Assembly (NCBI RefSeq): GCF_030689645.1
Contig: NZ_JAUYFU010000036.1
Location: 1 to 64,000 of the forward strand
From: Humidesulfovibrio sp.
GTDB taxonomy: Bacteria; Desulfobacterota; Desulfovibrionia; Desulfovibrionales; Desulfovibrionaceae
DNA length: 64,000 bases
Direction of reading: 5' to 3'
Shown: piece after piece, positions 1-64,000 of the stretch
Layout of the letters: each line of letters opens with the position of its first letter
How positions within the stretch are numbered: position 1 is the first letter of the stretch
Made by a program: the position numbers and the translations under genes
Notes under the pieces: model-generated
Seen by the model: only the letters and a program-made list of their open reading frames with translations
What the model was told of the DNA's origin: nothing
Databases searched by the model: none

Positions 1-391
1 ACCCCGGCTCAAAGATTTATTAAAAAATGCTCTATGACTGAGTGTTAGGTGGTTATTGCATCGGTATAGCGCGTGAGACGATGGCTGTTGGCTCAAGTTG
101 ACGCAATGGAGCTACCTCAAGACCAATGATTCCCCTTTGAGTGTAGACCGGTATAGAAATATCACATTTAATTCAGGGCTATTGTCAACTTGCCATGTCG
201 ATAGTCCCTGCATGCGCGGGACACATATGATGGTTGAACAGCGACTTGAAGCAGTGCGAAACGGGTTTATTCAACCTTACACCAATGCCGCCCCCCTCCA
301 AGGAAGTCACCACGCCCCATCCCCACAAGAGACGTCCACATGAGTGAACCAATCGTGGCGAGGCACGGGATGGCCACCCGGCCGCTTTCCT
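1..391. other. Stretch without a supportable gene
   Basis: Short ORFs occur on both strands here, but none has a convincing ribosome-binding site or recognisable protein family. The region lies downstream of the alkaline phosphatase gene, which ends at 392. I see no clear terminator or repeat in it. Confidence 0.5.
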
Positions 392-1972
392 CTACACAAT
401 ATGTCGACGGAACATGCCCACGCCTTTGACTTTTGCCAAGATGAGGGGCCGCGCCTGGGCCAGAGACATGGTGGGGTTCTTGTGGGTCACGCCGAAGGCG
501 CGGCACATGACGTCAAAGAGTGCTGTGTTGTCCACCAGACGGTCCAGGCCGAGCTCCTTGGCTTGGTGGCCGTAAGCGAGGAGAAGCTGGTCTTCGGCAG
601 TGTGGTTGCAGGAGGTGAAGCCCACGTTGCCCCGACGCAAAGACGGCGCGCCTTTGGACGGGTATGCGCTGTGGGCCAGGATTTTCCCGATAGTGGCGTC
701 AGGCTGGTAGATGAAGTCGCCAGGGAATGGTTTGTAACCAGGTTGCATGGATTCGTGGATGAGCCGCGCCTCGTCCAAGTTGATGGGAAAGCCCGACATC
801 TCGGCCACGAGTTGTTGTATCTCGCCCACGCTCTTGTCCTTCATGCGCTTGATGGTGGCCTCGAAGGAGGCCTTGCCGGCACGGTAGGAGCGCAGGGCGC
901 TGGTGGCGTCGTTATACTCCGGCCCGGTTCCGTTGACGCCCCAGCCGGAGTTCCCGTGGTCCGAGGTGACGATGACCAGGGTTCGCGGGTTGACCTTGAG
1001 GAAGGCGTCGATGACGCCCAGGGTGTCATCCAACTCGATAGTGTCCATGATGGCTGACCAGGCATCGTTGGAGTGGCTGGCGTGGTCGATGCGCCCGGCC
1101 TCCACCTGAAGCAGGAAACCGTCGGGATTCTTGGCTAGGCGCTTCAGGGCCGCAGCAGTCATCTCTGGCAGGGAGGGCTGGGAGCTAAGCGCCGAGTCGT
1201 TCAGGCGGTCCACATGGTAGGCGATGTGCGAGGGAGAAAACAGACCCACCAGAGGCCTGGCGTGCGTTGGCGCGGCCAGAAGCGAAGCCCGGTCGGTAAC
1301 GGTGTCATAACCAGCCTTGGCGAATCCAGCCAGCAAGTCGAGTCCGTCCTTGCGCTTCTTGGCGTCGAAGTGGGTGCTGCCGCCGCCCAGGAGCACATCG
1401 GGGTTGAAGGCCAGCATCTCACTTGCAATGGCGTCCTCACTGTCGCGGTCAGGCTGATGTGAGATCCAGGCTGCCGGGGTGGCGTGGGTCACGCGGGTGG
1501 TGGTGACCAGGCCTGTGGCCACGCCACGCGGCTTCACCAGCTCAAAGATGGTCGTAAGCGGGCGGCCGTCTGGCAGCACGGACAAGGAATGGTTGACCGT
1601 CTTGACCCCGGTGGCCCAAGCTGCCGAGGCCGGAGCCGAGTCCGTGACGATGCTCGACAGGCTGGCCGTGGCCATGTAGCCCACGGAGGACTTGGGATCG
1701 CGCAGGCGGGCATACAGATTGGAGTCCGCCCGGCCAAAGACCCCGGTGCGGATTTCGTGCATGGCGCGCACCACGCCCAGGGGCATCCCGTCGCCCACCA
1801 CGAAGATGACGCCGGGCCCCGCCGCGCGCTCGAAGCCGTCTCCCGCCGTCTTGCCCGCGCCCTGGGCCTGCCCGAGCATCATGCCCGGCGCCAGCGCCGC
1901 AAGCACTCCTGTTCCCAAAAGCCGCAGCAACTCGCGTCTGCTCAGTCCGTCCTGCTGTGTGTCTTCACGCAT
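392..1972 (-). CDS. phoA: Alkaline phosphatase (PhoA family), Tat-exported
   Basis: A 526-residue periplasmic phosphomonoesterase that releases phosphate from organic esters. The N-terminus has a twin-arginine signal (SRRELLRLLG, residues about 11-20) followed by a hydrophobic Ala/Leu/Gly stretch. Metal and active-site motifs of the family are visible: VVGDGM near residue 58, the nucleophile segment TDSAPASAAWATG near 112, VEAGRIDHASHSND near 290 and SDHGN near 338. GGAGG lies 8 nt before the ATG. A three-heptamer Pho box sits at 2036-2064, so induction by phosphate starvation is likely. Family assignment is confident; the exact substrate range is not visible. Confidence 0.93.
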   Translation of the reverse strand: MREDTQQDGLSRRELLRLLGTGVLAALAPGMMLGQAQGAGKTAGDGFERAAGPGVIFVVGDGMPLGVVRAMHEIRTGVFGRADSNLYARLRDPKSSVGYMATASLSSIVTDSAPASAAWATGVKTVNHSLSVLPDGRPLTTIFELVKPRGVATGLVTTTRVTHATPAAWISHQPDRDSEDAIASEMLAFNPDVLLGGGSTHFDAKKRKDGLDLLAGFAKAGYDTVTDRASLLAAPTHARPLVGLFSPSHIAYHVDRLNDSALSSQPSLPEMTAAALKRLAKNPDGFLLQVEAGRIDHASHSNDAWSAIMDTIELDDTLGVIDAFLKVNPRTLVIVTSDHGNSGWGVNGTGPEYNDATSALRSYRAGKASFEATIKRMKDKSVGEIQQLVAEMSGFPINLDEARLIHESMQPGYKPFPGDFIYQPDATIGKILAHSAYPSKGAPSLRRGNVGFTSCNHTAEDQLLLAYGHQAKELGLDRLVDNTALFDVMCRAFGVTHKNPTMSLAQARPLILAKVKGVGMFRRHIV

Positions 1973-2365
1973 ATCCGGCTCCTCCGTGGTCTAGCGGTGT
2001 TCCGAAGCATGCTAGCCCCGCAACAGGGCGCCAGTGTGACGGGAGGGTGAAAAGTGCATGACGGTGAAGACCAGCCGCCCGTGCAGGGATAGCTGGCCTG
2101 TTCCTTCGGACCGACTTGGTCTTCAAACGTTCGCCAGCGGCGGAGCCACCGTCCACCTGCGGTCGGCACGTTTTCGTCACGGAAATGTTGCACAAAGACA
2201 GTAGACGCTCCGCGCGGTCGAGGCCTAATCCTTGAACGCCTTGGAACCGCCCGCTCCCCTTGGTGGAGATCCCAGGCCAGGCCCTGGACCGCCTAACCGG
2301 TCCCGTTTCCACGAGCCCCACCGACAAAGAATACTGGCGGCCAGGGGTGGCACATGGAGGTTCTC
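1973..2365. other. Divergent intergenic region between phoA and the NRAMP-like gene
   Basis: This 390-nt region must hold the promoters of both divergent genes. Apart from the Pho box at 2036-2064 I could not identify a defined element. The 3' half could fold as a leader, for example around 2268-2300, but it does not match the Mg2+ M-box or Mn2+ riboswitch consensus that I know. Confidence 0.4.
2036..2064 (-). promoter_or_regulatory. Pho box for alkaline phosphatase
   Basis: Read on the minus strand, three heptamers start exactly 11 bp apart: CCGTCAT (2064-2058), TTTTCAC (2053-2047) and CCGTCAC (2042-2036). This matches the known PhoB box of CTGTCAT-type direct repeats with an 11-bp period. 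It lies 64-92 nt upstream of the phoA start. The repeats are seen; binding by the PhoB-like regulator at 7904 is inferred. Confidence 0.72.
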
Positions 2366-3634
2366 ATGAACATCTTCACCAAGCTTTTCTACATGTTCCG
2401 CCGCAGTTGGAAGGCCCTGCGGCTCTTCCTCATACTCTCCGGTCCTGGCCTCGTGGTCATGATTGCCGACAACGACGCCGGCGGCATCACTACGTATGCC
2501 GCCACGGGCGCCAAGTACGGCTACAATTTCATCTGGTTTCTCATCGCGCTGGTGCCCGTCGCCTACTTCGTGCAGGAGATGACCGTACGTCTGGGTGCGG
2601 TGACCAAGCGCGGGCACGCCGAGGCCATCTTCGAGAACTTCGGTGCCTTCTGGGGCTGGTTCTCGCTCATCGACCTCGTCTTCTGCGACTGGCTGACGCT
2701 CATCACCGAATTCATCGGCATGACCGCAGCCATGGGCATCTTCGGGGTGCCCCCCTGGCTGACCATCCTCGGCGTCATCGGCATCATGGGCTTCATGGTG
2801 CTGAACGGTCGCTACTGGACCTGGGAAAAAATCACCATGGGCTTCTGCCTGCTGAACCTCATCTACATCCCGGCGGCCTTCTGGGTGCGGCCGGACACCT
2901 CCGCCGTGCTCGCAGGGGTCATTCCCAATCTTCCTGGCGGCAAGTTCGACAACCAGCTCTTCTTCTTCCTCATGGCCAACATAGGCACCACCATCGCGCC
3001 CTGGATGATCTTTTTCCAGCAGAGCGCCGTGGTGGACAAGGGCATGACGGAAAAGGATATCCCCTTCGGCAAGTTCGACACCCTGCTTGGTTCCATCCTG
3101 ACCGTGGTGGTGGCGGCCTTCATCATCATTGTGGTGGGCACAGTGCTGCCGGGCATGGAGATTGACGACGCAGCCCAGGCCTCCAAAATGCTCATGGGAA
3201 CCCACGGCTATGCCGGAACGTTCATGGCCATCGGGCTCTTCGACGCAGGGCTCCTCGGCGCCATCTGCATCTCCCTCGCGAGTTCCTGGGCGCTGGGCGA
3301 GATCTTCGGCTGGGCGCATTCGCTCAACAACAAGATCAAGGAAGCTCCCTGGTTCTATGCCGCCTACTTTCTGGCCCTTGTCACCGCCGGCGGCGTGGTG
3401 CTTATCCCCGGTGCCCCGCTGGTGCTCATCACGCTCTTCGTGCAGGTGGTGGCGGTGACGCTTCTGCCCGCCGCCCTGGTCTTCCTGATTCTGCTTTTGA
3501 ACGACGAAAAGACCATGGGTGCATACAAGAACACGCTCTTTGAAAACATCGTCAACATCGGCATTGTCTCGGTCATCGTCGTGCTCTCCTCGCTCTATGC
3601 GGCCAGCGCGCTGTTTCCGAGCCTGTTCGGCTAG
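2366..3634 (+). CDS. NRAMP-related divalent metal transporter, probably Mg2+ (NRMT-like)
   Basis: A 422-residue inner-membrane protein of the SLC11/NRAMP fold with about 11 hydrophobic segments. Canonical NRAMP proteins carry DPGN in TM1 and a metal-binding Met in TM6 (MPHN). Here TM1 reads DNDAGG (about residues 36-41), and the TM6 equivalent reads TIAPWM, so the Met is replaced by Ala. Loss of that soft Met ligand is the mark of the NRAMP-related Mg2+ transporters. I chose ATG 2366 over 2354 because GGAGG stands 5 nt before it. It is followed by a 59-residue membrane protein and a PRC/MgtE_N/CBS protein, which supports Mg2+ as substrate. Mn2+ or another divalent ion remains possible. Confidence 0.82.
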   Translation: MNIFTKLFYMFRRSWKALRLFLILSGPGLVVMIADNDAGGITTYAATGAKYGYNFIWFLIALVPVAYFVQEMTVRLGAVTKRGHAEAIFENFGAFWGWFSLIDLVFCDWLTLITEFIGMTAAMGIFGVPPWLTILGVIGIMGFMVLNGRYWTWEKITMGFCLLNLIYIPAAFWVRPDTSAVLAGVIPNLPGGKFDNQLFFFLMANIGTTIAPWMIFFQQSAVVDKGMTEKDIPFGKFDTLLGSILTVVVAAFIIIVVGTVLPGMEIDDAAQASKMLMGTHGYAGTFMAIGLFDAGLLGAICISLASSWALGEIFGWAHSLNNKIKEAPWFYAAYFLALVTAGGVVLIPGAPLVLITLFVQVVAVTLLPAALVFLILLLNDEKTMGAYKNTLFENIVNIGIVSVIVVLSSLYAASALFPSLFG

Positions 3635-3649
3635 CCAGGGAGGCTGACC

Positions 3650-3829
3650 ATGTTCAAGAACTTCATGCGCAAACACTTCCGGAAGATCAACGAGATCAAC
3701 GAGAAATACGCCACGCCGAGCCTGGTCATGTCCCGCCCGGTCAAGGTCTGTCTGTTGCTCCTGCGCTGCTACCTGCTGCTGCTGGTGGGCCTGCTTCTGT
3801 ACAAGTTCATCACTGTGCTGACGGCGTAG
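3650..3829 (+). CDS. Small single-pass membrane protein (59 aa) in the Mg transport cluster
   Basis: A 59-codon ORF begins at ATG 3650, 15 nt after the transporter stop, with AGGGAGG about 7 nt upstream. The N-terminal half is basic (MFKNFMRKHFRK), and residues about 33-55 form one Leu-rich membrane helix (CLLLLRCYLLLLVGLLLY). The stop at 3829 is followed by the next gene at 3854. The tight spacing suggests one operon and possibly a small subunit or regulator of the NRAMP-like transporter. I know no family for it; function is inferred only from position. Confidence 0.7.
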   Translation: MFKNFMRKHFRKINEINEKYATPSLVMSRPVKVCLLLLRCYLLLLVGLLLYKFITVLTA

Positions 3830-3853
3830 CCCAGCATTATAAGGGAGAACATC

Positions 3854-5125
3854 ATGGTCCAGCAGAACAATTCTACCTGCACCGAGCAGGCCTATTCCCT
3901 TTCTGACCTCCTCGGCCTGAAGGTCGTATGGAACGGCAAGAAGATCGGCAAGCTCGACGATATGGTCATCCGTGAGACTGAGGTCTTGCCGGAAATCACC
4001 GACATCATCGTCCGCCGCTCCTTTGGCTACAAGTCGCTGTTGGTCCCGTGGTCCGACGTCGAGATCGGGGAGCGGGAGGTCGCGGTGAGCCTGGAAAGCA
4101 TTGAAAGCCGCGAGAAGGACCACTTCGACGGCCTGGTGCTTTTGCAGGATCACATCCTGGATAAGAAAATCGTAGACCTTGAGGACCATGAGGTCGAGGT
4201 GGTCTACGACGTGCGCCTGTGCGGCCGCAGTGGCAAACTGTTTGTCAGCGGCGTGGACTGCTCGCGCCAGAGCTTCCTACGCCGCATCGGCCTCAGCCGC
4301 CTGGCCAGCTTCATCAGCGACCTGGCGGCCACCCTCAAGGATGAGCCCATTCCCTGGAAATTCGTGCAGCCGCTCTCACATGAGCTGGGCCGTTTCACTG
4401 GCAGCCTCAAGCTCAACATCCTAAAGGACAAGATCCATGAGATCCACCCTGTGGACCTGGCCGACATCCTGGAGGAGATGGAGCACGATCAGCGCCTAGC
4501 CATCTTCAACGCATTGGGTCTGGAAAAAGCTTCCGACACCCTGGAAGAGATCGAACCCCGCGTGCAACGCGAAATCATCGAAAGCATCGGCGACGAGATG
4601 GCCGCCGACCTTATTGACGAAATGACCCCGGCCCAGGCTGCGGATGTGCTTTCGGCCCTGCCGGCCTCCGATGCCGACGACATCCTGGCCCTGATGGACG
4701 AAAAGGACCATGTCGAAAAGATCGAGTCGCTCATGGACGACCACGACAAGGATATCGCCGACTTCGCCACGGACAGCATCATCACCTTTCCGCCCGAGAC
4801 CAAGGTCGACGAGGTCTTTCAGCAATTCCGCGAGGTCGCCCGCGACAAGGACGTCATCTGGTACGTCTACGTCCTCTCCGGCGACAACCGTCTGCTCGGA
4901 GTGGTCAATTACCATTCGATTCTGCGCGCAGAGCCCTCCCAGCGGCTGGACGCCATCATGACCACCGGCGTCAAGAGCTTGGCCCTTGGGGACACCCTCA
5001 AGGACGCCGCAGCCATGTTCGAGCGCTATGGCTTTCGGGCCATTCCCGTCCTGGACGAAAAGGATGTGATCCAGGGCGTGGTTCCCTACCGAGACGTCAT
5101 GAAGCTTAAGCATACCTATGTATAG
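3854..5125 (+). CDS. PRC-barrel / MgtE N-domain / CBS-pair protein, likely Mg2+ sensor partner
   Basis: A 423-residue soluble protein. Residues about 15-80 resemble a PRC barrel (LGLKVVWNGKKIGKLDDMVI), with a weaker second copy to about 165. Residues about 205-315 are the superhelical MgtE N domain (IHPVDLADILEEM), and residues about 318-420 are two CBS motifs. In MgtE channels the N and CBS domains bind Mg2+ and gate a fused membrane channel. Here the MgtE membrane domain is absent and an NRAMP-like transporter lies just upstream, so this protein may be a detached Mg2+-responsive gate. AAGGGAG precedes the ATG. Domain calls are strong; the regulatory role is inference. Confidence 0.85.
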   Translation: MVQQNNSTCTEQAYSLSDLLGLKVVWNGKKIGKLDDMVIRETEVLPEITDIIVRRSFGYKSLLVPWSDVEIGEREVAVSLESIESREKDHFDGLVLLQDHILDKKIVDLEDHEVEVVYDVRLCGRSGKLFVSGVDCSRQSFLRRIGLSRLASFISDLAATLKDEPIPWKFVQPLSHELGRFTGSLKLNILKDKIHEIHPVDLADILEEMEHDQRLAIFNALGLEKASDTLEEIEPRVQREIIESIGDEMAADLIDEMTPAQAADVLSALPASDADDILALMDEKDHVEKIESLMDDHDKDIADFATDSIITFPPETKVDEVFQQFREVARDKDVIWYVYVLSGDNRLLGVVNYHSILRAEPSQRLDAIMTTGVKSLALGDTLKDAAAMFERYGFRAIPVLDEKDVIQGVVPYRDVMKLKHTYV

Positions 5126-5258
5126 CAAGCGGCCACGCGGTGCTGATGTAGCCCTCTCGCATTAGGTCAACTCCTACAGATCATCCCTCCCCAGGTATTC
5201 CTGGCCATGGGCGGGAGCAACCGGCACTACCGCTAGCCGCAAGCTTCGCGCTCCACCT

Positions 5259-5292
5259 ACGCCCGGACGGACATGTTTCTCCGGGCGTTTTC
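5259..5292 (+). terminator. Rho-independent terminator after the Mg transport cluster
   Basis: An inverted repeat ACGCCCGG (5259-5266) / CCGGGCGT (5281-5288) encloses a 14-nt loop and runs into a short T tract (TTTT). It ends the operon 2366-5125 and lies just before the next gene's Pho box. Confidence 0.6.
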
Positions 5293-5321
5293 CATATTTT
5301 CTGTACCCAATGCTTTCCAGG

Positions 5322-5350
5322 TTGTCACAAGGGCGTCACACAACCGTCGT
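5322..5350 (+). promoter_or_regulatory. Pho box upstream of the EAL-CBS-GGDEF gene
   Basis: Three heptamers lie 11 bp apart: TTGTCAC (5322), GCGTCAC (5333) and CCGTCGT (5344). The arrangement is the same as in front of phoA, pstB, pstS and ptxA, and lies 72-100 nt before ATG 5422. The third heptamer is the weakest. It implies that a c-di-GMP enzyme belongs to the phosphate regulon. Confidence 0.65.
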
Positions 5351-5421
5351 CGGGACATACTATCTCCACGCGAGACATACACGTCACATACACCACACAG
5401 CCAGATCCCCCGAGGTCCGCA

Positions 5422-7775
5422 ATGATCAAAACCGTTTTGCACCTGCTACGCAATGGCAAGCATGCGCCAGCAGCCGACACTGGCGCTCCTGACCTGCGCA
5501 CAAACCGCCTGCGTGAACTCGTGCGCAATGGGCAGGACTTCGACATCCTGCTCATCAACGTGCGCGACTTCCCCCTGTTGCGCGAACTTTACGGCAACGA
5601 CCTGGCTCAGGAGGTCGAGGCGCAGCTCACTGCCGTGCTCCGCCGGGCCGTCAGCGAACGCCTGCATGTGGTGCCATTTTGTATGACGCTTGAACCTGGC
5701 GAATACCTGCTGGGCTGGCCCAGCCAAGGAGATGATCCGCGCACTCAGCACGACACGGCTTACGAGATCCGACTCCTGGCTCAGCGCGAGGCCAACGCGC
5801 ACCTATTGCGCTGGGCCGGGCGTGAGCTGGACCTGGGATTCGGCTGCGCTCGCCACACCGTAGCCAAAGGCCAGGACCGCGAGGCCCGGCTGTTCCAGGC
5901 CGTGAACGAGGCCCGGCTGCGCGCCAAAATGCGCCTGGATTTAAGCCAGCTCTCCCTGTCCACCGAATTCAATGCCATTTTGCACAACCGGGACGTGCGC
6001 GCGGTGTTCCAGCCCATCGCAGACTTCACCACCGGCACCATCCTGGCCTGGGAGGCCCTCGCGCGCGGCCCCGAGGGCACGGCCTTTCAGTCCCCGGCCA
6101 TGCTCTTTGACTTTGCCGAGCAGTCCGGCAAGCTCTTCGCCCTGGAACGCCTGTGCCGCGAAAAGGCCATCAGCACCCTGGGACTCATAGCCCCTGGGCA
6201 AAAGCTCTTTCTGAACATCCATCCCAAGACCATGGCCGACCCGAATTTCACCCACGGCAAAACGCTGGAGCTGCTCGAAACCGTGGGGCTCGCCCCGGAG
6301 AACATTGTTTTTGAGATCACCGAGCGGCACAGCATCACAGAGTTCGCCCTCTTCCACCGCACGCTGGACCACTACCGCAGCCAGGGCTATCTGGTGGCCA
6401 TCGACGACGCCGGGGCCGGGTATTCCGGGCTCACCTCCATCGCCCAGATCAGGCCGGATTTCATCAAGATCGACATGAGCCTCATCCAGGGCATCGACAA
6501 GGATCCGGTGAAGCGCGCGCTCATCGAAACCTTCGTCACCTTTGCCGACAAGATCGGCTCCAAGATCATCGCCGAGGGCATCGAGTCACAGGCCCAGGCC
6601 GCCTGCCTCATCGACATCGGCGTGCATTACGGTCAGGGCTACTACCTGGCCAAGCCAGCCACGCCCAAGCCCTCCCTGGCGCTCGACACCACCTATCTGC
6701 GGACCCGTCAGGAGCAGACGCGAATCAGCACCTCCTGCCTCATGCCTATCGGCAATCTTGTGGAGGCCGCGCAGGTGCGCCCGGCCGGGATGCTCGTGCC
6801 CGACGCCCAGCAGTGCTTCGAGTCCACACGCCAACATACCAGCATCGTGATTGTGGACGAGGAGAGGCCCATCGGCCTGGTCATGGAATACCAGCTCAAT
6901 CGGCAGCTCTCCGGGCAGTTCGGTTCGGTTCGGCCCTGTATGCCAAACGGCCCGTGGAGGCCATCATGGACCGCAGCCCGCTCATCGTGGACGAGGCAAC
7001 GCCCGTGGAGCAAACGGCCAAGGCCGCCATGCAGCGCGAGAAGATCAAGGCCTACGATGACATCATCGTCACCAGCCAGGGGCGGGTGTTGGGCATCGTC
7101 ACCGTGCAGCGGCTTCTAAGCACCCTGGCGAGCGTCCAGGTGGAGATGGCCAAGGGCACCAACCCGCTCACGGGCCTGCCCGGCAACGTGACCCTGGAGC
7201 AGGAGGTCGAGGCCAGCGTGGCGGCCGGGAAATGCTTTTCCATCGCCTACGCCGACCTGGACAACTTCAAGGTCTACAACGACACCTATGGCTTCAAGAA
7301 CGGCGACCGGGTCATCAAGCTGGCCGCAGACCTGCTGGACCACAGCGTGCGCCGCTATGGTGACGCCACGGCAAAGCTCTTTCACATCGGCGGGGACGAC
7401 TTCGTTTTGATGAGCAAGCCAGAACACGTGGAGCGCATCTGCCAGGCCACTACGCGCAGCTTCAAGCGCCTCATCCGGGGCTGCTACTGTCTGGAGGACC
7501 GCACGCGCGGCGAGGTCATCGCCACGGGCCGCGACGGCGTGGAGCGAACCTATCCACTGGTGTCGCTCAGCATCGGCATCCTGGAGATCGGCGGACCCTG
7601 CAGTCTCCAGGAGATCGGCGAACGCGCCGCGTATGTGAAGAAATACGCCAAGTCCCTGCCCGGTAATGTGTACGCGAGGGATCGCAGGCAACCGCTGGGC
7701 ACCGAACAACTGCCCGGAAACGGTCAGGGAGTCTGCGCCGAACCTGCCCCGCTCAAGGAAGACTCTGCAGCCTGA
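5422..7775 (+). pseudogene. EAL-CBS-GGDEF c-di-GMP turnover protein, frameshifted at a TTCGG x3 repeat
   Basis: The first reading frame encodes an EAL phosphodiesterase domain (residues about 175-420). Its active-site motifs are intact: EALAR, NIHP, EITER, DDAGAG, KIDMS, AEGIE, and GQGYYLA at the end. The start of a CBS pair follows. The second half of the CBS region and a GGDEF domain continue in another frame to the stop at 7773-7775, with YADLDNFK and FHIGGDDF visible. The two frames meet at 6919-6933, three tandem TTCGG units. With two units the protein reads on seamlessly as QFGSALYA, giving about 782 residues. The third unit shifts the frame, leaving a 565-residue EAL product ending at 7119. 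This could be a mutation, a slippage switch or a sequencing error. Confidence 0.85.
6919..6933 (+). repeat. TTCGG pentanucleotide tandem repeat (3 units) causing a frameshift
   Basis: Three perfect TTCGG copies sit inside the CBS-coding part of the EAL-CBS-GGDEF gene. Removing one 5-bp unit restores a continuous reading frame. Such short repeats are prone to replication slippage. Confidence 0.85.
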
Positions 7776-7792
7776 TCCGGTGTTGCGGAACC

Positions 7793-7822
7793 TTTGCCCC
7801 GACGTAACGCCAAGGTAACAAT
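7793..7822 (+). promoter_or_regulatory. Possible weak Pho-box-like repeat before the PhoB-like gene
   Basis: GTAAC occurs at 7804 and 7815, 11 bp apart, about 85-100 nt upstream of the response regulator. The reverse strand reads TTGTTAC and GCGTTAC, one base away from the other Pho-box heptamers here. It may allow autoregulation, but the match is weak and only two units are visible. Confidence 0.35.
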
Positions 7823-7903
7823 GGGCGCCCCGGAGGGGTCTAAGGTGAACGCAATTGCAAGTAACGCTGCCTTTCATCTCATTCATAACGGGGAGCTTAG
7901 CTC

Positions 7904-8590
7904 ATGGAACAGCGGCGAGTCATGGTGGTGGAGGATCATGCGGAAACGTGTGAGCTCTTGCGTTACAATCTCACCGCGGCAGGCTTTGAAGTGCGCACGG
8001 CGCTGGACGGAAAACAGGCTCTAAACGTCATGGACCGCTGGCGTCCTGACCTCGTGCTGCTCGACCTGATGCTGCCGGAAATGGACGGCTTTGAAGTTTG
8101 CCGCACGCTCAAGCAGATCCCTTCCTTAAGCGCGGTGCCGGTGATCTTTCTCACCGCGCGCACCGATGAGGTGGACCGCGTTGTGGGTCTGGAGCTTGGA
8201 GCCGAGGACTATGTGCTCAAGCCCTTCAGCACTCGCGAACTCCTTCTGCGTATCAAGATCGTGCTGCGCAGGACAAGTTCGGAACATGACGAAAACTCGG
8301 ACACTTTCCAGCGCGAAGGGCTCATGGTGAACTTTGCTGCTCATGAAATGTTAGTGGACGGCGAAAAGCGCGTGTTGACTGCCACCGAGCAGAAGCTGTT
8401 CAAGGCCATCGTGCAGAGCCGGGGCCGCGTGCTCTCCAGAGACAGGCTCCTGGATATGGTCTGGAATACGGAATTCGAAGGGACTTCGCGCACCATTGAC
8501 ACGCACATGCGCCGCTTGCGGGTCAAGCTGGGCCACTATGCCGACTGGATCGAGACCTTGCGCGGCGTGGGATACCGGTTCAAAGACTGA
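7904..8590 (+). CDS. phoB: OmpR/PhoB-family response regulator
   Basis: A 228-residue two-component regulator. The receiver domain (residues about 5-118) has acidic residues VVEDH, the phospho-acceptor in LLDLMLPEMDG and the conserved Lys in LKPF. A winged-helix DNA-binding domain (about 130-228) ends in RTIDTHMRRLRVKLG and GVGYRF. GGGAG precedes the ATG by 8 nt. Its place between a Pho-box gene and pstB-phoU makes it the best candidate for the regulator that binds the 11-bp repeats in this window. No cognate PhoR kinase is adjacent. The family is certain; the name phoB is supported by context. Confidence 0.88.
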   Translation: MEQRRVMVVEDHAETCELLRYNLTAAGFEVRTALDGKQALNVMDRWRPDLVLLDLMLPEMDGFEVCRTLKQIPSLSAVPVIFLTARTDEVDRVVGLELGAEDYVLKPFSTRELLLRIKIVLRRTSSEHDENSDTFQREGLMVNFAAHEMLVDGEKRVLTATEQKLFKAIVQSRGRVLSRDRLLDMVWNTEFEGTSRTIDTHMRRLRVKLGHYADWIETLRGVGYRFKD

Positions 8591-8696
8591 AATGCATTCC
8601 CGCCAGCAACTATTGCGCCCTTCTCTCCTCCCTCGCCGTGCGCCATGAGTGGCTGGTACTCAAGATCAACGCTTGCGGGACCTTGCTCCCTGTGCT

Positions 8697-8725
8697 TCGT
8701 CACCGAATTGTCACATTCTCGTGTC
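8697..8725 (+). promoter_or_regulatory. Pho box upstream of pstB-phoU
   Basis: Three heptamers, TCGTCAC (8697), TTGTCAC (8708) and TCGTGTC (8719), are spaced exactly 11 bp and lie 97-125 nt before pstB. They share the period and orientation of the other Pho boxes in the window. Confidence 0.65.
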
Positions 8726-8821
8726 CCTGATGTTGCGCCCAAAGAGTATCTTCACCCCGCAGGCAACGGCTTGGCGGGAAAGTGTCCCGCTTGGCCCTGA
8801 CCGGCAGAGCACGGAGAGCCC

Positions 8822-9580
8822 ATGCCCAACATAAAGATTGCTTCACAGTCCCTGGACTTCCACTACGGGGCCTTCCAGGCGCTGCACCAAGTGGACCTAA
8901 ACTTTGAGGAGCACCAGGTCACGGCGCTCATCGGCCCCTCGGGCTGCGGCAAGAGCACCTACCTGCGCTGCATCAACCGCATGAACGACCTCATCCCCGG
9001 CGCGCGGGTCGACGGCCGGCTCACCCTGGATGGCGAGGACATTTACGCCCCCGGCGTGGACGTGGTGGAGTTGCGGCGGCGCATCGGCATGGTATTCCAG
9101 AAGCCCAACCCCTTCCCCAAGACCATCTACGAGAACGTGGCCTACGGCCTGCGCGTCAACGGCGTGAAGGACAAGCGCGTGCTCGACCAGAGCGTGGAGT
9201 CGTCCCTGCGCGGCGCGGCCCTTCGGGACGAGGTCAAGGACCGCCTGGAGTCCTCGGCGCTGGGCCTTTCCGGCGGCCAGCAGCAGCGCCTGTGCATCGC
9301 CCGCGCCCTGGCTGTGCGGCCCGAGGTCCTGCTCATGGACGAGCCCGCCAGCGCGCTCGACCCCATCGCCACCCAGAAGATCGAGGACCTGATCCACGAG
9401 CTCAAGCGCGACCTCACCATCATCATCGTCACCCACAGCATGCAGCAGGCCGCGCGCGTGTCCGACCGCACGGCCTTCTTCTATTTAGGCAAACTCATCG
9501 AAGAGGGCGACACTCGCACCATCTTCACCCGCCCGCGCAACAAGCAGACAGAAGACTACATCACCGGCCGCTTCGGCTAG
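8822..9580 (+). CDS. pstB: Phosphate ABC transporter ATP-binding protein PstB
   Basis: A 252-residue ATPase that powers high-affinity phosphate import through PstCA. Walker [10 protein letters not shown] (about residues 39-47), the Q-loop [10 protein letters not shown], the signature LSGGQQQR, Walker [12 protein letters not shown] and the switch His (THSMQQA) are all present. The PNPFP segment is typical of PstB. It is followed 8 nt later by phoU. Its partners pstSCA lie on the opposite strand at 10614-13424, so the pst genes are split into two transcription units. Confidence 0.95.
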
Positions 9581-9588
9581 GGGGACAC

Positions 9589-10254
9589 ATGCAGCAGCGC
9601 ATCCATTTCACCCAGAAGCTCGACGAACTGCGCATGCAGCTCATCCGCATGGCCGCCCTCACCGAGAAGGCCGTGCACGACGCCACCCGCGCCTATCTGG
9701 AGAACGACACCGACCTGGCCGAGAGCGTGGTCATGAACGATGCGGCTGTCAACGACATGGAAGACGCCATCGACACCTTCAACTTGGAACTGCTGGCCTT
9801 GGACCAGCCCATGGCCAAAGACCTACGCCTCATCATCGGCTCCATGCGCCTCACCGTGAACCTGGAGCGCATCGGCGACGAATGCGTGAACCTGGCCCAC
9901 CGCACCCTGTTTCTGTCCACTCGGCCGCCCCTGCCAGCCAATGCTCGCATGGAGCGGCTCTGCGCCCATGTGCAGGATATGCTGACCAAGGCCGTGCGTG
10001 CCTTTGTGGACGAAGACACGGTGCTGGCCGGGGAGATCTGCGCCATGGACCACACCGCCGACGAACTGTCCCTCAAGGTGCTCAAGGAGGCCATCAGCAC
10101 CATGGTCGAGGAGACACGGATCGTGGAGCGCAGCGTGCATGTCATAATGGCCTCACGGCACCTGGAACGAATCGGTGACCTAGCCACCAACCTTGCCGAG
10201 GCCGTCATCTTCATCAAGGAAGGCCAGAACGTGAAACACAGGTGCAAGGGTTAG
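9589..10254 (+). CDS. phoU: Phosphate signalling protein PhoU
   Basis: A 221-residue, mostly helical cytoplasmic protein with two PhoU repeats. Each repeat has a metal-binding ExxxD-type helix (NLERIGDECVNL near residue 85 and HLERIGDLATNL near 190). PhoU couples Pst transport status to the PhoR/PhoB signalling pair. The start at 9589 fits the family length and lies 8 nt after pstB with GGGGG upstream. A larger in-frame ORF begins inside pstB but is not needed. Confidence 0.93.
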   Translation: MQQRIHFTQKLDELRMQLIRMAALTEKAVHDATRAYLENDTDLAESVVMNDAAVNDMEDAIDTFNLELLALDQPMAKDLRLIIGSMRLTVNLERIGDECVNLAHRTLFLSTRPPLPANARMERLCAHVQDMLTKAVRAFVDEDTVLAGEICAMDHTADELSLKVLKEAISTMVEETRIVERSVHVIMASRHLERIGDLATNLAEAVIFIKEGQNVKHRCKG

Positions 10255-10280
10255 AGAAGTCCCTCCGGTCAAACTACATT

Positions 10281-10324
10281 CAAGCGGCCTGGCCTGGAGC
10301 GTCAACTCTGGGCCAGGCCGCTTG
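10281..10324. terminator. Hairpin downstream of phoU
   Basis: A 14-bp perfect inverted repeat, CAAGCGGCCTGGCC (10281-10294) with GGCCAGGCCGCTTG (10311-10324), follows the phoU stop by 26 nt. No T tract follows, so it may act as a 3' stabilising hairpin or a Rho-assisted terminator. Confidence 0.55.
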
Positions 10325-10613
10325 TCGTGCAGACTTGGTAGGGCATGGAGCATCTTGTTGCCCATGACGAGGAACAGGAGGCGCAGAGCTTCTTGCACCC
10401 GCACAAAGGCACATTGGTGGACAGTTTCGCACCTTGTGCGTGGTGGAGATGCTGGCCGCAGTTATGCCGAAGATGAGAGGGAGGCAGCTTGGACCAACCC
10501 GAGGATGCGCAGCTTGCAGGCAGAGAGCCTGTCAGCGAAGTGTCCGGGGGGGCATCTGCCCTGGCAGTGGGAAGCCTGATGGCTGTACGGCTGAAGCCTC
10601 TTTGTTTTGCCCG
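10325..10613. other. Intergenic region between convergent phoU and pstA
   Basis: About 290 nt between the phoU hairpin and the end of pstA. Only overlapping low-quality ORFs occur. I see no family match, RNA or repeat. Confidence 0.4.
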
Positions 10614-11537
10614 TTACCGCTCCCCCCGTCTCTGCAGCCAGGCGCGCAGGAAGATGGCGAAGAGGTTCATGCCCAGCACCAGGGCGATGAGCACCAGCGC
10701 CGTGCCATACTGGATGGGCCGGGTCTTCTCGATCTCCGTGCCCGCGGTGGCCAGCACGTAGATGTGGTAGGGCAGGGCCATGACGTCGGAGAACATGGAG
10801 GTCGGCATCTTCGGGGTGTAGAACACCGCCGCCGTGAACATGATGGCCGCGGTCTCGCCCGCGGCGCGGCTGATGCCCAATATGGAGCCGGTGAGGATGC
10901 CCGGCAGGGCGCTGGGCAGCACCACCCGCCAGATGGTCTGCCACTTGGTGCCGCCAAGGGCCAGGGAGGCCTCGCGGTAGGTGGCCGGGACGCTCTTCAG
11001 GGCCTCCTCCGTGGTGCCGATGATCACCGGCAGGCACAGCACGCCCAGCGTCAGCCAGCCAGCCAGGAGCGACACGCCGAGATCGAGCACCGTGACGAAC
11101 AGTCCCAGGCCGAACAGGCCGAACACCACCGAGGGCACGCCCGCCAGGTTGTTCACCCCCAGGCGGATGACGCGCATGAACTTGCCCGGCTGGGCGTACT
11201 CGTGCAGGTAGATGGCGCTGGCCACGCCCAGGGGCAGGGCCACGGCCATGGCCCCCAGCGACAGCAGCACCGTGCCCACGATGCACGGCCAGATGCCGCC
11301 CTCGGTCATGTTGTTGCGCGGGACCTCGGTCAGGAAACTCCACGAAATGGACGACAGCCCGTTGACCAGCAGGAAGCCGATGATGACGGCCAGGGCTGCG
11401 GCCACGATGAGGATGGCGCCGCGCAGCATCAGGAAGGCCAGCCACTGCTTGGTCTTGCGCACGCGGTCGCGGCCCGTGGTCACGGACAGGGACCGGCGCG
11501 GGGGCGTGGGCAGGGAGACGGTCGCGTCAACGTTCAT
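10614..11537 (-). CDS. pstA: Phosphate ABC transporter permease PstA
   Basis: A 307-residue inner-membrane permease with six predicted helices after a basic N-terminal tail. The ABC permease EAA-like loop is visible as EASLALGGTKWQTIWRVVLP near residue 208. Early helices match PstA (GIWPCIVGTVLLS, NNLAGVPSVVFGLFG). The start has GCGAGG 5 nt upstream and lies 12 nt after pstC, showing a shared operon. It forms the phosphate channel together with PstC. Confidence 0.94.
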   Translation of the reverse strand: MNVDATVSLPTPPRRSLSVTTGRDRVRKTKQWLAFLMLRGAILIVAAALAVIIGFLLVNGLSSISWSFLTEVPRNNMTEGGIWPCIVGTVLLSLGAMAVALPLGVASAIYLHEYAQPGKFMRVIRLGVNNLAGVPSVVFGLFGLGLFVTVLDLGVSLLAGWLTLGVLCLPVIIGTTEEALKSVPATYREASLALGGTKWQTIWRVVLPSALPGILTGSILGISRAAGETAAIMFTAAVFYTPKMPTSMFSDVMALPYHIYVLATAGTEIEKTRPIQYGTALVLIALVLGMNLFAIFLRAWLQRRGER

Positions 11538-11549
11538 GTTCGCCTCGCT

Positions 11550-12440
11550 TTACAGGCTGGCCGAGCCGGTCTGGCTGTGCTTGTGGGAGATGTTGTCGGC
11601 CAGGATATTGAAGCAGAGCGTCACCAGGAAGAGCACCATGGCCGTGGCGAAGAGCGCATGGTAGTGGTGGCCGCGAAACGGCGCCTCGGCCATCTCCGCC
11701 GCGATGCTCGCGGGCATGGGCCGCACCGGGCTCCAGAGCGAGTCCGGAATCACCGCCGCGCCGCCCGCCACCATGAGCACCACCATGGTCTCGCCGATGG
11801 CCCGGCTCATGCCCAGGATGACGGCGGTGCCGATGCCGGAGAGCGAGGCCGGGATGGTGACGCGCGCAAGCGTCTCCAGGTGGGTAGCGCCTAGGGCGAA
11901 GCTGGCTTCCTTGAGTTCGCGCGGGACGGCGTAGATGGCGTCCTCGCTGACGCTGGCGATGGTGGGCACGCTCATGAAGGCCAGCATGAGCGCGGCGTTG
12001 GCCAGGTTCAGGCCCACGGGGATGTCGAGAAATTCCTGGAGGAACGGGGCCATGACCACCATGCCGAAGAAGCCGATGACCACCGAGGGCAGGCTCGCCA
12101 GCATCTCCACAATGGGCTTGACCACGGCGCGCACGCGTGGGGAGGCGATCTCCGCCAGGTACACGGCGGTCATGACGCCAAGGGGGATGGCCACCAGGGA
12201 AGAAAGGGCCGTCACCGCGCCGCTGGCCACGATGAGCGGCAGGATGCCGTAGGCCGGGTTGGCCTCGTCCGTGGGGTACCAGTCCATGCCCAGCAGGAAG
12301 CCCTTCACGCTGACGAAGCTGAAGGCGGGCAGGCCCTCCATGAACAAAAAGACCATGATCAGCGCCAGCACGGCCAGCGAGGTCACGGCCGTGGCCATGA
12401 AGGCCCGTTTGATGAGGATTTCCCTGGTGCTGCGGCGCAT
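11550..12440 (-). CDS. pstC: Phosphate ABC transporter permease PstC
   Basis: A 296-residue permease with six membrane helices and an EAA-type loop (ELKEASFALGATHLETL). The segment MLASLPSVVIGFFG is typical of PstC. I chose ATG 12440, with GGAG 8 nt before it, over an ORF start 87 nt upstream whose extra residues are Gly/Pro-rich and unlike a membrane protein start. It lies between pstS and pstA. Confidence 0.93.
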   Translation of the reverse strand: MRRSTREILIKRAFMATAVTSLAVLALIMVFLFMEGLPAFSFVSVKGFLLGMDWYPTDEANPAYGILPLIVASGAVTALSSLVAIPLGVMTAVYLAEIASPRVRAVVKPIVEMLASLPSVVIGFFGMVVMAPFLQEFLDIPVGLNLANAALMLAFMSVPTIASVSEDAIYAVPRELKEASFALGATHLETLARVTIPASLSGIGTAVILGMSRAIGETMVVLMVAGGAAVIPDSLWSPVRPMPASIAAEMAEAPFRGHHYHALFATAMVLFLVTLCFNILADNISHKHSQTGSASL

Positions 12441-12569
12441 GGGCGAATCTCCGGTCTCTTGCGTTTCGACCCCTCCGCCCGAACCCGGTCCGGATGGGCC
12501 GGGCCGGGCTGGGAGGAGGGGTCCCAAAGGAGGAAGGTCGAAACGGTCTTGGCGCTCGGGGAAGCGTTG

Positions 12570-13424
12570 TTACTTCTTGGCCTTCTTGTCCGCCTTCGCG
12601 GCCTTGGCGGCCTTCAGGGGCACATAGTCCACCGAGGCAACGATCTTCTGGCCCTCGTCGGAGAGGATGTAGTTCACGAGCTTGGCCACGTCGCCGGTGG
12701 GCTCGCCGTTGGAGTAGAGGTACAGCCCGCGGGAGATGGGATAGGTGCCGTTGAGCGTGTTTTCCACGCTGCCGCCGACGCCTTCCACCGTTACGGCCTT
12801 GAGGCCCTTGTTCTGGGTGTAGGCCAGGCCCACGTAGCCGATGGCCGACTTCTGCTTGGACACGGTCTGGGCCACGGCGCCGTTGGAGGCCTGCATCTGG
12901 GCGCGGGCGTAGACGCGCTCCTTCTTCAAGACGTGCTCGTTCCAGTACTCGAAGGTGCCGGAGGAGGAGTCGCGGGAGACCACGGAGATGGGGCCGGCTG
13001 CGCCGCCCACGTCCTTCCAGTCAGTGATCTTGCCGGTGTAGATGTCCTTTAGCTGGTCCATGGTCAGGTTCTTCACCGGATTCGAGGGGTGCACGATGGG
13101 GGTCAGACAGTCGTAAGCGATGATGATCTGTTTGGGGTTCACACCCTTATCCTTGGCCTGCTTGATCTCGGACTCCTTCATCTCGCGGCTCATCATGGCC
13201 AGCGGGGTGCTGCCGTCGATGAGGGCCTTGGCGCCGTCGCCGGAGCCGGAGGCGGAGATGGAGATGGACACGCCCTTGTTCTTGGCCATGAAGGCCTCGA
13301 CGGCCTTCTGCATGATGGGCTGGACAGTGGTGGAGCCCTTGACCGGGAGGTCGCCGGCGAAGGAGACGGCGGCGAGGCCGAGCACGGCCAGGGCGGCGAG
13401 TGCGGCGGAAAGAAGACGTTTCAT
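12570..13424 (-). CDS. pstS: Phosphate-binding periplasmic protein PstS
   Basis: A 284-residue substrate-binding protein. A Sec signal peptide spans residues 1-23 (MKRLLSAALAALAVLGLAAV, cleavage near SFA/GD). Phosphate-contacting loops are visible: KGSTTVQP near 28, SGSGDGAKALIDG near 57 and SRDSSSGTFEYW near 145. The start at 13424 has GGAGG 7 nt upstream. The C-terminus is a short Lys/Ala tail. A Pho box lies 62-101 nt upstream. It captures phosphate for PstCAB. Confidence 0.95.
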   Translation of the reverse strand: MKRLLSAALAALAVLGLAAVSFAGDLPVKGSTTVQPIMQKAVEAFMAKNKGVSISISASGSGDGAKALIDGSTPLAMMSREMKESEIKQAKDKGVNPKQIIIAYDCLTPIVHPSNPVKNLTMDQLKDIYTGKITDWKDVGGAAGPISVVSRDSSSGTFEYWNEHVLKKERVYARAQMQASNGAVAQTVSKQKSAIGYVGLAYTQNKGLKAVTVEGVGGSVENTLNGTYPISRGLYLYSNGEPTGDVAKLVNYILSDEGQKIVASVDYVPLKAAKAAKADKKAKK

Positions 13425-13485
13425 GGATGAGCCTCCGAAGGGGTTGATGTTTACGCTTGCACGGAACATCATAAAGCCCCGCCAT

Positions 13486-13525
13486 GTGACGGTTGTGTGA
13501 CGGCCCGGCAAAAGGTGGGTGACGC
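13486..13525 (-). promoter_or_regulatory. Pho box upstream of pstSCA
   Basis: On the minus strand two perfect CCGTCAC units lie 11 bp apart (13503-13497 and 13492-13486). A further GCGTCAC at 13525-13519 is two periods upstream, with the intervening slot degenerate. It lies 62-101 nt before the pstS start. Confidence 0.75.
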
Positions 13526-13578
13526 AGGAAAGACGGCCGTATTATTCTTGTTGGCTCCTCTGAACAGGTCTGCTGCTA

Positions 13579-13607
13579 TTGTCACATGCCTGTGACTCTG
13601 CCGTCAT
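13579..13607 (+). promoter_or_regulatory. Pho box upstream of ptxABCD
   Basis: TTGTCAC (13579), CTGTGAC (13590) and CCGTCAT (13601) are spaced exactly 11 bp and lie 54-82 nt before ptxA. With the divergent pstS box only about 55 bp away, the region is a two-way Pho promoter. Confidence 0.7.
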
Positions 13608-13660
13608 GACTCCTTGGAGTTCAGAAGCTAGGGTTCCTCCCATGCAAGGAGGGCTTCCAT

Positions 13661-14461
13661 ATGCTCACGATCCAAGGCCTCACCAAAATCTACCAGGCGC
13701 ACACGGCGCTATATCCCACGGATCTTACCTTTGAAGCCAGCCGTTTCAGCGTTCTCCTCGGTCCCTCAGGGGCCGGAAAATCAACCCTGCTGCGGTGCCT
13801 GAATCAGCTCACCGTTCCGACTGGCGGAACGGTGGAGATTGAGGGGATAGGGTCTATCGACACCGCCTCCAAGCGTCACGCACTGCGCTGCATGACAGGG
13901 TTCGTTTTCCAGCAGCACCAACTCATCTTTCGCCAGACGGCCCTGGCCAACGTCCTTAACGGTCGCCTTGGCTGCACGCCGCTTTGGAGGAGCCTGCTCC
14001 CCTGGTCGCGCAAGGATGTCACCGACGCTCTTGGGTGCCTTGAGCGCGTAGGGCTACTGGATTTCGCCCTCACGCGCGCCGGCAGGCTCTCGGGCGGCCA
14101 GCAGCAACGCGTAGGCATCGCCCGCGCCCTGGCTCAGAAGCCGCGCATCATCCTGGCTGATGAACCTGTGGCCAGCCTGGATCCCGCCAAGTCAGAGGAG
14201 ATTCTTGAACTGCTCCTGAAGATCTGCCGGGAGGATGGCATCTGCACGGTGGTGAGCCTGCATCAGGTGGACCTGGCCCGGAAGTTCGCCGACAGGGTCA
14301 TTGCCCTCAAGGACGGGCGGGTTGTGTTCGATGCTCCGCCAAACGAGTTGAGCGAAAGCGCTCTTAAAGAGATCTACACTTCTGGCGGTGATGTCTCGTC
14401 ACAGCCCGAGGAAGAGACCGGTGAGAACGAGCTTGCCGTCCTTGAGGCCAAGGCTGCCTGA
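13661..14461 (+). CDS. ptxA: Phosphite ABC transporter ATP-binding protein (PtxA/PhnC family)
   Basis: A 266-residue ATPase. Walker [10 protein letters not shown] (about residues 34-42), the Q-loop FVFQQHQL, the signature LSGGQQQR and Walker [13 protein letters not shown] are intact. The closest family is PhnC, whose members import phosphonate or phosphite. AAGGAGGG stands 8 nt before the ATG. The gene heads an operon whose last member is phosphite dehydrogenase, so phosphite is the probable substrate. The operon lies just behind a Pho box. Confidence 0.88.
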
Positions 14462-14483
14462 ACCACCATCCGAAACCTTCTAG

Positions 14484-15359
<876 letters not shown>

Positions 15360-15361
15360 CA

Positions 15362-16159
15362 ATGTCCAAAACATATGAATTCACCATCGGTGAACTGAGG
15401 CGGGAATACCTGGCAAGCCTCGCCAAGGCCGGACTGGGCATGCTGGCGGTTGGGGCTTGCCTTGCGCATTCCGGTCTGTTCGACGCCCAAAGGCTCATGG
15501 AGGCTGGCCCGGCCTTGGCGGACCTCCTGGGCGAAATGATGCCCCCGGATTTCAGCAACTGGGCGAATTGGGGCATGCCGCTGCTGGACACACTGGCCAT
15601 GAGCGTGGCCGGGACCTTCCTGGCCGTGTGTCTGTCGATTCCCCTGGGCTTTCTGGCGGCCGCAAACGCCTCGCCGCATCCCGTGGTCCACCGCCTCGCC
15701 AGGGGGGTGCTTAATTTCCTGCGTTCAGTGCCGGAGTTGATCATGGGCATCGTGTTCGTGGCGGCTGTGGGGTTCGGGGCGCTCCCGGGTGTGCTGGCAC
15801 TGGGGCTACATTCCGTGGGCATGGTGGGCAAGTTCTTTGCCGAATCCGTGGAGCACTGCGACAAGCGTGCGGTGGAGGCCATCCGGGCCACAGGCGCCAC
15901 TCCCATGCAGGTCATGCTCCACGGCATGCTTCCGCAGGTGCTGCCCCAAATGGCCGACATTGCCGTGTACCGCTGGGAATACAACTTTCGGGCGTCTACG
16001 GTCATGGGAATGGTCGGCGCAGGGGGCATAGGCTTCCAGCTCATGGGTTCGCTGCGCCTCATGCAGTACCAGGAGGTGGCCGCGCTCTTGCTTGTCATGC
16101 TTGTCATGGTGACACTTGTCGATGCGCTGGGCTCTTGGCTCAGGGGGAAATTCGCATGA
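15362..16159 (+). CDS. ptxC: Phosphite ABC transporter permease (PtxC/PhnE family)
   Basis: A 265-residue inner-membrane protein with about five or six helices. The permease coupling loop is seen as EAIRATGATPMQVMLHGMLP near residue 173, and the family segment RSVPELIMGIVFV is near 120. It starts 2 nt after ptxB, and its stop overlaps the ptxD start by 4 nt (ATGA), so translation is coupled. Confidence 0.88.
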   Translation: MSKTYEFTIGELRREYLASLAKAGLGMLAVGACLAHSGLFDAQRLMEAGPALADLLGEMMPPDFSNWANWGMPLLDTLAMSVAGTFLAVCLSIPLGFLAAANASPHPVVHRLARGVLNFLRSVPELIMGIVFVAAVGFGALPGVLALGLHSVGMVGKFFAESVEHCDKRAVEAIRATGATPMQVMLHGMLPQVLPQMADIAVYRWEYNFRASTVMGMVGAGGIGFQLMGSLRLMQYQEVAALLLVMLVMVTLVDALGSWLRGKFA

Positions 16160-17172
16160 AGGAAAAACCGCTCACCGTCATCACGCACTGGATACACCCC
16201 GAAGTGACCGAGTATCTGACGCAACACTGCCGCCTCCTGCTGAACGACACCCGCGAAAGCCTACCCAGAAAGGAATTGTTCTTGCGGTTGGCCCAAGCGG
16301 ATGCAGCCATGATGTTCATGCCTGACTGGGTGGACCAGGAGCTCCTAAACCACGCCCCAAGACTCAAGGTCATCGGGGCGGCGCTCAAAGGCTTTGACAA
16401 CTACGACGTGGAGGCCATCACCGAGCGCGGTGTATGGCTCACCAACGTGCCGGACCTGCTTACTGTGCCCACAGCGGAGCTGACCATCGGGCTCATGCTC
16501 TCGCTTGGACGCAATTTCCGTCAAGGGGACCAGATAGTCATGGGCGGGAACTTTCACGGTTGGCGGCCCACTCTCTACGGCACAGGGATACAGGGATCAA
16601 CCGTCGGCCTCATTGGGATGGGCAGGCTCGGGCAGGCTGTGGCGGGGCGGCTCCAGGGCTGGGGTGCCCGGCTGCTGGGGCACGATGTCTGCCCTCTTGG
16701 GCCGGACCGGGCTGCGGAGCTCCACGTGGAGCAGACCGGGCTGGATGACTTGCTGCGCAGGTCGGACTTCGTCGTTCTGCTTACCCCGTTGGCCCCTGGT
16801 ACGCGGCACCTGCTCGGCGCGGAAAAGCTTGCCCTTGTGCGGCCAGACTGTCTGCTCATCAACGCCGGACGAGGCTCCTGCGTGGACGAGGCCGCTGTGG
16901 CGGCGGCGCTACGCCAAGGCCGACTGGCGGGATACGCGGCGGACGTCTTTGAGTTCGAGGACTGGGCTCTGCCGGGACGTCCAAATGCAGTGAACTTGGC
17001 CCTACTTGATTCGGAATTGCGAACAGTGTTCACTCCGCACCTTGGCTCGGCCGTGGAGCATGTCCGCCTGGAAATCGCCATGGAGGCGGCTGAGAATATT
17101 GTGGAGGCCCTTCAAGGCCTCAGACCCCACGGCGCGGTCAATTCCCCCATACATGTGTCTGTCGGGGCTTAG
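16156..17172 (+). CDS. ptxD: Phosphite dehydrogenase PtxD (NAD-dependent)
   Basis: A 338-residue D-2-hydroxyacid dehydrogenase-fold enzyme that oxidises phosphite to phosphate with NAD+. Phosphite-specific segments are present: ALKGFDN (catalytic Lys), RGVWLT and PDLLTVPTAEL. The nucleotide motif is GMGRLG. The catalytic residues known in Pseudomonas PtxD (Arg, Glu, His) are seen in NAGRGSCVDE, DVFEFED and TPHLGSAV. An Asp after the second beta strand (GHDVC) suits NAD+ over NADP+. Start 16156 has GGGGGAAA upstream; a longer ORF begins at 16135 inside ptxC. No ptxE-type LysR regulator is adjacent. The stop overlaps an IS end at 17171. Confidence 0.92.
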   Translation: MKEKPLTVITHWIHPEVTEYLTQHCRLLLNDTRESLPRKELFLRLAQADAAMMFMPDWVDQELLNHAPRLKVIGAALKGFDNYDVEAITERGVWLTNVPDLLTVPTAELTIGLMLSLGRNFRQGDQIVMGGNFHGWRPTLYGTGIQGSTVGLIGMGRLGQAVAGRLQGWGARLLGHDVCPLGPDRAAELHVEQTGLDDLLRRSDFVVLLTPLAPGTRHLLGAEKLALVRPDCLLINAGRGSCVDEAAVAAALRQGRLAGYAADVFEFEDWALPGRPNAVNLALLDSELRTVFTPHLGSAVEHVRLEIAMEAAENIVEALQGLRPHGAVNSPIHVSVGA

Positions 17173-17232
17173 AGCCTATCCGTGAATAGTTGTTACATTT
17201 CTCAACCAAACGATTGCTTCGGCCAGGTGAAG
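17171..17232. repeat. Solo IS5-family end, copy 1
   Basis: These 62 nt match 17792-17853 at most positions, including the shared CGGCCAGGTGAAG at the end. The preceding TTAG, which supplies the ptxD stop codon, fits the YTAR target duplication of IS5-family elements. No transposase belongs to this copy; it looks like what is left of a second element. Confidence 0.65.
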
Positions 17233-17379
17233 AAATGCCGGGGGCTTTTGGGAACTTGGCGCATTTTTCGCCACCTCCGTCATTTTCAGTGCGTACAATA
17301 TGTTGCCTCGTCACATCGCATCAGGCACAGTGCGACAGTATTTATCTGAACCACCAACCCTGTATCGCGAGGGCAGCAG

Positions 17380-17793
17380 ATGCGAAGCGTGGAATCAACT
17401 CTTTCGGGGTTGTGGATATTCGTAATGTTCAATTACCTCTATTGCGACGTTGTGATGCTTATGGACAATGACATCCTGAAGCAGTTTTTATCTGGCCGTG
17501 TTGACGGAACGCCAATCACCAGGGAATTCCTGTTCGGGGCAGCCATATTGATGGAGATCCCCATCGCCATGACCATCCTGACGAAAGTTATGCGGCACAA
17601 GATGAACCGCCTAGCCAACCTCTTCTCCGGGACGCTTATGACCGGCGTCCAGTCTGCGACGCTCTTTACTGGGACGACACCTTCTCTTTACTATATCTTC
17701 TTCAGCGCCATCGAAATCGCATGCACAGTATTCATCGTCTGGCTGGCGTGGTCGTGGCGCGAGCCCGACCAGTGCCAGACGGCGCAGACCTAG
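17380..17793 (+). CDS. DUF6326-like four-helix membrane protein
   Basis: A 137-residue protein with four hydrophobic helices (LWIFVMFNYLYCDVV, FLFGAAILMEIPIAM, a middle helix and FFSAIEIACTVFIVWLAW). The pattern of an N-terminal WIFV.FNYLYCD followed by EIPIAM fits the DUF6326 family as I know it; no function is established. It lies between a solo IS end and a larger IS5-family remnant, and its stop codon falls on the CTAG insertion target of the latter. Its GC content is lower than that of ptxD, suggesting acquisition. Confidence 0.7.
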   Translation: MRSVESTLSGLWIFVMFNYLYCDVVMLMDNDILKQFLSGRVDGTPITREFLFGAAILMEIPIAMTILTKVMRHKMNRLANLFSGTLMTGVQSATLFTGTTPSLYYIFFSAIEIACTVFIVWLAWSWREPDQCQTAQT

Positions 17794-18678
17794 AACCTAA
17801 CCGTAAATTGCTGTCACTTTTCCCCACCAAGTTTTTGCTGCGGCCAGGTGAAGCAAGGCCTCGAAGCTATCCGCTAACTATTTTCATCGAACCAGGAGCT
17901 TCCTGAACCGATTGAGCCAAGAGTGCGTCACCTCGAACACCCAACATCGATTCTTTCACGAACGCCCAGGCCATGTTTCTTCCAGAAGAAACATGGCATG
18001 AATCCCCTCTCAGCGATTGCTCTTTGCGCTGGATCTCAATCGTGGCCCTTGTCGGCATAGAGGCATACCATGCCTTTGCCTGCCGTAGTTAAAATTACCG
18101 TTACCATCAGTCGTGTAAGCTGGGTTACTTCATGCCTGTTCGCTCCGGTTACGATGATCGACAGTGGGGTTCCACTCTCGTCCACCAACACCTGCCGCTT
18201 GCTTCCATTTCTCCACCCGGTCCTTTGATTTCGCCCGACGGATTCTTGAGCCAAAAGAGCCTAACCATTGAGCCTTTGATGCTTTGCCACACCCTGGCGA
18301 CACTTTCCATGTCGTCGTACTCTGCTAGCCCAACTTGCCAGAGCTGCAAGAATAATCCAGCGTTGAGCTACTTTCGGAAGTGTTTGCGCACCGAACTTGC
18401 GTTGCCAAACTGCTCCTTGGGAGGAGCTTTCTACTGGTAGCCTTCTGCGAAACACGAACACGATGCCCTCATGCCTTTTACGGGGGTCCATCGACTATTT
18501 CCCCGTCTTGCCTGCGATTGTCGCTTCCCTCGTCCAGACCCTTACGCGCAGGCATCAGCGGTCCAACATGCCCCCAGAACTCATCAGACACCTCGCCATG
18601 AACGGACTTTCCATGATGCACATCCGCTCTGAATTATAGGAAAAAAAGAATACAGTGCCATTTGATTACGGATAAGTT
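17794..18678 (-). mobile_element. Degenerate IS5-family insertion sequence
   Basis: The element is bounded by imperfect 24-bp inverted repeats: AACCTAACCGTAAATT... at 17794 and the reverse complement AACTTATCCGTAATC... ending at 18678, with about 16 of 24 positions matching. The left flank is CTAG and the right flank CTTG, a decayed YTAR-type target duplication. Inside are transposase fragments on the minus strand. The size of about 885 bp is normal for the IS1031/IS427-like subgroups. Confidence 0.75.
17880..18640 (-). pseudogene. IS5-family transposase remnant
   Basis: Fragments in different frames can be pieced together on the minus strand. An N-terminal piece near 18600 reads VSDEFWGHVGPLMPARKGLDEG (given here in parts: VSDEFWGHVGPL, PARKGLDEGSDN). 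The DDE core piece at 18036-18254 reads GWRNGSKRQVLVDESG, TPLSIIVTGANRHEVTQL and LYADKGHD. Several stops and frameshifts separate them, so no active transposase is made. Confidence 0.75.
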
Positions 18679-18849
18679 CTTGGCTCGGCAAACTTCATTT
18701 CAGCCGCCCCTCACTATTCGGTGCCCCCATAAAGAGGACAATTTGTTCCGCTGGCGTCACACAGAGGAAACCTGCCCGCGCAAACGTCATGCTAGACATT
18801 CTCTGCACACCGGAAAAGACCGGCTCAACCGCTACCTACGGAGGAGACC

Positions 18850-19203
18850 ATGCTGGAGATGTTGCGCAAACGCCTGCTTGATGCCCTCGATGGCTGCCGC
18901 GTGCGGCCCTGCCCCGACGCCGAATTGGACGAGCAACCCCGGCTCGACGCCTGCGCCGATGAGAACGAATTTGCCTCGCGCGTGGTGGAGGTGGGCATGC
19001 AGATCGCCCTGCGGCGCAGGCTGGAGGAGCGCCGAGGCGAGATTGAGGCCGCCCTCAAGCGGATGGACACCGGTTGCTACGGCGACTGTGAGGAATGCGG
19101 CGAGGAGATCGGCCTTGCGCGGCTCATGGCCAACCCTACCGCCCAGCTTTGCGTGCATTGCCAGGCCGACAATGAACGCGGCCGGTTGCGCCGTTGCGCA
19201 TGA
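18850..19203 (+). CDS. TraR/DksA-family C4 zinc-finger protein
   Basis: A 117-residue protein with an N-terminal helical region and a C-terminal zinc finger (CEECGEEIGLARLMANP then LCVHCQ, residues about 79-103). That finger is the DksA/TraR signature. DksA-like proteins bind RNA polymerase in the secondary channel and tune promoter kinetics. The coiled-coil tip acidic motif of full DksA is not clear, so it may be a paralogue of other function. GGAGGAG precedes the ATG. It lies 12 nt before the PHP gene and may share its transcript. Confidence 0.85.
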   Translation: MLEMLRKRLLDALDGCRVRPCPDAELDEQPRLDACADENEFASRVVEVGMQIALRRRLEERRGEIEAALKRMDTGCYGDCEECGEEIGLARLMANPTAQLCVHCQADNERGRLRRCA

Positions 19204-19215
19204 CCAGGAGGCTCT

Positions 19216-21165
19216 GTGATCCCAGACGCCTTTCGTATCGATCTGCACGTCCACTCCAAGTTTTCAACGCGTCCCTCCCAATGGATCCTGCAGCGCATGG
19301 GGTGCCCGGAAAGCTTCACCGAGCCCATGCGCATCTACGAGATCGCGCGTGCCCGGGGCATGGGCATGGTCACCATAACCGACCACAACACGATCAGCGG
19401 CTCGCTTGAGATCGCGCACCTGCCAGGGGCCTTCGTCAGCGAGGAGATCACCACATACTTTCCCGAGGACCGCTGCAAGCTGCACGTGCTGGCCTACGAC
19501 ATCACCGAGGCCCAGCACGCGGAGTTCCAGCGCCTGCGCGAGAACGTCTTCGACCTTGTGCCCTACCTGCGCGAGGAAGGCATCGTGCACGTGCTGGCGC
19601 ATCCTCTGTTCGCGGTCAATGACCGTCTGACCCCGGCGCATTTCGAGCAGTGCCTGCTGCTGTTCAACATCTTCGAGCTGAACGGCTCGCGCGACGAGTC
19701 CCAGAACGCCTTCCTGCGCCAGGTGGTGGAGGCGCTGCGGCCTGCGGACATTGAGCGTCTTGCCGAAAGGCATGGCATCGAGCCCTCTGGTCCGGCGCCC
19801 TGGATCAAGAGCCTGGTGGGCGGCAGCGACGACCATTCGTCTCTGTCCATCGCCCGCAGGCACACCGAGTTCGACGGCCCGGCCACGCTGGCGAACCTGC
19901 TTGACGGCATCCGCGAAGGCCGGGGCCGGGTGCTGGGCGGCACGGCCACGCCCTGGGCCATGGCCCACAATCTTTACGGCATCGCCTACCAGTTCTACAA
20001 AAGCCGCGCCGGACGGCTGCCCCGCAGCCACGCCTGCATGCGCCTCGCGGACATTCTGCTCGACCCCGCCAGGGCCGGGCGCGAGGTCCGCGCCACACCT
20101 CTGGAGCGCCTCAAGGACCGGGTGCGCACCGCCCTGTACGAGCGCCTGGCCGACAAGGATTCGCCCCAGGCCATGCTGCTCTCCGAGGCCACGCGCACCA
20201 TCCAGGCCGACCCGGAGCTGGCCGCCGCTGCGCGCGGCAGCGTGACCCGCAGCGTGCCGCCCGAGGAATTGTGGCGGCGCTTCGTGCGGCGCGTTTCGGA
20301 CCGGCTCCTGTCGCGCTTCGCCGACAAGATGCTGGCCTCGGTGCGCAGCGCCAACATCTTTCAGCTGTTCCACGACGTGGCCTCGGCGGGCTCACTTTAC
20401 GCGCTGCTCTCGCCCTATTTCCTCTCAAGCGAACTGTTCGCCAGGGAACGCAGCTTCACCGGCATGTGCATGGAGACCTTCGGCGTGCGTCGGCAGAATC
20501 GGAGCGGCGGCGAACTGCGGGTGGCGCATTTTACGGACACCTTCGCAGAGATCAACGGGGTGGCCCTGACCATCCAGCAGCAGATCGCCCTGGCCAAAAA
20601 ATACGGCAAGGACATGACCTGCGTGACCTGCACCAGGGGCGCGCCGATGGAGGGGGCCAAGAACTTCGAGCCCGTGGGCTCCTTCGCCATGCCGGAATAT
20701 CCGGAGCTGACCCTGGCCTATCCGCCGTTCCTGAAGATGCTGGCCTGGTGCTTCGAGCAGGACTTCGACTGCATCCTCACGGCCACGCCGGGCCCCATGG
20801 GCCTGGCCGGGCTGGCCATCGCCCGCATCCTGAAGATTCCCGTCTACGCCCTGGCGGAGATCGTGGAGCTGGCCTCCCGCGCCGCCGGGGAGGTGCGCGG
20901 CATCGCCCAGTCCGCGCGGGAGCAGGCCCAGTCCGGGCGCGAGGTGAGCCAGTCCATGGAGGACATGCGGCGCATCAGCGAGGAGACGAGCCAGGTCATG
21001 GAGGAGAGCGCCCGGGCCGTGAGCGAGCTGGCCCAGCAGGCGCGCAACCTCGCGGGCATCGTGGACGAGATCCGCGCGGATGCGGGCGAAGATCCGGGTG
21101 AGCATGCCCGCGGCGACAAGGATGTGGCTTCGCTCAAGCCCGCTGTGTTGCGCTCAGCTGCCTAG
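19216..21165 (+). CDS. Chimeric ORF: PHP domain and truncated glycosyltransferase fused to a chemotaxis-receptor tail
   Basis: A 649-residue ORF starting at GTG with AGGAGG 4 nt upstream. Residues 1-280 form a PHP metallo-phosphoesterase domain (DLHVHSKFS, TDHNT, LAHPLF, GGSDDHS). Residues about 430-545 are the start of a GT4-type glycosyltransferase (RVAHFTDTFAEINGVALT). Just after KIPVYA (about 20850) the sequence changes to a heptad-rich helical tail (EIVELASRAAGEVRGI, SAREQAQSG, RRISEETSQVMEES) typical of the cytoplasmic C-terminus of methyl-accepting chemotaxis proteins. The rest of the glycosyltransferase and the receptor N-terminus are missing. An in-frame deletion between two genes is the simplest explanation; misassembly is possible. 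Confidence 0.8.
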   Translation: MIPDAFRIDLHVHSKFSTRPSQWILQRMGCPESFTEPMRIYEIARARGMGMVTITDHNTISGSLEIAHLPGAFVSEEITTYFPEDRCKLHVLAYDITEAQHAEFQRLRENVFDLVPYLREEGIVHVLAHPLFAVNDRLTPAHFEQCLLLFNIFELNGSRDESQNAFLRQVVEALRPADIERLAERHGIEPSGPAPWIKSLVGGSDDHSSLSIARRHTEFDGPATLANLLDGIREGRGRVLGGTATPWAMAHNLYGIAYQFYKSRAGRLPRSHACMRLADILLDPARAGREVRATPLERLKDRVRTALYERLADKDSPQAMLLSEATRTIQADPELAAAARGSVTRSVPPEELWRRFVRRVSDRLLSRFADKMLASVRSANIFQLFHDVASAGSLYALLSPYFLSSELFARERSFTGMCMETFGVRRQNRSGGELRVAHFTDTFAEINGVALTIQQQIALAKKYGKDMTCVTCTRGAPMEGAKNFEPVGSFAMPEYPELTLAYPPFLKMLAWCFEQDFDCILTATPGPMGLAGLAIARILKIPVYALAEIVELASRAAGEVRGIAQSAREQAQSGREVSQSMEDMRRISEETSQVMEESARAVSELAQQARNLAGIVDEIRADAGEDPGEHARGDKDVASLKPAVLRSAA

Positions 21166-21866
21166 CCGTGTGTTCGTGTTTGATGCGTCTTCCGAAGGAG
21201 AGTTCCGTGCTGGGCACTGGCAAAGAGTGGGGACTGTTGTGAAGGCAAATGAGAAGGCCTTCTTGGCCGTCGCCAGACTTGCTCTGATCATTGATTGGCC
21301 CCTATGGTAACGAAGAGCCGAAGTGCCGCTGGGTTGATGATTTCCCGCATCTATCTCATGCCAAGACAAAGGAAGAAGGAACTCGCCGGTTAACATTTGC
21401 ACCCGTCTCGGAGCAACGCTGCGGCGATGGCCATCGCGATGGCTGCGGCAGGAAAGAAAAGGACGAGGCAGAAGCGGTTCTGCCGCGCCTTCGCATCCTT
21501 GACAGCCGCCATCTGGATACGTTCAAGATAGCGAGCCCAGGCGTTCAGATCGAAAAACACGAACTTGTCGACTTCGCGAACAATCCCGAGCTATTGGAAT
21601 CTAAGCGGTACTTATTGCGCCAAGCACGGAACGTGCGCAGAGGCAAGCCGATCTTCTCCACAGCAGCAGGGAGCCGCAGCTACCTGCCATCCTTGTAGAT
21701 TGTAGTGTAAGTGGGCATGACAAGCATCTGTTTCTTCATCATGTTTTCCTCAAATTTGCTGAATGTGCCATCCGTTAGCTGAACCGTACCCACCAGACTT
21801 AGTAGCAGGTTAGTGGGATGCACTGTGAGTGGTTTTGCGTGTCCGCCCCTGTTGCTTTGCTTGTTG
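21166..21866. other. Gene-poor left edge of the accessory island
   Basis: Seven hundred bases with no confident gene. A plus-strand ORF of 135 residues (21291-21698) has no family match. On the minus strand a 20-residue peptide ORF beginning MMKKQMLVMPTYTT has GAGG upstream, followed by the small hydrophobic ORF listed separately. The boundary between chromosomal and island DNA probably lies here, but I could not identify an attachment site. Confidence 0.4.
21390..21560 (-). CDS. Possible 56-aa hydrophobic peptide
   Basis: A minus-strand ORF from GTG 21560 encodes an amphipathic start (FFDLNAWARYLERIQ) and a membrane helix (CLVLFFPAAAIAMAIAAALL). It lies downstream of the unknown island operon and in the same direction. 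It has no clear ribosome-binding site and could be spurious. Confidence 0.28.
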   Translation of the reverse strand: MFFDLNAWARYLERIQMAAVKDAKARQNRFCLVLFFPAAAIAMAIAAALLRDGCKC

Positions 21867-22274
21867 TTATGGCTCCGGTCCCCACACGGTTACGGGCGAC
21901 AGGGCCTGAAAGGCTTTTCCGACGGCTATCTCAAGCCGGGCTGCGTCGAGCTGCGCGAGATATGTCTCCTCGGTCATGCGCCCGTCGACCATGCGCTGCA
22001 TCTGCAGGTACAGCACTTTGTCCTTTTGCCGAACGGCGAACAGTACGCCATCCGCTTCCGTCCCCAGACATGGCTGCGGCTTGCCACGGGCGAGCTGGCC
22101 CCGACGGAAGCAGTCGAGACATGCCTTGAGCGTGGCCAGGCTCTCCAGATCAGAGCATGAATACCCCATGAAGTTGGCTGCCACCCTAGTCCAGCGTCGC
22201 TTGCCCTTCGCCTCGTCTGCGACACCGGCGGTGATGGAGAGCTTGAAGCCATCCTTGTCGTACGTGAGCGACAT
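21867..22274 (-). CDS. Hypothetical island protein (135 aa)
   Basis: I do not recognise the family. The product is soluble, mixed alpha/beta in look, and begins MSLTYDKDGFKLSITAGV. GGAG stands 5 nt before the ATG, which supports a real gene. It follows the 351-residue gene by 19 nt on the same strand and so belongs to a three-gene operon (23591 to 21867). Base composition is lower in GC than the flanking core genes. Confidence 0.6.
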   Translation of the reverse strand: MSLTYDKDGFKLSITAGVADEAKGKRRWTRVAANFMGYSCSDLESLATLKACLDCFRRGQLARGKPQPCLGTEADGVLFAVRQKDKVLYLQMQRMVDGRMTEETYLAQLDAARLEIAVGKAFQALSPVTVWGPEP

Positions 22275-22293
22275 CTATACTCCTACCTTCCCG

Positions 22294-23349
22294 CTACCGG
22301 TGCGGGTTCCACAGGTTGATCCACTGCTCTTCGGACACGTCTTTATCCAGCAGATACGACTTCCTTTCGAAGTGCAGCCGCGTGTCCCAGGGGACGTGGC
22401 GCAGATTGAAGTACCGGCCGGTAAGCGGCGGCGTAGTCTGAACGATGTGCCGGTTCACGCGCCGCCATATCCAGGCCTCAAGCTCTTGCGCTTGTTGCCG
22501 AGCGTCAAACGCGTAGCGCGCGAAGTGGTAAAAGCTACGCGCCGCGGCGTTGATGCGCCGGAGTTTGTGCTCGGGAGAGGCGTCGGAGGCCAGCGCCGTG
22601 CGCACGCTCTCTTTCAGGCGCTGCACGGACACGTCATGCATCCTAGCGTACAGTAAGCCTTTGGCTACGTGCGCTTCCCAAGCGAGAACCTTCGCCGGCT
22701 GCTCGCGCAGGTCGGTCCACACCGCGCCGACACCTTCGAACGGCTTCGCCGACATGAGCCAACAGCCGTCTTCGTTCCACATCATGCCCGCACGGTACTC
22801 GCGGGCTACGGACAGAGTAGTCTCTGCCAGATGCCGCCAAGCAAGGCTGCCCAGGACGTACCGGGCGAAGCTGGCGCGCAGCGTACCCCCGGCCGCATGG
22901 TCAAGCAGACACTGCACGTGGGCGATGAACGCCTCGTCGGTGATTCGTGCCGCCGCCGCACCGGGCGCTATCTGCGTGGTTGTCCAGTCGTAGCCGACAT
23001 GCCCGAGCCAGCAACGGTGAAAGCGATTCGCTTCGATACGCATCCAGCTTGTGAAGACGCCGGGGCACCACCACGGGCGCCAGTAGCCTTGTGCGCCATT
23101 GGCGATGGGCGCGAGCACGAACCAGACAGCGTAGAGCTCACCGAAGACCTCGGCTATCTCAAGCTGCTTCCGGCTGGAGCGCGGCATGTAGCGCTCGACA
23201 AGCGCCCCGGCGACATTCTGGAAACTGTCACGCTCGAGGTACCGCATCAGATCGTGATGTCGGCCAGCCAAGGCAAGGGAGCGTTGCGCTCGGCGCACGA
23301 GCGCAACGTCCCCCGGCCCGGGCCGCTGGTATTCCTTTATGATGCCCAC
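22294..23349 (-). CDS. Hypothetical island protein (351 aa), aromatic-rich
   Basis: A GTG start at 23349 lies 2 nt after the stop of the preceding small gene, indicating coupled translation. The protein is rich in Trp, Arg and Tyr, with many helical stretches (FARYVLGSLAWRHLAETTLS, AARSFYHFARYAFDARQQA) and no signal peptide or clear membrane helix. No catalytic motif stands out. It might be a replication or packaging protein of a mobile element, but that is only a guess from context. Confidence 0.6.
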   Translation of the reverse strand: MGIIKEYQRPGPGDVALVRRAQRSLALAGRHHDLMRYLERDSFQNVAGALVERYMPRSSRKQLEIAEVFGELYAVWFVLAPIANGAQGYWRPWWCPGVFTSWMRIEANRFHRCWLGHVGYDWTTTQIAPGAAAARITDEAFIAHVQCLLDHAAGGTLRASFARYVLGSLAWRHLAETTLSVAREYRAGMMWNEDGCWLMSAKPFEGVGAVWTDLREQPAKVLAWEAHVAKGLLYARMHDVSVQRLKESVRTALASDASPEHKLRRINAAARSFYHFARYAFDARQQAQELEAWIWRRVNRHIVQTTPPLTGRYFNLRHVPWDTRLHFERKSYLLDKDVSEEQWINLWNPHR

Positions 23350-23351
23350 GG

Positions 23352-23591
23352 CTACGCGCCGACACCGGTCTCGGTCGCCTGCTTCGCCAACGTCTTGTCG
23401 TGAGCGGCAAGCTCCTTTTCCGCACCGTCAAGCTGCGTGTTCAACCAAGACTCGAAGTCCGGCTGGAGAGTGAACACCCAGCTCTTCGCTAGGCAAGCCT
23501 TCTTGACCGCTTCATAGCGGGCATGAACCTGCACGGTAATCTTGATGTTGAGCTGCTTGTCGCACTTCGTCGCCTTTTTGATAATGGCCAT
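23352..23591 (-). CDS. Small basic island protein (79 aa), possible DNA-binding protein
   Basis: ATG 23591 with GGAGG 5 nt upstream; the longer ORF to 23672 lacks such support. The N-terminus MAIIKKATKCDKQLNIKITVQVHARYE (a strand then a helix) recalls ribbon-helix-helix proteins, and the rest is helical and charged. It heads the three-gene minus-strand operon, where an autoregulator would be expected. The promoter region contains a GTATAC-rich palindrome. The fold is inferred, not proven. Confidence 0.55.
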   Translation of the reverse strand: MAIIKKATKCDKQLNIKITVQVHARYEAVKKACLAKSWVFTLQPDFESWLNTQLDGAEKELAAHDKTLAKQATETGVGA

Positions 23592-24127
23592 GTATACCTC
23601 CGTATACGGGTTAAAGGTTGCGGAAAGGGGGGCCATCAAATCACGGCTGACTGCTTGAGGGAAATCCGTCAACGTGAAATCCGGGGTTGGTCGAAATTAC
23701 TTTTTTCACAATCGCGGCCGGCATGCCGCGTCTAGCGCATTCGATGACACGCAATATTCTGAAACATAAAGTGTAAATGGCTTCATCATTGAGGTGGACT
23801 GACTTCGAGCCTTTCCTGCCCGCTGCCCTTGCGCATCGCCGGCACCGACGTGGTATGCTGTGCGCAGCCCCGCATTCTACCCCGTCGGCCCTCACACCGA
23901 CACGGCCCGCAGTGGACGTCACTCACGTGCCGCAAGAAGGGATGCGCAAACCCGTACATGTAGGAGGAAGAGGATCAGGAGACGTGCGCTCCAAAACCAA
24001 GGCGCTCGTCTTTGCCATGCCAATCGGAATCGTTAACCCTGCCGTTTTGACCGAGAGCAAACTTCTGGTAGCCAACCAGTAGCCGTCGTCTAGCCAGCGA
24101 CGGTCTCATCAAGTTTGCTCGCAACCG
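23592..24127. other. Island intergenic region upstream of the minus-strand operon
   Basis: This holds the promoter side of the operon below 23591. A plus-strand ORF at 23777-24082 has no recognisable family and atypical composition; I do not call it. Nothing here resembles an intron-encoded reverse transcriptase. Confidence 0.4.
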
Positions 24128-24164
24128 GAGAGCCGTATGCGACGGAAACGCGCCTGTACGGTTC
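24128..24164 (+). ncRNA. Group II intron domain V-like hairpin
   Basis: The sequence opens GAGCCGTATGCGA and closes TGTACGGTTC. The outer stem GAGCCGTA/TACGGTTC is fully paired and includes the AGC triad, with a GAAA loop, as in domain V of bacterial group II introns. The distal stem is imperfect, so this may be a decayed copy. Confidence 0.6.
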
Positions 24165-24220
24165 GGGATCCAGCGGCACAAGCTACTTTTGCGTTAGCAG
24201 AAGGTGTGAAGTGTCGTTGA

Positions 24221-24900
24221 GATCATGGCTATCAACGAGTTGGTGCGCTTGGATACGTTGAATGCTGCAAACCTGGGAAACCCAGGTCACGGGACGACAC
24301 CTACGCCCTCACGGGCTTGGATCGTGACGTGGAAGGGGCATGGCGGCTGCGCGTGACGAAACCGGCTGGCAACCGGAAATAAGCACGATGCGGCTAGAGC
24401 AGCCATGCTAAAGGGCGAAAGCCCGACCCGCACCGCTACGGCGACGAGAGGAACTATCGCTATAAAACTCATGTACTAGCCTTGGAGTACCGCCTCGCTG
24501 TGACACCTCGGGGGCCGAAAGAAGCAGATGCCAGGAAGAATGCCCTGGCGGTGAAATCATGAGCACAGATAGCGCCTAAGGCGGTTGATATCGGCATGTG
24601 GGGTAAAAGCCCACGGCGGCGTACTGACAAGATACTAGCTGGCTATCAACTGGCTTGGAAAGTGCCGTTTCAATGGAATCGAGGATGTACCCTGTACGCC
24701 GATTCGGCGTGCAGGGTACAGAGGTCTCATAGTAACCCCCTGCAAAGGCAACGTCTGCGCCCGACCACGGACAAACAATCCGTGGCAGGTATCGGTTGGC
24801 TACCGAGCTGTAAGCGAAGGGCAGACGGGACGAGGAAATGCGTCCGGGCAAAGGAGACTAGGTCGGTCAAGGCAGGATTCCGAATCATGGATCATCAAAT
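24221..24900 (+). ncRNA. Group II intron 5' domain-like structured RNA, no intron ORF
   Basis: From GTGCGCTTGGATACG (24221) onward the DNA is dense in short GC stems and GAAA-type loops, for example CCTGGGAAACCCAGG (24268) and GGGCGAAAGCCC. The end, near AGGTCGGTCAAGGCAGGATT (24860), resembles the segment that precedes intron reverse-transcriptase genes. No reverse transcriptase follows; a terminator hairpin lies at once downstream. The domain V-like piece lies upstream, not downstream, so the parts are out of normal order. The assignment rests on resemblance by eye. Confidence 0.45.
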
Positions 24901-24903
24901 GAT

Positions 24904-24932
24904 AAGGGGGCCGCAAGGCCCCCTTTTGCTGT
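24904..24932. terminator. Strong hairpin terminator, usable from both sides
   Basis: GGGGGCC, loop GCAA, GGCCCCC followed by TTTT on the plus strand. On the minus strand the same hairpin follows the repeat-protein gene that ends at 24964, with TTATCATTT behind it. It could end transcription from either side. Confidence 0.7.
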
Positions 24933-24963
24933 GCCGTCTCGGTACGGCAAGAGTCTCTGTCAG

Positions 24964-25410
24964 CTAGTCGTCGAAGCTGCTAGATGAGAAGGAATCGTCG
25001 AAGCTGCTACTTGAACAACTGTCATCGAAGCTACTCGATGAGAACGAGTCGTCAAAGGTGGATGAGTTGGTGAAGCTGTCGTCATGGTACGTCGGGTCAA
25101 CGAGCGTACCGTGATAGATATTATCCAGCTCGTACGCATACGTCGGGTCAGTCCATCGGCTCGTATCCGACTCGTAGCCGAAGGATATGGTGCTGTCGTC
25201 CGTCGCGCTGTTTGTCGGCCAGTCGTCGTCGCTGAAGAGGAGCGAGCCCTCATGCGTCATGAGGCCGCTGCCGCAGATGACAGCAGCGGTGGCGGTGTCG
25301 TCCGGGGCCACGCGAACCGGCGCGTAAGCTAACGCGTCCGACTCCTGCCCACGCTGACGCAGGAGCACGATGGCGATGAGCAGCGCTGTGCAGATGAAGA
25401 TTCCGTCCAT
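24964..25410 (-). CDS. Membrane-anchored protein with nine-residue Ser/Asp repeats (148 aa)
   Basis: AAGGAG stands before ATG 25410. Residues 1-20 form a membrane anchor or uncleaved signal (MDGIFICTALLIAIVLL). The middle is Thr/Asp/Tyr-rich. The C-terminus is built from tandem nine-residue units of the form FDDSFSSSS, encoded by a 27-bp DNA repeat of about four copies (24967-25074), the last residues being SSSFDD. Acidic low-complexity tails like this occur in surface or phage-type proteins, but no family is recognised. Confidence 0.6.
   Translation of the reverse strand: MDGIFICTALLIAIVLLRQRGQESDALAYAPVRVAPDDTATAAVICGSGLMTHEGSLLFSDDDWPTNSATDDSTISFGYESDTSRWTDPTYAYELDNIYHGTLVDPTYHDDSFTNSSTFDDSFSSSSFDDSCSSSSFDDSFSSSSFDD
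24967..25074. repeat. 27-bp tandem repeat, four units
   Basis: Units begin TCGTCGAAGCTGCTAGAT (24967), TCGTCGAAGCTGCTACTT (24994), TCATCGAAGCTACTCGAT (25021) and TCGTCAAAGGTGGATGAG (25048). They encode the C-terminal nine-residue repeats of the gene on the minus strand. The unit nearest the C-terminus is best conserved with its neighbours. Confidence 0.75.
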
Positions 25411-25961
25411 ATTTTCTCCTTGGTTTTGTGCGTTTTGGGAATCAATCTATAGCACAAACCGAGAGAAGAGCCCAGGAAAAAGTGATCGACTTCAGGTGTT
25501 TAATGAAAATCGTGTACAAGTTGGCTAGCCGTCCAGAACTGGGCGCAAGCGCGTAGGTACTCCGCTGCCTTTCAGCGCTCACAAACCTTGAGGAAGACGA
25601 CCTCACCCTTTCAAAGCGGGCCGGTACGCCCTCCCTACAACATCTATGACCCGAGCCCCCCACCGGCGGCGAGACATCTTCGACCGTCGCCCCATAGCTG
25701 TGCGCTGCACGAGCAAGCGGCGTGGGGCAAGGCGCGGCGTAGCCGCCCCCGAATGGGGTCGCCTTGCCGCACGGCGCGCTCGTGCTAACGTGCGTGTAGC
25801 GATGGTCTAGCCGAAGGAATGAAGGAAATTTATTGCCTGGACCGCTGTGGCACGATGCTGAAGTCAAGACTTTGAAATCGTCATTTCGCAAATTTCTGAT
25901 CTAGATTTTTCAGCGAGAATTCGAGAGATCGTGATCCCTTTCACCAAAACCAGGAGGGATC
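25411..25961. other. Divergent intergenic region in the island
   Basis: About 550 nt between the repeat-protein gene and the plus-strand 305-residue gene. It is relatively AT-rich near 25850-25930 (AAATTTCTGATCTAGATTTTTC), as expected for promoters. A minus-strand ORF at 25442-25891 has no family match and I do not support it. Confidence 0.4.
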
Positions 25962-26879
25962 ATGACCACGAGACTCACGCTCACAACACTGGCCCAAGCA
26001 ATAGTGCTGCCTTGCTTGTCGCGGAGGACCGGCAAGCCGTGCCGTTCCTCCATCACCCGGCAGTTGCTGCTCGCCGAAGCGGCGGGCAACCCCCACTTGG
26101 TCGGCTGTTTGGACTCGCAGGGCCGTGTGCACCGCACGACGGTCCGAGACGTGCTCTCCGTGCAACGTCGACTCGTCCTTCACGCGGAAGCGCTGGGCGG
26201 CGCGGGCCGCGTCTGGCGCGAACTCGATGCGCTCCCGCCCGCTGCGTTCTCCCTTGACGGCTCCGGCTCACCCTACACCTTCGTTTCACTTGGCAGCAGG
26301 GATGCGGTGGAACTCATCGGCGCGTGGCCGTCGCCCAGCGGTGACATCACAGCCATGCTGCGTCCCATTTGTGGCATGCTCATCTCGGCGACGGACTCCG
26401 TCATTCCGCCGTTCCGCCAGATAGGCCATTTGTGGCCCCACGGCGATTTCGCGAGGCCAAGCGGCTCGCTCGTGCTGTCGTTTGCCCGCCGCCCCGGCGT
26501 GCTCTTCGCAGCAAAGTATCCGCTCGAGTTGGCCGCCAAGGTCATCGTCCGCAACAGAACGGCATGGGGCGAAGCATGGGAGCCCGAAGCACCAACAGAC
26601 GCGAACCGTCGCTCCGCGGAACTTATGGCTGCGCAGTACAAGCCGCGGCCCCATGTGCCGCTTACGACCGAGCTTCTTCGCGAAGCCGCGCAGACGAAGC
26701 CCGTCGAAGACTTGGGCGAATGGTGGCACGACTGCGCCATCTGGCATCCCGCCGGATCGCCTCGCTGGCGCAATGGTCACAACCGCTCTGGAGTCTTGGT
26801 TTCGAACGACGACCCCGGCCTCCGGCACCTTTTCGTGACCAAGGACTGCGGGAACTCCGCGTCGCTGACGGTGCGATAG
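25962..26879 (+). CDS. Hypothetical island protein (305 aa)
   Basis: AGGAGG lies 4 nt before ATG 25962, strong support for a real gene. The product is a soluble protein without clear membrane segments. Visible features include a helical N-terminus (TLTTLAQAIVLPCLSRR) and a C-terminal WWHDCAIWHPAGSP segment. I do not recognise the family. It is the only plus-strand gene between the island operon and the recombinase, and may be cargo. The hairpin at 26922-26946 may end its transcript. Confidence 0.6.
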   Translation: MTTRLTLTTLAQAIVLPCLSRRTGKPCRSSITRQLLLAEAAGNPHLVGCLDSQGRVHRTTVRDVLSVQRRLVLHAEALGGAGRVWRELDALPPAAFSLDGSGSPYTFVSLGSRDAVELIGAWPSPSGDITAMLRPICGMLISATDSVIPPFRQIGHLWPHGDFARPSGSLVLSFARRPGVLFAAKYPLELAAKVIVRNRTAWGEAWEPEAPTDANRRSAELMAAQYKPRPHVPLTTELLREAAQTKPVEDLGEWWHDCAIWHPAGSPRWRNGHNRSGVLVSNDDPGLRHLFVTKDCGNSASLTVR

Positions 26880-26921
26880 CAGGGAAATTGTGACGACCCG
26901 GACGGGGCGTTGCGAAGTGTT

Positions 26922-26946
26922 GCCGCCGGGCTTGTTGTCCGGCGGC
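26922..26946 (+). terminator. Hairpin after the 305-aa island gene
   Basis: GCCGCCGG (26922-26929) pairs with CCGGCGGC (26939-26946) across a 9-nt loop. It is followed by TTACGTTTG, a weak T-rich tail. Confidence 0.45.
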
Positions 26947-27055
26947 TTACGTTTGGGAGCCTGACAATGCAAGGAAGCAAGGAATGGGGGCAAGAAAGAA
27001 GGAAGCGAAGGCAAAGGACGGGACAAGGAAATGGAGAAGGAAAGGAGGCTAGTGG

Positions 27056-28771
27056 CTACTTTGCCTCCTCGTCATCTTCGGTTCCAAGCTGCATGACGGC
27101 GCGGCCTGCGTAGCTTCGGGCAGTCAGGGTGCCCTTGGCGCCGATGCGCTTGCTCTTTTCGATGCGCGTCCATTCGCGCTTCACAAGCTCGTAGACGGTG
27201 CCAGCGCGTGTCTTGATGCGGATCATGTGATCCTCGTGGAACGCGACATCCTCGATGACAGCGCGCATCTGATCCGCGATGCGCACCCGGCGGGAGTAGA
27301 CGGCCTCTTCAGACATGTCGATGCCTTCTGGCATCTTCTCGCCGTAGGCTTCCTCCACGAGGCGGAACAGACCCGCAGATTGGGCGGCCTCGCGAGCTTC
27401 AGCCGCGCCGGCGCGCGCCGTAGCAAGCTGCTCCTCCAGTTCTGTGCGCCGCTTGCGGTTCTTCGCTAGCGCCTGAATGAGTTCGGGCATGTCCCCGAGG
27501 TCGTCGTTCTCCAGCGTCTCGATCATGCGGCCAATGGTGGCCTTTACCCGGATGAGTTGCGCGTCCAGCTCCTTCACACGCTCCTGATTCTGCTTCTGCC
27601 GCTCGACGTGCATACCGGCGGCCTCGATGATGTCGATATCGGACAGGACGCCGGACAGGATGAAGTTTTCCATATGCAAGTAGCTGTAGTACTGTTTGTT
27701 CTTGCACCCGCTTTTCTTGAGAGAGCTTGAACATGCCAGATAGAGCGCCCAAGGCCGCAGACCACTTTTCCTCGTGACATCTTTTGTATGGTTAAGGTAG
27801 CGCATCCGCGCGCCGCATACATCGCAGCGGGTCATGCCTTGGAAAAGATTCGCGTATTTTTTGCCCTTCCTCCCGGCGTGGTTCTCACGCCGAAGCCGGG
27901 TTTTATCCTGGATCAACTCGAATGTGTCCCTATCGATTATAGCCGGGTAGTAGCCTTCGATGGTCTCGATGATTTTCCTGCCGCCCGCTGTGGTCACTTC
28001 TGGCAGGTATTCGCCGATGACAGCCCGGTTATGAAGCAACTTGAAGATGTAGCTTTGGTGCCAGACGGGCTTGCGTTTGTTCCAAGCCTGCACGCCATTC
28101 TCCGTCAGCAGGTCGGCGATCTTGCCCTGCCCCTTGCCCTCCGAGTACCAGGCGAATATCCGTTTGACGATCTCGACGCGCTCTGGGATCAGTTTGAACT
28201 TGCCGTTTTTGACTTTCATCCAGTGAGGACATTGTTTGGTGACAGGGATTCCCTTCTTGGCTTTCTCCCGCTTTGTCTTCCAATTTTCGAGGGATCGCAC
28301 GGACTTCATGGCGCTCTCTTTGTTTGAGCGCGCCATGTCGTTGAGCAGTTGCAGGAAATCATCGAAGTTGATTTCGCTGAAGATTTTGTCCTCGGAGATG
28401 ATGCCGAGCAAAAGGCCGTAGTCGAAAATGTTGAGTAAAAGCCGTATGGAGGGTTGAAGTTCGTCTCGCGACAGGCGGTCCACCGACTCGACAATCAGGA
28501 GCGTTCCCTTCTCGAGTGTACCTTTTTGCGCTATCTTGAGGAACTCGGCCAATTCGCCATGTAAGGCATTCGAACTGCGGAACGCGGACTTGCCGATGTC
28601 TTGCAGGTAGTCGACGATCTCGTACCCGTGCCGGGTCGAGAACTCCTGCGCTGTATCGCGCTGTCGGCGCTCGCCGTCGCCGGCGGCTTGCGCTTGCGAG
28701 GAGAGGCGGATGTAAGCATACGCCTTGGCCATGGGCCGAGGGACCGGAGCGGTCGCGGTGGGTTTCTTCAT
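27056..28771 (-). CDS. Large serine recombinase / integrase
   Basis: A 571-residue site-specific recombinase. The N-terminal resolvase domain (residues about 12-160) contains the catalytic Ser region YIRLSSQAQAAG and ESVDRLSRDELQ. A recombinase domain follows (RIFAWYSEGKGQGKIADLL, about 215-300). Then comes a zinc ribbon (CDVCGARMRYL then ACSSSLKKSGCKNK, about 322-365) and a long coiled coil (about 385-470). Such enzymes integrate phages and islands at short att sites. It sits at the right end of the island and beside repeat copy A, so it is the likely integrase of the 21.2-28.9 kb segment. Confidence 0.9.
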   Translation of the reverse strand: MKKPTATAPVPRPMAKAYAYIRLSSQAQAAGDGERRQRDTAQEFSTRHGYEIVDYLQDIGKSAFRSSNALHGELAEFLKIAQKGTLEKGTLLIVESVDRLSRDELQPSIRLLLNIFDYGLLLGIISEDKIFSEINFDDFLQLLNDMARSNKESAMKSVRSLENWKTKREKAKKGIPVTKQCPHWMKVKNGKFKLIPERVEIVKRIFAWYSEGKGQGKIADLLTENGVQAWNKRKPVWHQSYIFKLLHNRAVIGEYLPEVTTAGGRKIIETIEGYYPAIIDRDTFELIQDKTRLRRENHAGRKGKKYANLFQGMTRCDVCGARMRYLNHTKDVTRKSGLRPWALYLACSSSLKKSGCKNKQYYSYLHMENFILSGVLSDIDIIEAAGMHVERQKQNQERVKELDAQLIRVKATIGRMIETLENDDLGDMPELIQALAKNRKRRTELEEQLATARAGAAEAREAAQSAGLFRLVEEAYGEKMPEGIDMSEEAVYSRRVRIADQMRAVIEDVAFHEDHMIRIKTRAGTVYELVKREWTRIEKSKRIGAKGTLTARSYAGRAVMQLGTEDDEEAK

Positions 28772-28909
28772 GCTTCCAATTATAGCGACCCGGGCGAAAG
28801 GCAGCCAGGAAATTTTTTAGGGTGCCAGAGTAAAACTGAAAGAGGCAAGGCTAGTCATGCCAGACCGTTGTGAACATGGCAGGATATCATTTTAATACAT
28901 CCACAGTGC

Positions 28910-29253
28910 CCGCCAGAGGGCATGCGCCCTCTGGACTCCGCAGGCTCGCCGGGCGCAACGCCCGGCGAGGGCGCTGCCCAAGGGGGCGGGCAGGGCTGTC
29001 GTGGGCGGCTTTGCGGACTCCCCGTCAATCTCCGACTCGGCTTTGCGGCGCGTAGCACCGCAAAGCCGAGTCGGGCTGATTGAGGGGAAGCGCCCGGTTT
29101 TGGAGTGTTGGAGAGGGGCGGGAGAAGGCGCGGGAAACACCCCCATCCCGACACCTTTGCAAGCGAAAGGGCTTGGGTCGAGCGAAGCTCGTCCCAAGCC
29201 CTTTCGCTTGCCCTGAGGGGGGCCCGGGGGGGAATCATTCCCCCCCGGAAAAA
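28910..29253. repeat. Structured ~340-bp dispersed repeat, copy A
   Basis: This copy shares the same order of five hairpins with copy B at 51762-52095. H1: CCAGAGGGC/GCCCTCTGG (28913-28934). H2: CTCGCCGGGCG/CGCCCGGCGAG (near 28944-28968). H3: a 17-bp perfect stem at 29032-29074. H4: a stem of over 20 bp at 29160-29210 (CAAGCGAAAGGGCTTGGG and its complement). H5: CCGGGGGGGAATCATTCCCC... (29224-29248). Stems differ from copy B by paired changes. It lies between the recombinase gene and the terminase gene, and the terminase stop codon falls in the H5 loop. Confidence 0.85.
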
Positions 29254-30719
29254 AATCCTTCCCGTTCTCCTCTCCCTCCTCTTTCATTGACGGCCTTAGC
29301 TTGGCGCATCCTCGCTGGTCCTTGAGGCGTCAGCAGCCGTAGCCCTTCGCCAGCGCCCACCAGCAGGTACTGCGCGGCTTCGCAGACGTGGGAGAAGCGG
29401 TTTTTTTCGGGCGCGTCGGTGTAGCGGTCCTCGCCGCTGACGAGCAGCCTGCGGTAGCGCCAGGCCCCGGCCATGCCGCGAATGAGCGTGCGGCAGCGGG
29501 GCGAGAGCATGAGCCCCGGCGCGCCGTCGATGTTGCGGCTAAGGGCGGCGGCCATGGCTTCGCGCCGCAGCAGCGGGTCGTTGGTGGTTGTTGGCCGGGC
29601 GTGCAGGCCCTTTGCGCGCAGGATGTCGTAGGGCGTACGTTCGTCGGTTTGGGCGCGGGCCATGCCTGCCGGGTCGCCCCAGATGACCGGGGTGAGTTGT
29701 GCGTAGCGTTCGTGCAGCAGGTCGTTGAGCAGAGCGGCGAAGCGCACCATGCCCATATTTTGGGACACGAGCTCGTCGAGGAATAGCCACCGGCCATCAG
29801 GCAGGCGCTGGGCCAGCGCGGCGGCCGGGGTCAGGCCGAAGTCCAGCCCCACAAAGAGCGGCAGTCCGTCAACGGCGTCGAGGGGAGCCTGGGCGACGTG
29901 CCGGGCCTCGTCGAACTCCGGGTACACGGGCATGCCGTCCTGCACGAACCCGTATTTGCCGCAATAGTAGACACGCACGTGGCGCGGGTTTTTACCGGCC
30001 ATGCGCCGCAGATAGAAATCCTTGGGCAGGTGGGGCAGGTTTTCGGCCTGGGGGTTGGGGTGGAAGGCACCGTCGATTTCCTGGAGCCCGCCAGGCTGGC
30101 GGAAGAAGTCCCAGCCCTCTGGCTTCTGTTCCTCGGCCAGGCGGTGCCACCAGTGGTCGGCATCGGGCGGGTTGGTGTCCATGATGACCCCGGCCCAGGA
30201 GCAGCCGCCCTCCCGCGCGGAGGGGAAGCGCTCCACGCGGTCGCCTAGGGCCTCGATGAGCGAGAGCGGCAGCTCGCGCGCCTCGTTGACCCAGGCTCCG
30301 GTGAGCTCCAGCGACAGCAGCTTCTTCAGGTCCTGCGGCTTGTCCAGGGCGCGGAACAGGAACTCGGCCTCTATGCTTGTTCCATCGTCCAGCGGCAGGT
30401 GCAGGTGGTGGGTCATTTCGGTGCGTGCAAAGGGGCCGAAGTCGTCCTCAGGGAACCAGGACAGCCAGGTCTTGAGAGTGGTGTCCTTGAGTTCGCGGTA
30501 GGTGTTGCGCACCACGGCAAAACGTGTGCGGCGCAGGCCGGTCGCGTCCGGGGCCTGGGCCTTGGCCTTGGCCATGAGCTCAATGGAGCAGGCCGAGGAC
30601 TTGCCGGAGCCCACCGGGCCCATGAGGCCCCGGTACAGGGCGCGCGAGGCCATGAACCGGGCCACGGTCGGCGGCGGGGAGTAGTGGACGCGGAGGAGGT
30701 CGGGCTTTGTTTCGTTCAT
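29235..30719 (-). CDS. Orphan phage terminase large subunit
   Basis: A 494-residue TerL-like protein. The ATPase half has Walker A GPVGSGKS (residues 34-41) and a Walker B-like segment with a catalytic Glu (LELTGAWVNEARE). The nuclease half begins GLDFGLTPAAALAQ. In phages this motor packages DNA into the head. No small subunit, portal or capsid gene is near; neighbours are a repeat element and a two-component system. ATG 30719 fits the family start better than the 63-residue extension. Codon use looks like that of the core genome, and the C-terminus (EGFFSGGE) is encoded by the repeat element, hinting at 3' replacement. Confidence 0.85.
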   Translation of the reverse strand: MNETKPDLLRVHYSPPPTVARFMASRALYRGLMGPVGSGKSSACSIELMAKAKAQAPDATGLRRTRFAVVRNTYRELKDTTLKTWLSWFPEDDFGPFARTEMTHHLHLPLDDGTSIEAEFLFRALDKPQDLKKLLSLELTGAWVNEARELPLSLIEALGDRVERFPSAREGGCSWAGVIMDTNPPDADHWWHRLAEEQKPEGWDFFRQPGGLQEIDGAFHPNPQAENLPHLPKDFYLRRMAGKNPRHVRVYYCGKYGFVQDGMPVYPEFDEARHVAQAPLDAVDGLPLFVGLDFGLTPAAALAQRLPDGRWLFLDELVSQNMGMVRFAALLNDLLHERYAQLTPVIWGDPAGMARAQTDERTPYDILRAKGLHARPTTTNDPLLRREAMAAALSRNIDGAPGLMLSPRCRTLIRGMAGAWRYRRLLVSGEDRYTDAPEKNRFSHVCEAAQYLLVGAGEGLRLLTPQGPARMRQAKAVNERGGRGEREGFFSGGE

Positions 30720-30940
30720 GGTCTGGCAGTGTAGCACGGCCTGCCCGGTGCGGACAAAAAACGCCATGATATGGCCGGTAAAAAGACAAAATAAGCCTGT
30801 TGACACCGTTGTTGTCCAGGGTGGTGGAAACTTGTTCGCGCCGGCTCGGCAACAGGCAAAGGGGCGCAGGGGCACGCGGCGCGCCGCGGCTGACAAGCGT
30901 GCCCGCATGCGTTATGCTGTTGAGGGTAAGGAGGCCACGC

Positions 30941-32512
30941 ATGAGCACGGCGCTGAAACGATTGGCCATGAGCGTGCAGCCCTCGCTGCGCGGACGGGTG
31001 TTCGCGCTTCTGGCGGGGCTTACCATCTGCGCTTGCGCCGGGGCTACGGCCACGTACTGGCTGGCCCAGCACTACCTCGACGCCACAGACATTTTGCGCC
31101 AGGTGAACCTGAGCCAGCAGGTGGGGGCCTTGTCCCTGTCGGAGCAGCTTTACGGCCTGGAGGCTGACGCCCTGGCCGCCCGTATGGACCCGCAGCGCGC
31201 CAAGGATTTCAAGGACCGCAAGGCGTCGATCGCCATGTCGCTCCTGCAGGTGCGCGCCAGCGAGCCCCTTGAGGCCGGGCGCGAAATCGTCGACCGGGTC
31301 GACCAGGAGTATGAACTTCAGGCCAAGGCGCTGCAAGCTCTGGCGGACAGCCTGCCCGGCGAGGGCGCGCCCATGGCGGCCATGGCGGCCAAGCACCGCC
31401 AAGCCGCGCAGGAGGCCTCGCGCGAGCTGTTCAACCTGCACACCCGCGACGCGGACTTGGGCGTTTCGGCCATGCGCTCCCTGGCGCGAACGGCCACCAC
31501 GGCTTCGCTGTTCGTCATTCCGGCGGGCGCGGTGCTGGGCTTGTTGCTGGGCTGGGTGCTATTGCGCCAAGTTTTGGGGCCGATCCGGCGGCTGGCCCTG
31601 GGCGCGGCACTGGACTCCAGTCAGGCGGCGGTCCTGGCCGTGCACGGATACGGCGGACCAGCGTTTGGGACGGACCAGGAGGGCCAGCCCATTGGCCAGC
31701 CCTCAGGACAGTCGGACGAGGTGCGGGCTGTGGGCGTGCTGGTGGCGAGCCTTTTGCGCGACGTGGACGAAACCCAAGCCCTGCTTAAGGCCTCGCGCGA
31801 GCACCTCATCCAGGCGGAAAAGCTGGCCCTTGTGGGCAAGCTGGCCGCAGGCGTGGCCCACAGCGTGCGCAATCCCCTCACCAGCGTGAAGATGCGCCTG
31901 TTCTCCCTTGAGCGCGGCCTGGACCTTTCGCCCGGCCAACGCGAGGACTTTGAAGTCATCAGCGAGGAGATCCGCCACCTGGACACCATCGTGAGGAACT
32001 TCCTCGAATTTTCCCGCCCGCCCAAGCCAAAGATGCAGTACGTGAGCCCGTCCGACGTGGTGGACATGACCCTGGTGCTTTTGAAACACAGGTTGGAGAC
32101 TTACGGCGTGGACGTGCGCATTGGGCGCGAGCAGCCCCTGCCCCCGGTGAACGTTGACCCTGAGCAGTTGAAGGAAGTGCTGGTGAACCTCATTCTCAAT
32201 GCGTGCGACGCCATGGGCGAGAATGGCCGCTTGGAAATATCCGAAGAGACCGGGTTCATGGGTCCGGTGGGCCGCGTGGCCATCATCCAGCTCACGGACT
32301 CCGGGCCGGGCATTCCCCCGGACGTGGCCGAGAACGTGTTTCAGCCCTTTTTCAGCACCAAGGAGGAGGGCACTGGCCTGGGCCTGGCCATCGCCAAGCG
32401 CATCATGGAGGAGCACGGCGGCTACATCCACCTGAAACCGTCGGACCGGGGCCAAGGCGCCTGCTTTATCCTGGTCCTGCCCATCCAGGAGAGGGTATGG
32501 CTCAGATCCTGA
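30941..32512 (+). CDS. NtrB-like membrane sensor histidine kinase
   Basis: A 523-residue kinase. A first membrane helix lies at about residues 19-41, a mainly helical periplasmic sensor at 42-175 and a second helix at about 178-202 (FVIPAGAVLGLLLGWVLL). The dimerisation domain carries the phospho-acceptor His in GVAHSVRNPLTS, and the ATPase domain has N, G1 and G2 boxes (NLILNACDAMGE, DSGPGIPP, GTGLGLAI). AAGGAGG stands 6 nt before ATG 30941. The 3' end overlaps the response regulator gene by 16 nt, so the two form a pair. The signal is unknown. Confidence 0.9.
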   Translation: MSTALKRLAMSVQPSLRGRVFALLAGLTICACAGATATYWLAQHYLDATDILRQVNLSQQVGALSLSEQLYGLEADALAARMDPQRAKDFKDRKASIAMSLLQVRASEPLEAGREIVDRVDQEYELQAKALQALADSLPGEGAPMAAMAAKHRQAAQEASRELFNLHTRDADLGVSAMRSLARTATTASLFVIPAGAVLGLLLGWVLLRQVLGPIRRLALGAALDSSQAAVLAVHGYGGPAFGTDQEGQPIGQPSGQSDEVRAVGVLVASLLRDVDETQALLKASREHLIQAEKLALVGKLAAGVAHSVRNPLTSVKMRLFSLERGLDLSPGQREDFEVISEEIRHLDTIVRNFLEFSRPPKPKMQYVSPSDVVDMTLVLLKHRLETYGVDVRIGREQPLPPVNVDPEQLKEVLVNLILNACDAMGENGRLEISEETGFMGPVGRVAIIQLTDSGPGIPPDVAENVFQPFFSTKEEGTGLGLAIAKRIMEEHGGYIHLKPSDRGQGACFILVLPIQERVWLRS

Positions 32513-33966
32513 TTGTGGACGACGACGCCCAGCTGCGCCAGAGCTTCGGCAAGATCCTGGAGGGCGAGGGCTTCGAGATCCGCGCTGCAAGCTCGGGCGA
32601 GGCCGGGGTGGCCGAGGTCAAGGCCGCGGCCCCGGACCTTGTGATCATGGACGTGCGCATGCCCGGCATCACAGGCATTCAGGCCATGCAGCAGATGCGT
32701 GCCGTCTGCCAGGGGCTGCCCGTCATCATCATGACCGCCTACGGCGGCACCGAGACGGCCATCGAGGCCACCAAGCTCGGGGCCTTCGACTACATTTTGA
32801 AGCCCTTCGACATTCCGGACATCCTGCGGCTCATCGGCCAGGCCCTCACCGCCGGGCGGCTGGCGCGGGCGCGGGTGTCCATCGCGCCCGAGGACAGCCA
32901 CGACGCGGCCACCCAGGGCGACGCCCTGGTGGGCCAGAGCCGCGCCATGCAGGAGGTCTTCAAGGCCATTGGCCGCGCTGCGCCCACCGAGGCCCTGGTG
33001 CTCATCCGGGGCGAGTCGGGCACGGGCAAGGAGCTGGTGGCCCGCGCCCTCTGGCAGCACAGCTCTAGGGCCGACAAGCCCTTCGTGGTCATCAACTGCG
33101 TGGCCATTCCAGAGACGCTGCTGGAGAGCGAGCTCTTCGGCTATGAGAAGGGCGCCTTCACCGGAGCGGGTTCCAGGCGCGTTGGCAAGATTGAGCAGGC
33201 CCAGCGCGGCACCGTGTTTCTCGACGAGATCGGCGACATGCCCATGAACGTGCAGGCCAAGATCCTGCGCCTGTTGCAGGAGAAGCAGATCGAGCGCCTG
33301 GGCGGGCGCGAGACCATCCCGGTGGATGTGCGCATTCTGGCGGCCACAAACCGCGATCTTGAAGCTGCGGTGGCTGACGGACGCCTGCGCGAGGACCTCT
33401 ACTACCGCCTCAAGGTCGTCACGGTGACTCTGCCCCCCCTGCGCGAGCGCGAAGGGGACGTGCCCCGCTTGGCAAACCACTTCCTGGCGCGGCTGGCGCG
33501 GGAAATGGACATGCAGAGCCCGGGGCTGACGCCCGAGGCCTTGGACCTGCTTTCCGCCCATCCCTGGCCGGGCAACGTGCGCGAATTGGGCAACGCGTTG
33601 CAGAAGGCGCTGATCTTTTCCCGCGGGTGTCCCATCGGGCCCGAGGAGATGCGCCAAGCCATCGGAGTCGGCGGCTCCGGGGTCCATGGCGGCCACGTTG
33701 GAGGGCAGCGCAACCAGCAGGAGCAGGCCCCGGCGGCCGGGGACGACCCCTTGCGCGCCTTCATCCGCCGCGCGCTCATGGATCATGCGGGCAACGCGGC
33801 CTTTGAGCATGTGCTGGACGCGGTGGCCAAGAGCACCATCGCCGAGGCCCTGGAGATAACCGGAGGCAACCGCACGCGCGCGGCCAAGCTGCTGGGCCTC
33901 TCGCGGCCCACGCTCATCGCCAAGATCGAGAAGTACGGCCTCAAGCTCATCACCCAGGTGCAGTAA
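32497..33966 (+). CDS. NtrC-family sigma-54-dependent response regulator
   Basis: A 489-residue activator. The receiver domain (residues 1-120) has the phospho-Asp in LVIMDVRMPG. The AAA+ domain (about 145-385) has Walker A GESGTGKE, the sigma-54-contacting loop GAFTGA, Walker B-like VFLDEIGD and the arginine finger region LREDLYYRL. A C-terminal Fis-type helix-turn-helix (about 445-485) ends in GLSRPTLIAKIEKYGLK. It activates sigma-54 promoters after phosphorylation by the upstream kinase. Target genes are not visible, but the export genes downstream are candidates. Confidence 0.93.
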   Translation: MAQILIVDDDAQLRQSFGKILEGEGFEIRAASSGEAGVAEVKAAAPDLVIMDVRMPGITGIQAMQQMRAVCQGLPVIIMTAYGGTETAIEATKLGAFDYILKPFDIPDILRLIGQALTAGRLARARVSIAPEDSHDAATQGDALVGQSRAMQEVFKAIGRAAPTEALVLIRGESGTGKELVARALWQHSSRADKPFVVINCVAIPETLLESELFGYEKGAFTGAGSRRVGKIEQAQRGTVFLDEIGDMPMNVQAKILRLLQEKQIERLGGRETIPVDVRILAATNRDLEAAVADGRLREDLYYRLKVVTVTLPPLREREGDVPRLANHFLARLAREMDMQSPGLTPEALDLLSAHPWPGNVRELGNALQKALIFSRGCPIGPEEMRQAIGVGGSGVHGGHVGGQRNQQEQAPAAGDDPLRAFIRRALMDHAGNAAFEHVLDAVAKSTIAEALEITGGNRTRAAKLLGLSRPTLIAKIEKYGLKLITQVQ

Positions 33967-34238
33967 GCTGGCTCCGGGTTGGGCGCATGGGATTGCTGCG
34001 CCGGAAACGCCGCCTGGCCGCGTAAACTAAGCCTGAGCCGTAAGCTGCGGCGGATGTTGCGCCGATATGCCCAGTGGGGCCAGCCAGACTGGCCGCACCA
34101 GCGCGACCCAGGCGGTCCCCTTTGGGCAGCCGAAGGCGTTGCGCGTAAAGGGTTTTGCACGTATTCAACCATCGCGTCGGCGCGCTTGCCCAAGGGACTT
34201 CCTTGGCTGCGCGGACGCATGAGGCGCAAATACACACC

Positions 34239-35417
34239 ATGACGCGGAAGAAACTCCTGTTTTATGCCCTGGGCGCCCTGCTGCTGGCTGGCGGAGGCTA
34301 TTATTTCGTCCAAAAGAGCCGGGCCGCCGCAGAGACCAAGGTGCTGGCCACGGCGCAGGTGCAGAAGGACACGGTGAGCCGCGTGCTTGAGGCCACGGGC
34401 ATCATCAAGGCCCAGGTGGGCGCCAGCGTGAAGATCGGGGCGCGGGCCACGGGCACCATTTCCCGCGTGTACGTCCGCGTGGGCGATGCGGTGAAAAAAG
34501 GCCAGGTGGTGGCTGAGATCGACGCCCGCGAGCTTCTCGCCCAGCGCGAGGAGGCCGAGGCGCGGGTCAAGCTGGCTGAGGCCAAGGCTCAGTTCGCGGG
34601 CCTCACCCTGCCCCGGTACGAGACCCTGACCAAGCAGGGTCTGCAAGCTCAGAGCGTGCTGGACGAGGCCGTGCAGAACCACAAGGTGGCCAAGGCCGAG
34701 GGCGGAGCGGCCCGGGCCGTGCTGGCGACCCTCGACGTGCGCATTTCCTACACCAAGATCGTCAGCCCCATCGACGGCGTGGTCTCCCAGGTGACGGCCC
34801 AGGAGGGCGAAACCATCGTGGCCGGCCTGCAGGTGGCGAACCTCGTCACAGTGCTCGACCCCACGCGGCTTGAGATGTGGATCTACGTGGACGAGACCGA
34901 CGTGGGCCGCGTGCGGCCGGGCCTGCCCGTGGAGTTCCGCGTGGACTCCCAGCCGGACAAGACTTTCAGCGGGCTGGTTGACCGCGTGTACCCGGACCCG
35001 GAGATCCGCGACAACATCGTGTACTACAAGGCGCTTGTCACCGTGGACCGCGACCAGGCCCTTTCCCTGCGGCCAGAAATGACCACCCAGTGCCGCATCG
35101 TGGTGGACACGCGCAAGGACGTGCTCTCAGTGCCCAATCAGGCCCTTAAGTGGGTGGCGGGCAAGCAGACCGTGTTCGTGGTGGACAAGTCGCAGCCGGA
35201 CGGCGTGCGCCGCGTGGAGCCCAAGCTCGGTCTGCCGGGCCTGGAGCGCAGCGAGGTGCTGGAAGGCCTTGCCGAGGGCGACGAGGTGGCCACGCAGATA
35301 GTGCTGGCTGGGCAGCAAAAGCCTGCCGAGGCCAAGAAGGGTGAGGAAAAGCCCGCCGTGAAGCCTGCCGGGAGTAACGGCTCTGGCGGCTCGGGCGGCG
35401 GCAAGAAGGGCGGCTGA
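34239..35417 (+). CDS. Periplasmic adaptor (membrane fusion) protein, MacA/HlyD type
   Basis: A 392-residue protein with an N-terminal anchor (KKLLFYALGALLLAGGGYYFV). The lipoyl-like hairpin contains TGTISRVYVRVGDAVKKGQVVAEID and a later IDGVVSQVTAQEGETI half. A beta-barrel region and a Gly/Ser/Lys-rich C-terminal tail (SGGSGGGKKGG) follow. Such adaptors link an inner-membrane exporter to an outer-membrane channel. The stop overlaps the next gene's ATG (ATGA), so it is coupled to the ATPase. No strong ribosome site marks ATG 34239, so the exact start is uncertain. Confidence 0.86.
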   Translation: MTRKKLLFYALGALLLAGGGYYFVQKSRAAAETKVLATAQVQKDTVSRVLEATGIIKAQVGASVKIGARATGTISRVYVRVGDAVKKGQVVAEIDARELLAQREEAEARVKLAEAKAQFAGLTLPRYETLTKQGLQAQSVLDEAVQNHKVAKAEGGAARAVLATLDVRISYTKIVSPIDGVVSQVTAQEGETIVAGLQVANLVTVLDPTRLEMWIYVDETDVGRVRPGLPVEFRVDSQPDKTFSGLVDRVYPDPEIRDNIVYYKALVTVDRDQALSLRPEMTTQCRIVVDTRKDVLSVPNQALKWVAGKQTVFVVDKSQPDGVRRVEPKLGLPGLERSEVLEGLAEGDEVATQIVLAGQQKPAEAKKGEEKPAVKPAGSNGSGGSGGGKKGG

Positions 35418-36298
35418 TGACCTCGGCTTTGCAGCAAGGACTTCCGCTGGGCGAGCCCGTGGTGGAGCTGACCGGCATCCGCAAGGTCTTCCGCCAGGTG
35501 CTGGCCCCGAACCAGGGGCCGGGCATGCTGGCCCGGCTGTTCCGGCGCGGCGCAAAGGCCGATGCGGTCAAGGGCGTTCCGCAGGCGGCCCAGGCAGAAG
35601 GGGGTTCACACGGGGGTGGCAATGGCGCGGGGGATCACGGCGTAGACGGCGGCGTTGAAGTCCTTTCCGGCATCGACCTGACCATCCGCGCGGGGGAGTT
35701 CGTGGCCCTGCAGGGCACGTCCGGCTCCGGCAAGAGCACCCTGCTGCATCTCATGGGGCTCCTTGATTCGCCCACCAGCGGCGCCTACCGGCTGCTGGGG
35801 CGTGATGTCTCCGGCTTGCCGGACGACGAGCTTTCGCGCCTGCGCAACACGGTGCTGGGCTTCGTGTTCCAAAGCTTCTACCTGGTGCCCTACGCCACGG
35901 CCCTTGAGAACGTCATGCTGCCGGGCATGTATTCCGATCTTTCCCAGGCCGAGCTGCGCTCACGCGGGCTTGAGCTTTTGGGCAGAGTGGGCTTGGCCGA
36001 CCGCGTGAATTTCAAGCCCGCCAACCTTTCCGGCGGACAGCAGCAGCGCGTGGCCATGGCCCGCGCTCTGCTGAACAAACCCCGGCTCATCCTGGCCGAC
36101 GAGCCCACGGGCCAGCTGGACAGCGCCACCAGCGCGGAGATCATGCGCCTGTTCGCCCAGGTGAACCAGACAGGCACCAGCATCGTGCTGGTGACCCATG
36201 ACGAGGCCGTGGCCGCGCAAGCAGGCCGCATCATCAAGATCGCCGACGGGCGGCTGGTTTCCGACACCTCGTCCGGTGCGGCCTCTCCTGCCGTATGA
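35417..36298 (+). CDS. MacB/LolD-type ABC transporter ATPase (permease absent)
   Basis: A 293-residue ATPase with Walker [10 protein letters not shown], the Q-loop [21 protein letters not shown], the signature LSGGQQQR and Walker [13 protein letters not shown], all of the MacB/LolD class. Between the first strand and Walker A lies an unusual insert of about 50 residues (35-85) rich in Gly, Ala and His. It follows an adaptor gene but is itself followed, with a 4-nt overlap, by a radical SAM gene. The FtsX/MacB-type permease expected in such operons is missing here. Confidence 0.88.
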
Positions 36299-37347
36299 GC
36301 CGTTCCGTGACTCTCTCGCCCCCTCTGGGGCGCATCCTCCTGCGTTTTCCGCACCCGGAGCCGCCAAAGGTTCTGCGATTCCCCGTGCTGCCGGTGTTTC
36401 TGCCCTTTGCCGGGTGCCCGCGGCGCTGCATCTTCTGCGACCAGGCAGCGCAGACAGGCCAGGCCCAGGAACCCCTCGAAGCCATCTTCGCCCGGCTGGA
36501 GACCCAGCTTGAGGAGACTGCGGACGCACATCCCCAGGAGATAGCCTTTTACGGCGGCACCTTCACCGCCCTGCCGGAGCCCTGGCCCCGGCGATTCATC
36601 GAGCTGGCCGGGCGTTTTCTGGACTCGGGGCGAATAAGCCGCGTGCGCTGCTCAACCAGGCCGGACGCGGTGGATGCGATCCAACTGGCGGAGCTGAAAA
36701 GCCTGGGCCTGTCCCTGGTGGAGCTGGGCGTGCAGAGCTTTGACGACGCGGCGCTTTCGGCCAGCCTGCGCGGGTACAACGGCGCCACGGCGCGCCTGGG
36801 CTGCGAAACCGTGCTCGCGGCAGGCCTTGATCTGGGCATCCAGCTCATGCCCGGCCTGCCCGGCCAAACGCCGGATATGTTCCAGGCTGATGTTGCCTGC
36901 GCAGCAAGCCTGCGGCCCCAACTGGCGCGCCTGTATCCCTGCCTGGTGCTCGAGGGCACGCCCCTGGCCGAGCTTTGGCGCGCCGGAAGCTTCGAGCCCT
37001 GGTCTCTTGATGCTGCGGTGGCTGCACTGGCCCCGGCTCTGCTCACGCTATGGTCTGCCGGGGTGCCCCTGGCGCGCCTTGGCCTTGTGGAGCAGGAGGG
37101 GCTGGCCGTGCTGGCCGGGCCCAGGCATCCGGCTTTGGGACAGCTCGTTCGCAGCCGCGCCCTGCTTGATTTCATCCGCAGCAGACTGCCGGAGCTGCCG
37201 GAATCCGCCCAGGTGCTGAGCATCCCGCGGCGGTTGCAGGGCGAGGCCCTGGGGCAGAAGAACGTTCTGGAGCGCGAGTACAACGCCTTGGGCCTGGCCG
37301 TGCGCCTGTGGGACGAGCCCGACCTGGCCTTACGCGCGGCGGGCTGA
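36295..37347 (+). CDS. Radical SAM protein, Elp3/YhcC-like
   Basis: A 350-residue enzyme with the iron-sulfur motif CPRRCIFC (residues about 41-48) and the SAM-binding [11 protein letters not shown]. Further motifs are [21 protein letters not shown] and [14 protein letters not shown]. This order fits the Elp3-like/YhcC group of oxygen-independent radical SAM enzymes; Elp3 proper has a C-terminal acetyltransferase, which is absent. Its start overlaps the ABC ATPase stop. The substrate is unknown. Confidence 0.85.
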
Positions 37348-37488
37348 GCGCAGCGCGAACAATCCCGCCTGCCGGGGCAGGAGATCGCCGTCGGCGTAGC
37401 TGCTGCCCAGCGGGAGCTGCGGCCCTGCGGGGCTTTGCTCCTGGCGGGAAATCTGGTAGGCAGATGCAGTTTTTTTGAAGGGGAACCC

Positions 37489-39183
37489 ATGAAAGCCAAG
37501 CAATATTTTGAGGATGCCCTGCGGGCCGCACTGACCCGCCTGGACCTGTCCTGGCCTGAAAAGACGCTCATCGAGCCGCCACGCGAACGCAAATTCGGCG
37601 ACTACTCCGCCAACGTGGCCATGCTGCTGGCCGGTGCGGCCAAGCAGAAGCCCCGCGATCTTGCCGAGGCCCTGGCGGCGGATCTGCGCGGCCAGTCCTC
37701 GCACTTCGAGCGCATTGAGGTGGCCGGCCCTGGCTTTCTCAACGTCACCTTTGCCCAGAGCTTCTGGCACACCATTTTGGACGACGTGAGCGTTGCGGGC
37801 GCGTCCTATGGCGCGTCCAGTCCGGGGCGCGGGCAAAAGGTCCAGGTGGAGTATGTTTCCGCCAATCCAACGGGCCCGCTGCATATCGGCCATGGGCGGG
37901 GCGCGGCCCTGGGCGACAGTCTGGCGCGCCTGCTGCGCAAGACCGGGCACGAGGTTTCCTGCGAGTACTACATCAACGACGCGGGCAGGCAGATGCGCAT
38001 CCTGGGCGATTCCGTGTGGTTGCGCCTGCGCCAGCTTGCCGGGCAGGAAATTCCCGATCTAGAGGATTTCTATCGAGGCGATTACATCAAGGATATCGCG
38101 GGGCGTGTTCACACACAATATCCAGACATTCTCAGCATGCCGGAATCACAGGCAATCGACCTTTGTTTCACCGAGGCTGTGGACGAGATCCTTGCGGGCA
38201 TCAAGAAGGACCTGACGGACTTTCGTGTGGGCCATGACGTGTGGTTTTCCGAGAAAAGCCTGGTGGACGCCGGGCGCATCAAGGAAACCTTCGACGATTT
38301 GACCGCGCGCGGGCTGGCCTTCGAGCAGGACGGGGCCCTGTGGTTCAAGACCACGGAATTCGGCGACGACAAGGACCGCGTGCTGCGCAAGTCTTCGGGG
38401 GAGCTCACGTACTTCGCCTCGGACATCGCCTACCACCACGACAAGTTCAAGCGCGGCTTTGACCGCGTCATCGACATCTGGGGCGCGGACCACCACGGCT
38501 ATGTGCCGCGCATGCAGGGCGCGGTGACGGCGCTGGGCCGCCAAGGCGCGCTCACCGTGATCCTGGTGCAGTTGGTGAGCCTCTTGAAGGATGGCGAGCA
38601 GGTGGCCATGAGCACACGCGCTGGCAAGTTCGAGACCCTCTCCGACGTGGTTTCTTACGTCGGGGCCGATGCCGCGCGCTTCCTGTTCCTTTCACGCAAG
38701 AGTGATTCGCCCCTGGAGTTCGACCTGGAGCTGGTGCGCCGCAAGAGCATGGACAATCCTGTTTACTACGTGCAGTACGCCCACGCCCGGGTGCACTCCA
38801 TGCTGGCCAAGGCGCGCGATGCGGGCATTCTCCCCGCTGCGCCGGGGTCGGCTGGCTGTGAGCATCTGAACACCCCGGAAGATCTGGAGCTGTGCCGTCT
38901 CATGGAGCGCTTCCCAGACATCGTGGCCGCAGCGGCGGAGACTCTGGCCCCGCATATGGTGAGCAACTACCTGTCTGAGCTTGCCGCAGCTTTACATAAA
39001 TATTATTCGCAGCATCACGTGCTTTCCGCCGGGCCGGATGTGGCCTCGGCCCGCCTGCTGCTCCTGTCCTGCGTGGCCGTCACCCTGGCGGCCGGGCTGG
39101 AGCTCTTGGGCGTCAGCGCGCCGGAGCGCATGGACCAGGTGAGCGAGGACGCGGCGTTGGCCTCTTCCCCCGCGCAGGGTTGA
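37489..39183 (+). CDS. argS: Arginyl-tRNA synthetase
   Basis: A 564-residue class I synthetase that charges tRNA-Arg. The N-terminal Add-1 domain has [11 protein letters not shown], the HIGH signature is in [13 protein letters not shown] (about residue 133), the KMSKS loop is replaced by [10 protein letters not shown] as usual for ArgRS, and the C-terminal anticodon domain has [15 protein letters not shown] lies before ATG 37489. A SPOR-domain gene follows. Confidence 0.96.
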
Positions 39184-39232
39184 ATATGGGCCTGATTGCA
39201 GACGCAGCAGAACTTTCAAGGAGTCCCGGCAG

Positions 39233-39970
39233 ATGAATGCGCCCATCAGGTTAAAAGACCCCAATAGCGCCAGCAGGCAGTACAGCTTTACCCTGGGATT
39301 TGGCGGCATGGCTGTGCTCATCACAGGCCTCACCTTGTCGCTTTGTCTGTTCTTTGTGCTTGGGGTGCTGGTTGGCCGCGGCCACAGGCCGGAAACCGCA
39401 GTGCCTGTGGTGGCGGGCATAATGCCCAGGGAGAGCCTGAACCGAGCCGCCCCGCCGCCGGAAGTGCTCAAGGCAGAGGAGCTGGGCTATAGTGAGCAGC
39501 TAGGCAAGAAGCACGAGGGGCCGTCCCCGACCCGCCCCATCGATTCGGACCACAAGGCCGTCCCGGCGAAAAAGGACGAAAAGAAAGACCCCAAGCCCAG
39601 CGACAAGCCCGCAGAGAAGAAGGACGCCAAGGCGGGCGACAAGGCTGCGGCGAAGCTCGCTGACAAGAAGGTTGCCAAGCTCGAGGAGAAGAAGCCCGAG
39701 CAGAAGCCCGACCCTGACACCCAGCGCTACGACTACGCCTACCAGGCGGCAACCTTCCCTGACGCCGAAGCCGCCAAGACGTATCTCAAGCGGGTGAAGA
39801 GCCTTGGGCTCAAGGGCGACATTGAGACCGGCGCTGCTGATGGCAAGGCCTGGCACCGCGTGGTGGTTTTTTTCCAGGGAACGCCCACAGACACCCGCGC
39901 TCTCAAGGAAAAGCTCGCAGGCATCGGAGCCCAGAAGCTGGTCATGCGTTCAAAAACGCCGGTGAACTAG
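39233..39970 (+). CDS. SPOR-domain membrane protein
   Basis: A 245-residue protein with one membrane helix (about residues 26-48, GMAVLITGLTLSLCLFFVLG), then a periplasmic linker rich in Lys, Ala, Asp and Glu (about 100-160). The C-terminal SPOR domain (about 165-242) contains YAYQAATFPDAEAAKTYLKR. SPOR domains bind denuded septal peptidoglycan. AAGGAG precedes the ATG. A 13-bp hairpin follows the stop. Confidence 0.88.
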   Translation: MNAPIRLKDPNSASRQYSFTLGFGGMAVLITGLTLSLCLFFVLGVLVGRGHRPETAVPVVAGIMPRESLNRAAPPPEVLKAEELGYSEQLGKKHEGPSPTRPIDSDHKAVPAKKDEKKDPKPSDKPAEKKDAKAGDKAAAKLADKKVAKLEEKKPEQKPDPDTQRYDYAYQAATFPDAEAAKTYLKRVKSLGLKGDIETGAADGKAWHRVVVFFQGTPTDTRALKEKLAGIGAQKLVMRSKTPVN

Positions 39971-39992
39971 CCCCCCCCACCAGACGCGGCTT

Positions 39993-40027
39993 GAGGCGGC
40001 CCGGATGTTCATCGTCCGGGCCGCCTC
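39993..40027. terminator. Hairpin between convergent SPOR and HD-GYP genes
   Basis: A 13-bp perfect stem, GAGGCGGCCCGGA (39993-40005) and TCCGGGCCGCCTC (40015-40027), with a 9-nt loop. It has no T tract but lies between convergent genes. Confidence 0.6.
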
Positions 40028-40103
40028 TGCGTTGGGAGGGGGAGTGTGGGCGGAAGGAGTGGAGGTGTGGGCGGAAAATTATGGCCCTCTGGCTGGCTCC
40101 CGG

Positions 40104-40898
40104 CTAGGTGCGAGTGGCCGGGCCCATGCACACTGCGGGGCAGGGGATGCCGTTTGTCGCAGCCAGTTGGCAGGGCTCGATTGTTGCGCTCTTCAGCAGG
40201 CTTTCCAGCGGCCCGCGAAGGGCCAGCAGGTCGCGCACCACGCAAGGGTCGAAATGTGTGCCCGCGCCGCGCTCGACTTCCTCAATGGCCTCCTCCACGG
40301 TCAGGCTCTTGCGGTAGGGCCGCTCCTCGGTCATTGCGGAGAGCGCGTCGGCCACGGCCAGGATGCGCGCGCCCAGAGGAATGTCCTTGCCGCGCAGGCC
40401 GTAAGGGTACCCTGACCCGTTCCAGCGCTCATGGTGCGCAAGAACCATCTCGCATACGCCGGGCCTGCCGCAGAAGACCTTCACCGGGCGCAAAATTTCC
40501 GCGCCCATTTGGGGGTGGCGGCGCATTATCTCCCATTCGGCAGGAGTGAGCGGACCGGGCTTCAACAGTATGGAGTCCGGAATGCCGATCTTGCCCACGT
40601 CATGCAGGTGCCCGGCCATGTGCACCAGGTCCGTCTGGCGCGGCGTGAGGCCATGGGCTTGGGCCAGCAGGCTTGCGAGGTCCGCGACCACTGCGGAGTG
40701 CTGGAACAGTCTCCTGTCCCGTGCGTCAACGGCCCGGCCCAGACTCTCGGCCATTTCGTGGGCGGTGTTCGTGGCGCAGGCTCCCAGCCCTCCGCACGCT
40801 CCGGAGCAGCCGCAGCCCCCAGGCTTCGCCGTTATTTTCGAAAGGTGCGGGTCCGCGCTGGCGGATAGTCCGCATGCCCCTGGGTTTTCCGTATACAT
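40104..40898 (-). CDS. HD-GYP c-di-GMP phosphodiesterase with Cys-rich N-terminus
   Basis: A 264-residue protein. The HD-GYP domain (about residues 60-235) has the HD pair in GHLHDVGKIGIPD, RRHPQMGAEIL and HHERWNGSGYPYGL, the last with Asn in place of the usual Asp. These enzymes hydrolyse c-di-GMP with a di- or tri-metal centre. The N-terminus carries a Gly/Cys cluster (GGCGCSGACGGLGAC) of five cysteines within about 20 residues, which could bind a metal or an Fe-S cluster. I chose ATG 40898, with AGGAG 7 nt upstream, over GTG 40904, which would overlap it. Confidence 0.88.
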   Translation of the reverse strand: MYTENPGACGLSASADPHLSKITAKPGGCGCSGACGGLGACATNTAHEMAESLGRAVDARDRRLFQHSAVVADLASLLAQAHGLTPRQTDLVHMAGHLHDVGKIGIPDSILLKPGPLTPAEWEIMRRHPQMGAEILRPVKVFCGRPGVCEMVLAHHERWNGSGYPYGLRGKDIPLGARILAVADALSAMTEERPYRKSLTVEEAIEEVERGAGTHFDPCVVRDLLALRGPLESLLKSATIEPCQLAATNGIPCPAVCMGPATRT

Positions 40899-41178
40899 TG
40901 ACACTCTCCTTTGCCGCCTATGGGATCGTTCTGGCGCGCAGTCGTTGAATGCACTGATTGAAATTGAATGTCAACATCAAAGTGGCGGCGGTTTCATTCG
41001 CTTGCCGTCTGGCGAGTCGTGGGAAGAAGGTGCCGTCGGACATGGCGTGCCTCACCTCAGGCCGCTGTGATGGCGGTGGTTCTTCCGTGCAAGCCCGCGT
41101 CAAAGTTGTGGGGCATGCAGCTACACTGTTGGCGACACTCTTGTATTGTAAGAGTCCAAGGCACAGGGTGCGCACAAA
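40899..41178. other. Intergenic region upstream of the HD-GYP gene
   Basis: About 280 nt between the mutase terminator and the HD-GYP start. It must contain the HD-GYP promoter on the minus strand. Only small overlapping ORFs occur and nothing is recognisable. Confidence 0.4.
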
Positions 41179-41212
41179 AAAAGCCCCGCCAGGGGGTTCC
41201 GACGGGGCTTGC
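41179..41212 (-). terminator. Rho-independent terminator after the phosphohexomutase gene
   Basis: On the minus strand AAGCCCCGTCGG, a loop, CCGCCAGG...GGGGCTT and then TTTTTTT form a GC-rich hairpin (GCCCCG/CGGGGC stem) with a seven-T tail. It lies 23 nt beyond the stop at 41235. Confidence 0.85.
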
Positions 41213-41234
41213 AGGCGTGGTTGGGGAAGAAGCG

Positions 41235-42599
41235 TCAGGTCATTTCGGCGATCCAGCGGGCCAGGGGGACCTCCACGAGGCTGCGAAGCTCTGCCAGGCG
41301 CTCCGCGCTTTCGGCTTCGAAACGCAGCACAAGCGCGGGCTGGGTGTTGGAGGCGCGCACAAGGGCCCAGCCATCCGGGAACACAAGGCGCGCGCCGTCG
41401 TCGCCCTCAAGGGTGTAGGCTTTGGCGAACTCGTCGCGGGCCTTGTCGGCAACTGCGAATTTGATGTGTTCCGGGCAGTCAACGCGTAGCTCCGGCGTGA
41501 CGAAAGTGGCTGGCCAGTCTTCAAGGAATTGCGACACCGGACTGTCCGCGCCGGAGAGAATCTCCACCAAGCGCAGGGCTGCATAGGGCGCATCGTCAAA
41601 GCCGTAGTAGCGGTCGGCGAAGAACATGTGCCCGCTCATTTCTCCGGCCAGGGCCGCATTTTCGGTAAGCAGCCGGTCCTTTATGAGCGAGTGCCCGGTT
41701 GCGGACATGATGGGCCGCCCGCCGTGTCTGGCGATGTCCTGGAAGAGCAGGTGCGAGCATTTCACGTCGCCGATGATGGCCGACGCGGGCTTCTCCGCGA
41801 GCACCTGCCGGGCGAAGATGGCCAACAGCCTGTCGCCATGGATGACCTGGGCGTTCTGGTCCACCACGCCGATGCGGTCGCCATCGCCGTCCAGGCCGAT
41901 GCCTGCTTCCGCGCCGGTTTCCAGAACCTTGGCCTTGAGCGCGCCCAGGTTATTCTCGTCCACGGGGTCTGGGTGATGGTTGGGGAAGCGGCCGTCCGGA
42001 TCGCAATAGAGCTCTATCACTTCAGCCCCGGCAAGGGTCAGCAGGTCGCGGGCGATGAGCCCGGCTGCGCCGTTGCCGCCGTCGAGCACCACCTTCACCC
42101 GGCGCTTAAGCTTCACCAGGGCGGAAACAGTCTCCAGATAGGCCGGCGCGATGTCGTGGTAGGTGGCAAGGCCGTTGCCTGCGGGGAACTGGTTCTGCTG
42201 CATCAACGCCGCAAGCTTTTGTATTTCCCCGGAATGGATGGTGCTTTTGCCTGCCCAGACCTTGAAGCCGTTGTACTCTGAAGGGTTGTGGCTGGCTGTG
42301 ATCATCACTCCGGCCTTGTACCCCAGGTGACGGATGGCGAAATAACAGACCGGCGTCGGCACCATGTCCAGAAACAGCACATCCACGCCGGTTGCGGCAA
42401 GGCCGCGCACCAGGCGCTCTTGGAACTCCGGAGAGGTGAGGCGGCAGTCGTGCCCTACGACTGCGCGGGTGTGGCCCAGGGAGAGGAAGTATGCGCCGCA
42501 GGCGCGTCCAAGACGCTCCACCCAATCAGCGTCGAAGTCGCGGCCAACGATGCCTCGGATGTCGTATGCCCTGAAGATGCTGGAGTCTTTTGTAACCAT
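41235..42599 (-). CDS. Phosphomannomutase / phosphoglucomutase (AlgC-type)
   Basis: A 454-residue alpha-D-phosphohexomutase that interconverts sugar 1- and 6-phosphates for nucleotide-sugar synthesis. The four family sites are seen: the phospho-Ser in TASHNPSEYNGFK (near residue 100), the metal loop GLDGDGDRIG (near 237), the sugar loop GEMSGHMFF (near 318) and the phosphate loop RASNTQPALVLRFEA (near 415). It is a single-gene unit with its own terminator. Confidence 0.93.
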   Translation of the reverse strand: MVTKDSSIFRAYDIRGIVGRDFDADWVERLGRACGAYFLSLGHTRAVVGHDCRLTSPEFQERLVRGLAATGVDVLFLDMVPTPVCYFAIRHLGYKAGVMITASHNPSEYNGFKVWAGKSTIHSGEIQKLAALMQQNQFPAGNGLATYHDIAPAYLETVSALVKLKRRVKVVLDGGNGAAGLIARDLLTLAGAEVIELYCDPDGRFPNHHPDPVDENNLGALKAKVLETGAEAGIGLDGDGDRIGVVDQNAQVIHGDRLLAIFARQVLAEKPASAIIGDVKCSHLLFQDIARHGGRPIMSATGHSLIKDRLLTENAALAGEMSGHMFFADRYYGFDDAPYAALRLVEILSGADSPVSQFLEDWPATFVTPELRVDCPEHIKFAVADKARDEFAKAYTLEGDDGARLVFPDGWALVRASNTQPALVLRFEAESAERLAELRSLVEVPLARWIAEMT

Positions 42600-43099
42600 T
42601 TTAGCTCTCGCTGGTGCGTATGGCGCTGTTCACGAAGCTGTGGTCAGCGAATTATAGACCTGCTGTGCGCAGGTTCAAGGGTTCATTATCACGGCTGCTT
42701 ACAGGAGGGAAGGCGGGAGGTTGGGCGTGTCTCTGGGATGCAATACGGATATTCTGTAATCTGTGGATGGCCGAACCGGCTGCTTAATGAGATCATCACC
42801 TACCCAGGTGTGGTATTGTATACGGATTCTACTTAATTTTGGTGACTGCATATTGACAGAAGCGCATCCTGATATAAAAGGAACGTCCTCAGTGTGCATA
42901 CCATGTGTGTTAAGAATTATGAATACAACGCATTGCTGGGCTTGGCGCCTCTTCGCAGTGGTTGGTGTGTTTCCCCTTGACGGCAGCATTTCCGACCAAC
43001 TATATTCAGTTCGTGAAAAGCACCAGCAGAACGTATGTTGTATAGTTGCTTTTCTTTACTCAGTTTACTGATACAGGATTTTCAATACGGAGGATTGCA
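42600..43099. other. AT-rich divergent intergenic region
   Basis: Five hundred bases, clearly more AT-rich than the surroundings, between the mutase and the CI-like repressor gene. It holds TTGACA at about 42854 followed by TATAAA-like sequence, but the spacing (14 nt) is short for sigma-70. No gene, tRNA or repeat is supported. The composition suggests promoters or recently acquired DNA. Confidence 0.4.
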
Positions 43100-43825
43100 G
43101 TGGCAAAGTTGAAGAAAAAGTGCGACGAGCGCCTTGAACGCTGGTTTGAGGAGGCCATGGAGCGCATTAAAAAGGCCACCGGCGCCCGGACCCAGGTGCA
43201 GTTGGCTGAGGTCCTTGAGGTGCGTCAGTCGAGCATCTCTGACGCCAAGCGGCGCTGCTCCGTTCCTTCCGATTGGTTTTTGAAGCTGTATCGCAGTCAC
43301 GGGCTAAACCCCAACTGGCTTTCCGATGGGCAGGAGCCTGTCTACCTGAACGCCAGCCGCGGGGCTGTCGCTGCGGAGAATCTGCTGCGCGAGACTCCGG
43401 CCGCTTATGGACGCGCCAATGCTCGTGGCCGCGTGGTCCAGGTTTCGACAATGGCAGGCGGCAGCGCGGATCCCGCCGTTTGGGCCCCCCTGCCCACCGA
43501 GGACCTGTCCATCCCCGAGTCCTTTTACCGGCCTGAACTCGCCGTCCTTCGCGTTGATGCCGCCGGCATGGAGCCGCTCATCCTGCGCGGCGCCTTTGTG
43601 GGCGTGGACATGTCACAGCGCCAGCATCCTGACGGCGACCTCTGCGCCGTGCATTTTCCCCACCAGGGGCTGCTCATCCGCCGCGTGTTCTACCAGGACG
43701 GGCAGTTCGTCCTTCGCGCCGAGGAGAAGTCCCATGCCGACCTGCATGTGCCCGCCGCCGAGATGGCCGCCCGCACTCTTGGCCGCGTGATCTGGGTCAT
43801 TCAGAGCCTGAGCCCCCAGGCTTAG
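43100..43825 (+). CDS. CI-type phage repressor-like regulator with inactive S24 domain
   Basis: A 241-residue protein from GTG 43100 (GGAGG 6 nt upstream). Residues about 10-75 match the CI repressor helix-turn-helix (TQVQLAEVLEVRQSSISDAK, NPNWLSDGQEPVY). The C-terminal part (about 135-235) has the LexA/CI fold. However, the catalytic Ser of the SM motif is replaced (VDAAGMEPLILRG) and the catalytic Lys position reads IRRV. It should therefore bind DNA but not cleave itself. Related proteins regulate flagellar, biofilm or prophage genes. No phage genes are nearby; a terminator follows. Confidence 0.82.
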   Translation: MAKLKKKCDERLERWFEEAMERIKKATGARTQVQLAEVLEVRQSSISDAKRRCSVPSDWFLKLYRSHGLNPNWLSDGQEPVYLNASRGAVAAENLLRETPAAYGRANARGRVVQVSTMAGGSADPAVWAPLPTEDLSIPESFYRPELAVLRVDAAGMEPLILRGAFVGVDMSQRQHPDGDLCAVHFPHQGLLIRRVFYQDGQFVLRAEEKSHADLHVPAAEMAARTLGRVIWVIQSLSPQA

Positions 43826-43845
43826 CCTCGCAGTTGCGCATCACG

Positions 43846-43877
43846 GCCCCCTGCGCTTTGGCGCGGGGGGCTTTTTT
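43846..43877 (+). terminator. Rho-independent terminator after the CI-like gene
   Basis: GCCCCCTGCGC (43846-43856) pairs with GCGCGGGGGGC (43861-43871), loop TTTG, then six T residues. Confidence 0.9.
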
Positions 43878-43985
43878 GCGCCGAAAAGAGACGGTGAGTT
43901 CGCTTGGCTAGACCGAAACATCTTGTCGGCACGACGAAATTCTGACCCGGTGCGGTTTGTGCACGTGTCCAGACAGGAGGACGCC

Positions 43986-44234
43986 ATGTCAAACGCGCAT
44001 ATCACTGAGCACCAAACCTCGCAGGTCGCCCTGCCCTTGGACCTGTTCCGCGTGTATGAGGCAACGGATCCCTTCAGCCCCGCTCCCTACCGCGTGACGC
44101 TGCGCCTCTCGCGTGAGAAGCGCCTGCTGGAGGATATCAGCTCCGGCCGCAGTCTGCTGCGCCTGGGGCGCTTGGTGCTGGAAACGCGCGAGCTCGCCCT
44201 GGCCAGGGCGCAGTCGCAGGCCTTCTACTTATAA
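43986..44234 (+). CDS. Hypothetical protein (82 aa)
   Basis: GGAGG stands 5 nt before ATG 43986. The product is soluble, with no signal peptide. Features are a mixed N-terminus (MSNAHITEHQTSQVALPLD) and a basic helical C-terminus (SREKRLLEDISSGRSLLRLG). I do not recognise a family. It is separated from the next gene by about 80 nt. Confidence 0.65.
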   Translation: MSNAHITEHQTSQVALPLDLFRVYEATDPFSPAPYRVTLRLSREKRLLEDISSGRSLLRLGRLVLETRELALARAQSQAFYL

Positions 44235-44312
44235 AAATACGGCCAGCCCCTTGATTTCCACGCGCAGACGGGGGAGAGTCGCACAGGTGCAAACTTGCGC
44301 CCTGGAGGCTCC

Positions 44313-44909
44313 ATGCGTTTTTTCCCGGCTTCGGCCCTGACCGCCCTCGTCCTGGCGGCCACTTGGTTCAGCGCACCGATGGGCCATGCGGCGCAGCCGG
44401 ACTCCCCGCCGCTGCCCGCTTCACAGGTGCAGTCCAATGATTCAGGCGATGCTCCGCCGCCCTTCATTTCTCGTCCCAGGCGTTCTCCCCGGCCCGTGCG
44501 CCCGGATATGACCTACGCCACCCGTCCCGCCCCCACGGCTTTTCGCGATCTGCCTTGGGCCACGCCGCTGGACAAGGCCAAGGCCGATCTGGGGCTGGTG
44601 CCCGTGACCACGCCGCGCCCTCTTGCGAACACCTACCAGCGGCCTGACGAGCATCTGCGTCTCGGCCAGGCCGAGGTGCGCACCGTTGCCTATTACTTCC
44701 CCAGGGGCGTTTTTGCCGGCGCGGGCATCGTCTTTGAGGGCGAGGGCAACTTCTTTCTCATCAAGGACCACCTCATCGAGCTTTACGGCCCCGGCCGCCA
44801 AGTGTCTGACCGCTACGGCTGGACCTGGGACAGCGTCAATATCGACCTGCGCCTGAAGAATGGGGTGGGTGAACTGCGCTACACCTTCGAGCCGCCCGTG
44901 GCCAAGTAG
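44313..44909 (+). CDS. Hypothetical secreted protein (198 aa)
   Basis: A Sec signal peptide spans residues 1-26 (MRFFPASALTALVLAATWF, cleavage near HAA/QP), then a Pro/Ser/Arg-rich linker to about residue 70. The C-terminal half looks like a small beta-rich domain (FRDLPWATPLDKAKADLGLV, AYYFPRGVFAGAGIVFEGEG), seen in proteins that assess small periplasmic ligands, but I cannot name it. GGAGG precedes the ATG. A degenerate GGDEF gene follows 38 nt later, so they may be one operon. Confidence 0.75.
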   Translation: MRFFPASALTALVLAATWFSAPMGHAAQPDSPPLPASQVQSNDSGDAPPPFISRPRRSPRPVRPDMTYATRPAPTAFRDLPWATPLDKAKADLGLVPVTTPRPLANTYQRPDEHLRLGQAEVRTVAYYFPRGVFAGAGIVFEGEGNFFLIKDHLIELYGPGRQVSDRYGWTWDSVNIDLRLKNGVGELRYTFEPPVAK

Positions 44910-44947
44910 GGCGGCTGTTGCCGGAAATTCGAAGGAGGGGACAGGCT

Positions 44948-45733
44948 ATGCCGCAGGATGAAGACCTCTCGCTGGTCGGCGTTCCGCAGGCGCGGGGCGC
45001 GAGCCTCCTGTACGTTGGCAGTCTGGCCGTTTTGGCCGTTGCTCTGGTGGCCGAATTTCTTGTGGCCTACTCCCTGCTCCGTGACCACCCGGACCACGCA
45101 AAGATTCTGGCGGGCGAAAGCTACGCAGCCCTGGCCGTGGGTCTGCTGGTCCTGGCCGGGCAGGCCGTCCTGATCTTTACTGCCCTTATTCGACCCTACC
45201 GCGAGGCAGCCATCAGGGTGGAGCATCTGGCCCATGCCCTGGATCAGCACACCCACCGCGACGCCCTCACCGGGGTGCTGAACCGCACGGCCTTCGACCA
45301 GCTCATCGTGCGCGAGCTGGAATCCTTGCGCCGTTACGGCGTACGCTTTTGCGGCATTTTCCTCGACGTGGACGGATTTCGCCAGGTGAACGAGGCACAG
45401 GGCTACGAAACGGGTGACAAGGTTCTCTTTGACCTGGCCCAGGTTCTCAAGCAGCATGTGCGCCGGTCCGATTTCGTGTTCCGTTGGCGCAGCGGCCGGT
45501 TCCTCATCCTGGCCTCTGGCATCGACGTGGAGCAGGGGCGGCGGTTCGCCGACAAGCTCGCCGCCCTGGTCGCCACGCACCCCTTTCGCCAGGGCGTGGC
45601 GCTCACGGCCTGCCTCGGCGTGGCGCAGGCCCAGGTCGAGGACACGCCGGAGCTCTTTGTCGGGCGCACCAAAAGCGCTCTGGCCCTGGCCAAAGAACAG
45701 GGGCCAGGCAGCGTGGACGCCGTCGCAGGCTGA
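44948..45733 (+). CDS. Two-helix membrane GGDEF-fold protein with degenerate active site
   Basis: A 261-residue protein with two membrane helices (about residues 20-42 and 58-80) and a GGDEF-fold domain (about 95-258; RDALTGVLNRTAFDQ, FCGIFLDVDGFRQVNE). The catalytic GGDEF loop reads RSGRF, so diguanylate cyclase activity is unlikely. The product-binding I-site RxxD (RRSD) is kept at its normal place five residues before the loop. This combination suggests a c-di-GMP-binding effector. AAGGAGGGG is upstream, though somewhat distant from ATG 44948. Confidence 0.85.
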   Translation: MPQDEDLSLVGVPQARGASLLYVGSLAVLAVALVAEFLVAYSLLRDHPDHAKILAGESYAALAVGLLVLAGQAVLIFTALIRPYREAAIRVEHLAHALDQHTHRDALTGVLNRTAFDQLIVRELESLRRYGVRFCGIFLDVDGFRQVNEAQGYETGDKVLFDLAQVLKQHVRRSDFVFRWRSGRFLILASGIDVEQGRRFADKLAALVATHPFRQGVALTACLGVAQAQVEDTPELFVGRTKSALALAKEQGPGSVDAVAG

Positions 45734-45868
45734 GGCGGGGGCCTCCCCTGCTGGGCCTTGACTTGACCTGACCGCTTATGTAACACACAATCTCTTTTTG
45801 CGCCGGGCCGTACCGTGCCGCGAAAGCGGCCCGGACGGCGCGAATTGTTTTTGCCTGGAGTAGTGCCC

Positions 45869-47443
45869 GTGTTCGACAGCCTTACTGACCGCTTGTCTGA
45901 AGCCTTCCGCAACCTGCGCGGACAGGCCCGCCTGGATGAAAAGAACATCCAGGATGGCCTGCGCGAAGTGCGCATGGCCTTGCTGGAAGCCGACGTCAAT
46001 TTCAAGGTCGTGAAGGATTTTGTTGACCGTGTGCGTGACAAGGCCCTGGGCGCGGACGTGCTCAAGAGCCTGACGCCCGGCCAGCAGGTGGTCAAGATCG
46101 TCCACGACGAGCTGGTGGAGCTTTTGGGCGGCGACCAGACCGGCCTGAACCTGAAGCAGAAGCCCGTCATCATCATGATGGTGGGCCTGCAGGGCTCGGG
46201 CAAGACCACCACGGCCAGCAAGCTGGCCAACCTGCTGCGCGCCAAGCACAAGCTGAAGCCCTATCTCGTCCCGGCGGACGTCTACCGCCCGGCGGCCATC
46301 GAGCAGCTGCACGTGCTGGCCAAGCAGTTGGGCGTTCCCGCCTACCCCAGCACCACGGACATGAACCCCGTGGACATCTGCGCCGACGCCTTGAAGGCGG
46401 CCCAGGCAGCAGGCTGCGACGCCATTTTGTTCGACACCGCAGGCCGCCTGCACGTGGACGAAGTCCTCATGGAGGAGCTCTCGGCCATAAAGAGCCGCTG
46501 CAAGCCCACGGAAATTCTTTTTGTCGCCGACGCCATGACCGGCCAGGACGCCGTCACAGTGGCCGAGGCTTTTGACAAGCGTTTGGGCGTCACCGGCGTG
46601 GTGCTGACCAAGATGGACGGCGATGCCCGCGGCGGCGCCGCCCTGTCCATCAAGAGCGTCACCGGCAAACCGCTGAAGTTCGTCGGCATCGGCGAGAAGC
46701 TCTCGGACCTGGAGCCCTTCCACCCGGACCGCGCGGCCCAGCGCATCCTGGGAATGGGCGACGTCATGACGCTCATCGAAAAGGCCCAGGACACCATGGA
46801 GGTGGCCGAGGCTGAAAAACTTGCCGCCAAGATGCAGCAGGCCAAGTTCGACCTGGAGGATTTTCTTACCCAGATGCGCCGCATGCGCAAGATCGGGTCC
46901 CTGGAGAGCATCCTCAAGCTCATTCCTGGCATGGGCGGCATGGTCAAGAAGATGGGCGACATGCAGGTGCCGGAGAAGGAGATCGACAAGGCCGAGGCGA
47001 TCATCAACTCCATGACCAAGAAGGAGCGCCGCGAGCCCGCCATCATCAATCCGAGCCGGCGCGCGCGCATCGCCAAGGGCTGCGGAATGACCGTGGGCGA
47101 GGTCAACGCGCTCATCAAGAATTTCGAGCAGATGAACAAGATGATGCAGCAGATGCTGGGTGGCGGGGGCAAAGCCCCGCAGATGCCGAAGATGCCCAGG
47201 ATCCCGGGAATGCCGGCGGGTTACACCCCTCCGGGAACCAAGCCGCAGGGCAAGCTTCCCCAGAACATGATGCAGAACGGCATGGCCCAGGGCATGCCGG
47301 GCATGGGGGCCATTCCCGGAATGCCGGAGATGCCCGGCGGAATGCCTCCGGGCATGACCGGGGAAGGCAAGAAGCAGCTTTCGAAGAAGACCCTGGCGGA
47401 ACGCAAGAAGAAGAAGCAGAACAAGCAGCGCAAAAAGCGCTGA
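45869..47443 (+). CDS. ffh: Signal recognition particle protein Ffh
   Basis: A 524-residue GTPase that binds signal sequences with 4.5S RNA. The N domain (1-85) is followed by the G domain with [35 protein letters not shown] and [14 protein letters not shown]. The Met-rich M domain (from about 300) ends in a long Gly/Met/Pro tail ([13 protein letters not shown]) and a basic C-terminus. GTG 45869 with GGAG upstream matches the family N-terminus [13 protein letters not shown]. It begins the ribosomal operon, although the 98-nt gap to rpsP allows an extra promoter. Confidence 0.95.
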
Positions 47444-47541
47444 TTGACCGCGGCGCGTGGCGCGCCGGAACCGGCTTGCGGCGCAGCCGCTTGCCATTTG
47501 GACTGAAACCGAATAACAACCTATTTAGGGGGAAAGACAAC

Positions 47542-47781
47542 ATGGCTCTTACAATCCGACTGACCCGCATGGGCTCCAAGAAGCGTCCGTTTTACCGTTT
47601 GGTCGTGCTCGAGCGCGCCAGCCGCCGCGATGGCCGTCCCCTTGAGTTCCTGGGCCATTACAATCCCATGACCGATCCCGCCGAAGTCGTCATCGACCAG
47701 GTGAACTTCGACAAGTGGGTCAAGCTGGGTGCCATCCCGAGCGACACCGTCCGTTCGCTGCTGAACAAGAAGAGCGCCTAA
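47542..47781 (+). CDS. rpsP: 30S ribosomal protein S16
   Basis: A 79-residue protein matching bacterial S16 throughout ([26 protein letters not shown]). AGGGGGAAAG precedes the ATG. It lies between ffh and khpA, the normal order in this group. Confidence 0.96.
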
Positions 47782-47859
47782 GTCCGCACCTACGGCCAGT
47801 TTCGCGGCAGGGGTTAACGGCATATCTCCCGCGCACATTATTCACATGGGGGTTTCGCC

Positions 47860-48093
47860 ATGCTCAGAGACATGATCGAGTACATCGCCAAGTCGCTTGT
47901 GGACAGCCCGGACGAGGTGAAGGTCACAGAGATCGAGGGCGAGCAGACCGCTGTGCTGGAACTCAAGGTCGCCAAAGAAGACCTGGGCAAGGTCATCGGC
48001 AAGCAGGGCCGCACGGCACGCGCCATGCGCACCCTCTTGGGCGCGGCCTCGGCCAAGGTCAAGCGGCGCGCTGTGCTCGAGATCATAGAATAA
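47860..48093 (+). CDS. khpA: KH-domain RNA-binding protein KhpA
   Basis: A 77-residue single KH domain with the GxxG loop in [16 protein letters not shown]. KhpA proteins bind many RNAs and usually act with KhpB. Position between rpsP and rimM is conserved in many bacteria. Confidence 0.92.
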
Positions 48094-48097
48094 CGCC

Positions 48098-48832
48098 ATG
48101 TCGGGCACTGCGGGTACCGACCGGCGCGGACTGGTCGCCGTGGCCCGTGTGGCCAAGGCGCACGGCATCCGTGGGGAGTTGTGCATGGACATCCATGCCG
48201 ACTCCCCGCTGCTTTTCGCGCCCGGCAGCACGTTGTTTCTGGTGCTGCCAGCTGCGCTCCCCAAGGGGCCGAGCAAGGGCGGGCCATCTGGCGCGGCCAA
48301 GCCGGTCAAGGCAATCGGCGCTGTCAGGCCTGGCGCAGGCAGGCCGCGTCCCTATGTGGTGCTTACCGCTCGCGACCACAACGGCAGGCTCATCCTGACC
48401 CTTGAAGGCGTGGTTGACCGCAACGCGGCCGAGGCCCTGCGCGGGGCCGAGGTGCTCATTTCCGAGGCCGACCTTCCGCCGCCGGATGAGGGGGAGGAGT
48501 ACCTGCACCGGTTGCTGGGCTCCAGCGTGTTCTTGGCCGACGAGACCCTGGTCGGCGTGTTCGAGGCCATCCTCGACACTCCGGGCCAGCTCACCTGGGT
48601 CATCCGCGCCCCGCAAAGCCAGGGCGGCAAGGAAATTCTGTTCCCCGCCGTGCCAGAGTTCCTGCTGGGGCTGGACGCCGATGCGCAGGTCATCCACATC
48701 GATCCGCCGCCGGGACTGCTGGAATTGTATCTTGACGGCCCAGCCGCTGCCAAGGCGCCGGAATTTTCCGGCGGACCCGACGTTTCCGCTGTATTTGACG
48801 ATGCCGACGACTCAGACGCGTCGGGGAAGTAA
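48098..48832 (+). CDS. rimM: Ribosome maturation factor RimM
   Basis: A 244-residue factor for 30S assembly that binds S19. The N-terminal RimM domain (VARVAKAHGIRGELCM) is interrupted by a Gly/Pro/Lys-rich insert (about residues 58-85) that lengthens it beyond the usual 170-180 residues. The rest of the domain (GVVDRNAAEALRGAEVLI) and a PRC-barrel half (YLHRLLGSSVF) follow, with an acidic C-terminal tail. It starts 4 nt after khpA. Confidence 0.93.
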   Translation: MSGTAGTDRRGLVAVARVAKAHGIRGELCMDIHADSPLLFAPGSTLFLVLPAALPKGPSKGGPSGAAKPVKAIGAVRPGAGRPRPYVVLTARDHNGRLILTLEGVVDRNAAEALRGAEVLISEADLPPPDEGEEYLHRLLGSSVFLADETLVGVFEAILDTPGQLTWVIRAPQSQGGKEILFPAVPEFLLGLDADAQVIHIDPPPGLLELYLDGPAAAKAPEFSGGPDVSAVFDDADDSDASGK

Positions 48833-48834
48833 CC

Positions 48835-50517
48835 ATGCGCTTCACCATCCTCACGCTCTTCCCGGAGTTCTTCTCCGGCCCGCTCAACTGTGCGCAGATA
48901 GCCCGCGCGCGTGAGGCCGGGCTGGTGGACTTCGACCTGGTGAACCCGCGTGACTTCTCCACGAGCCGCCATCAGCATGTGGACGACCGCCCCTACGGCG
49001 GCGGGCCGGGCATGGTCATGTCGCCCGAGCCCCTGGCCGCGGCCTTGAAGAGCGTTGCGCAACCGAGCCGCCGGATAGTGCTCGCGCCCTCCGGGCGTCC
49101 GCTGACCCAGGCCCTGGCGCGGGAGCTTGCCAAGGAGAGCGCCCTGACCCTGGTTTGTGGCCGCTACGAAGGCATTGACGAACGCCTGCTTGAGAGCGAG
49201 GGCCTGGAGCCCATCTGCGTGGGCGAGGCCGTGCTGAACGGCGGCGAGGCCGCCGCCCTGTGCCTCATCGAGGCCGTGGCGCGCCTGCTGCCCGGCTTCA
49301 TGGGCAAGGAGGAGTCCGGCGACGACGAGAGCTTCTCCGCCGGGCTTCTGGAATATCCGCATTACACCCGGCCCGAAGTCTACCAGGGACGCGAAGTGCC
49401 GGAAACTTTGCGGGGCGGTTCCCACGAGAAAATCAACCGCTGGCGCCGCGAGGCCTCCCTGAAGCGCACTCTGGCACGCAGGCCTGACATGCTGGAAGAG
49501 GCTCCGCTGGACGGATTGGACCTGAATTTTTTGCGCGGACTTGAACGCCCGGCAGCCCTTGGCCGCAGCCTGTTTCTCTGTCTGCTGCATCATCCTGTGC
49601 TCGACAAAGCGGGAAAAACGTCCACAGTCTCTTTGACAAACCTCGATATACACGATATGTGCCGCGTTTCCCGCACCTATGAATTGGGTGGAGTCCTTTT
49701 GGCCACTCCCCTCGACGATCAGCGGGAACTGGGGCAGCGCCTTCTGGACCATTGGACCGACGGCGCTGGCGGCCGGGCCAACCCGGACCGGGCTCAGGCC
49801 CTGCGGCTCGGGCGCATGGTCGCCGGGCTGGACGAGGCTCTGGACTGGGTGGCCAGTCAGACAGGCCTGGCTCCCAAGATTGTGGCCACCAGCGCACGCG
49901 CCGGGTATCGTCCGGCGCGGGGACGCAAGGAGCGTTTGATCGCCTTCACCCCGCCCTGCACCGTGCGCGGCTGGCTGAAGGAAACTCCGGTGCTTCTCGT
50001 GCTCGGCACGGGGCACGGCTTGGCGCCGGAGGTGCTTACGCGGGCCGACGCCATCGTCTCGCCCGTGCGTGGATTTTCGGCCTACAACCATTTGCCGGTG
50101 CGCGCCGCAGCCGCCATCCTGGTGGACAGGCTGCTGGGCGACGCAGGGCAATGCATAACGACAGTATTTCCAGAAAAGGAGTCATCATATGGACATCATG
50201 AAGAAAATCGAACTCGAACACGTGCGCATGGATCTCCCCGATTTCCGCGCGGGAGACACCGTCAAGGTTCACACCCGCATCATCGAGGGCGACAAAGAGC
50301 GCATCCAGATCTTCCAGGGCGTGGTCCTCCGCGTGAGCCGCGGCACCACCGACGCCACCTTCACCGTGCGCAAGGTTTCCGATGGAGTTGGCGTGGAGCG
50401 CATCTTCCCCCTGCACACCCCGTCCATCGACAAGGTCGAGATCGTGGCCAACGGCAAGGTCCGCCGCGCGCGCATCTACTACCTGCGCAACCTGGCCGGC
50501 AAGGCCGCCCGCGTTAA
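48835..50517 (+). CDS. trmD: tRNA (guanine37-N1)-methyltransferase TrmD with second methyltransferase domain; ORF runs into rplS
   Basis: Residues 1-235 are TrmD, which methylates G37 of tRNA. Family motifs are [26 protein letters not shown] and the trefoil-knot segment [11 protein letters not shown]. Residues about 245-440 are a second SAM-dependent RNA methyltransferase-like domain ([33 protein letters not shown]), a fusion known from deltaproteobacterial TrmD proteins. The domain ends near 50130, but the frame stays open until 50515-50517, overlapping rplS out of frame. A one-base shift would stop at TAA 50156. The last 115 residues or so are thus probably not native. Confidence 0.88.
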
Positions 50518-50539
50518 GTCCCGTCAGGCCTGGGACTAA
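50189..50539 (+). CDS. rplS: 50S ribosomal protein L19
   Basis: A 116-residue protein matching L19 ([56 protein letters not shown]). AAAAGGAG stands before ATG 50189. The upstream trmD ORF overlaps it in another frame. Confidence 0.96.
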
Positions 50540-50626
50540 CACTCCCGGTCCCATAGCAGGACGCAATCGTCCCCGGCGGAGCCCCATGGCCCTGCCGGGG
50601 ACGCTTCGCCTTTTCCAAAGGGGACG

Positions 50627-51349
50627 ATGATGGCCAAACGCCCCGCTCCGGTTCTGCAAAGCGTTTTGTTCGACCTGCCCCCACATCTTCAGGCAGGTCT
50701 GCACGCCGGGGTGGATGAGGCCGGGCGCGGCTGTCTGGCCGGGCCTGTGGTCTCCGCAGCCTGCATCCTGCCCCAAGGCTTCGACCTGCCCGGACTCACC
50801 GACTCCAAGACCCTGACCGCCCAGCGGCGCGAAGCCCTTGCCCGCGCCATCCGCTCCCAGGCCTTGGCCTGGTCCTTGGGGCTTGCCTGGCCCCGCGAGA
50901 TAGACCGCGTGAACATCCTGCAAGCCAGCCTGCGCAGCATGGAGCGCGCCGTGGCGCGCCTGCGCCTTGCGCCCGCCCTGCTGCTCATCGACGGCAACCA
51001 GGCCATTCAGGCCAGCCTGCCCCAGCGCACGGTCATCGGCGGCGATGCCCTGGTGCCCGCCATCTCCGCCGCTAGCATTCTCGCCAAGACCTTCCGCGAC
51101 CACCTGCTGACAATACTCGACCGCCTGCACCCGGGCTACGAACTCGCCGTGCACAAAGGTTACGGCACCGCTGTACATCTTGCCGCCCTCAAGGCTCTCG
51201 GCCCCTCGCCCATCCACCGCATGACCTTCCGCGGCGTGCGGCCAGATGCCCCGGCCAGCCCTGCCGCCGCCAACCCCGCACAGGAGCGCCAGTCATGTCT
51301 GCCCGGAATCCCGACGACAGCCGTTTTGAAGCCCGGCACCTCGAAGTAG
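50627..51349 (+). CDS. rnhB: Ribonuclease HII
   Basis: A 240-residue enzyme that cleaves RNA in RNA-DNA hybrids and removes single ribonucleotides. The type 2 active site is seen in [35 protein letters not shown] and HKGYGT. Starts at 50627 or 50630 are both possible (GGGGACG just upstream). The 3' end overlaps yraN by 55 nt. Confidence 0.95.
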
Positions 51350-51732
51350 GGCGCCTGGGCGAAGACGCCGCCGCCACCCACCTGGAGGCCAAGGGGCTGC
51401 GCGTCCTGAAGCGCAACGTGGTTCTTGGACGTCTGGAGCTTGACCTCGTGTGCGAGGACGCGGACACTCTGGTATTCGTGGAAGTGAAGACGCGGGCTGA
51501 AGGCTCCCTGGCCAGCCCCGCAGACGGCCTGACAACGCAAAAACGCTCGCGCCTGCAACGTGCGGCCCAAAGCTACCTCTCGCGCTACGACCTCTGGCAT
51601 CGGCCTTGCCGCTTCGACCTCGTGTCCGTGCTGTTCCGCGCCGGAAAGGTCGCGCTCATCGAACACTTCGAAAACGCTCTCACCGCCGATGAACCGCGTG
51701 CAGGCAAGACCAGTAACTGGCAGCCTTGGTGA
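51295..51732 (+). CDS. YraN/UPF0102 nuclease-fold protein
   Basis: A 145-residue protein with the PD-(D/E)xK-like core of UPF0102: [20 protein letters not shown], then [19 protein letters not shown]. Its role is unproven, though Holliday junction-type nuclease folds are related. Start 51295 has CAGGAG upstream and overlaps rnhB. Repeat copy B begins shortly after its stop. Confidence 0.9.
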
Positions 51733-51761
51733 GTGGGAAGCAGGGGCGCCGCCCCTTAACC

Positions 51762-52095
51762 CCGCCAAAGGGCATGCGCCCTTTGGAATCCGCAGGCTCG
51801 CCGGGCGGGACGCCCGTCGAGGGCGCTGCCCAAGGCAGCGGGCAGGGCTGGCGTGGGAGGCATCGCGGACTCCCCGTCAATCTCCGGCGCGGCTTCGCGG
51901 CGCTGCGCACCGCAAAACCGCGCCGGGCCGATTGAGGGGAAGCGCCCGTTTGGGGAGTGTAGAGATGGCGAGGGAAACGCTCCCATCCCGACACCTTTGC
52001 AAGCGAAAGGGCTTGGGTCGAGCATTGCTCGACCCAAGCCCTTTCGCTTGCCCTGAGGGGGGCCCGGGGGGGGGAATCATTCCCCCCCGGAAAAA
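51762..52095. repeat. Structured ~340-bp dispersed repeat, copy B
   Basis: This copy has the same five hairpins and order as copy A at 28910. H1: CCAAAGGGC/GCCCTTTGG (51765-51786). H2: CTCGCCGGGCG/CGCCCGTCGAG. H3: 51884-51926, 15 of 17 pairs. H4: 52000-52050, a stem of more than 20 bp extended through GGGTCGAGC/GCTCGACCC. H5: 52064-52090. It lies between the convergent yraN and aor genes. Relative to copy A, H1 and H3 show base-pair-preserving double changes. Confidence 0.85.
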
Positions 52096-52109
52096 CTCTT
52101 CTCTCGCAT

Positions 52110-53858
52110 TTACGCTTGTTCTTTCTCTTCCTGTCCCAGTTCAATGAGCTTGGCAGCGTAAGTCTGGCGCAGGGTCTCCATGAACTCGGTATCGATGGCT
52201 CCCTTCCAGGTAACGACTTCGCTGTAGCGCTTGGGTATTTTGGTCTGCATGGGCGCGTAGCCGGAGCGCATCCTGAGCCGCCAGCGCAGGCGCTGGATTG
52301 CGCCGCCAGCGGCATCCAGATCTGTTTCGGCATAGCCCAGGGAGCTGAGGGCCTGTTGCAGGCGCTCGGTGGAGTACACGCCGCGCGCGAACAGGCAGCC
52401 CACCATGCTGGTGAGCACGATGCGGCTGGCCTCGTCCTTCACAAACCCGGCCACGATCTTGGGCGCGTCCTTGTCCTGTGGCTTCTGGTCGGCGGAGTAG
52501 GCGCTGGAGTCCAGGTGCGAGTGCCGGAAGCTTAAGGACTCGGACACGAAGAAGCTCTCGCCCGTGGCGTAGCCTGCCATTTCCTGTCCCAGCACGCAGG
52601 CGTAGTCCTCGCCGCGATAGTGCAGGGCGGCCTTCATGGTGCCCTGGGCCAGGCGCTTGTAGAACTCGTTGGTGCCCACGCCCAGGTGGTGGATGGCGGT
52701 CTTGTAGCCTGCTGCGTCGCCGAACTTCAGAGGCGTCAGGGTCTCGGCCTCTGTGATGTGCCCTTTTTCAAGGGCCTCGGTGGCCCAGGCCAGGGCCACG
52801 CCGCCGCTCATGCAGTCCAGCCCTTCGCGCTCGACAGCGTCCATGAGTCCCAGCACGCCGAACCCGTCGGTCATGCCGAGCATGGACCCCAGGGAGAATA
52901 TGGGCTCGTAGTCGTAGGCCACCTGCCGGTACAGGTAGCGGTTGTCTGCCATGAATTTCTCGCGCAGGTAGCCGATGTGGATGCAGCCCACAGGGCAGCC
53001 AGCGCAGGCGGTGTTCCTGAGCAGCATATCCTTGGCGAAACGCTCGCCGCTGATGCCGTCGATGCCGGGGTCGGTGGTGGCCTGGAGGTTGCGCCAGGGC
53101 AGGGACTTCAGCTCATTGAGCGCGGCCACGTTCCCGGCGGTGCCCAGGTCGTGGTACTTGCTCATCATTGTGGTTTCGGTGAGCTGCTCGTAGATCTCCT
53201 TGAAGACCTTGGCGTACTCCTTGCCTTCGGGCAGCGAGAATGAAGAATCGCCCTGGATGGCGATGGCCTTGAGGTTCTTTGCGCCCATGACCGCGCCAGC
53301 GCCCATGCGGCCGAAGTGGCGGTAGGTGTCCACGTTGATGCAGGCGTAGGCGCAGCCCGTCTCGCCCGCCGGGCCGATGCGCAGGATGCTGCGCATGCCG
53401 GAGCCGGGCAGCATGTTGCGCACCATCTTGCCCGTGGTGAACACATCCTTGCCCCACAGGAAGGGCGCGTCCTTGATGTCCATGTGTTTGGCGCCCACCG
53501 AGAGCACGCAGGGCCGACTGGCTTTGCCGGTGATGACCAGGGCGTCCATGTCGGCGAAGCGCAGGGCCAGGGCGCTGCGCCCGCCCGCGTGGCTCTCCGT
53601 GTACTGGCCGTGGTAGGGCGAAAGGAACGAGCACACGGTCTTGCTCATGAGCGGGAAATAGCCCGTCAGCGGGCCGATGGCGAAGATGAGCGGCTGCTTG
53701 GGATCGGTCCAGGCGGCGCTGGTGTCGCCGTACTTCTCGAACAAGAGCGCGCCCAGGCCGGAGCCGCCGAGCCAGACCTCGCGGCCTGGGACGTTCTCCA
53801 CATGGGTCTTGCGGGTGGTGAGGTTGACGATGACGACGCGGAAATGCGGGCGGATCAT
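52110..53858 (-). CDS. aor: Tungsten-type aldehyde:ferredoxin oxidoreductase
   Basis: A 582-residue oxidoreductase that uses a tungsto- or molybdo-bispterin and one [4Fe-4S] cluster to interconvert aldehydes or acids with ferredoxin electrons. The N-terminal domain is typical (WLGGSGLGALLFEKY, FAIGPLTGYFPLMSKT). Cofactor-domain segments include GPAGETGCAYACINVDTYRHFGR (in parts) and MGAGAVMGAKNLKAI. Cluster cysteines lie in CAGCPVGC, with a later Cys in MVGCLFARGVY. The start has AGGAGG 7 nt upstream and overlaps the ferredoxin gene by 4 nt. Which aldehyde it uses is unknown. Confidence 0.93.
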   Translation of the reverse strand: MIRPHFRVVIVNLTTRKTHVENVPGREVWLGGSGLGALLFEKYGDTSAAWTDPKQPLIFAIGPLTGYFPLMSKTVCSFLSPYHGQYTESHAGGRSALALRFADMDALVITGKASRPCVLSVGAKHMDIKDAPFLWGKDVFTTGKMVRNMLPGSGMRSILRIGPAGETGCAYACINVDTYRHFGRMGAGAVMGAKNLKAIAIQGDSSFSLPEGKEYAKVFKEIYEQLTETTMMSKYHDLGTAGNVAALNELKSLPWRNLQATTDPGIDGISGERFAKDMLLRNTACAGCPVGCIHIGYLREKFMADNRYLYRQVAYDYEPIFSLGSMLGMTDGFGVLGLMDAVEREGLDCMSGGVALAWATEALEKGHITEAETLTPLKFGDAAGYKTAIHHLGVGTNEFYKRLAQGTMKAALHYRGEDYACVLGQEMAGYATGESFFVSESLSFRHSHLDSSAYSADQKPQDKDAPKIVAGFVKDEASRIVLTSMVGCLFARGVYSTERLQQALSSLGYAETDLDAAGGAIQRLRWRLRMRSGYAPMQTKIPKRYSEVVTWKGAIDTEFMETLRQTYAAKLIELGQEEKEQA

Positions 53859-54289
53859 TCGGCCACCTCCTGAACGAAGTTGGCTTCGCCTTTTTCGGCC
53901 AGCTCCAGGCAGTCATGGGGGCAATACGGCACGCAACGGCCGCAGTGCAGGCACATGTAGGGGCTGTCCAACTCGTCCTGCACGATGACTCCGATGGGGC
54001 AGGCCTTGACGCATTTGCCGCAGCGGATGCATAGCCCGCGGTCCTGCTTCACGCCGCCGTCGCTCTTGCGCGGCGAAAGGGAGCCCGTGGGGCATACCGC
54101 CGCGCACGGAGGCGGATCGCAGGCCAGGCAGACGCGGGCCTCAAAGCCGGTGGAGATGCCGCCGGAGGAGCCCACGCGGATGCCTGCGGTGTACCAGGAC
54201 AGGCGCTTGTGCACCAGCCGTGCGCAGGCCAGCGAGCAGCTCTGGCATCCGATGCAGCGCTCCATGCGCGCCGCGAAAAGTGTTTTCAT
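53855..54289 (-). CDS. Polyferredoxin-type 4Fe-4S electron-transfer subunit
   Basis: A 144-residue protein with four clustered Cys motifs: CIGCQSCSLAC, CLACDPPPCAAVCP, CIRCGKCVKACP and CLHCGRCVPYCP. This resembles HycB/DmsB-like subunits with four [4Fe-4S] clusters. It overlaps the aor start by 4 nt and so is its electron partner. GGGAG lies 6 nt before ATG 54289. Confidence 0.92.
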   Translation of the reverse strand: MKTLFAARMERCIGCQSCSLACARLVHKRLSWYTAGIRVGSSGGISTGFEARVCLACDPPPCAAVCPTGSLSPRKSDGGVKQDRGLCIRCGKCVKACPIGVIVQDELDSPYMCLHCGRCVPYCPHDCLELAEKGEANFVQEVAE

Positions 54290-54317
54290 AACGTCTCCCG
54301 AGTTCCTTTCTGGCGGT

Positions 54318-57044
54318 TCATATTCCGTTCGGATCAGCCTGTTTGGTAAAATCCAACACCATGTCCACCAACTCCTCGTCGGGGTTCAGCTTGATCTCGA
54401 AGCCGAACTTGCGCGCCAAGCCCTGCATGGCCTTGTTGTCCACCAAGGTTTGTCCGGAGAGGTGGCGCGTGCCTCGCCCCCGTGTGTAATCAATCATCTT
54501 GCGGAACAGCAGGCTGCCGAGCCCGGTGCCCTTCTGGTCGGAGCGCACCACGATGGCGAACTCCGCGTCGGTGTTGTCCGGTTTGGTGGCCGTGCGCACC
54601 ACGCCGAGCGTCTCGGGCAGGCCGCCCTCAGTCGTACCGCTGGCGATGAAGGCCATTTCTCGATCATAATCAATCTGGGTGAAGCGCGCCATATCCTTGT
54701 GGTCAAAATCCCGGCGCACCGAGCCGAAAAAGCGCATGCGCAGGTCTTCGTCGGAAAGCTGGCGGATGAAGGCGCGGTGGGCGGCCTCGTCCTCGGGCCG
54801 GATGGGCCGCAGGGAGACCTTGCGCCCGCCCTTGAGCGTGGCGGGCTCCTCCAGCTCCTTGGGATAAGGGCGGATGGCCAAGCGCTCGGCGCCCAGGCGC
54901 GACTCCTGGGCCACGCTCATGCGCGCCCCCAGCGACAGGACGCCCATTTCGTCGGCGTAGAGCGGGTTGATGTCCAGCCCGACGATCTGCGGCACGTCGA
55001 TGACCAGCTGGGCGATCTGGATGATGGTCAGGCAGATGTCGTCCACATCGGCTGCGGAGTGCTGGGGCGTGCCGGACAACAGCCCGCTGATGCGCGTGCG
55101 CGAAACCAGCTCTCGCGCCAGGCTCATGTTCAGCGGGGGCAGGGTCACGGCGCGGTCGCGGATCATTTCGCGGGCGTCGCCGCCATGGCCGAAGGTGATG
55201 ACCGGGCCGAACACCGGGTCCAGGTGCACGGAGACGAACAGCTCGTGGGCGCCGGCGCGGCGTCCCATCTTCTGCACAGTGAAGCCCTCGATGTAGGCGT
55301 CGGGCCTTTGGCGCGAAACGCGGGCCAGGATGCTGGCGCAGGCCTCCCAGACCTTGTCCGGGCCTTCCAGGTCCAGCACCACGCCGCCCACTTCCTGGGG
55401 CTGGCTTATCTGCGGGCTCTTGAGCTTCACGGCCACAGGGTAGCCCAGCTGGTCCGCGGCGATGACCGCCTCCCGCGCGCTGGTTACGTGGCGCGTCTCC
55501 ACCACGGGGATGCCGTAAGCCGTGAGCACGTCCTTGGCCTCGGCGCTGGTGAGGGCGCTTCTGCCTTCGGCCAGCACGCGGGCGCACACGTCGCGCGCGG
55601 TCTGGGTGTCGGGGAAGAAATCGGAGGGCAGGGAGTCCGGGGTCTGGATGAGCAGCTCCTGGTTCTTCTGGAACTGCACCATGTACAGAAAGGCGCGCAC
55701 GGCCTGTTCCGGCGTCTCGTAGGTGGGCACGCCGCCATCGGCGAAAACGGCGCGCGCCTTGAGGGCCGAGTCCGAGCCCATCCAGGAGGTGAGCACCATG
55801 CGCTTGGCCTTCTTGGCCTGCAGGGCAACGGCCTGGGCCACCTCAACCTCGGAAAGCCCGGCAAAGGGCACATGCAGCAAAAGGGCCGCGTCCACGCTTG
55901 GATCGGTGAGCAGAATTTTGAGGGCCTCCACCCAGTCCGCAGCCTTGGCGTCGAAGCGCAGCCCCACCGGGTTGCCGCCGTCCCAGGCGCCGCCCAGAAG
56001 TTTGTCCAGGGCGAGGGTGGTGTCATCGGTGAAGTGGGCCAGCCGCCCGCCGCCGGAGAGCAGGGCGTCTGCCGCCATGATGCCCGCCGAAGCGCCGTTG
56101 ACCAGAATGGCCAGGCGGTCGCCGCGCACGGGCCGCCCGCCGGAAAGGGTCTGGGCCGCGTCGAACAGGCCGTCGATGCTGCCCACGCGCAGCATGCCTG
56201 CGCGACGGAAGGCCACATCGTAGACTTCGTCGGTGGAGGCGCTGGCGGCTATCTCCGCGCCGCCGCCCGTGGCTGCCGCCAGTTCGGCCAGGGCTGCATG
56301 CAGGGCCTGGCCGGGGCGCAGGGCAAGAACAGGCTTGTTGCGCGAGGCCGCGCGCGCTGCGGACACGAAGCCGCGAGCGTCGTGGATGGACTCCACGTAG
56401 AGCAGGATGGAGCGCACCAGCGGGTCTGCCCCAAGATAGTCCAGGATGTCGGCAAAGGTGACGTCCAGCTGCGCGCCCAGGGAAATCATGTGTGAAAAGC
56501 CGATGCCGTGGCTACCCGCCCAGTCTAGAACCGTGGTGAACAGGCTGTCGGATTGGGACAGGAAGGCGGTCTTGCCGGGCAGGCTGGTGGTGTGGGCTAG
56601 GCTGGCGTTCAGGTTGAGCGAGGGCACGATGATGCCCATGCTCTTGGGACCAAGGACGCGCAGATCTGGCGACTGGGCCGCTTCCAGAATCTCCGCGCGC
56701 AGCCGCTGGCGGCTTTTTTCGTCCAACCGGGCGAAGCCAGGGCCCATGAGGGCCACTGAGCGCGTGCCACGCACACGCAGGGCGTCGATGATGGCCGGAG
56801 CCTCGGTAAGGGGGCGGCAGACGATGGCCAGATCCGGGGTCTTGGGCAGGTCGGCCACAGAGGCGTAGGTCAGCACCCCGGCGATGGCTTCGGCCTCGCA
56901 GCTCACGGGCATCACCGGCCCGGTGAAGCCGCCGCCCATGAGGTTCTTCATCACCAGATGCCCGATGTTGGCCGGGTCGTTGGCCGCACCGATGACCGCC
57001 ACTGACTTGGGATTGAACAGGGAATCAAGATTGGTCAGGCTCAT
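54318..57044 (-). CDS. Pat-type protein acetyltransferase: NDP-forming acyl-CoA synthetase-like fused to GNAT
   Basis: A 908-residue protein. Residues 1-450 are a CoA-binding and ligase-like half (LFNPKSVAVIGAANDP, VLGPKSMGI). Residues about 480-700 are an ATP-grasp part (AYGIPVVETRHVTS, GYPVAVKLKSP). Residues about 725-905 are a GNAT domain (RPIRPEDEAAHRAFI, RSDQKGTGLGSLLFRKM). The catalytic phospho-His segment (SHTGALAG in active synthetases) is replaced by AATGGGAEIAASAST with no His, so the synthetase half is probably a sensor, as in Pat lysine acetyltransferases. Divergent acs next door is the classical Pat target. ATG 57044 gives the family start MSLTNLDSLFNP. Confidence 0.88.
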   Translation of the reverse strand: MSLTNLDSLFNPKSVAVIGAANDPANIGHLVMKNLMGGGFTGPVMPVSCEAEAIAGVLTYASVADLPKTPDLAIVCRPLTEAPAIIDALRVRGTRSVALMGPGFARLDEKSRQRLRAEILEAAQSPDLRVLGPKSMGIIVPSLNLNASLAHTTSLPGKTAFLSQSDSLFTTVLDWAGSHGIGFSHMISLGAQLDVTFADILDYLGADPLVRSILLYVESIHDARGFVSAARAASRNKPVLALRPGQALHAALAELAAATGGGAEIAASASTDEVYDVAFRRAGMLRVGSIDGLFDAAQTLSGGRPVRGDRLAILVNGASAGIMAADALLSGGGRLAHFTDDTTLALDKLLGGAWDGGNPVGLRFDAKAADWVEALKILLTDPSVDAALLLHVPFAGLSEVEVAQAVALQAKKAKRMVLTSWMGSDSALKARAVFADGGVPTYETPEQAVRAFLYMVQFQKNQELLIQTPDSLPSDFFPDTQTARDVCARVLAEGRSALTSAEAKDVLTAYGIPVVETRHVTSAREAVIAADQLGYPVAVKLKSPQISQPQEVGGVVLDLEGPDKVWEACASILARVSRQRPDAYIEGFTVQKMGRRAGAHELFVSVHLDPVFGPVITFGHGGDAREMIRDRAVTLPPLNMSLARELVSRTRISGLLSGTPQHSAADVDDICLTIIQIAQLVIDVPQIVGLDINPLYADEMGVLSLGARMSVAQESRLGAERLAIRPYPKELEEPATLKGGRKVSLRPIRPEDEAAHRAFIRQLSDEDLRMRFFGSVRRDFDHKDMARFTQIDYDREMAFIASGTTEGGLPETLGVVRTATKPDNTDAEFAIVVRSDQKGTGLGSLLFRKMIDYTRGRGTRHLSGQTLVDNKAMQGLARKFGFEIKLNPDEELVDMVLDFTKQADPNGI

Positions 57045-57449
57045 GCGGACACCGTGTAGGAGTTCTGGCAGGGGTTCGCCGGGCCAAACGCCGGGCTTGT
57101 GCTGTGATAGCCTGAACAGGGCGCGCGTGGCAACAGGCAGAAAAGCGAGCCTGCGCCGTTCATTACGGGCAAGAAGCACAAGAACCGCCCGAACTCCGGA
57201 AAAGTGGTCGGGCGACCTTTTCTTTTCGTGAAAAATCGCACATATCCGGCCTTGCGGAAGGCTCCCTTGGCCCCACCCGCCCGAGGCCACCGTTCACTTC
57301 GACTTTTCCGCCGTTCACCGAAGAACGCGGGCCAAGGGCTTGATTCCTCCCGTAGGACCAGTGCAGGTCAATCACCACGTCGGCTTCGGCAGGGCGATCC
57401 GGCCCCGCGCAGACGCGGGCATACCTCAACGAAAGGCAGGAGCGAGGCA
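57045..57449. other. Divergent promoter region between pat and acs
   Basis: About 400 nt that must hold two promoters. A palindrome GGTCGGGCGACC (57208) is visible. No clear sigma-70, sigma-54 or operator consensus could be assigned. ORFs extending both genes into this region lack ribosome-binding sites. Confidence 0.4.
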
Positions 57450-59438
<1,989 letters not shown>

Positions 59439-59464
59439 CGCCGGCTCAGGAATCATCCGGGGTT

Positions 59465-59497
59465 GCGGGGGCGGATCGGCCGCCCCCGCTTTTTTTT
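59465..59497 (+). terminator. Rho-independent terminator after acs
   Basis: GCGGGGGCGG (59465-59474) pairs with CCGCCCCCGC (59480-59489), loop ATCGG, followed by eight T residues. Confidence 0.93.
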
Positions 59498-59624
59498 GGC
59501 GAAATGACCGGGAAGCGTTCAGCGGCGGGCGGGCTGCGCCTCGCCCTGGCGCGGCGTCAGGTCAAGGCGTAAGCATCTGCCCGCGCCCCTTGCCTCCTTT
59601 TGCCCCATGCTTATTGTTGTGCCC

Positions 59625-60050
59625 ATGAAACACCTCCTCTGCCCCTCTTGCACTGCAGTGAACCGCGTGGACGAGTCCCGCCTGGACAAGGCCGTGTGCG
59701 GCAAATGCGCCCGGCCTTTGGCCGACGGCGGCGTTCTGCACCTGGATGCAAAAAGGCTGGACGCCTTGCTGGCGCGAGACGAATTGCCGCTTCTGGTGGA
59801 TTTCTGGGCCCCGTGGTGCGGGCCGTGCAAGATGATGGCTCCGGCCTTTGAGGCTGCTGCGCGCCAGCTTGCGCCGGGCGTGCGCCTGGGCAAGGTGGAC
59901 ACTGAGGCAGACCCGGCCCTGGGCGCGCGGTTCCGGGTGCAGTCCATCCCCACCCTGGTGCTGTTTCGAAACGGGGTCGAGGTGGACCGCCTTTCCGGGG
60001 CGCGTCCGGCGGCCGACATCGTCAACTGGACGCGCGGCAGACTGGGCTAG
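59625..60050 (+). CDS. trxC: Thioredoxin 2 (TrxC-type) with N-terminal zinc motif
   Basis: A 141-residue disulfide reductase. The N-terminal pairs CPSC and CGKC (residues about 6-9 and 23-26) form the zinc site that marks thioredoxin 2, and the redox motif is FWAPWCGPCKMMAP. The cis-Pro is in QSIPTLVLF. Start 59625 aligns with the family; ATG 59607 would add six residues and neither has a strong ribosome site. Confidence 0.92.
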   Translation: MKHLLCPSCTAVNRVDESRLDKAVCGKCARPLADGGVLHLDAKRLDALLARDELPLLVDFWAPWCGPCKMMAPAFEAAARQLAPGVRLGKVDTEADPALGARFRVQSIPTLVLFRNGVEVDRLSGARPAADIVNWTRGRLG

Positions 60051-60551
60051 CTAGACCCCGGCGAAGTCGGCGGAGTCAAGCAGGATGGTGACCGGCCCCC
60101 AGTTGACGAAATCGAGGCGCATCTCTGCGCCGAACACGCCCTGGCCGAAGCGGGCCGGGCCAATGGCTTCCAGCGCGCCGGACAGGTCCACGGCCAGCCG
60201 GTCGTAAAGGGCGCGGGCCACGTCCGGGGGCGCGGCGTCGGTGAAGGAAGGCCTGCGGCCCCGGCGGGTGTCGGCGTAAAGGGTGAACTGCGACACCAGC
60301 AAAAGCCCGGCGTCCTGCCCCGATTGGACGAGATCCTTGAGGCTCAGGTTCAGCTTGCCCGCTTCGTCGGGAAAAATCCGCAGTTCAAGCACCTTGGCGC
60401 AGAGCGCCGTCCACACCCGCGTCTCTGGGAGGTCCGGGCCGTCGGCCTTGCCAAAGCCTGCCAGCAGCAAGAGTCCCTGGCCGATCTCGCCCACGCGCTC
60501 GCCGTCCACGTCAACTGCGGCGCGGCTCACGCGCTGAAGCAGCAGGCGCAC
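60051..60551 (-). CDS. dtd: D-aminoacyl-tRNA deacylase
   Basis: A 166-residue proofreading enzyme that removes D-amino acids (and Gly) from tRNA. Family motifs SQFTLYADTRRGRRPSFTDA (near residue 87) and the Gly-cisPro region NWGPVT (near 150) are present; Trp stands where Asp or Asn is usual before GP. It follows queD by 3 nt on the same strand. Confidence 0.93.
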   Translation of the reverse strand: MRLLLQRVSRAAVDVDGERVGEIGQGLLLLAGFGKADGPDLPETRVWTALCAKVLELRIFPDEAGKLNLSLKDLVQSGQDAGLLLVSQFTLYADTRRGRRPSFTDAAPPDVARALYDRLAVDLSGALEAIGPARFGQGVFGAEMRLDFVNWGPVTILLDSADFAGV

Positions 60552-60554
60552 GGG

Positions 60555-60944
60555 CTAGTCCTCGAAATACGTGGCGCGCGAGGTGCCCTTCTCAGACACG
60601 CTGACGCTTTTGAGGCTGGCGTGGGGGGCGAGGCCCGCCAGCCGCTCTTTCAGGTCCAGGTAGAGGTGCCGGGCGATGTTCTCGCTGGACGGATTGCGCT
60701 GGGCAAAGGCGGGCAGGTCGTTCAGGTGCGCGTGGTCCAGCTTGTCCACGGCTTCGCGCGTCAGACGCTTCAGTTCGCCGAAATCCACCAGGATCTCCAC
60801 CGCCGGATCCAGCTCGCTGCCCTCCACCTCGACGCTGACGCCGAAATTATGGCCGTGCAGGTGCTCGCACTTGCCGTTGTAGTTGCGGAGCTGGTGCGAG
60901 GCGCAAAAGGCCTCGTCGATGTTGAGCCGCCATTTCCCGGCCAT
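60555..60944 (-). CDS. queD: 6-carboxy-5,6,7,8-tetrahydropterin synthase (QueD/PTPS family)
   Basis: A 129-residue enzyme of queuosine/7-deazaguanine synthesis. Zinc-binding His residues are in ASHQL and EHLHGHNF, the catalytic Cys in GKCEHLHGHN and the acidic residue in SSENIARHL. GGAG stands before ATG 60944. Pairing with dtd puts two tRNA-quality genes together. A pterin role (PTPS) is a less likely alternative. Confidence 0.9.
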   Translation of the reverse strand: MAGKWRLNIDEAFCASHQLRNYNGKCEHLHGHNFGVSVEVEGSELDPAVEILVDFGELKRLTREAVDKLDHAHLNDLPAFAQRNPSSENIARHLYLDLKERLAGLAPHASLKSVSVSEKGTSRATYFED

Positions 60945-61119
60945 GGATTCTCCTTTCGCTTGTGTGGCCCAGAGGCGGGCGCTGCCAAGGATATTGGCCC
61001 TGGCTGGGGTTTTGTCAACCGTGGCTGCGGCAACTCCGCCCTGCATTCCGCTCCTTGCTGGCTGCCCTCGTTGACTTTCAGGCGCTGATGGCTACCTCTG
61101 CCGGAACAAGGAAGGCCCA

Positions 61120-62127
61120 ATGAACCTCGACGCTTTTCCCGCCGCAACATTTGCAGGCGGCTGCTTCTGGTGCCTGGAGGCTGACCTGCTCCACCTGCCG
61201 GGCATCCTCTCCGCCACTTCCGGCTATACCGGCGGCGACACGGACACCCCAACCTACGACGAGGTCTGCCAGGGCGACACCGGCCATTTCGAGGCCGTGC
61301 AAGCGCGTTTCGACCCCGAGCTGGTGGATTACCGCGCACTGGTTGACTGGTTCTGGCGGCGCATCGACCCCACCAACGGGGACGGCCAGTTTTGCGACCA
61401 CGGCCCGCAATACCGCCCGGCTGTCTTTTTCCACGATGCCGACCAGGAGCGCGAAGCGCTGGCCTCCAAGACCGCGCTGGAGTCCTTGCGCCTGCTGCCC
61501 CGCCCCGTTGCGGCGCAGATTCTGCCAGCCGAAGACTTTCATCCGGCGGAGTTCCAGCATCAGGAATACAGCTCCAAGAATCCCAGGCGCTACCAGCTGT
61601 ACCGCATGGGCTGCGGCCGCGACTCCACCCTGGCGCGCCTGTGGGGACGCGAGGTGGCCGACCCCCTCTTCGCCTATGTGCCGCGCCTGCCCAAGGGCGC
61701 CCCGCCAGAGGCCGAACTGCGCAAGCTGCTCTCGCCCGAGGCTTACCGCGTTGCGCGGGAGGACGGCACCGAGCCCGCTTTCCAGAACGAGCATCACGCC
61801 GAGCACCGTCCCGGCCTGTACGTGGACCCCGTGAACGGCGCGCCGCTTTTCGCCAGCCTGCACAAGTACGACTCCGGCACGGGCTGGCCCAGCTTCACCC
61901 GGCCCCTCATGCCCGGCAACATCGTCACCCGCACGGACAGGAAGCTTTTGCTGCCGCGAACCGAGGTGCGAACCTGGCACTCCGGCATCCACCTGGGGCA
62001 CGTGTTCGACGACGGCCCGCGAAGCGCTGGCGGACTGCGCTACTGCCTCAATTCCGCCGCCCTGCGCTTCATCCCGGCCACGGAACTGGCTGCCGCAGGG
62101 TATGGGCGCTACGCCGGACTTTTCTAA
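61120..62127 (+). CDS. msrAB: Bifunctional methionine sulfoxide reductase MsrA-MsrB
   Basis: A 335-residue fusion. MsrA (residues about 8-165) has the catalytic Cys in [12 protein letters not shown] and [16 protein letters not shown], and reduces Met-S-sulfoxide. MsrB (about 190-325) has [22 protein letters not shown] and the catalytic Cys in [13 protein letters not shown], and reduces Met-R-sulfoxide. No signal peptide is seen, so it is probably cytoplasmic. It protects proteins from oxidation. Confidence 0.95.
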
Positions 62128-62231
62128 ACCCCGCACGCATCCGCAGGCCAAACACCGCCGTTCACCTGCGGGCCGTGTCCGTTCCCCGGAATTGCATTGC
62201 GCCTGGACGCAGGCCAGTGCATTCCGATGAC

Positions 62232-63155
62232 ATGGACAGCCTCCTCCACACCAGCCAGACGGATCGAACCTGCGCCACGGCGCAGGCGCTCCTGTCCACT
62301 GGCTCGCTGTTCCACCTGCCCCTGCCGACAATCGCCCGCATCGCCCAGGCCGCAGGCTTCGCCGGGCTCGACCTGGTCATGGGCTCGCCCAAGATCGCGC
62401 CCGGCCCGGCGGTGGACGAAGCCCACGCCTTGTGCCCGGTGCGCGTGGTGCATGCGCCCTTCCGCAACTGGAGCGCCTGGGGCGGGCACATGGACGCCTG
62501 GCGCGCCGCCGTGCATCTCGCTTCCGGCCTTCGCTGCGACGCGAACGGCCAGGCCGTGCACGTGACCTTGCACCCGCCCGCGGGCACCCTGCGCGACGCC
62601 ATCCAGACCCGCTGGTTCGCTCGCGCCGTGGACCTGCCGCGCCTGTTGGGCGCGCCCGCCGGGATCAGCCTGTCACTGGAGAATCTGCCCTGGGCAGGGA
62701 GCGCAGGGGCGTTTTTTGGGCGCGACAACCTGACCTCCCTGCTGGAGCAATGCCGCGAAAAGGACCTGGGGCTGACCCTGGACGTCTGCCATTTGGGGGT
62801 CTCTGGCCGGGATGTGCTGGAGGATCTGGAGCGCATACCCGCCGGACCCGGCGCAGAGCTTATCCGGCACGTGCATTTTTCAGACGCTTCCGGCTTCACC
62901 GAGCACCTGCCGCCCGGCGCGGGAGAACTGCCCCTGGGACCTTTCCTGGCGCGGCTTGGGGCCAGGGGCTATGCGGGCACGGTGAGCCTGGAGCTGGACC
63001 CGGCGCACCTGCCCGAGGAAGAGGCCGGGCAGGTGCGCAGTCTTGCGGCCTTGCGGCAGGCCATGGAGTGCGCCCTGGCCGGAGATCCTCCGCCTTCCTG
63101 GGCCGGGAGGCCGGGCGAGCGCCGCGCCCAGCAGGCCATGGCCGCCCTGGGCTAA
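62232..63155 (+). CDS. Sugar phosphate isomerase/epimerase-like TIM-barrel protein
   Basis: A 307-residue protein of the xylose isomerase-like/AP endonuclease 2 superfamily. Visible strand motifs are AGFAGLDLVMGS, VRVVHAPFRNW, ISLSLENLP (metal Glu), LGLTLDVCHLGVSG (metal Asp/His) and HVHFSDASG then GTVSLELDP. These give the usual metal-site residues. The substrate is unknown. The start 62232 is chosen by homology length; the ribosome site is poor. Confidence 0.8.
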   Translation: MDSLLHTSQTDRTCATAQALLSTGSLFHLPLPTIARIAQAAGFAGLDLVMGSPKIAPGPAVDEAHALCPVRVVHAPFRNWSAWGGHMDAWRAAVHLASGLRCDANGQAVHVTLHPPAGTLRDAIQTRWFARAVDLPRLLGAPAGISLSLENLPWAGSAGAFFGRDNLTSLLEQCREKDLGLTLDVCHLGVSGRDVLEDLERIPAGPGAELIRHVHFSDASGFTEHLPPGAGELPLGPFLARLGARGYAGTVSLELDPAHLPEEEAGQVRSLAALRQAMECALAGDPPPSWAGRPGERRAQQAMAALG

Positions 63156-63392
63156 AGTCAGGAAAAACCTGAAAAGCAATCAAGGCCGCGGCACAGCCCC
63201 AGGCCTTTGCATTGCATCGCCGGCCAAGCGTCCTGGGGATTTCATCGGACCGTGGCCACTCGCAGAGTCCTGGCACAGCCTTCGTGTTCCGACCTCCCTT
63301 CCGCCGACAGTTCCGCCCTTGCCCAGCGCAGGCAATGGGGCTACAGCATTGCAGATGCGAGCCCCCCTCACCCCATCGCCAAGGAGCGCCCC
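63156..63392. other. Intergenic region before the cobD-like gene
   Basis: About 240 nt with no gene. I looked for a cobalamin riboswitch because of the downstream gene but found no matching core. Confidence 0.4.
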
Positions 63393-64000
63393 ATGCGCCA
63401 GAACCAGCTCGGCGGCCTGACCCAGTTCCCCGGCTCTTCCTCCGGGTCCATGGCCGGGCGGCTGCCCGAAGCCGACCGCTACGCCCACGGCGGAAACATC
63501 TGGAAACTGGCCGAGCGCGCAGGCGTGCGGCCCGAGGACATGGTCGACTTCTCGGCCAACATCAATCCCCTGGGCCCGCCGCGCTGGCTGCCTGAGGCCG
63601 TATCCGACGCCCTTTCCCAGGTGGCGCACTATCCGGACCCCGAGGCCTCGGACCTGACACTGGCCGCCTGCGAGCTCTACAAGGTCTGGCCCACCCAGGC
63701 CGTGGCCGGGAACGGCGCGTCCGAACTGCTGCCCGCCATCTGCCTGTTGGCCGCGCGCCAGGGGCTCACCCGAGCCGTCATCCCGGTGCCCGCGTACGTG
63801 GACCAGGACCGTTGCTGTCGTTTGGCCGGGCTTGAGGTGGAAAATCTCCTTTGCACCGCACAGAAGGGCTTTGCCCCGGACCTGGAAGCCTTGGCCGCGC
63901 GCCTGGACCGCCCGGCGCTGGTGCTGCTCACCAGCCCCAACAACCCCACGGGAGTGTGCATACCGGCGCGCCACGTGCGCGACCTGGCCCGCGCCTTCCC
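63393..64000 (+). CDS. CobD-like L-threonine-O-3-phosphate decarboxylase / histidinol-phosphate aminotransferase family, cut by window end
   Basis: The first 202 codons of a PLP-dependent fold type I enzyme. HGGNIWKLAERAG and DFSANINPLGPP are typical of CobD, which makes aminopropanol phosphate for cobalamin. NPTGV-type (SPNNPTGVC) is the conserved PLP-contact segment. AAGGAG stands 8 nt before ATG 63393. The PLP Lys lies beyond the window, so function between CobD and HisC rests on the N-terminus. Confidence 0.82.
   Translation, partial: MRQNQLGGLTQFPGSSSGSMAGRLPEADRYAHGGNIWKLAERAGVRPEDMVDFSANINPLGPPRWLPEAVSDALSQVAHYPDPEASDLTLAACELYKVWPTQAVAGNGASELLPAICLLAARQGLTRAVIPVPAYVDQDRCCRLAGLEVENLLCTAQKGFAPDLEALAARLDRPALVLLTSPNNPTGVCIPARHVRDLARAF

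Follow-up and report, generated by a model that had tools for sequence, protein, structure and literature searches.

The window analysed here, the first 64,000 nucleotides of contig C51 in a 3.19-Mb draft genome of Humidesulfovibrio sp., carries two copies of a hairpin array (copies A and B) that match at 86% over ca. 340 bp and whose inverted repeats follow one another in identical order (Table 1). The full order of hairpins is H0-H1-H2-H3-H4-H5, with H0 lying 10 bases past the stop codon of a YraN-family gene in copy B and missing from copy A, where DNA of an island encoding a large serine recombinase stands in its place. The recombinase gene starts 138 bp from the junction with H1, and this junction, which forms the left edge of copy A, had not been recorded in an earlier description made from the letters alone (the sequence-only reading). 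That description had reported a ca. 340-bp repeat with five inverted repeats in the same order, the coordinates of which agree with ours, and had rightly placed both copies, in the same orientation, beyond the 3' ends of minus-strand genes. In copy A, the stop codon (29235-29237) of a minus-strand reading frame with a weak terminase hit sits within H5, and this gene may thus owe its end to the element; at copy B, the minus-strand reading frame that ends at 52110 lies 20 bases from H5. The sole Rfam match at gathering score is a group II intron end (RF00029, 41.1 bits) at 24128-24226, in the region of the recombinase island.

Table 1. Coordinates of the two hairpin arrays, their modules and the adjoining genes in the window.
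Feature	Position	Strand	Basis or remark
Large serine recombinase (Resolvase, Recombinase, zinc-ribbon domains)	27056..28771	-	domain search
CCCGC where recombinase island meets H1 of copy A; right attachment site, probable core	28909..28913	+	junction recurs in genus
Copy A of array, H1 to H5, without H0	28910..29253	+	86% match to copy B
H1, copy A	28913..28934	.	inverted repeat; genome-wide pattern sites
H2, copy A	28945..28969	.	inverted repeat
H3 inside outer stem, copy A	H3 29032-29074; outer stem 29018..29090	.	inverted repeat
H4, long hairpin, copy A, 24/25 pairs	29159..29211	.	inverted repeat
H5, copy A, then A run (T run on gene strand)	29224..29248	.	inverted repeat; genome-wide pattern sites
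ORF with weak terminase hit (below Pfam cut-off)	29235..30908	-	domain search; end beside copy A
YraN-family (UPF0102) gene	51295..51732	+	domain search; end beside copy B
Copy B of array	51762-52095; 51742..52095 with H0	+	match to copy A
H0, copy B	51742..51756	.	read in sequence; GGGGCGCCGCCCC at 51743-51755
H1, copy B	51765..51786	.	inverted repeat; genome-wide pattern sites
H2, copy B, one mismatch	51797..51821	.	inverted repeat, pair check
H3 inside outer stem, copy B	H3 51884-51926; outer stem 51870..51942	.	inverted repeat
H4, long hairpin, copy B, perfect, 26 bp	51999..52051	.	inverted repeat
H5, copy B	52065..52089	.	inverted repeat; genome-wide pattern sites
Aldehyde ferredoxin oxidoreductase-type gene	52110..53858	-	domain search; end beside copy B

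A genome-wide search with copy A gave 46 matches, part of which are the opposite strand of the same palindromes. Five copies are near-full (A, B and those at C81:32882, C1:17741 and C107:120), one more is degenerate (on C106), two are cut by contig ends (on C55 and C11), and single modules are present in dozens across the genome, with 32 sites for the H1 pattern at up to two mismatches, 21 for the H5 pattern at up to one mismatch and none for either pattern when reversed. Near-identical copies occupy unrelated loci, which bears out the earlier description of the repeat as dispersed. When read outwards from a gene, units typically begin with the stop codon, which is followed after ca. 15 to 40 bases by a GC hairpin, either H0 or an H5 that is often preceded by a T run. 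Next come a tail (e.g., GGACCCC) and then H1 or, with no H1 in between, a long hairpin; full elements carry units of this kind that face one another. The long hairpins have stems of 14 to 26 bp in a set of 55 and differ greatly in sequence between loci. Seven contigs of this genome (C55, C11, C70, C75, C107, C62 and C68) start or stop in or beside elements; since the draft assembly breaks there, the copy numbers given here are lower bounds.

Outside the window's genome, copy B found matches in at least 20 of 59 relatives, with at least 14 of 15 genomes in the genus (the best 12 candidates per genome were scored); among the matches listed, none was full-length, and the longest spanned positions 104-335 at 68% in G005. 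The H1 pattern occurs in 16 of 149 genomes and five of 44 genera of the family, a lower bound because one stem type alone was counted, and its reversed control in none. No match to the element was found among 72,556 plasmid and 50,697 phage records, and the H3 domain pattern gave a single exact match in the named genome collection, from which genomes near that of the window may be absent, to an Oscillospiraceae metagenome-assembled genome that we take as chance. Behind the YraN gene of 11 other species, we found related arrays at five loci (L105, L106, L107, L109 and L111), a lone H5-like hairpin at L101, a short GCCTCCGGCG stretch at L108 and nothing recognisable by eye at L102, L103 and L110; the remaining locus (L104, in G009) has a tandem array of ca. 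190-bp units of similar GC hairpins. We rejected the idea that copy B is an ancient conserved element, given how the content of this site varies across the 11 species. The arrays have spread both as a whole and as single modules, by a route that we infer rather than observe.

The modules have a marked relation to gene ends. H5 lies within 60 bp behind the end of a gene on the same strand in 14 of 19 cases, compared to 64 of 452 random intergenic placements, with genes called by a custom codon-usage script that missed some of them; of the other H5 units, one is at a gene start, one inside a prediction and three at contig edges. H1 is less regular: among 33 H1-type matches, at least two of which are H5 hairpins picked up by the H1 pattern, 11 are found no more than 60 bp past a gene end, one more within 150 bp and two further away, next to seven at island junctions, seven at predicted gene starts, three inside predictions and two at edges. 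In a 400-kb sample of G001, four of 11 H1 and one of two H5 are at most 60 bp past the end of a gene, versus five of 52 controls. The H5 units and many H1 units behind stop codons thus fit the "large 3'-end element" offered as one option by the sequence-only reading, and the short GC hairpins (H0, H1 and H5) are often found where two genes converge. In 56 long hairpins, the T fraction of the 3' arm is 0.23 to 0.41 at positions 2 to 8 from the outer end and 0 to 0.08 at positions 10 to 16, and only 23 of them have TTT in this arm. A scan with a terminator consensus found nothing in copies A and B, which speaks against a classical intrinsic terminator. From their placement and composition, we consider that the arrays probably end transcription from both sides and most likely leave folded mRNA ends that would protect the transcript.

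Copy A folds far more stably than shuffled sequences on either strand (z-scores of -13.4 and -14.4). Pairing is not perfect, a point absent from the sequence-only reading: in copy B, H2 has a C-T mismatch and H3 has three of the C-A kind, and in copy A there is a T-T mismatch in H4. Taking the structure from copy B and scoring covariation by pair counts over eight copies (two of them truncated), we found two-sided changes at 16 of 88 pairs versus 6.3 +/- 1.6 in shuffles, none of 500 of which reached 16; partners slid by one to three columns gave zero to four such changes, and one-sided changes were seen in two cells only. Further pair types were not above shuffles (20 versus 18.0; 86 of 500 shuffles), and in H2, H3 and its outer stem, most copies lack pairing at some of the column pairs. 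The sequence-only reading had correctly noticed the paired changes in H1, H3 and H4, and the lack of significant covariation in further copies that it named as speaking against preserved structure is not what these counts gave.

Two-sided changes and very stable folds are also what a structured RNA made from one strand would show, e.g., a 3'-UTR sRNA or a regulatory RNA, yet we regard this option, likewise raised by the sequence-only reading, as very improbable. No Rfam family reached its gathering score over copies A and B, where hits were weak and below the cut-offs, and we rejected a known RNA family on this ground; the long stems, moreover, share little sequence. We examined 55 long hairpins (56 when recomputed with more loci), which are distinct in sequence, come almost exclusively from the genus and are not independent of one another. 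Of their 1137 pairs, 28 are mismatched, read on the gene strand as six G-T, 11 A-C and 11 others; the hairpin search favours perfect stems, a bias from which the ratio of mismatch kinds alone is free. In a study of Bacillus cereus terminators, the intermediate met most often was G-U (PMC5381666), whereas the long stems show, on small numbers, no preference for G-U on the gene strand, which makes a one-strand RNA unlikely. The same spectrum is compatible with a two-sided terminator, because a G-U pair on one strand corresponds to A-C on its complement, with a DNA hairpin or with correction of one arm by the other through template switching. In the last case, the paired changes would be unselected, the arms being made identical during replication on hairpins that merely happen to spread, and template switching is described to homogenise the arms of inverted repeats in the relevant section of PMC8604942. 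The near absence of one-sided changes would follow, as would stems that are unrelated in sequence but almost perfectly paired and mismatches without wobble preference. We nevertheless consider this doubtful as a full account, since it leaves the place of H5 behind genes and the T-rich outer arms unexplained. Dozens of unrelated long stems in the same frame offer a test case for distinguishing selection on hairpins from palindrome correction.

The spread of the arrays could also be that of a miniature transposon with hairpin ends that is moved in trans by a transposase, in which case the place behind genes would simply be where insertion is harmless. Copies do run from H0 to H5 with unrelated sequence on either side, and an orthologous pair of YraN and thioesterase genes, convergent in G001 and G008 and, by the gene end read, also in G002, has an array in its gap in G001 and G002 and only the short stretch GCCTCCGGCG in G008. 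The array of G001 (L111) moreover has inverted ends GCCTCCGGCGG..CCGCCGGAGGC. Against this stand the modules found singly and in other orders, the orientation bias of H5, the absence by eye of a target duplication in the flanks read, and a search for the Y1 transposase family (PF01797), which was negative in all 15 genomes of the genus and positive in five of 14 control genomes. We therefore find a transposon of this kind unlikely, somewhat more so than template switching; of the "non-autonomous mobile element" that the sequence-only reading had suggested, the presence of an array in two species and its absence in a third at one gene pair stands, and neither a target duplication nor a transposase of the family searched has come to light.

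The interpretation as 3'-end elements is extended by the island at copy A, as like junctions lie at six further places in the genome (on C49, C45, C106, C36, C78 and C1), involving two recombinase subfamilies with some genes broken or cut. The window recombinase has matches in 13 of 15 genomes of the genus, in some as fragments only, and none was confirmed in viral contigs. We compared the upstream flanks of 30 recombinase loci, 25 from genus subfamilies (at least 42% identity) and five from distant homologues (30-34%), leaving out L113, which has no flank, the broken gene on C1 and other short fragments. CCCGC with a hairpin of 8 bp or more immediately after it stands in 24 of the 25 genus flanks, which are partly dependent given that several islands are closely related, in none of the five distant ones and in 16 of 2000 windows drawn at random from G001 (largely coding DNA); the one exception, L130, has a weaker hairpin. 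The right junction is constant and the arrays beyond it differ, and since the hairpins and the DNA beyond the junction vary, they belong to the target and not to the island. By this comparison of junctions, the linker between H0 and H1 resembles an attachment site present in many copies.

The gap between the YraN and thioesterase genes contains both an unsplit and a split form of this site. Behind the thioesterase gene of G001, the array starts with H0-CACCCCGCC-H1; the 3' arm of this H1 (L164) has an insert of ca. 60 bp with its own inverted repeat. In G004, the two gene ends are on different contigs. Past the thioesterase gene, H0-GGACCCCGC gives way to other DNA, and past the YraN gene comes array-H1-CGGGATCTGG, with a recombinase after it; an island inserted into the linker would produce this arrangement. 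This split locus is the only one at which the left end of an island was seen, on a separate contig from the right end. The identification of the left end is tentative, as the same sequence is also present in G001 behind a different gene (L183), with no recombinase listed on that contig.

Known BIMEs are bound by gyrase, IHF or Pol I. REP and BIME sequences of enterobacteria and pseudomonads are described in the cited sections as intergenic palindromes in composite arrays of alternating orientation with many copies per genome (PMC2817692, PMC3733652), and the arrays studied here similarly are composite, intergenic, present in both orientations and numerous. They differ from those descriptions in having hairpins without a GTAG/CGTC tag, much longer and variable inner hairpins and a genus without RAYT; with no Y1 transposase in its 15 genomes, we rejected RAYT-driven REPs. 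By eye, no such tag stands beside the hairpins, with CGTC occurring only inside the outer stem of H3, and at the sites listed the bases before H1 are (C)CGCC or GGCC and those before H5 are T runs or C-rich. IS621 and ISPa11 of the IS110 family target REPs (PMC1525189, in part) and so also aim at a multicopy intergenic palindrome, but the enzyme here would be the large serine recombinase of an island that joins at the linker between two hairpins. The multi-targeting large serine recombinases portrayed in the cited part of PMC10083194 likewise include related enzymes at many sites of one genome, though with an AT-rich target with a TT core and a DUF4368 domain, whereas the site here is GC-rich and tied to hairpin repeats and no DUF4368 was among the hits listed. 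Bidirectional intrinsic terminators share with our elements the GC core, the A-rich 5' and T-rich 3' outer arms and the position between convergent genes, but the present elements are dispersed, are flanked by more hairpins, have weak T runs and were negative in the consensus scan. The mosaic RIME and ABC elements of rhizobia are also intergenic with several large palindromes each.

We favour, at a probability of roughly 60%, the view that these arrays form a new, BIME-like family of 3'-end elements that are mosaics of palindromes and also serve as a landing pad for serine-recombinase islands. Short GC hairpins (H0, H1 and H5) would be placed behind stop codons, often between converging genes, and enclose long hairpins with a GC core and A-rich and T-rich outer arms; the whole array would terminate transcripts arriving from either side, whose 3' ends would remain folded. 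Island-borne large serine recombinases may use the linker in H0-ACCCCGCC-H1 as a multicopy attachment site, and one such island would, judging from the junctions compared, have replaced H0 of copy A. Whether the dispersed repeat is a shared docking site of at least two recombinase subfamilies across the genus, with the host offering many harmless sites behind genes and recombinases and hairpins co-evolving, we rate as an even bet. Our literature search, which covered its sources in part, returned no case of a palindromic 3'-end repeat as docking site for large serine recombinases. If true, this would be the recombinase-island counterpart of the IS elements that target REPs; islands could avoid damage to genes by targeting an intergenic repeat with many copies, and the genus would provide a natural, testable set of GC-rich sites with matching recombinases.

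A further regularity concerns the three bases behind H1-type hairpins, which follow the 3' arm in 139 matches at the loci fetched. We discarded a triplex as its cause, which by our reasoning fits one tail position and not the other. The pairs of stem and tail are TTT with AAT (30), TCT with ACT (30), CCC with ACC (9) and CTT with AAC (6), and exceptions include TTT with GAT (3) and TCT with ACA (3).
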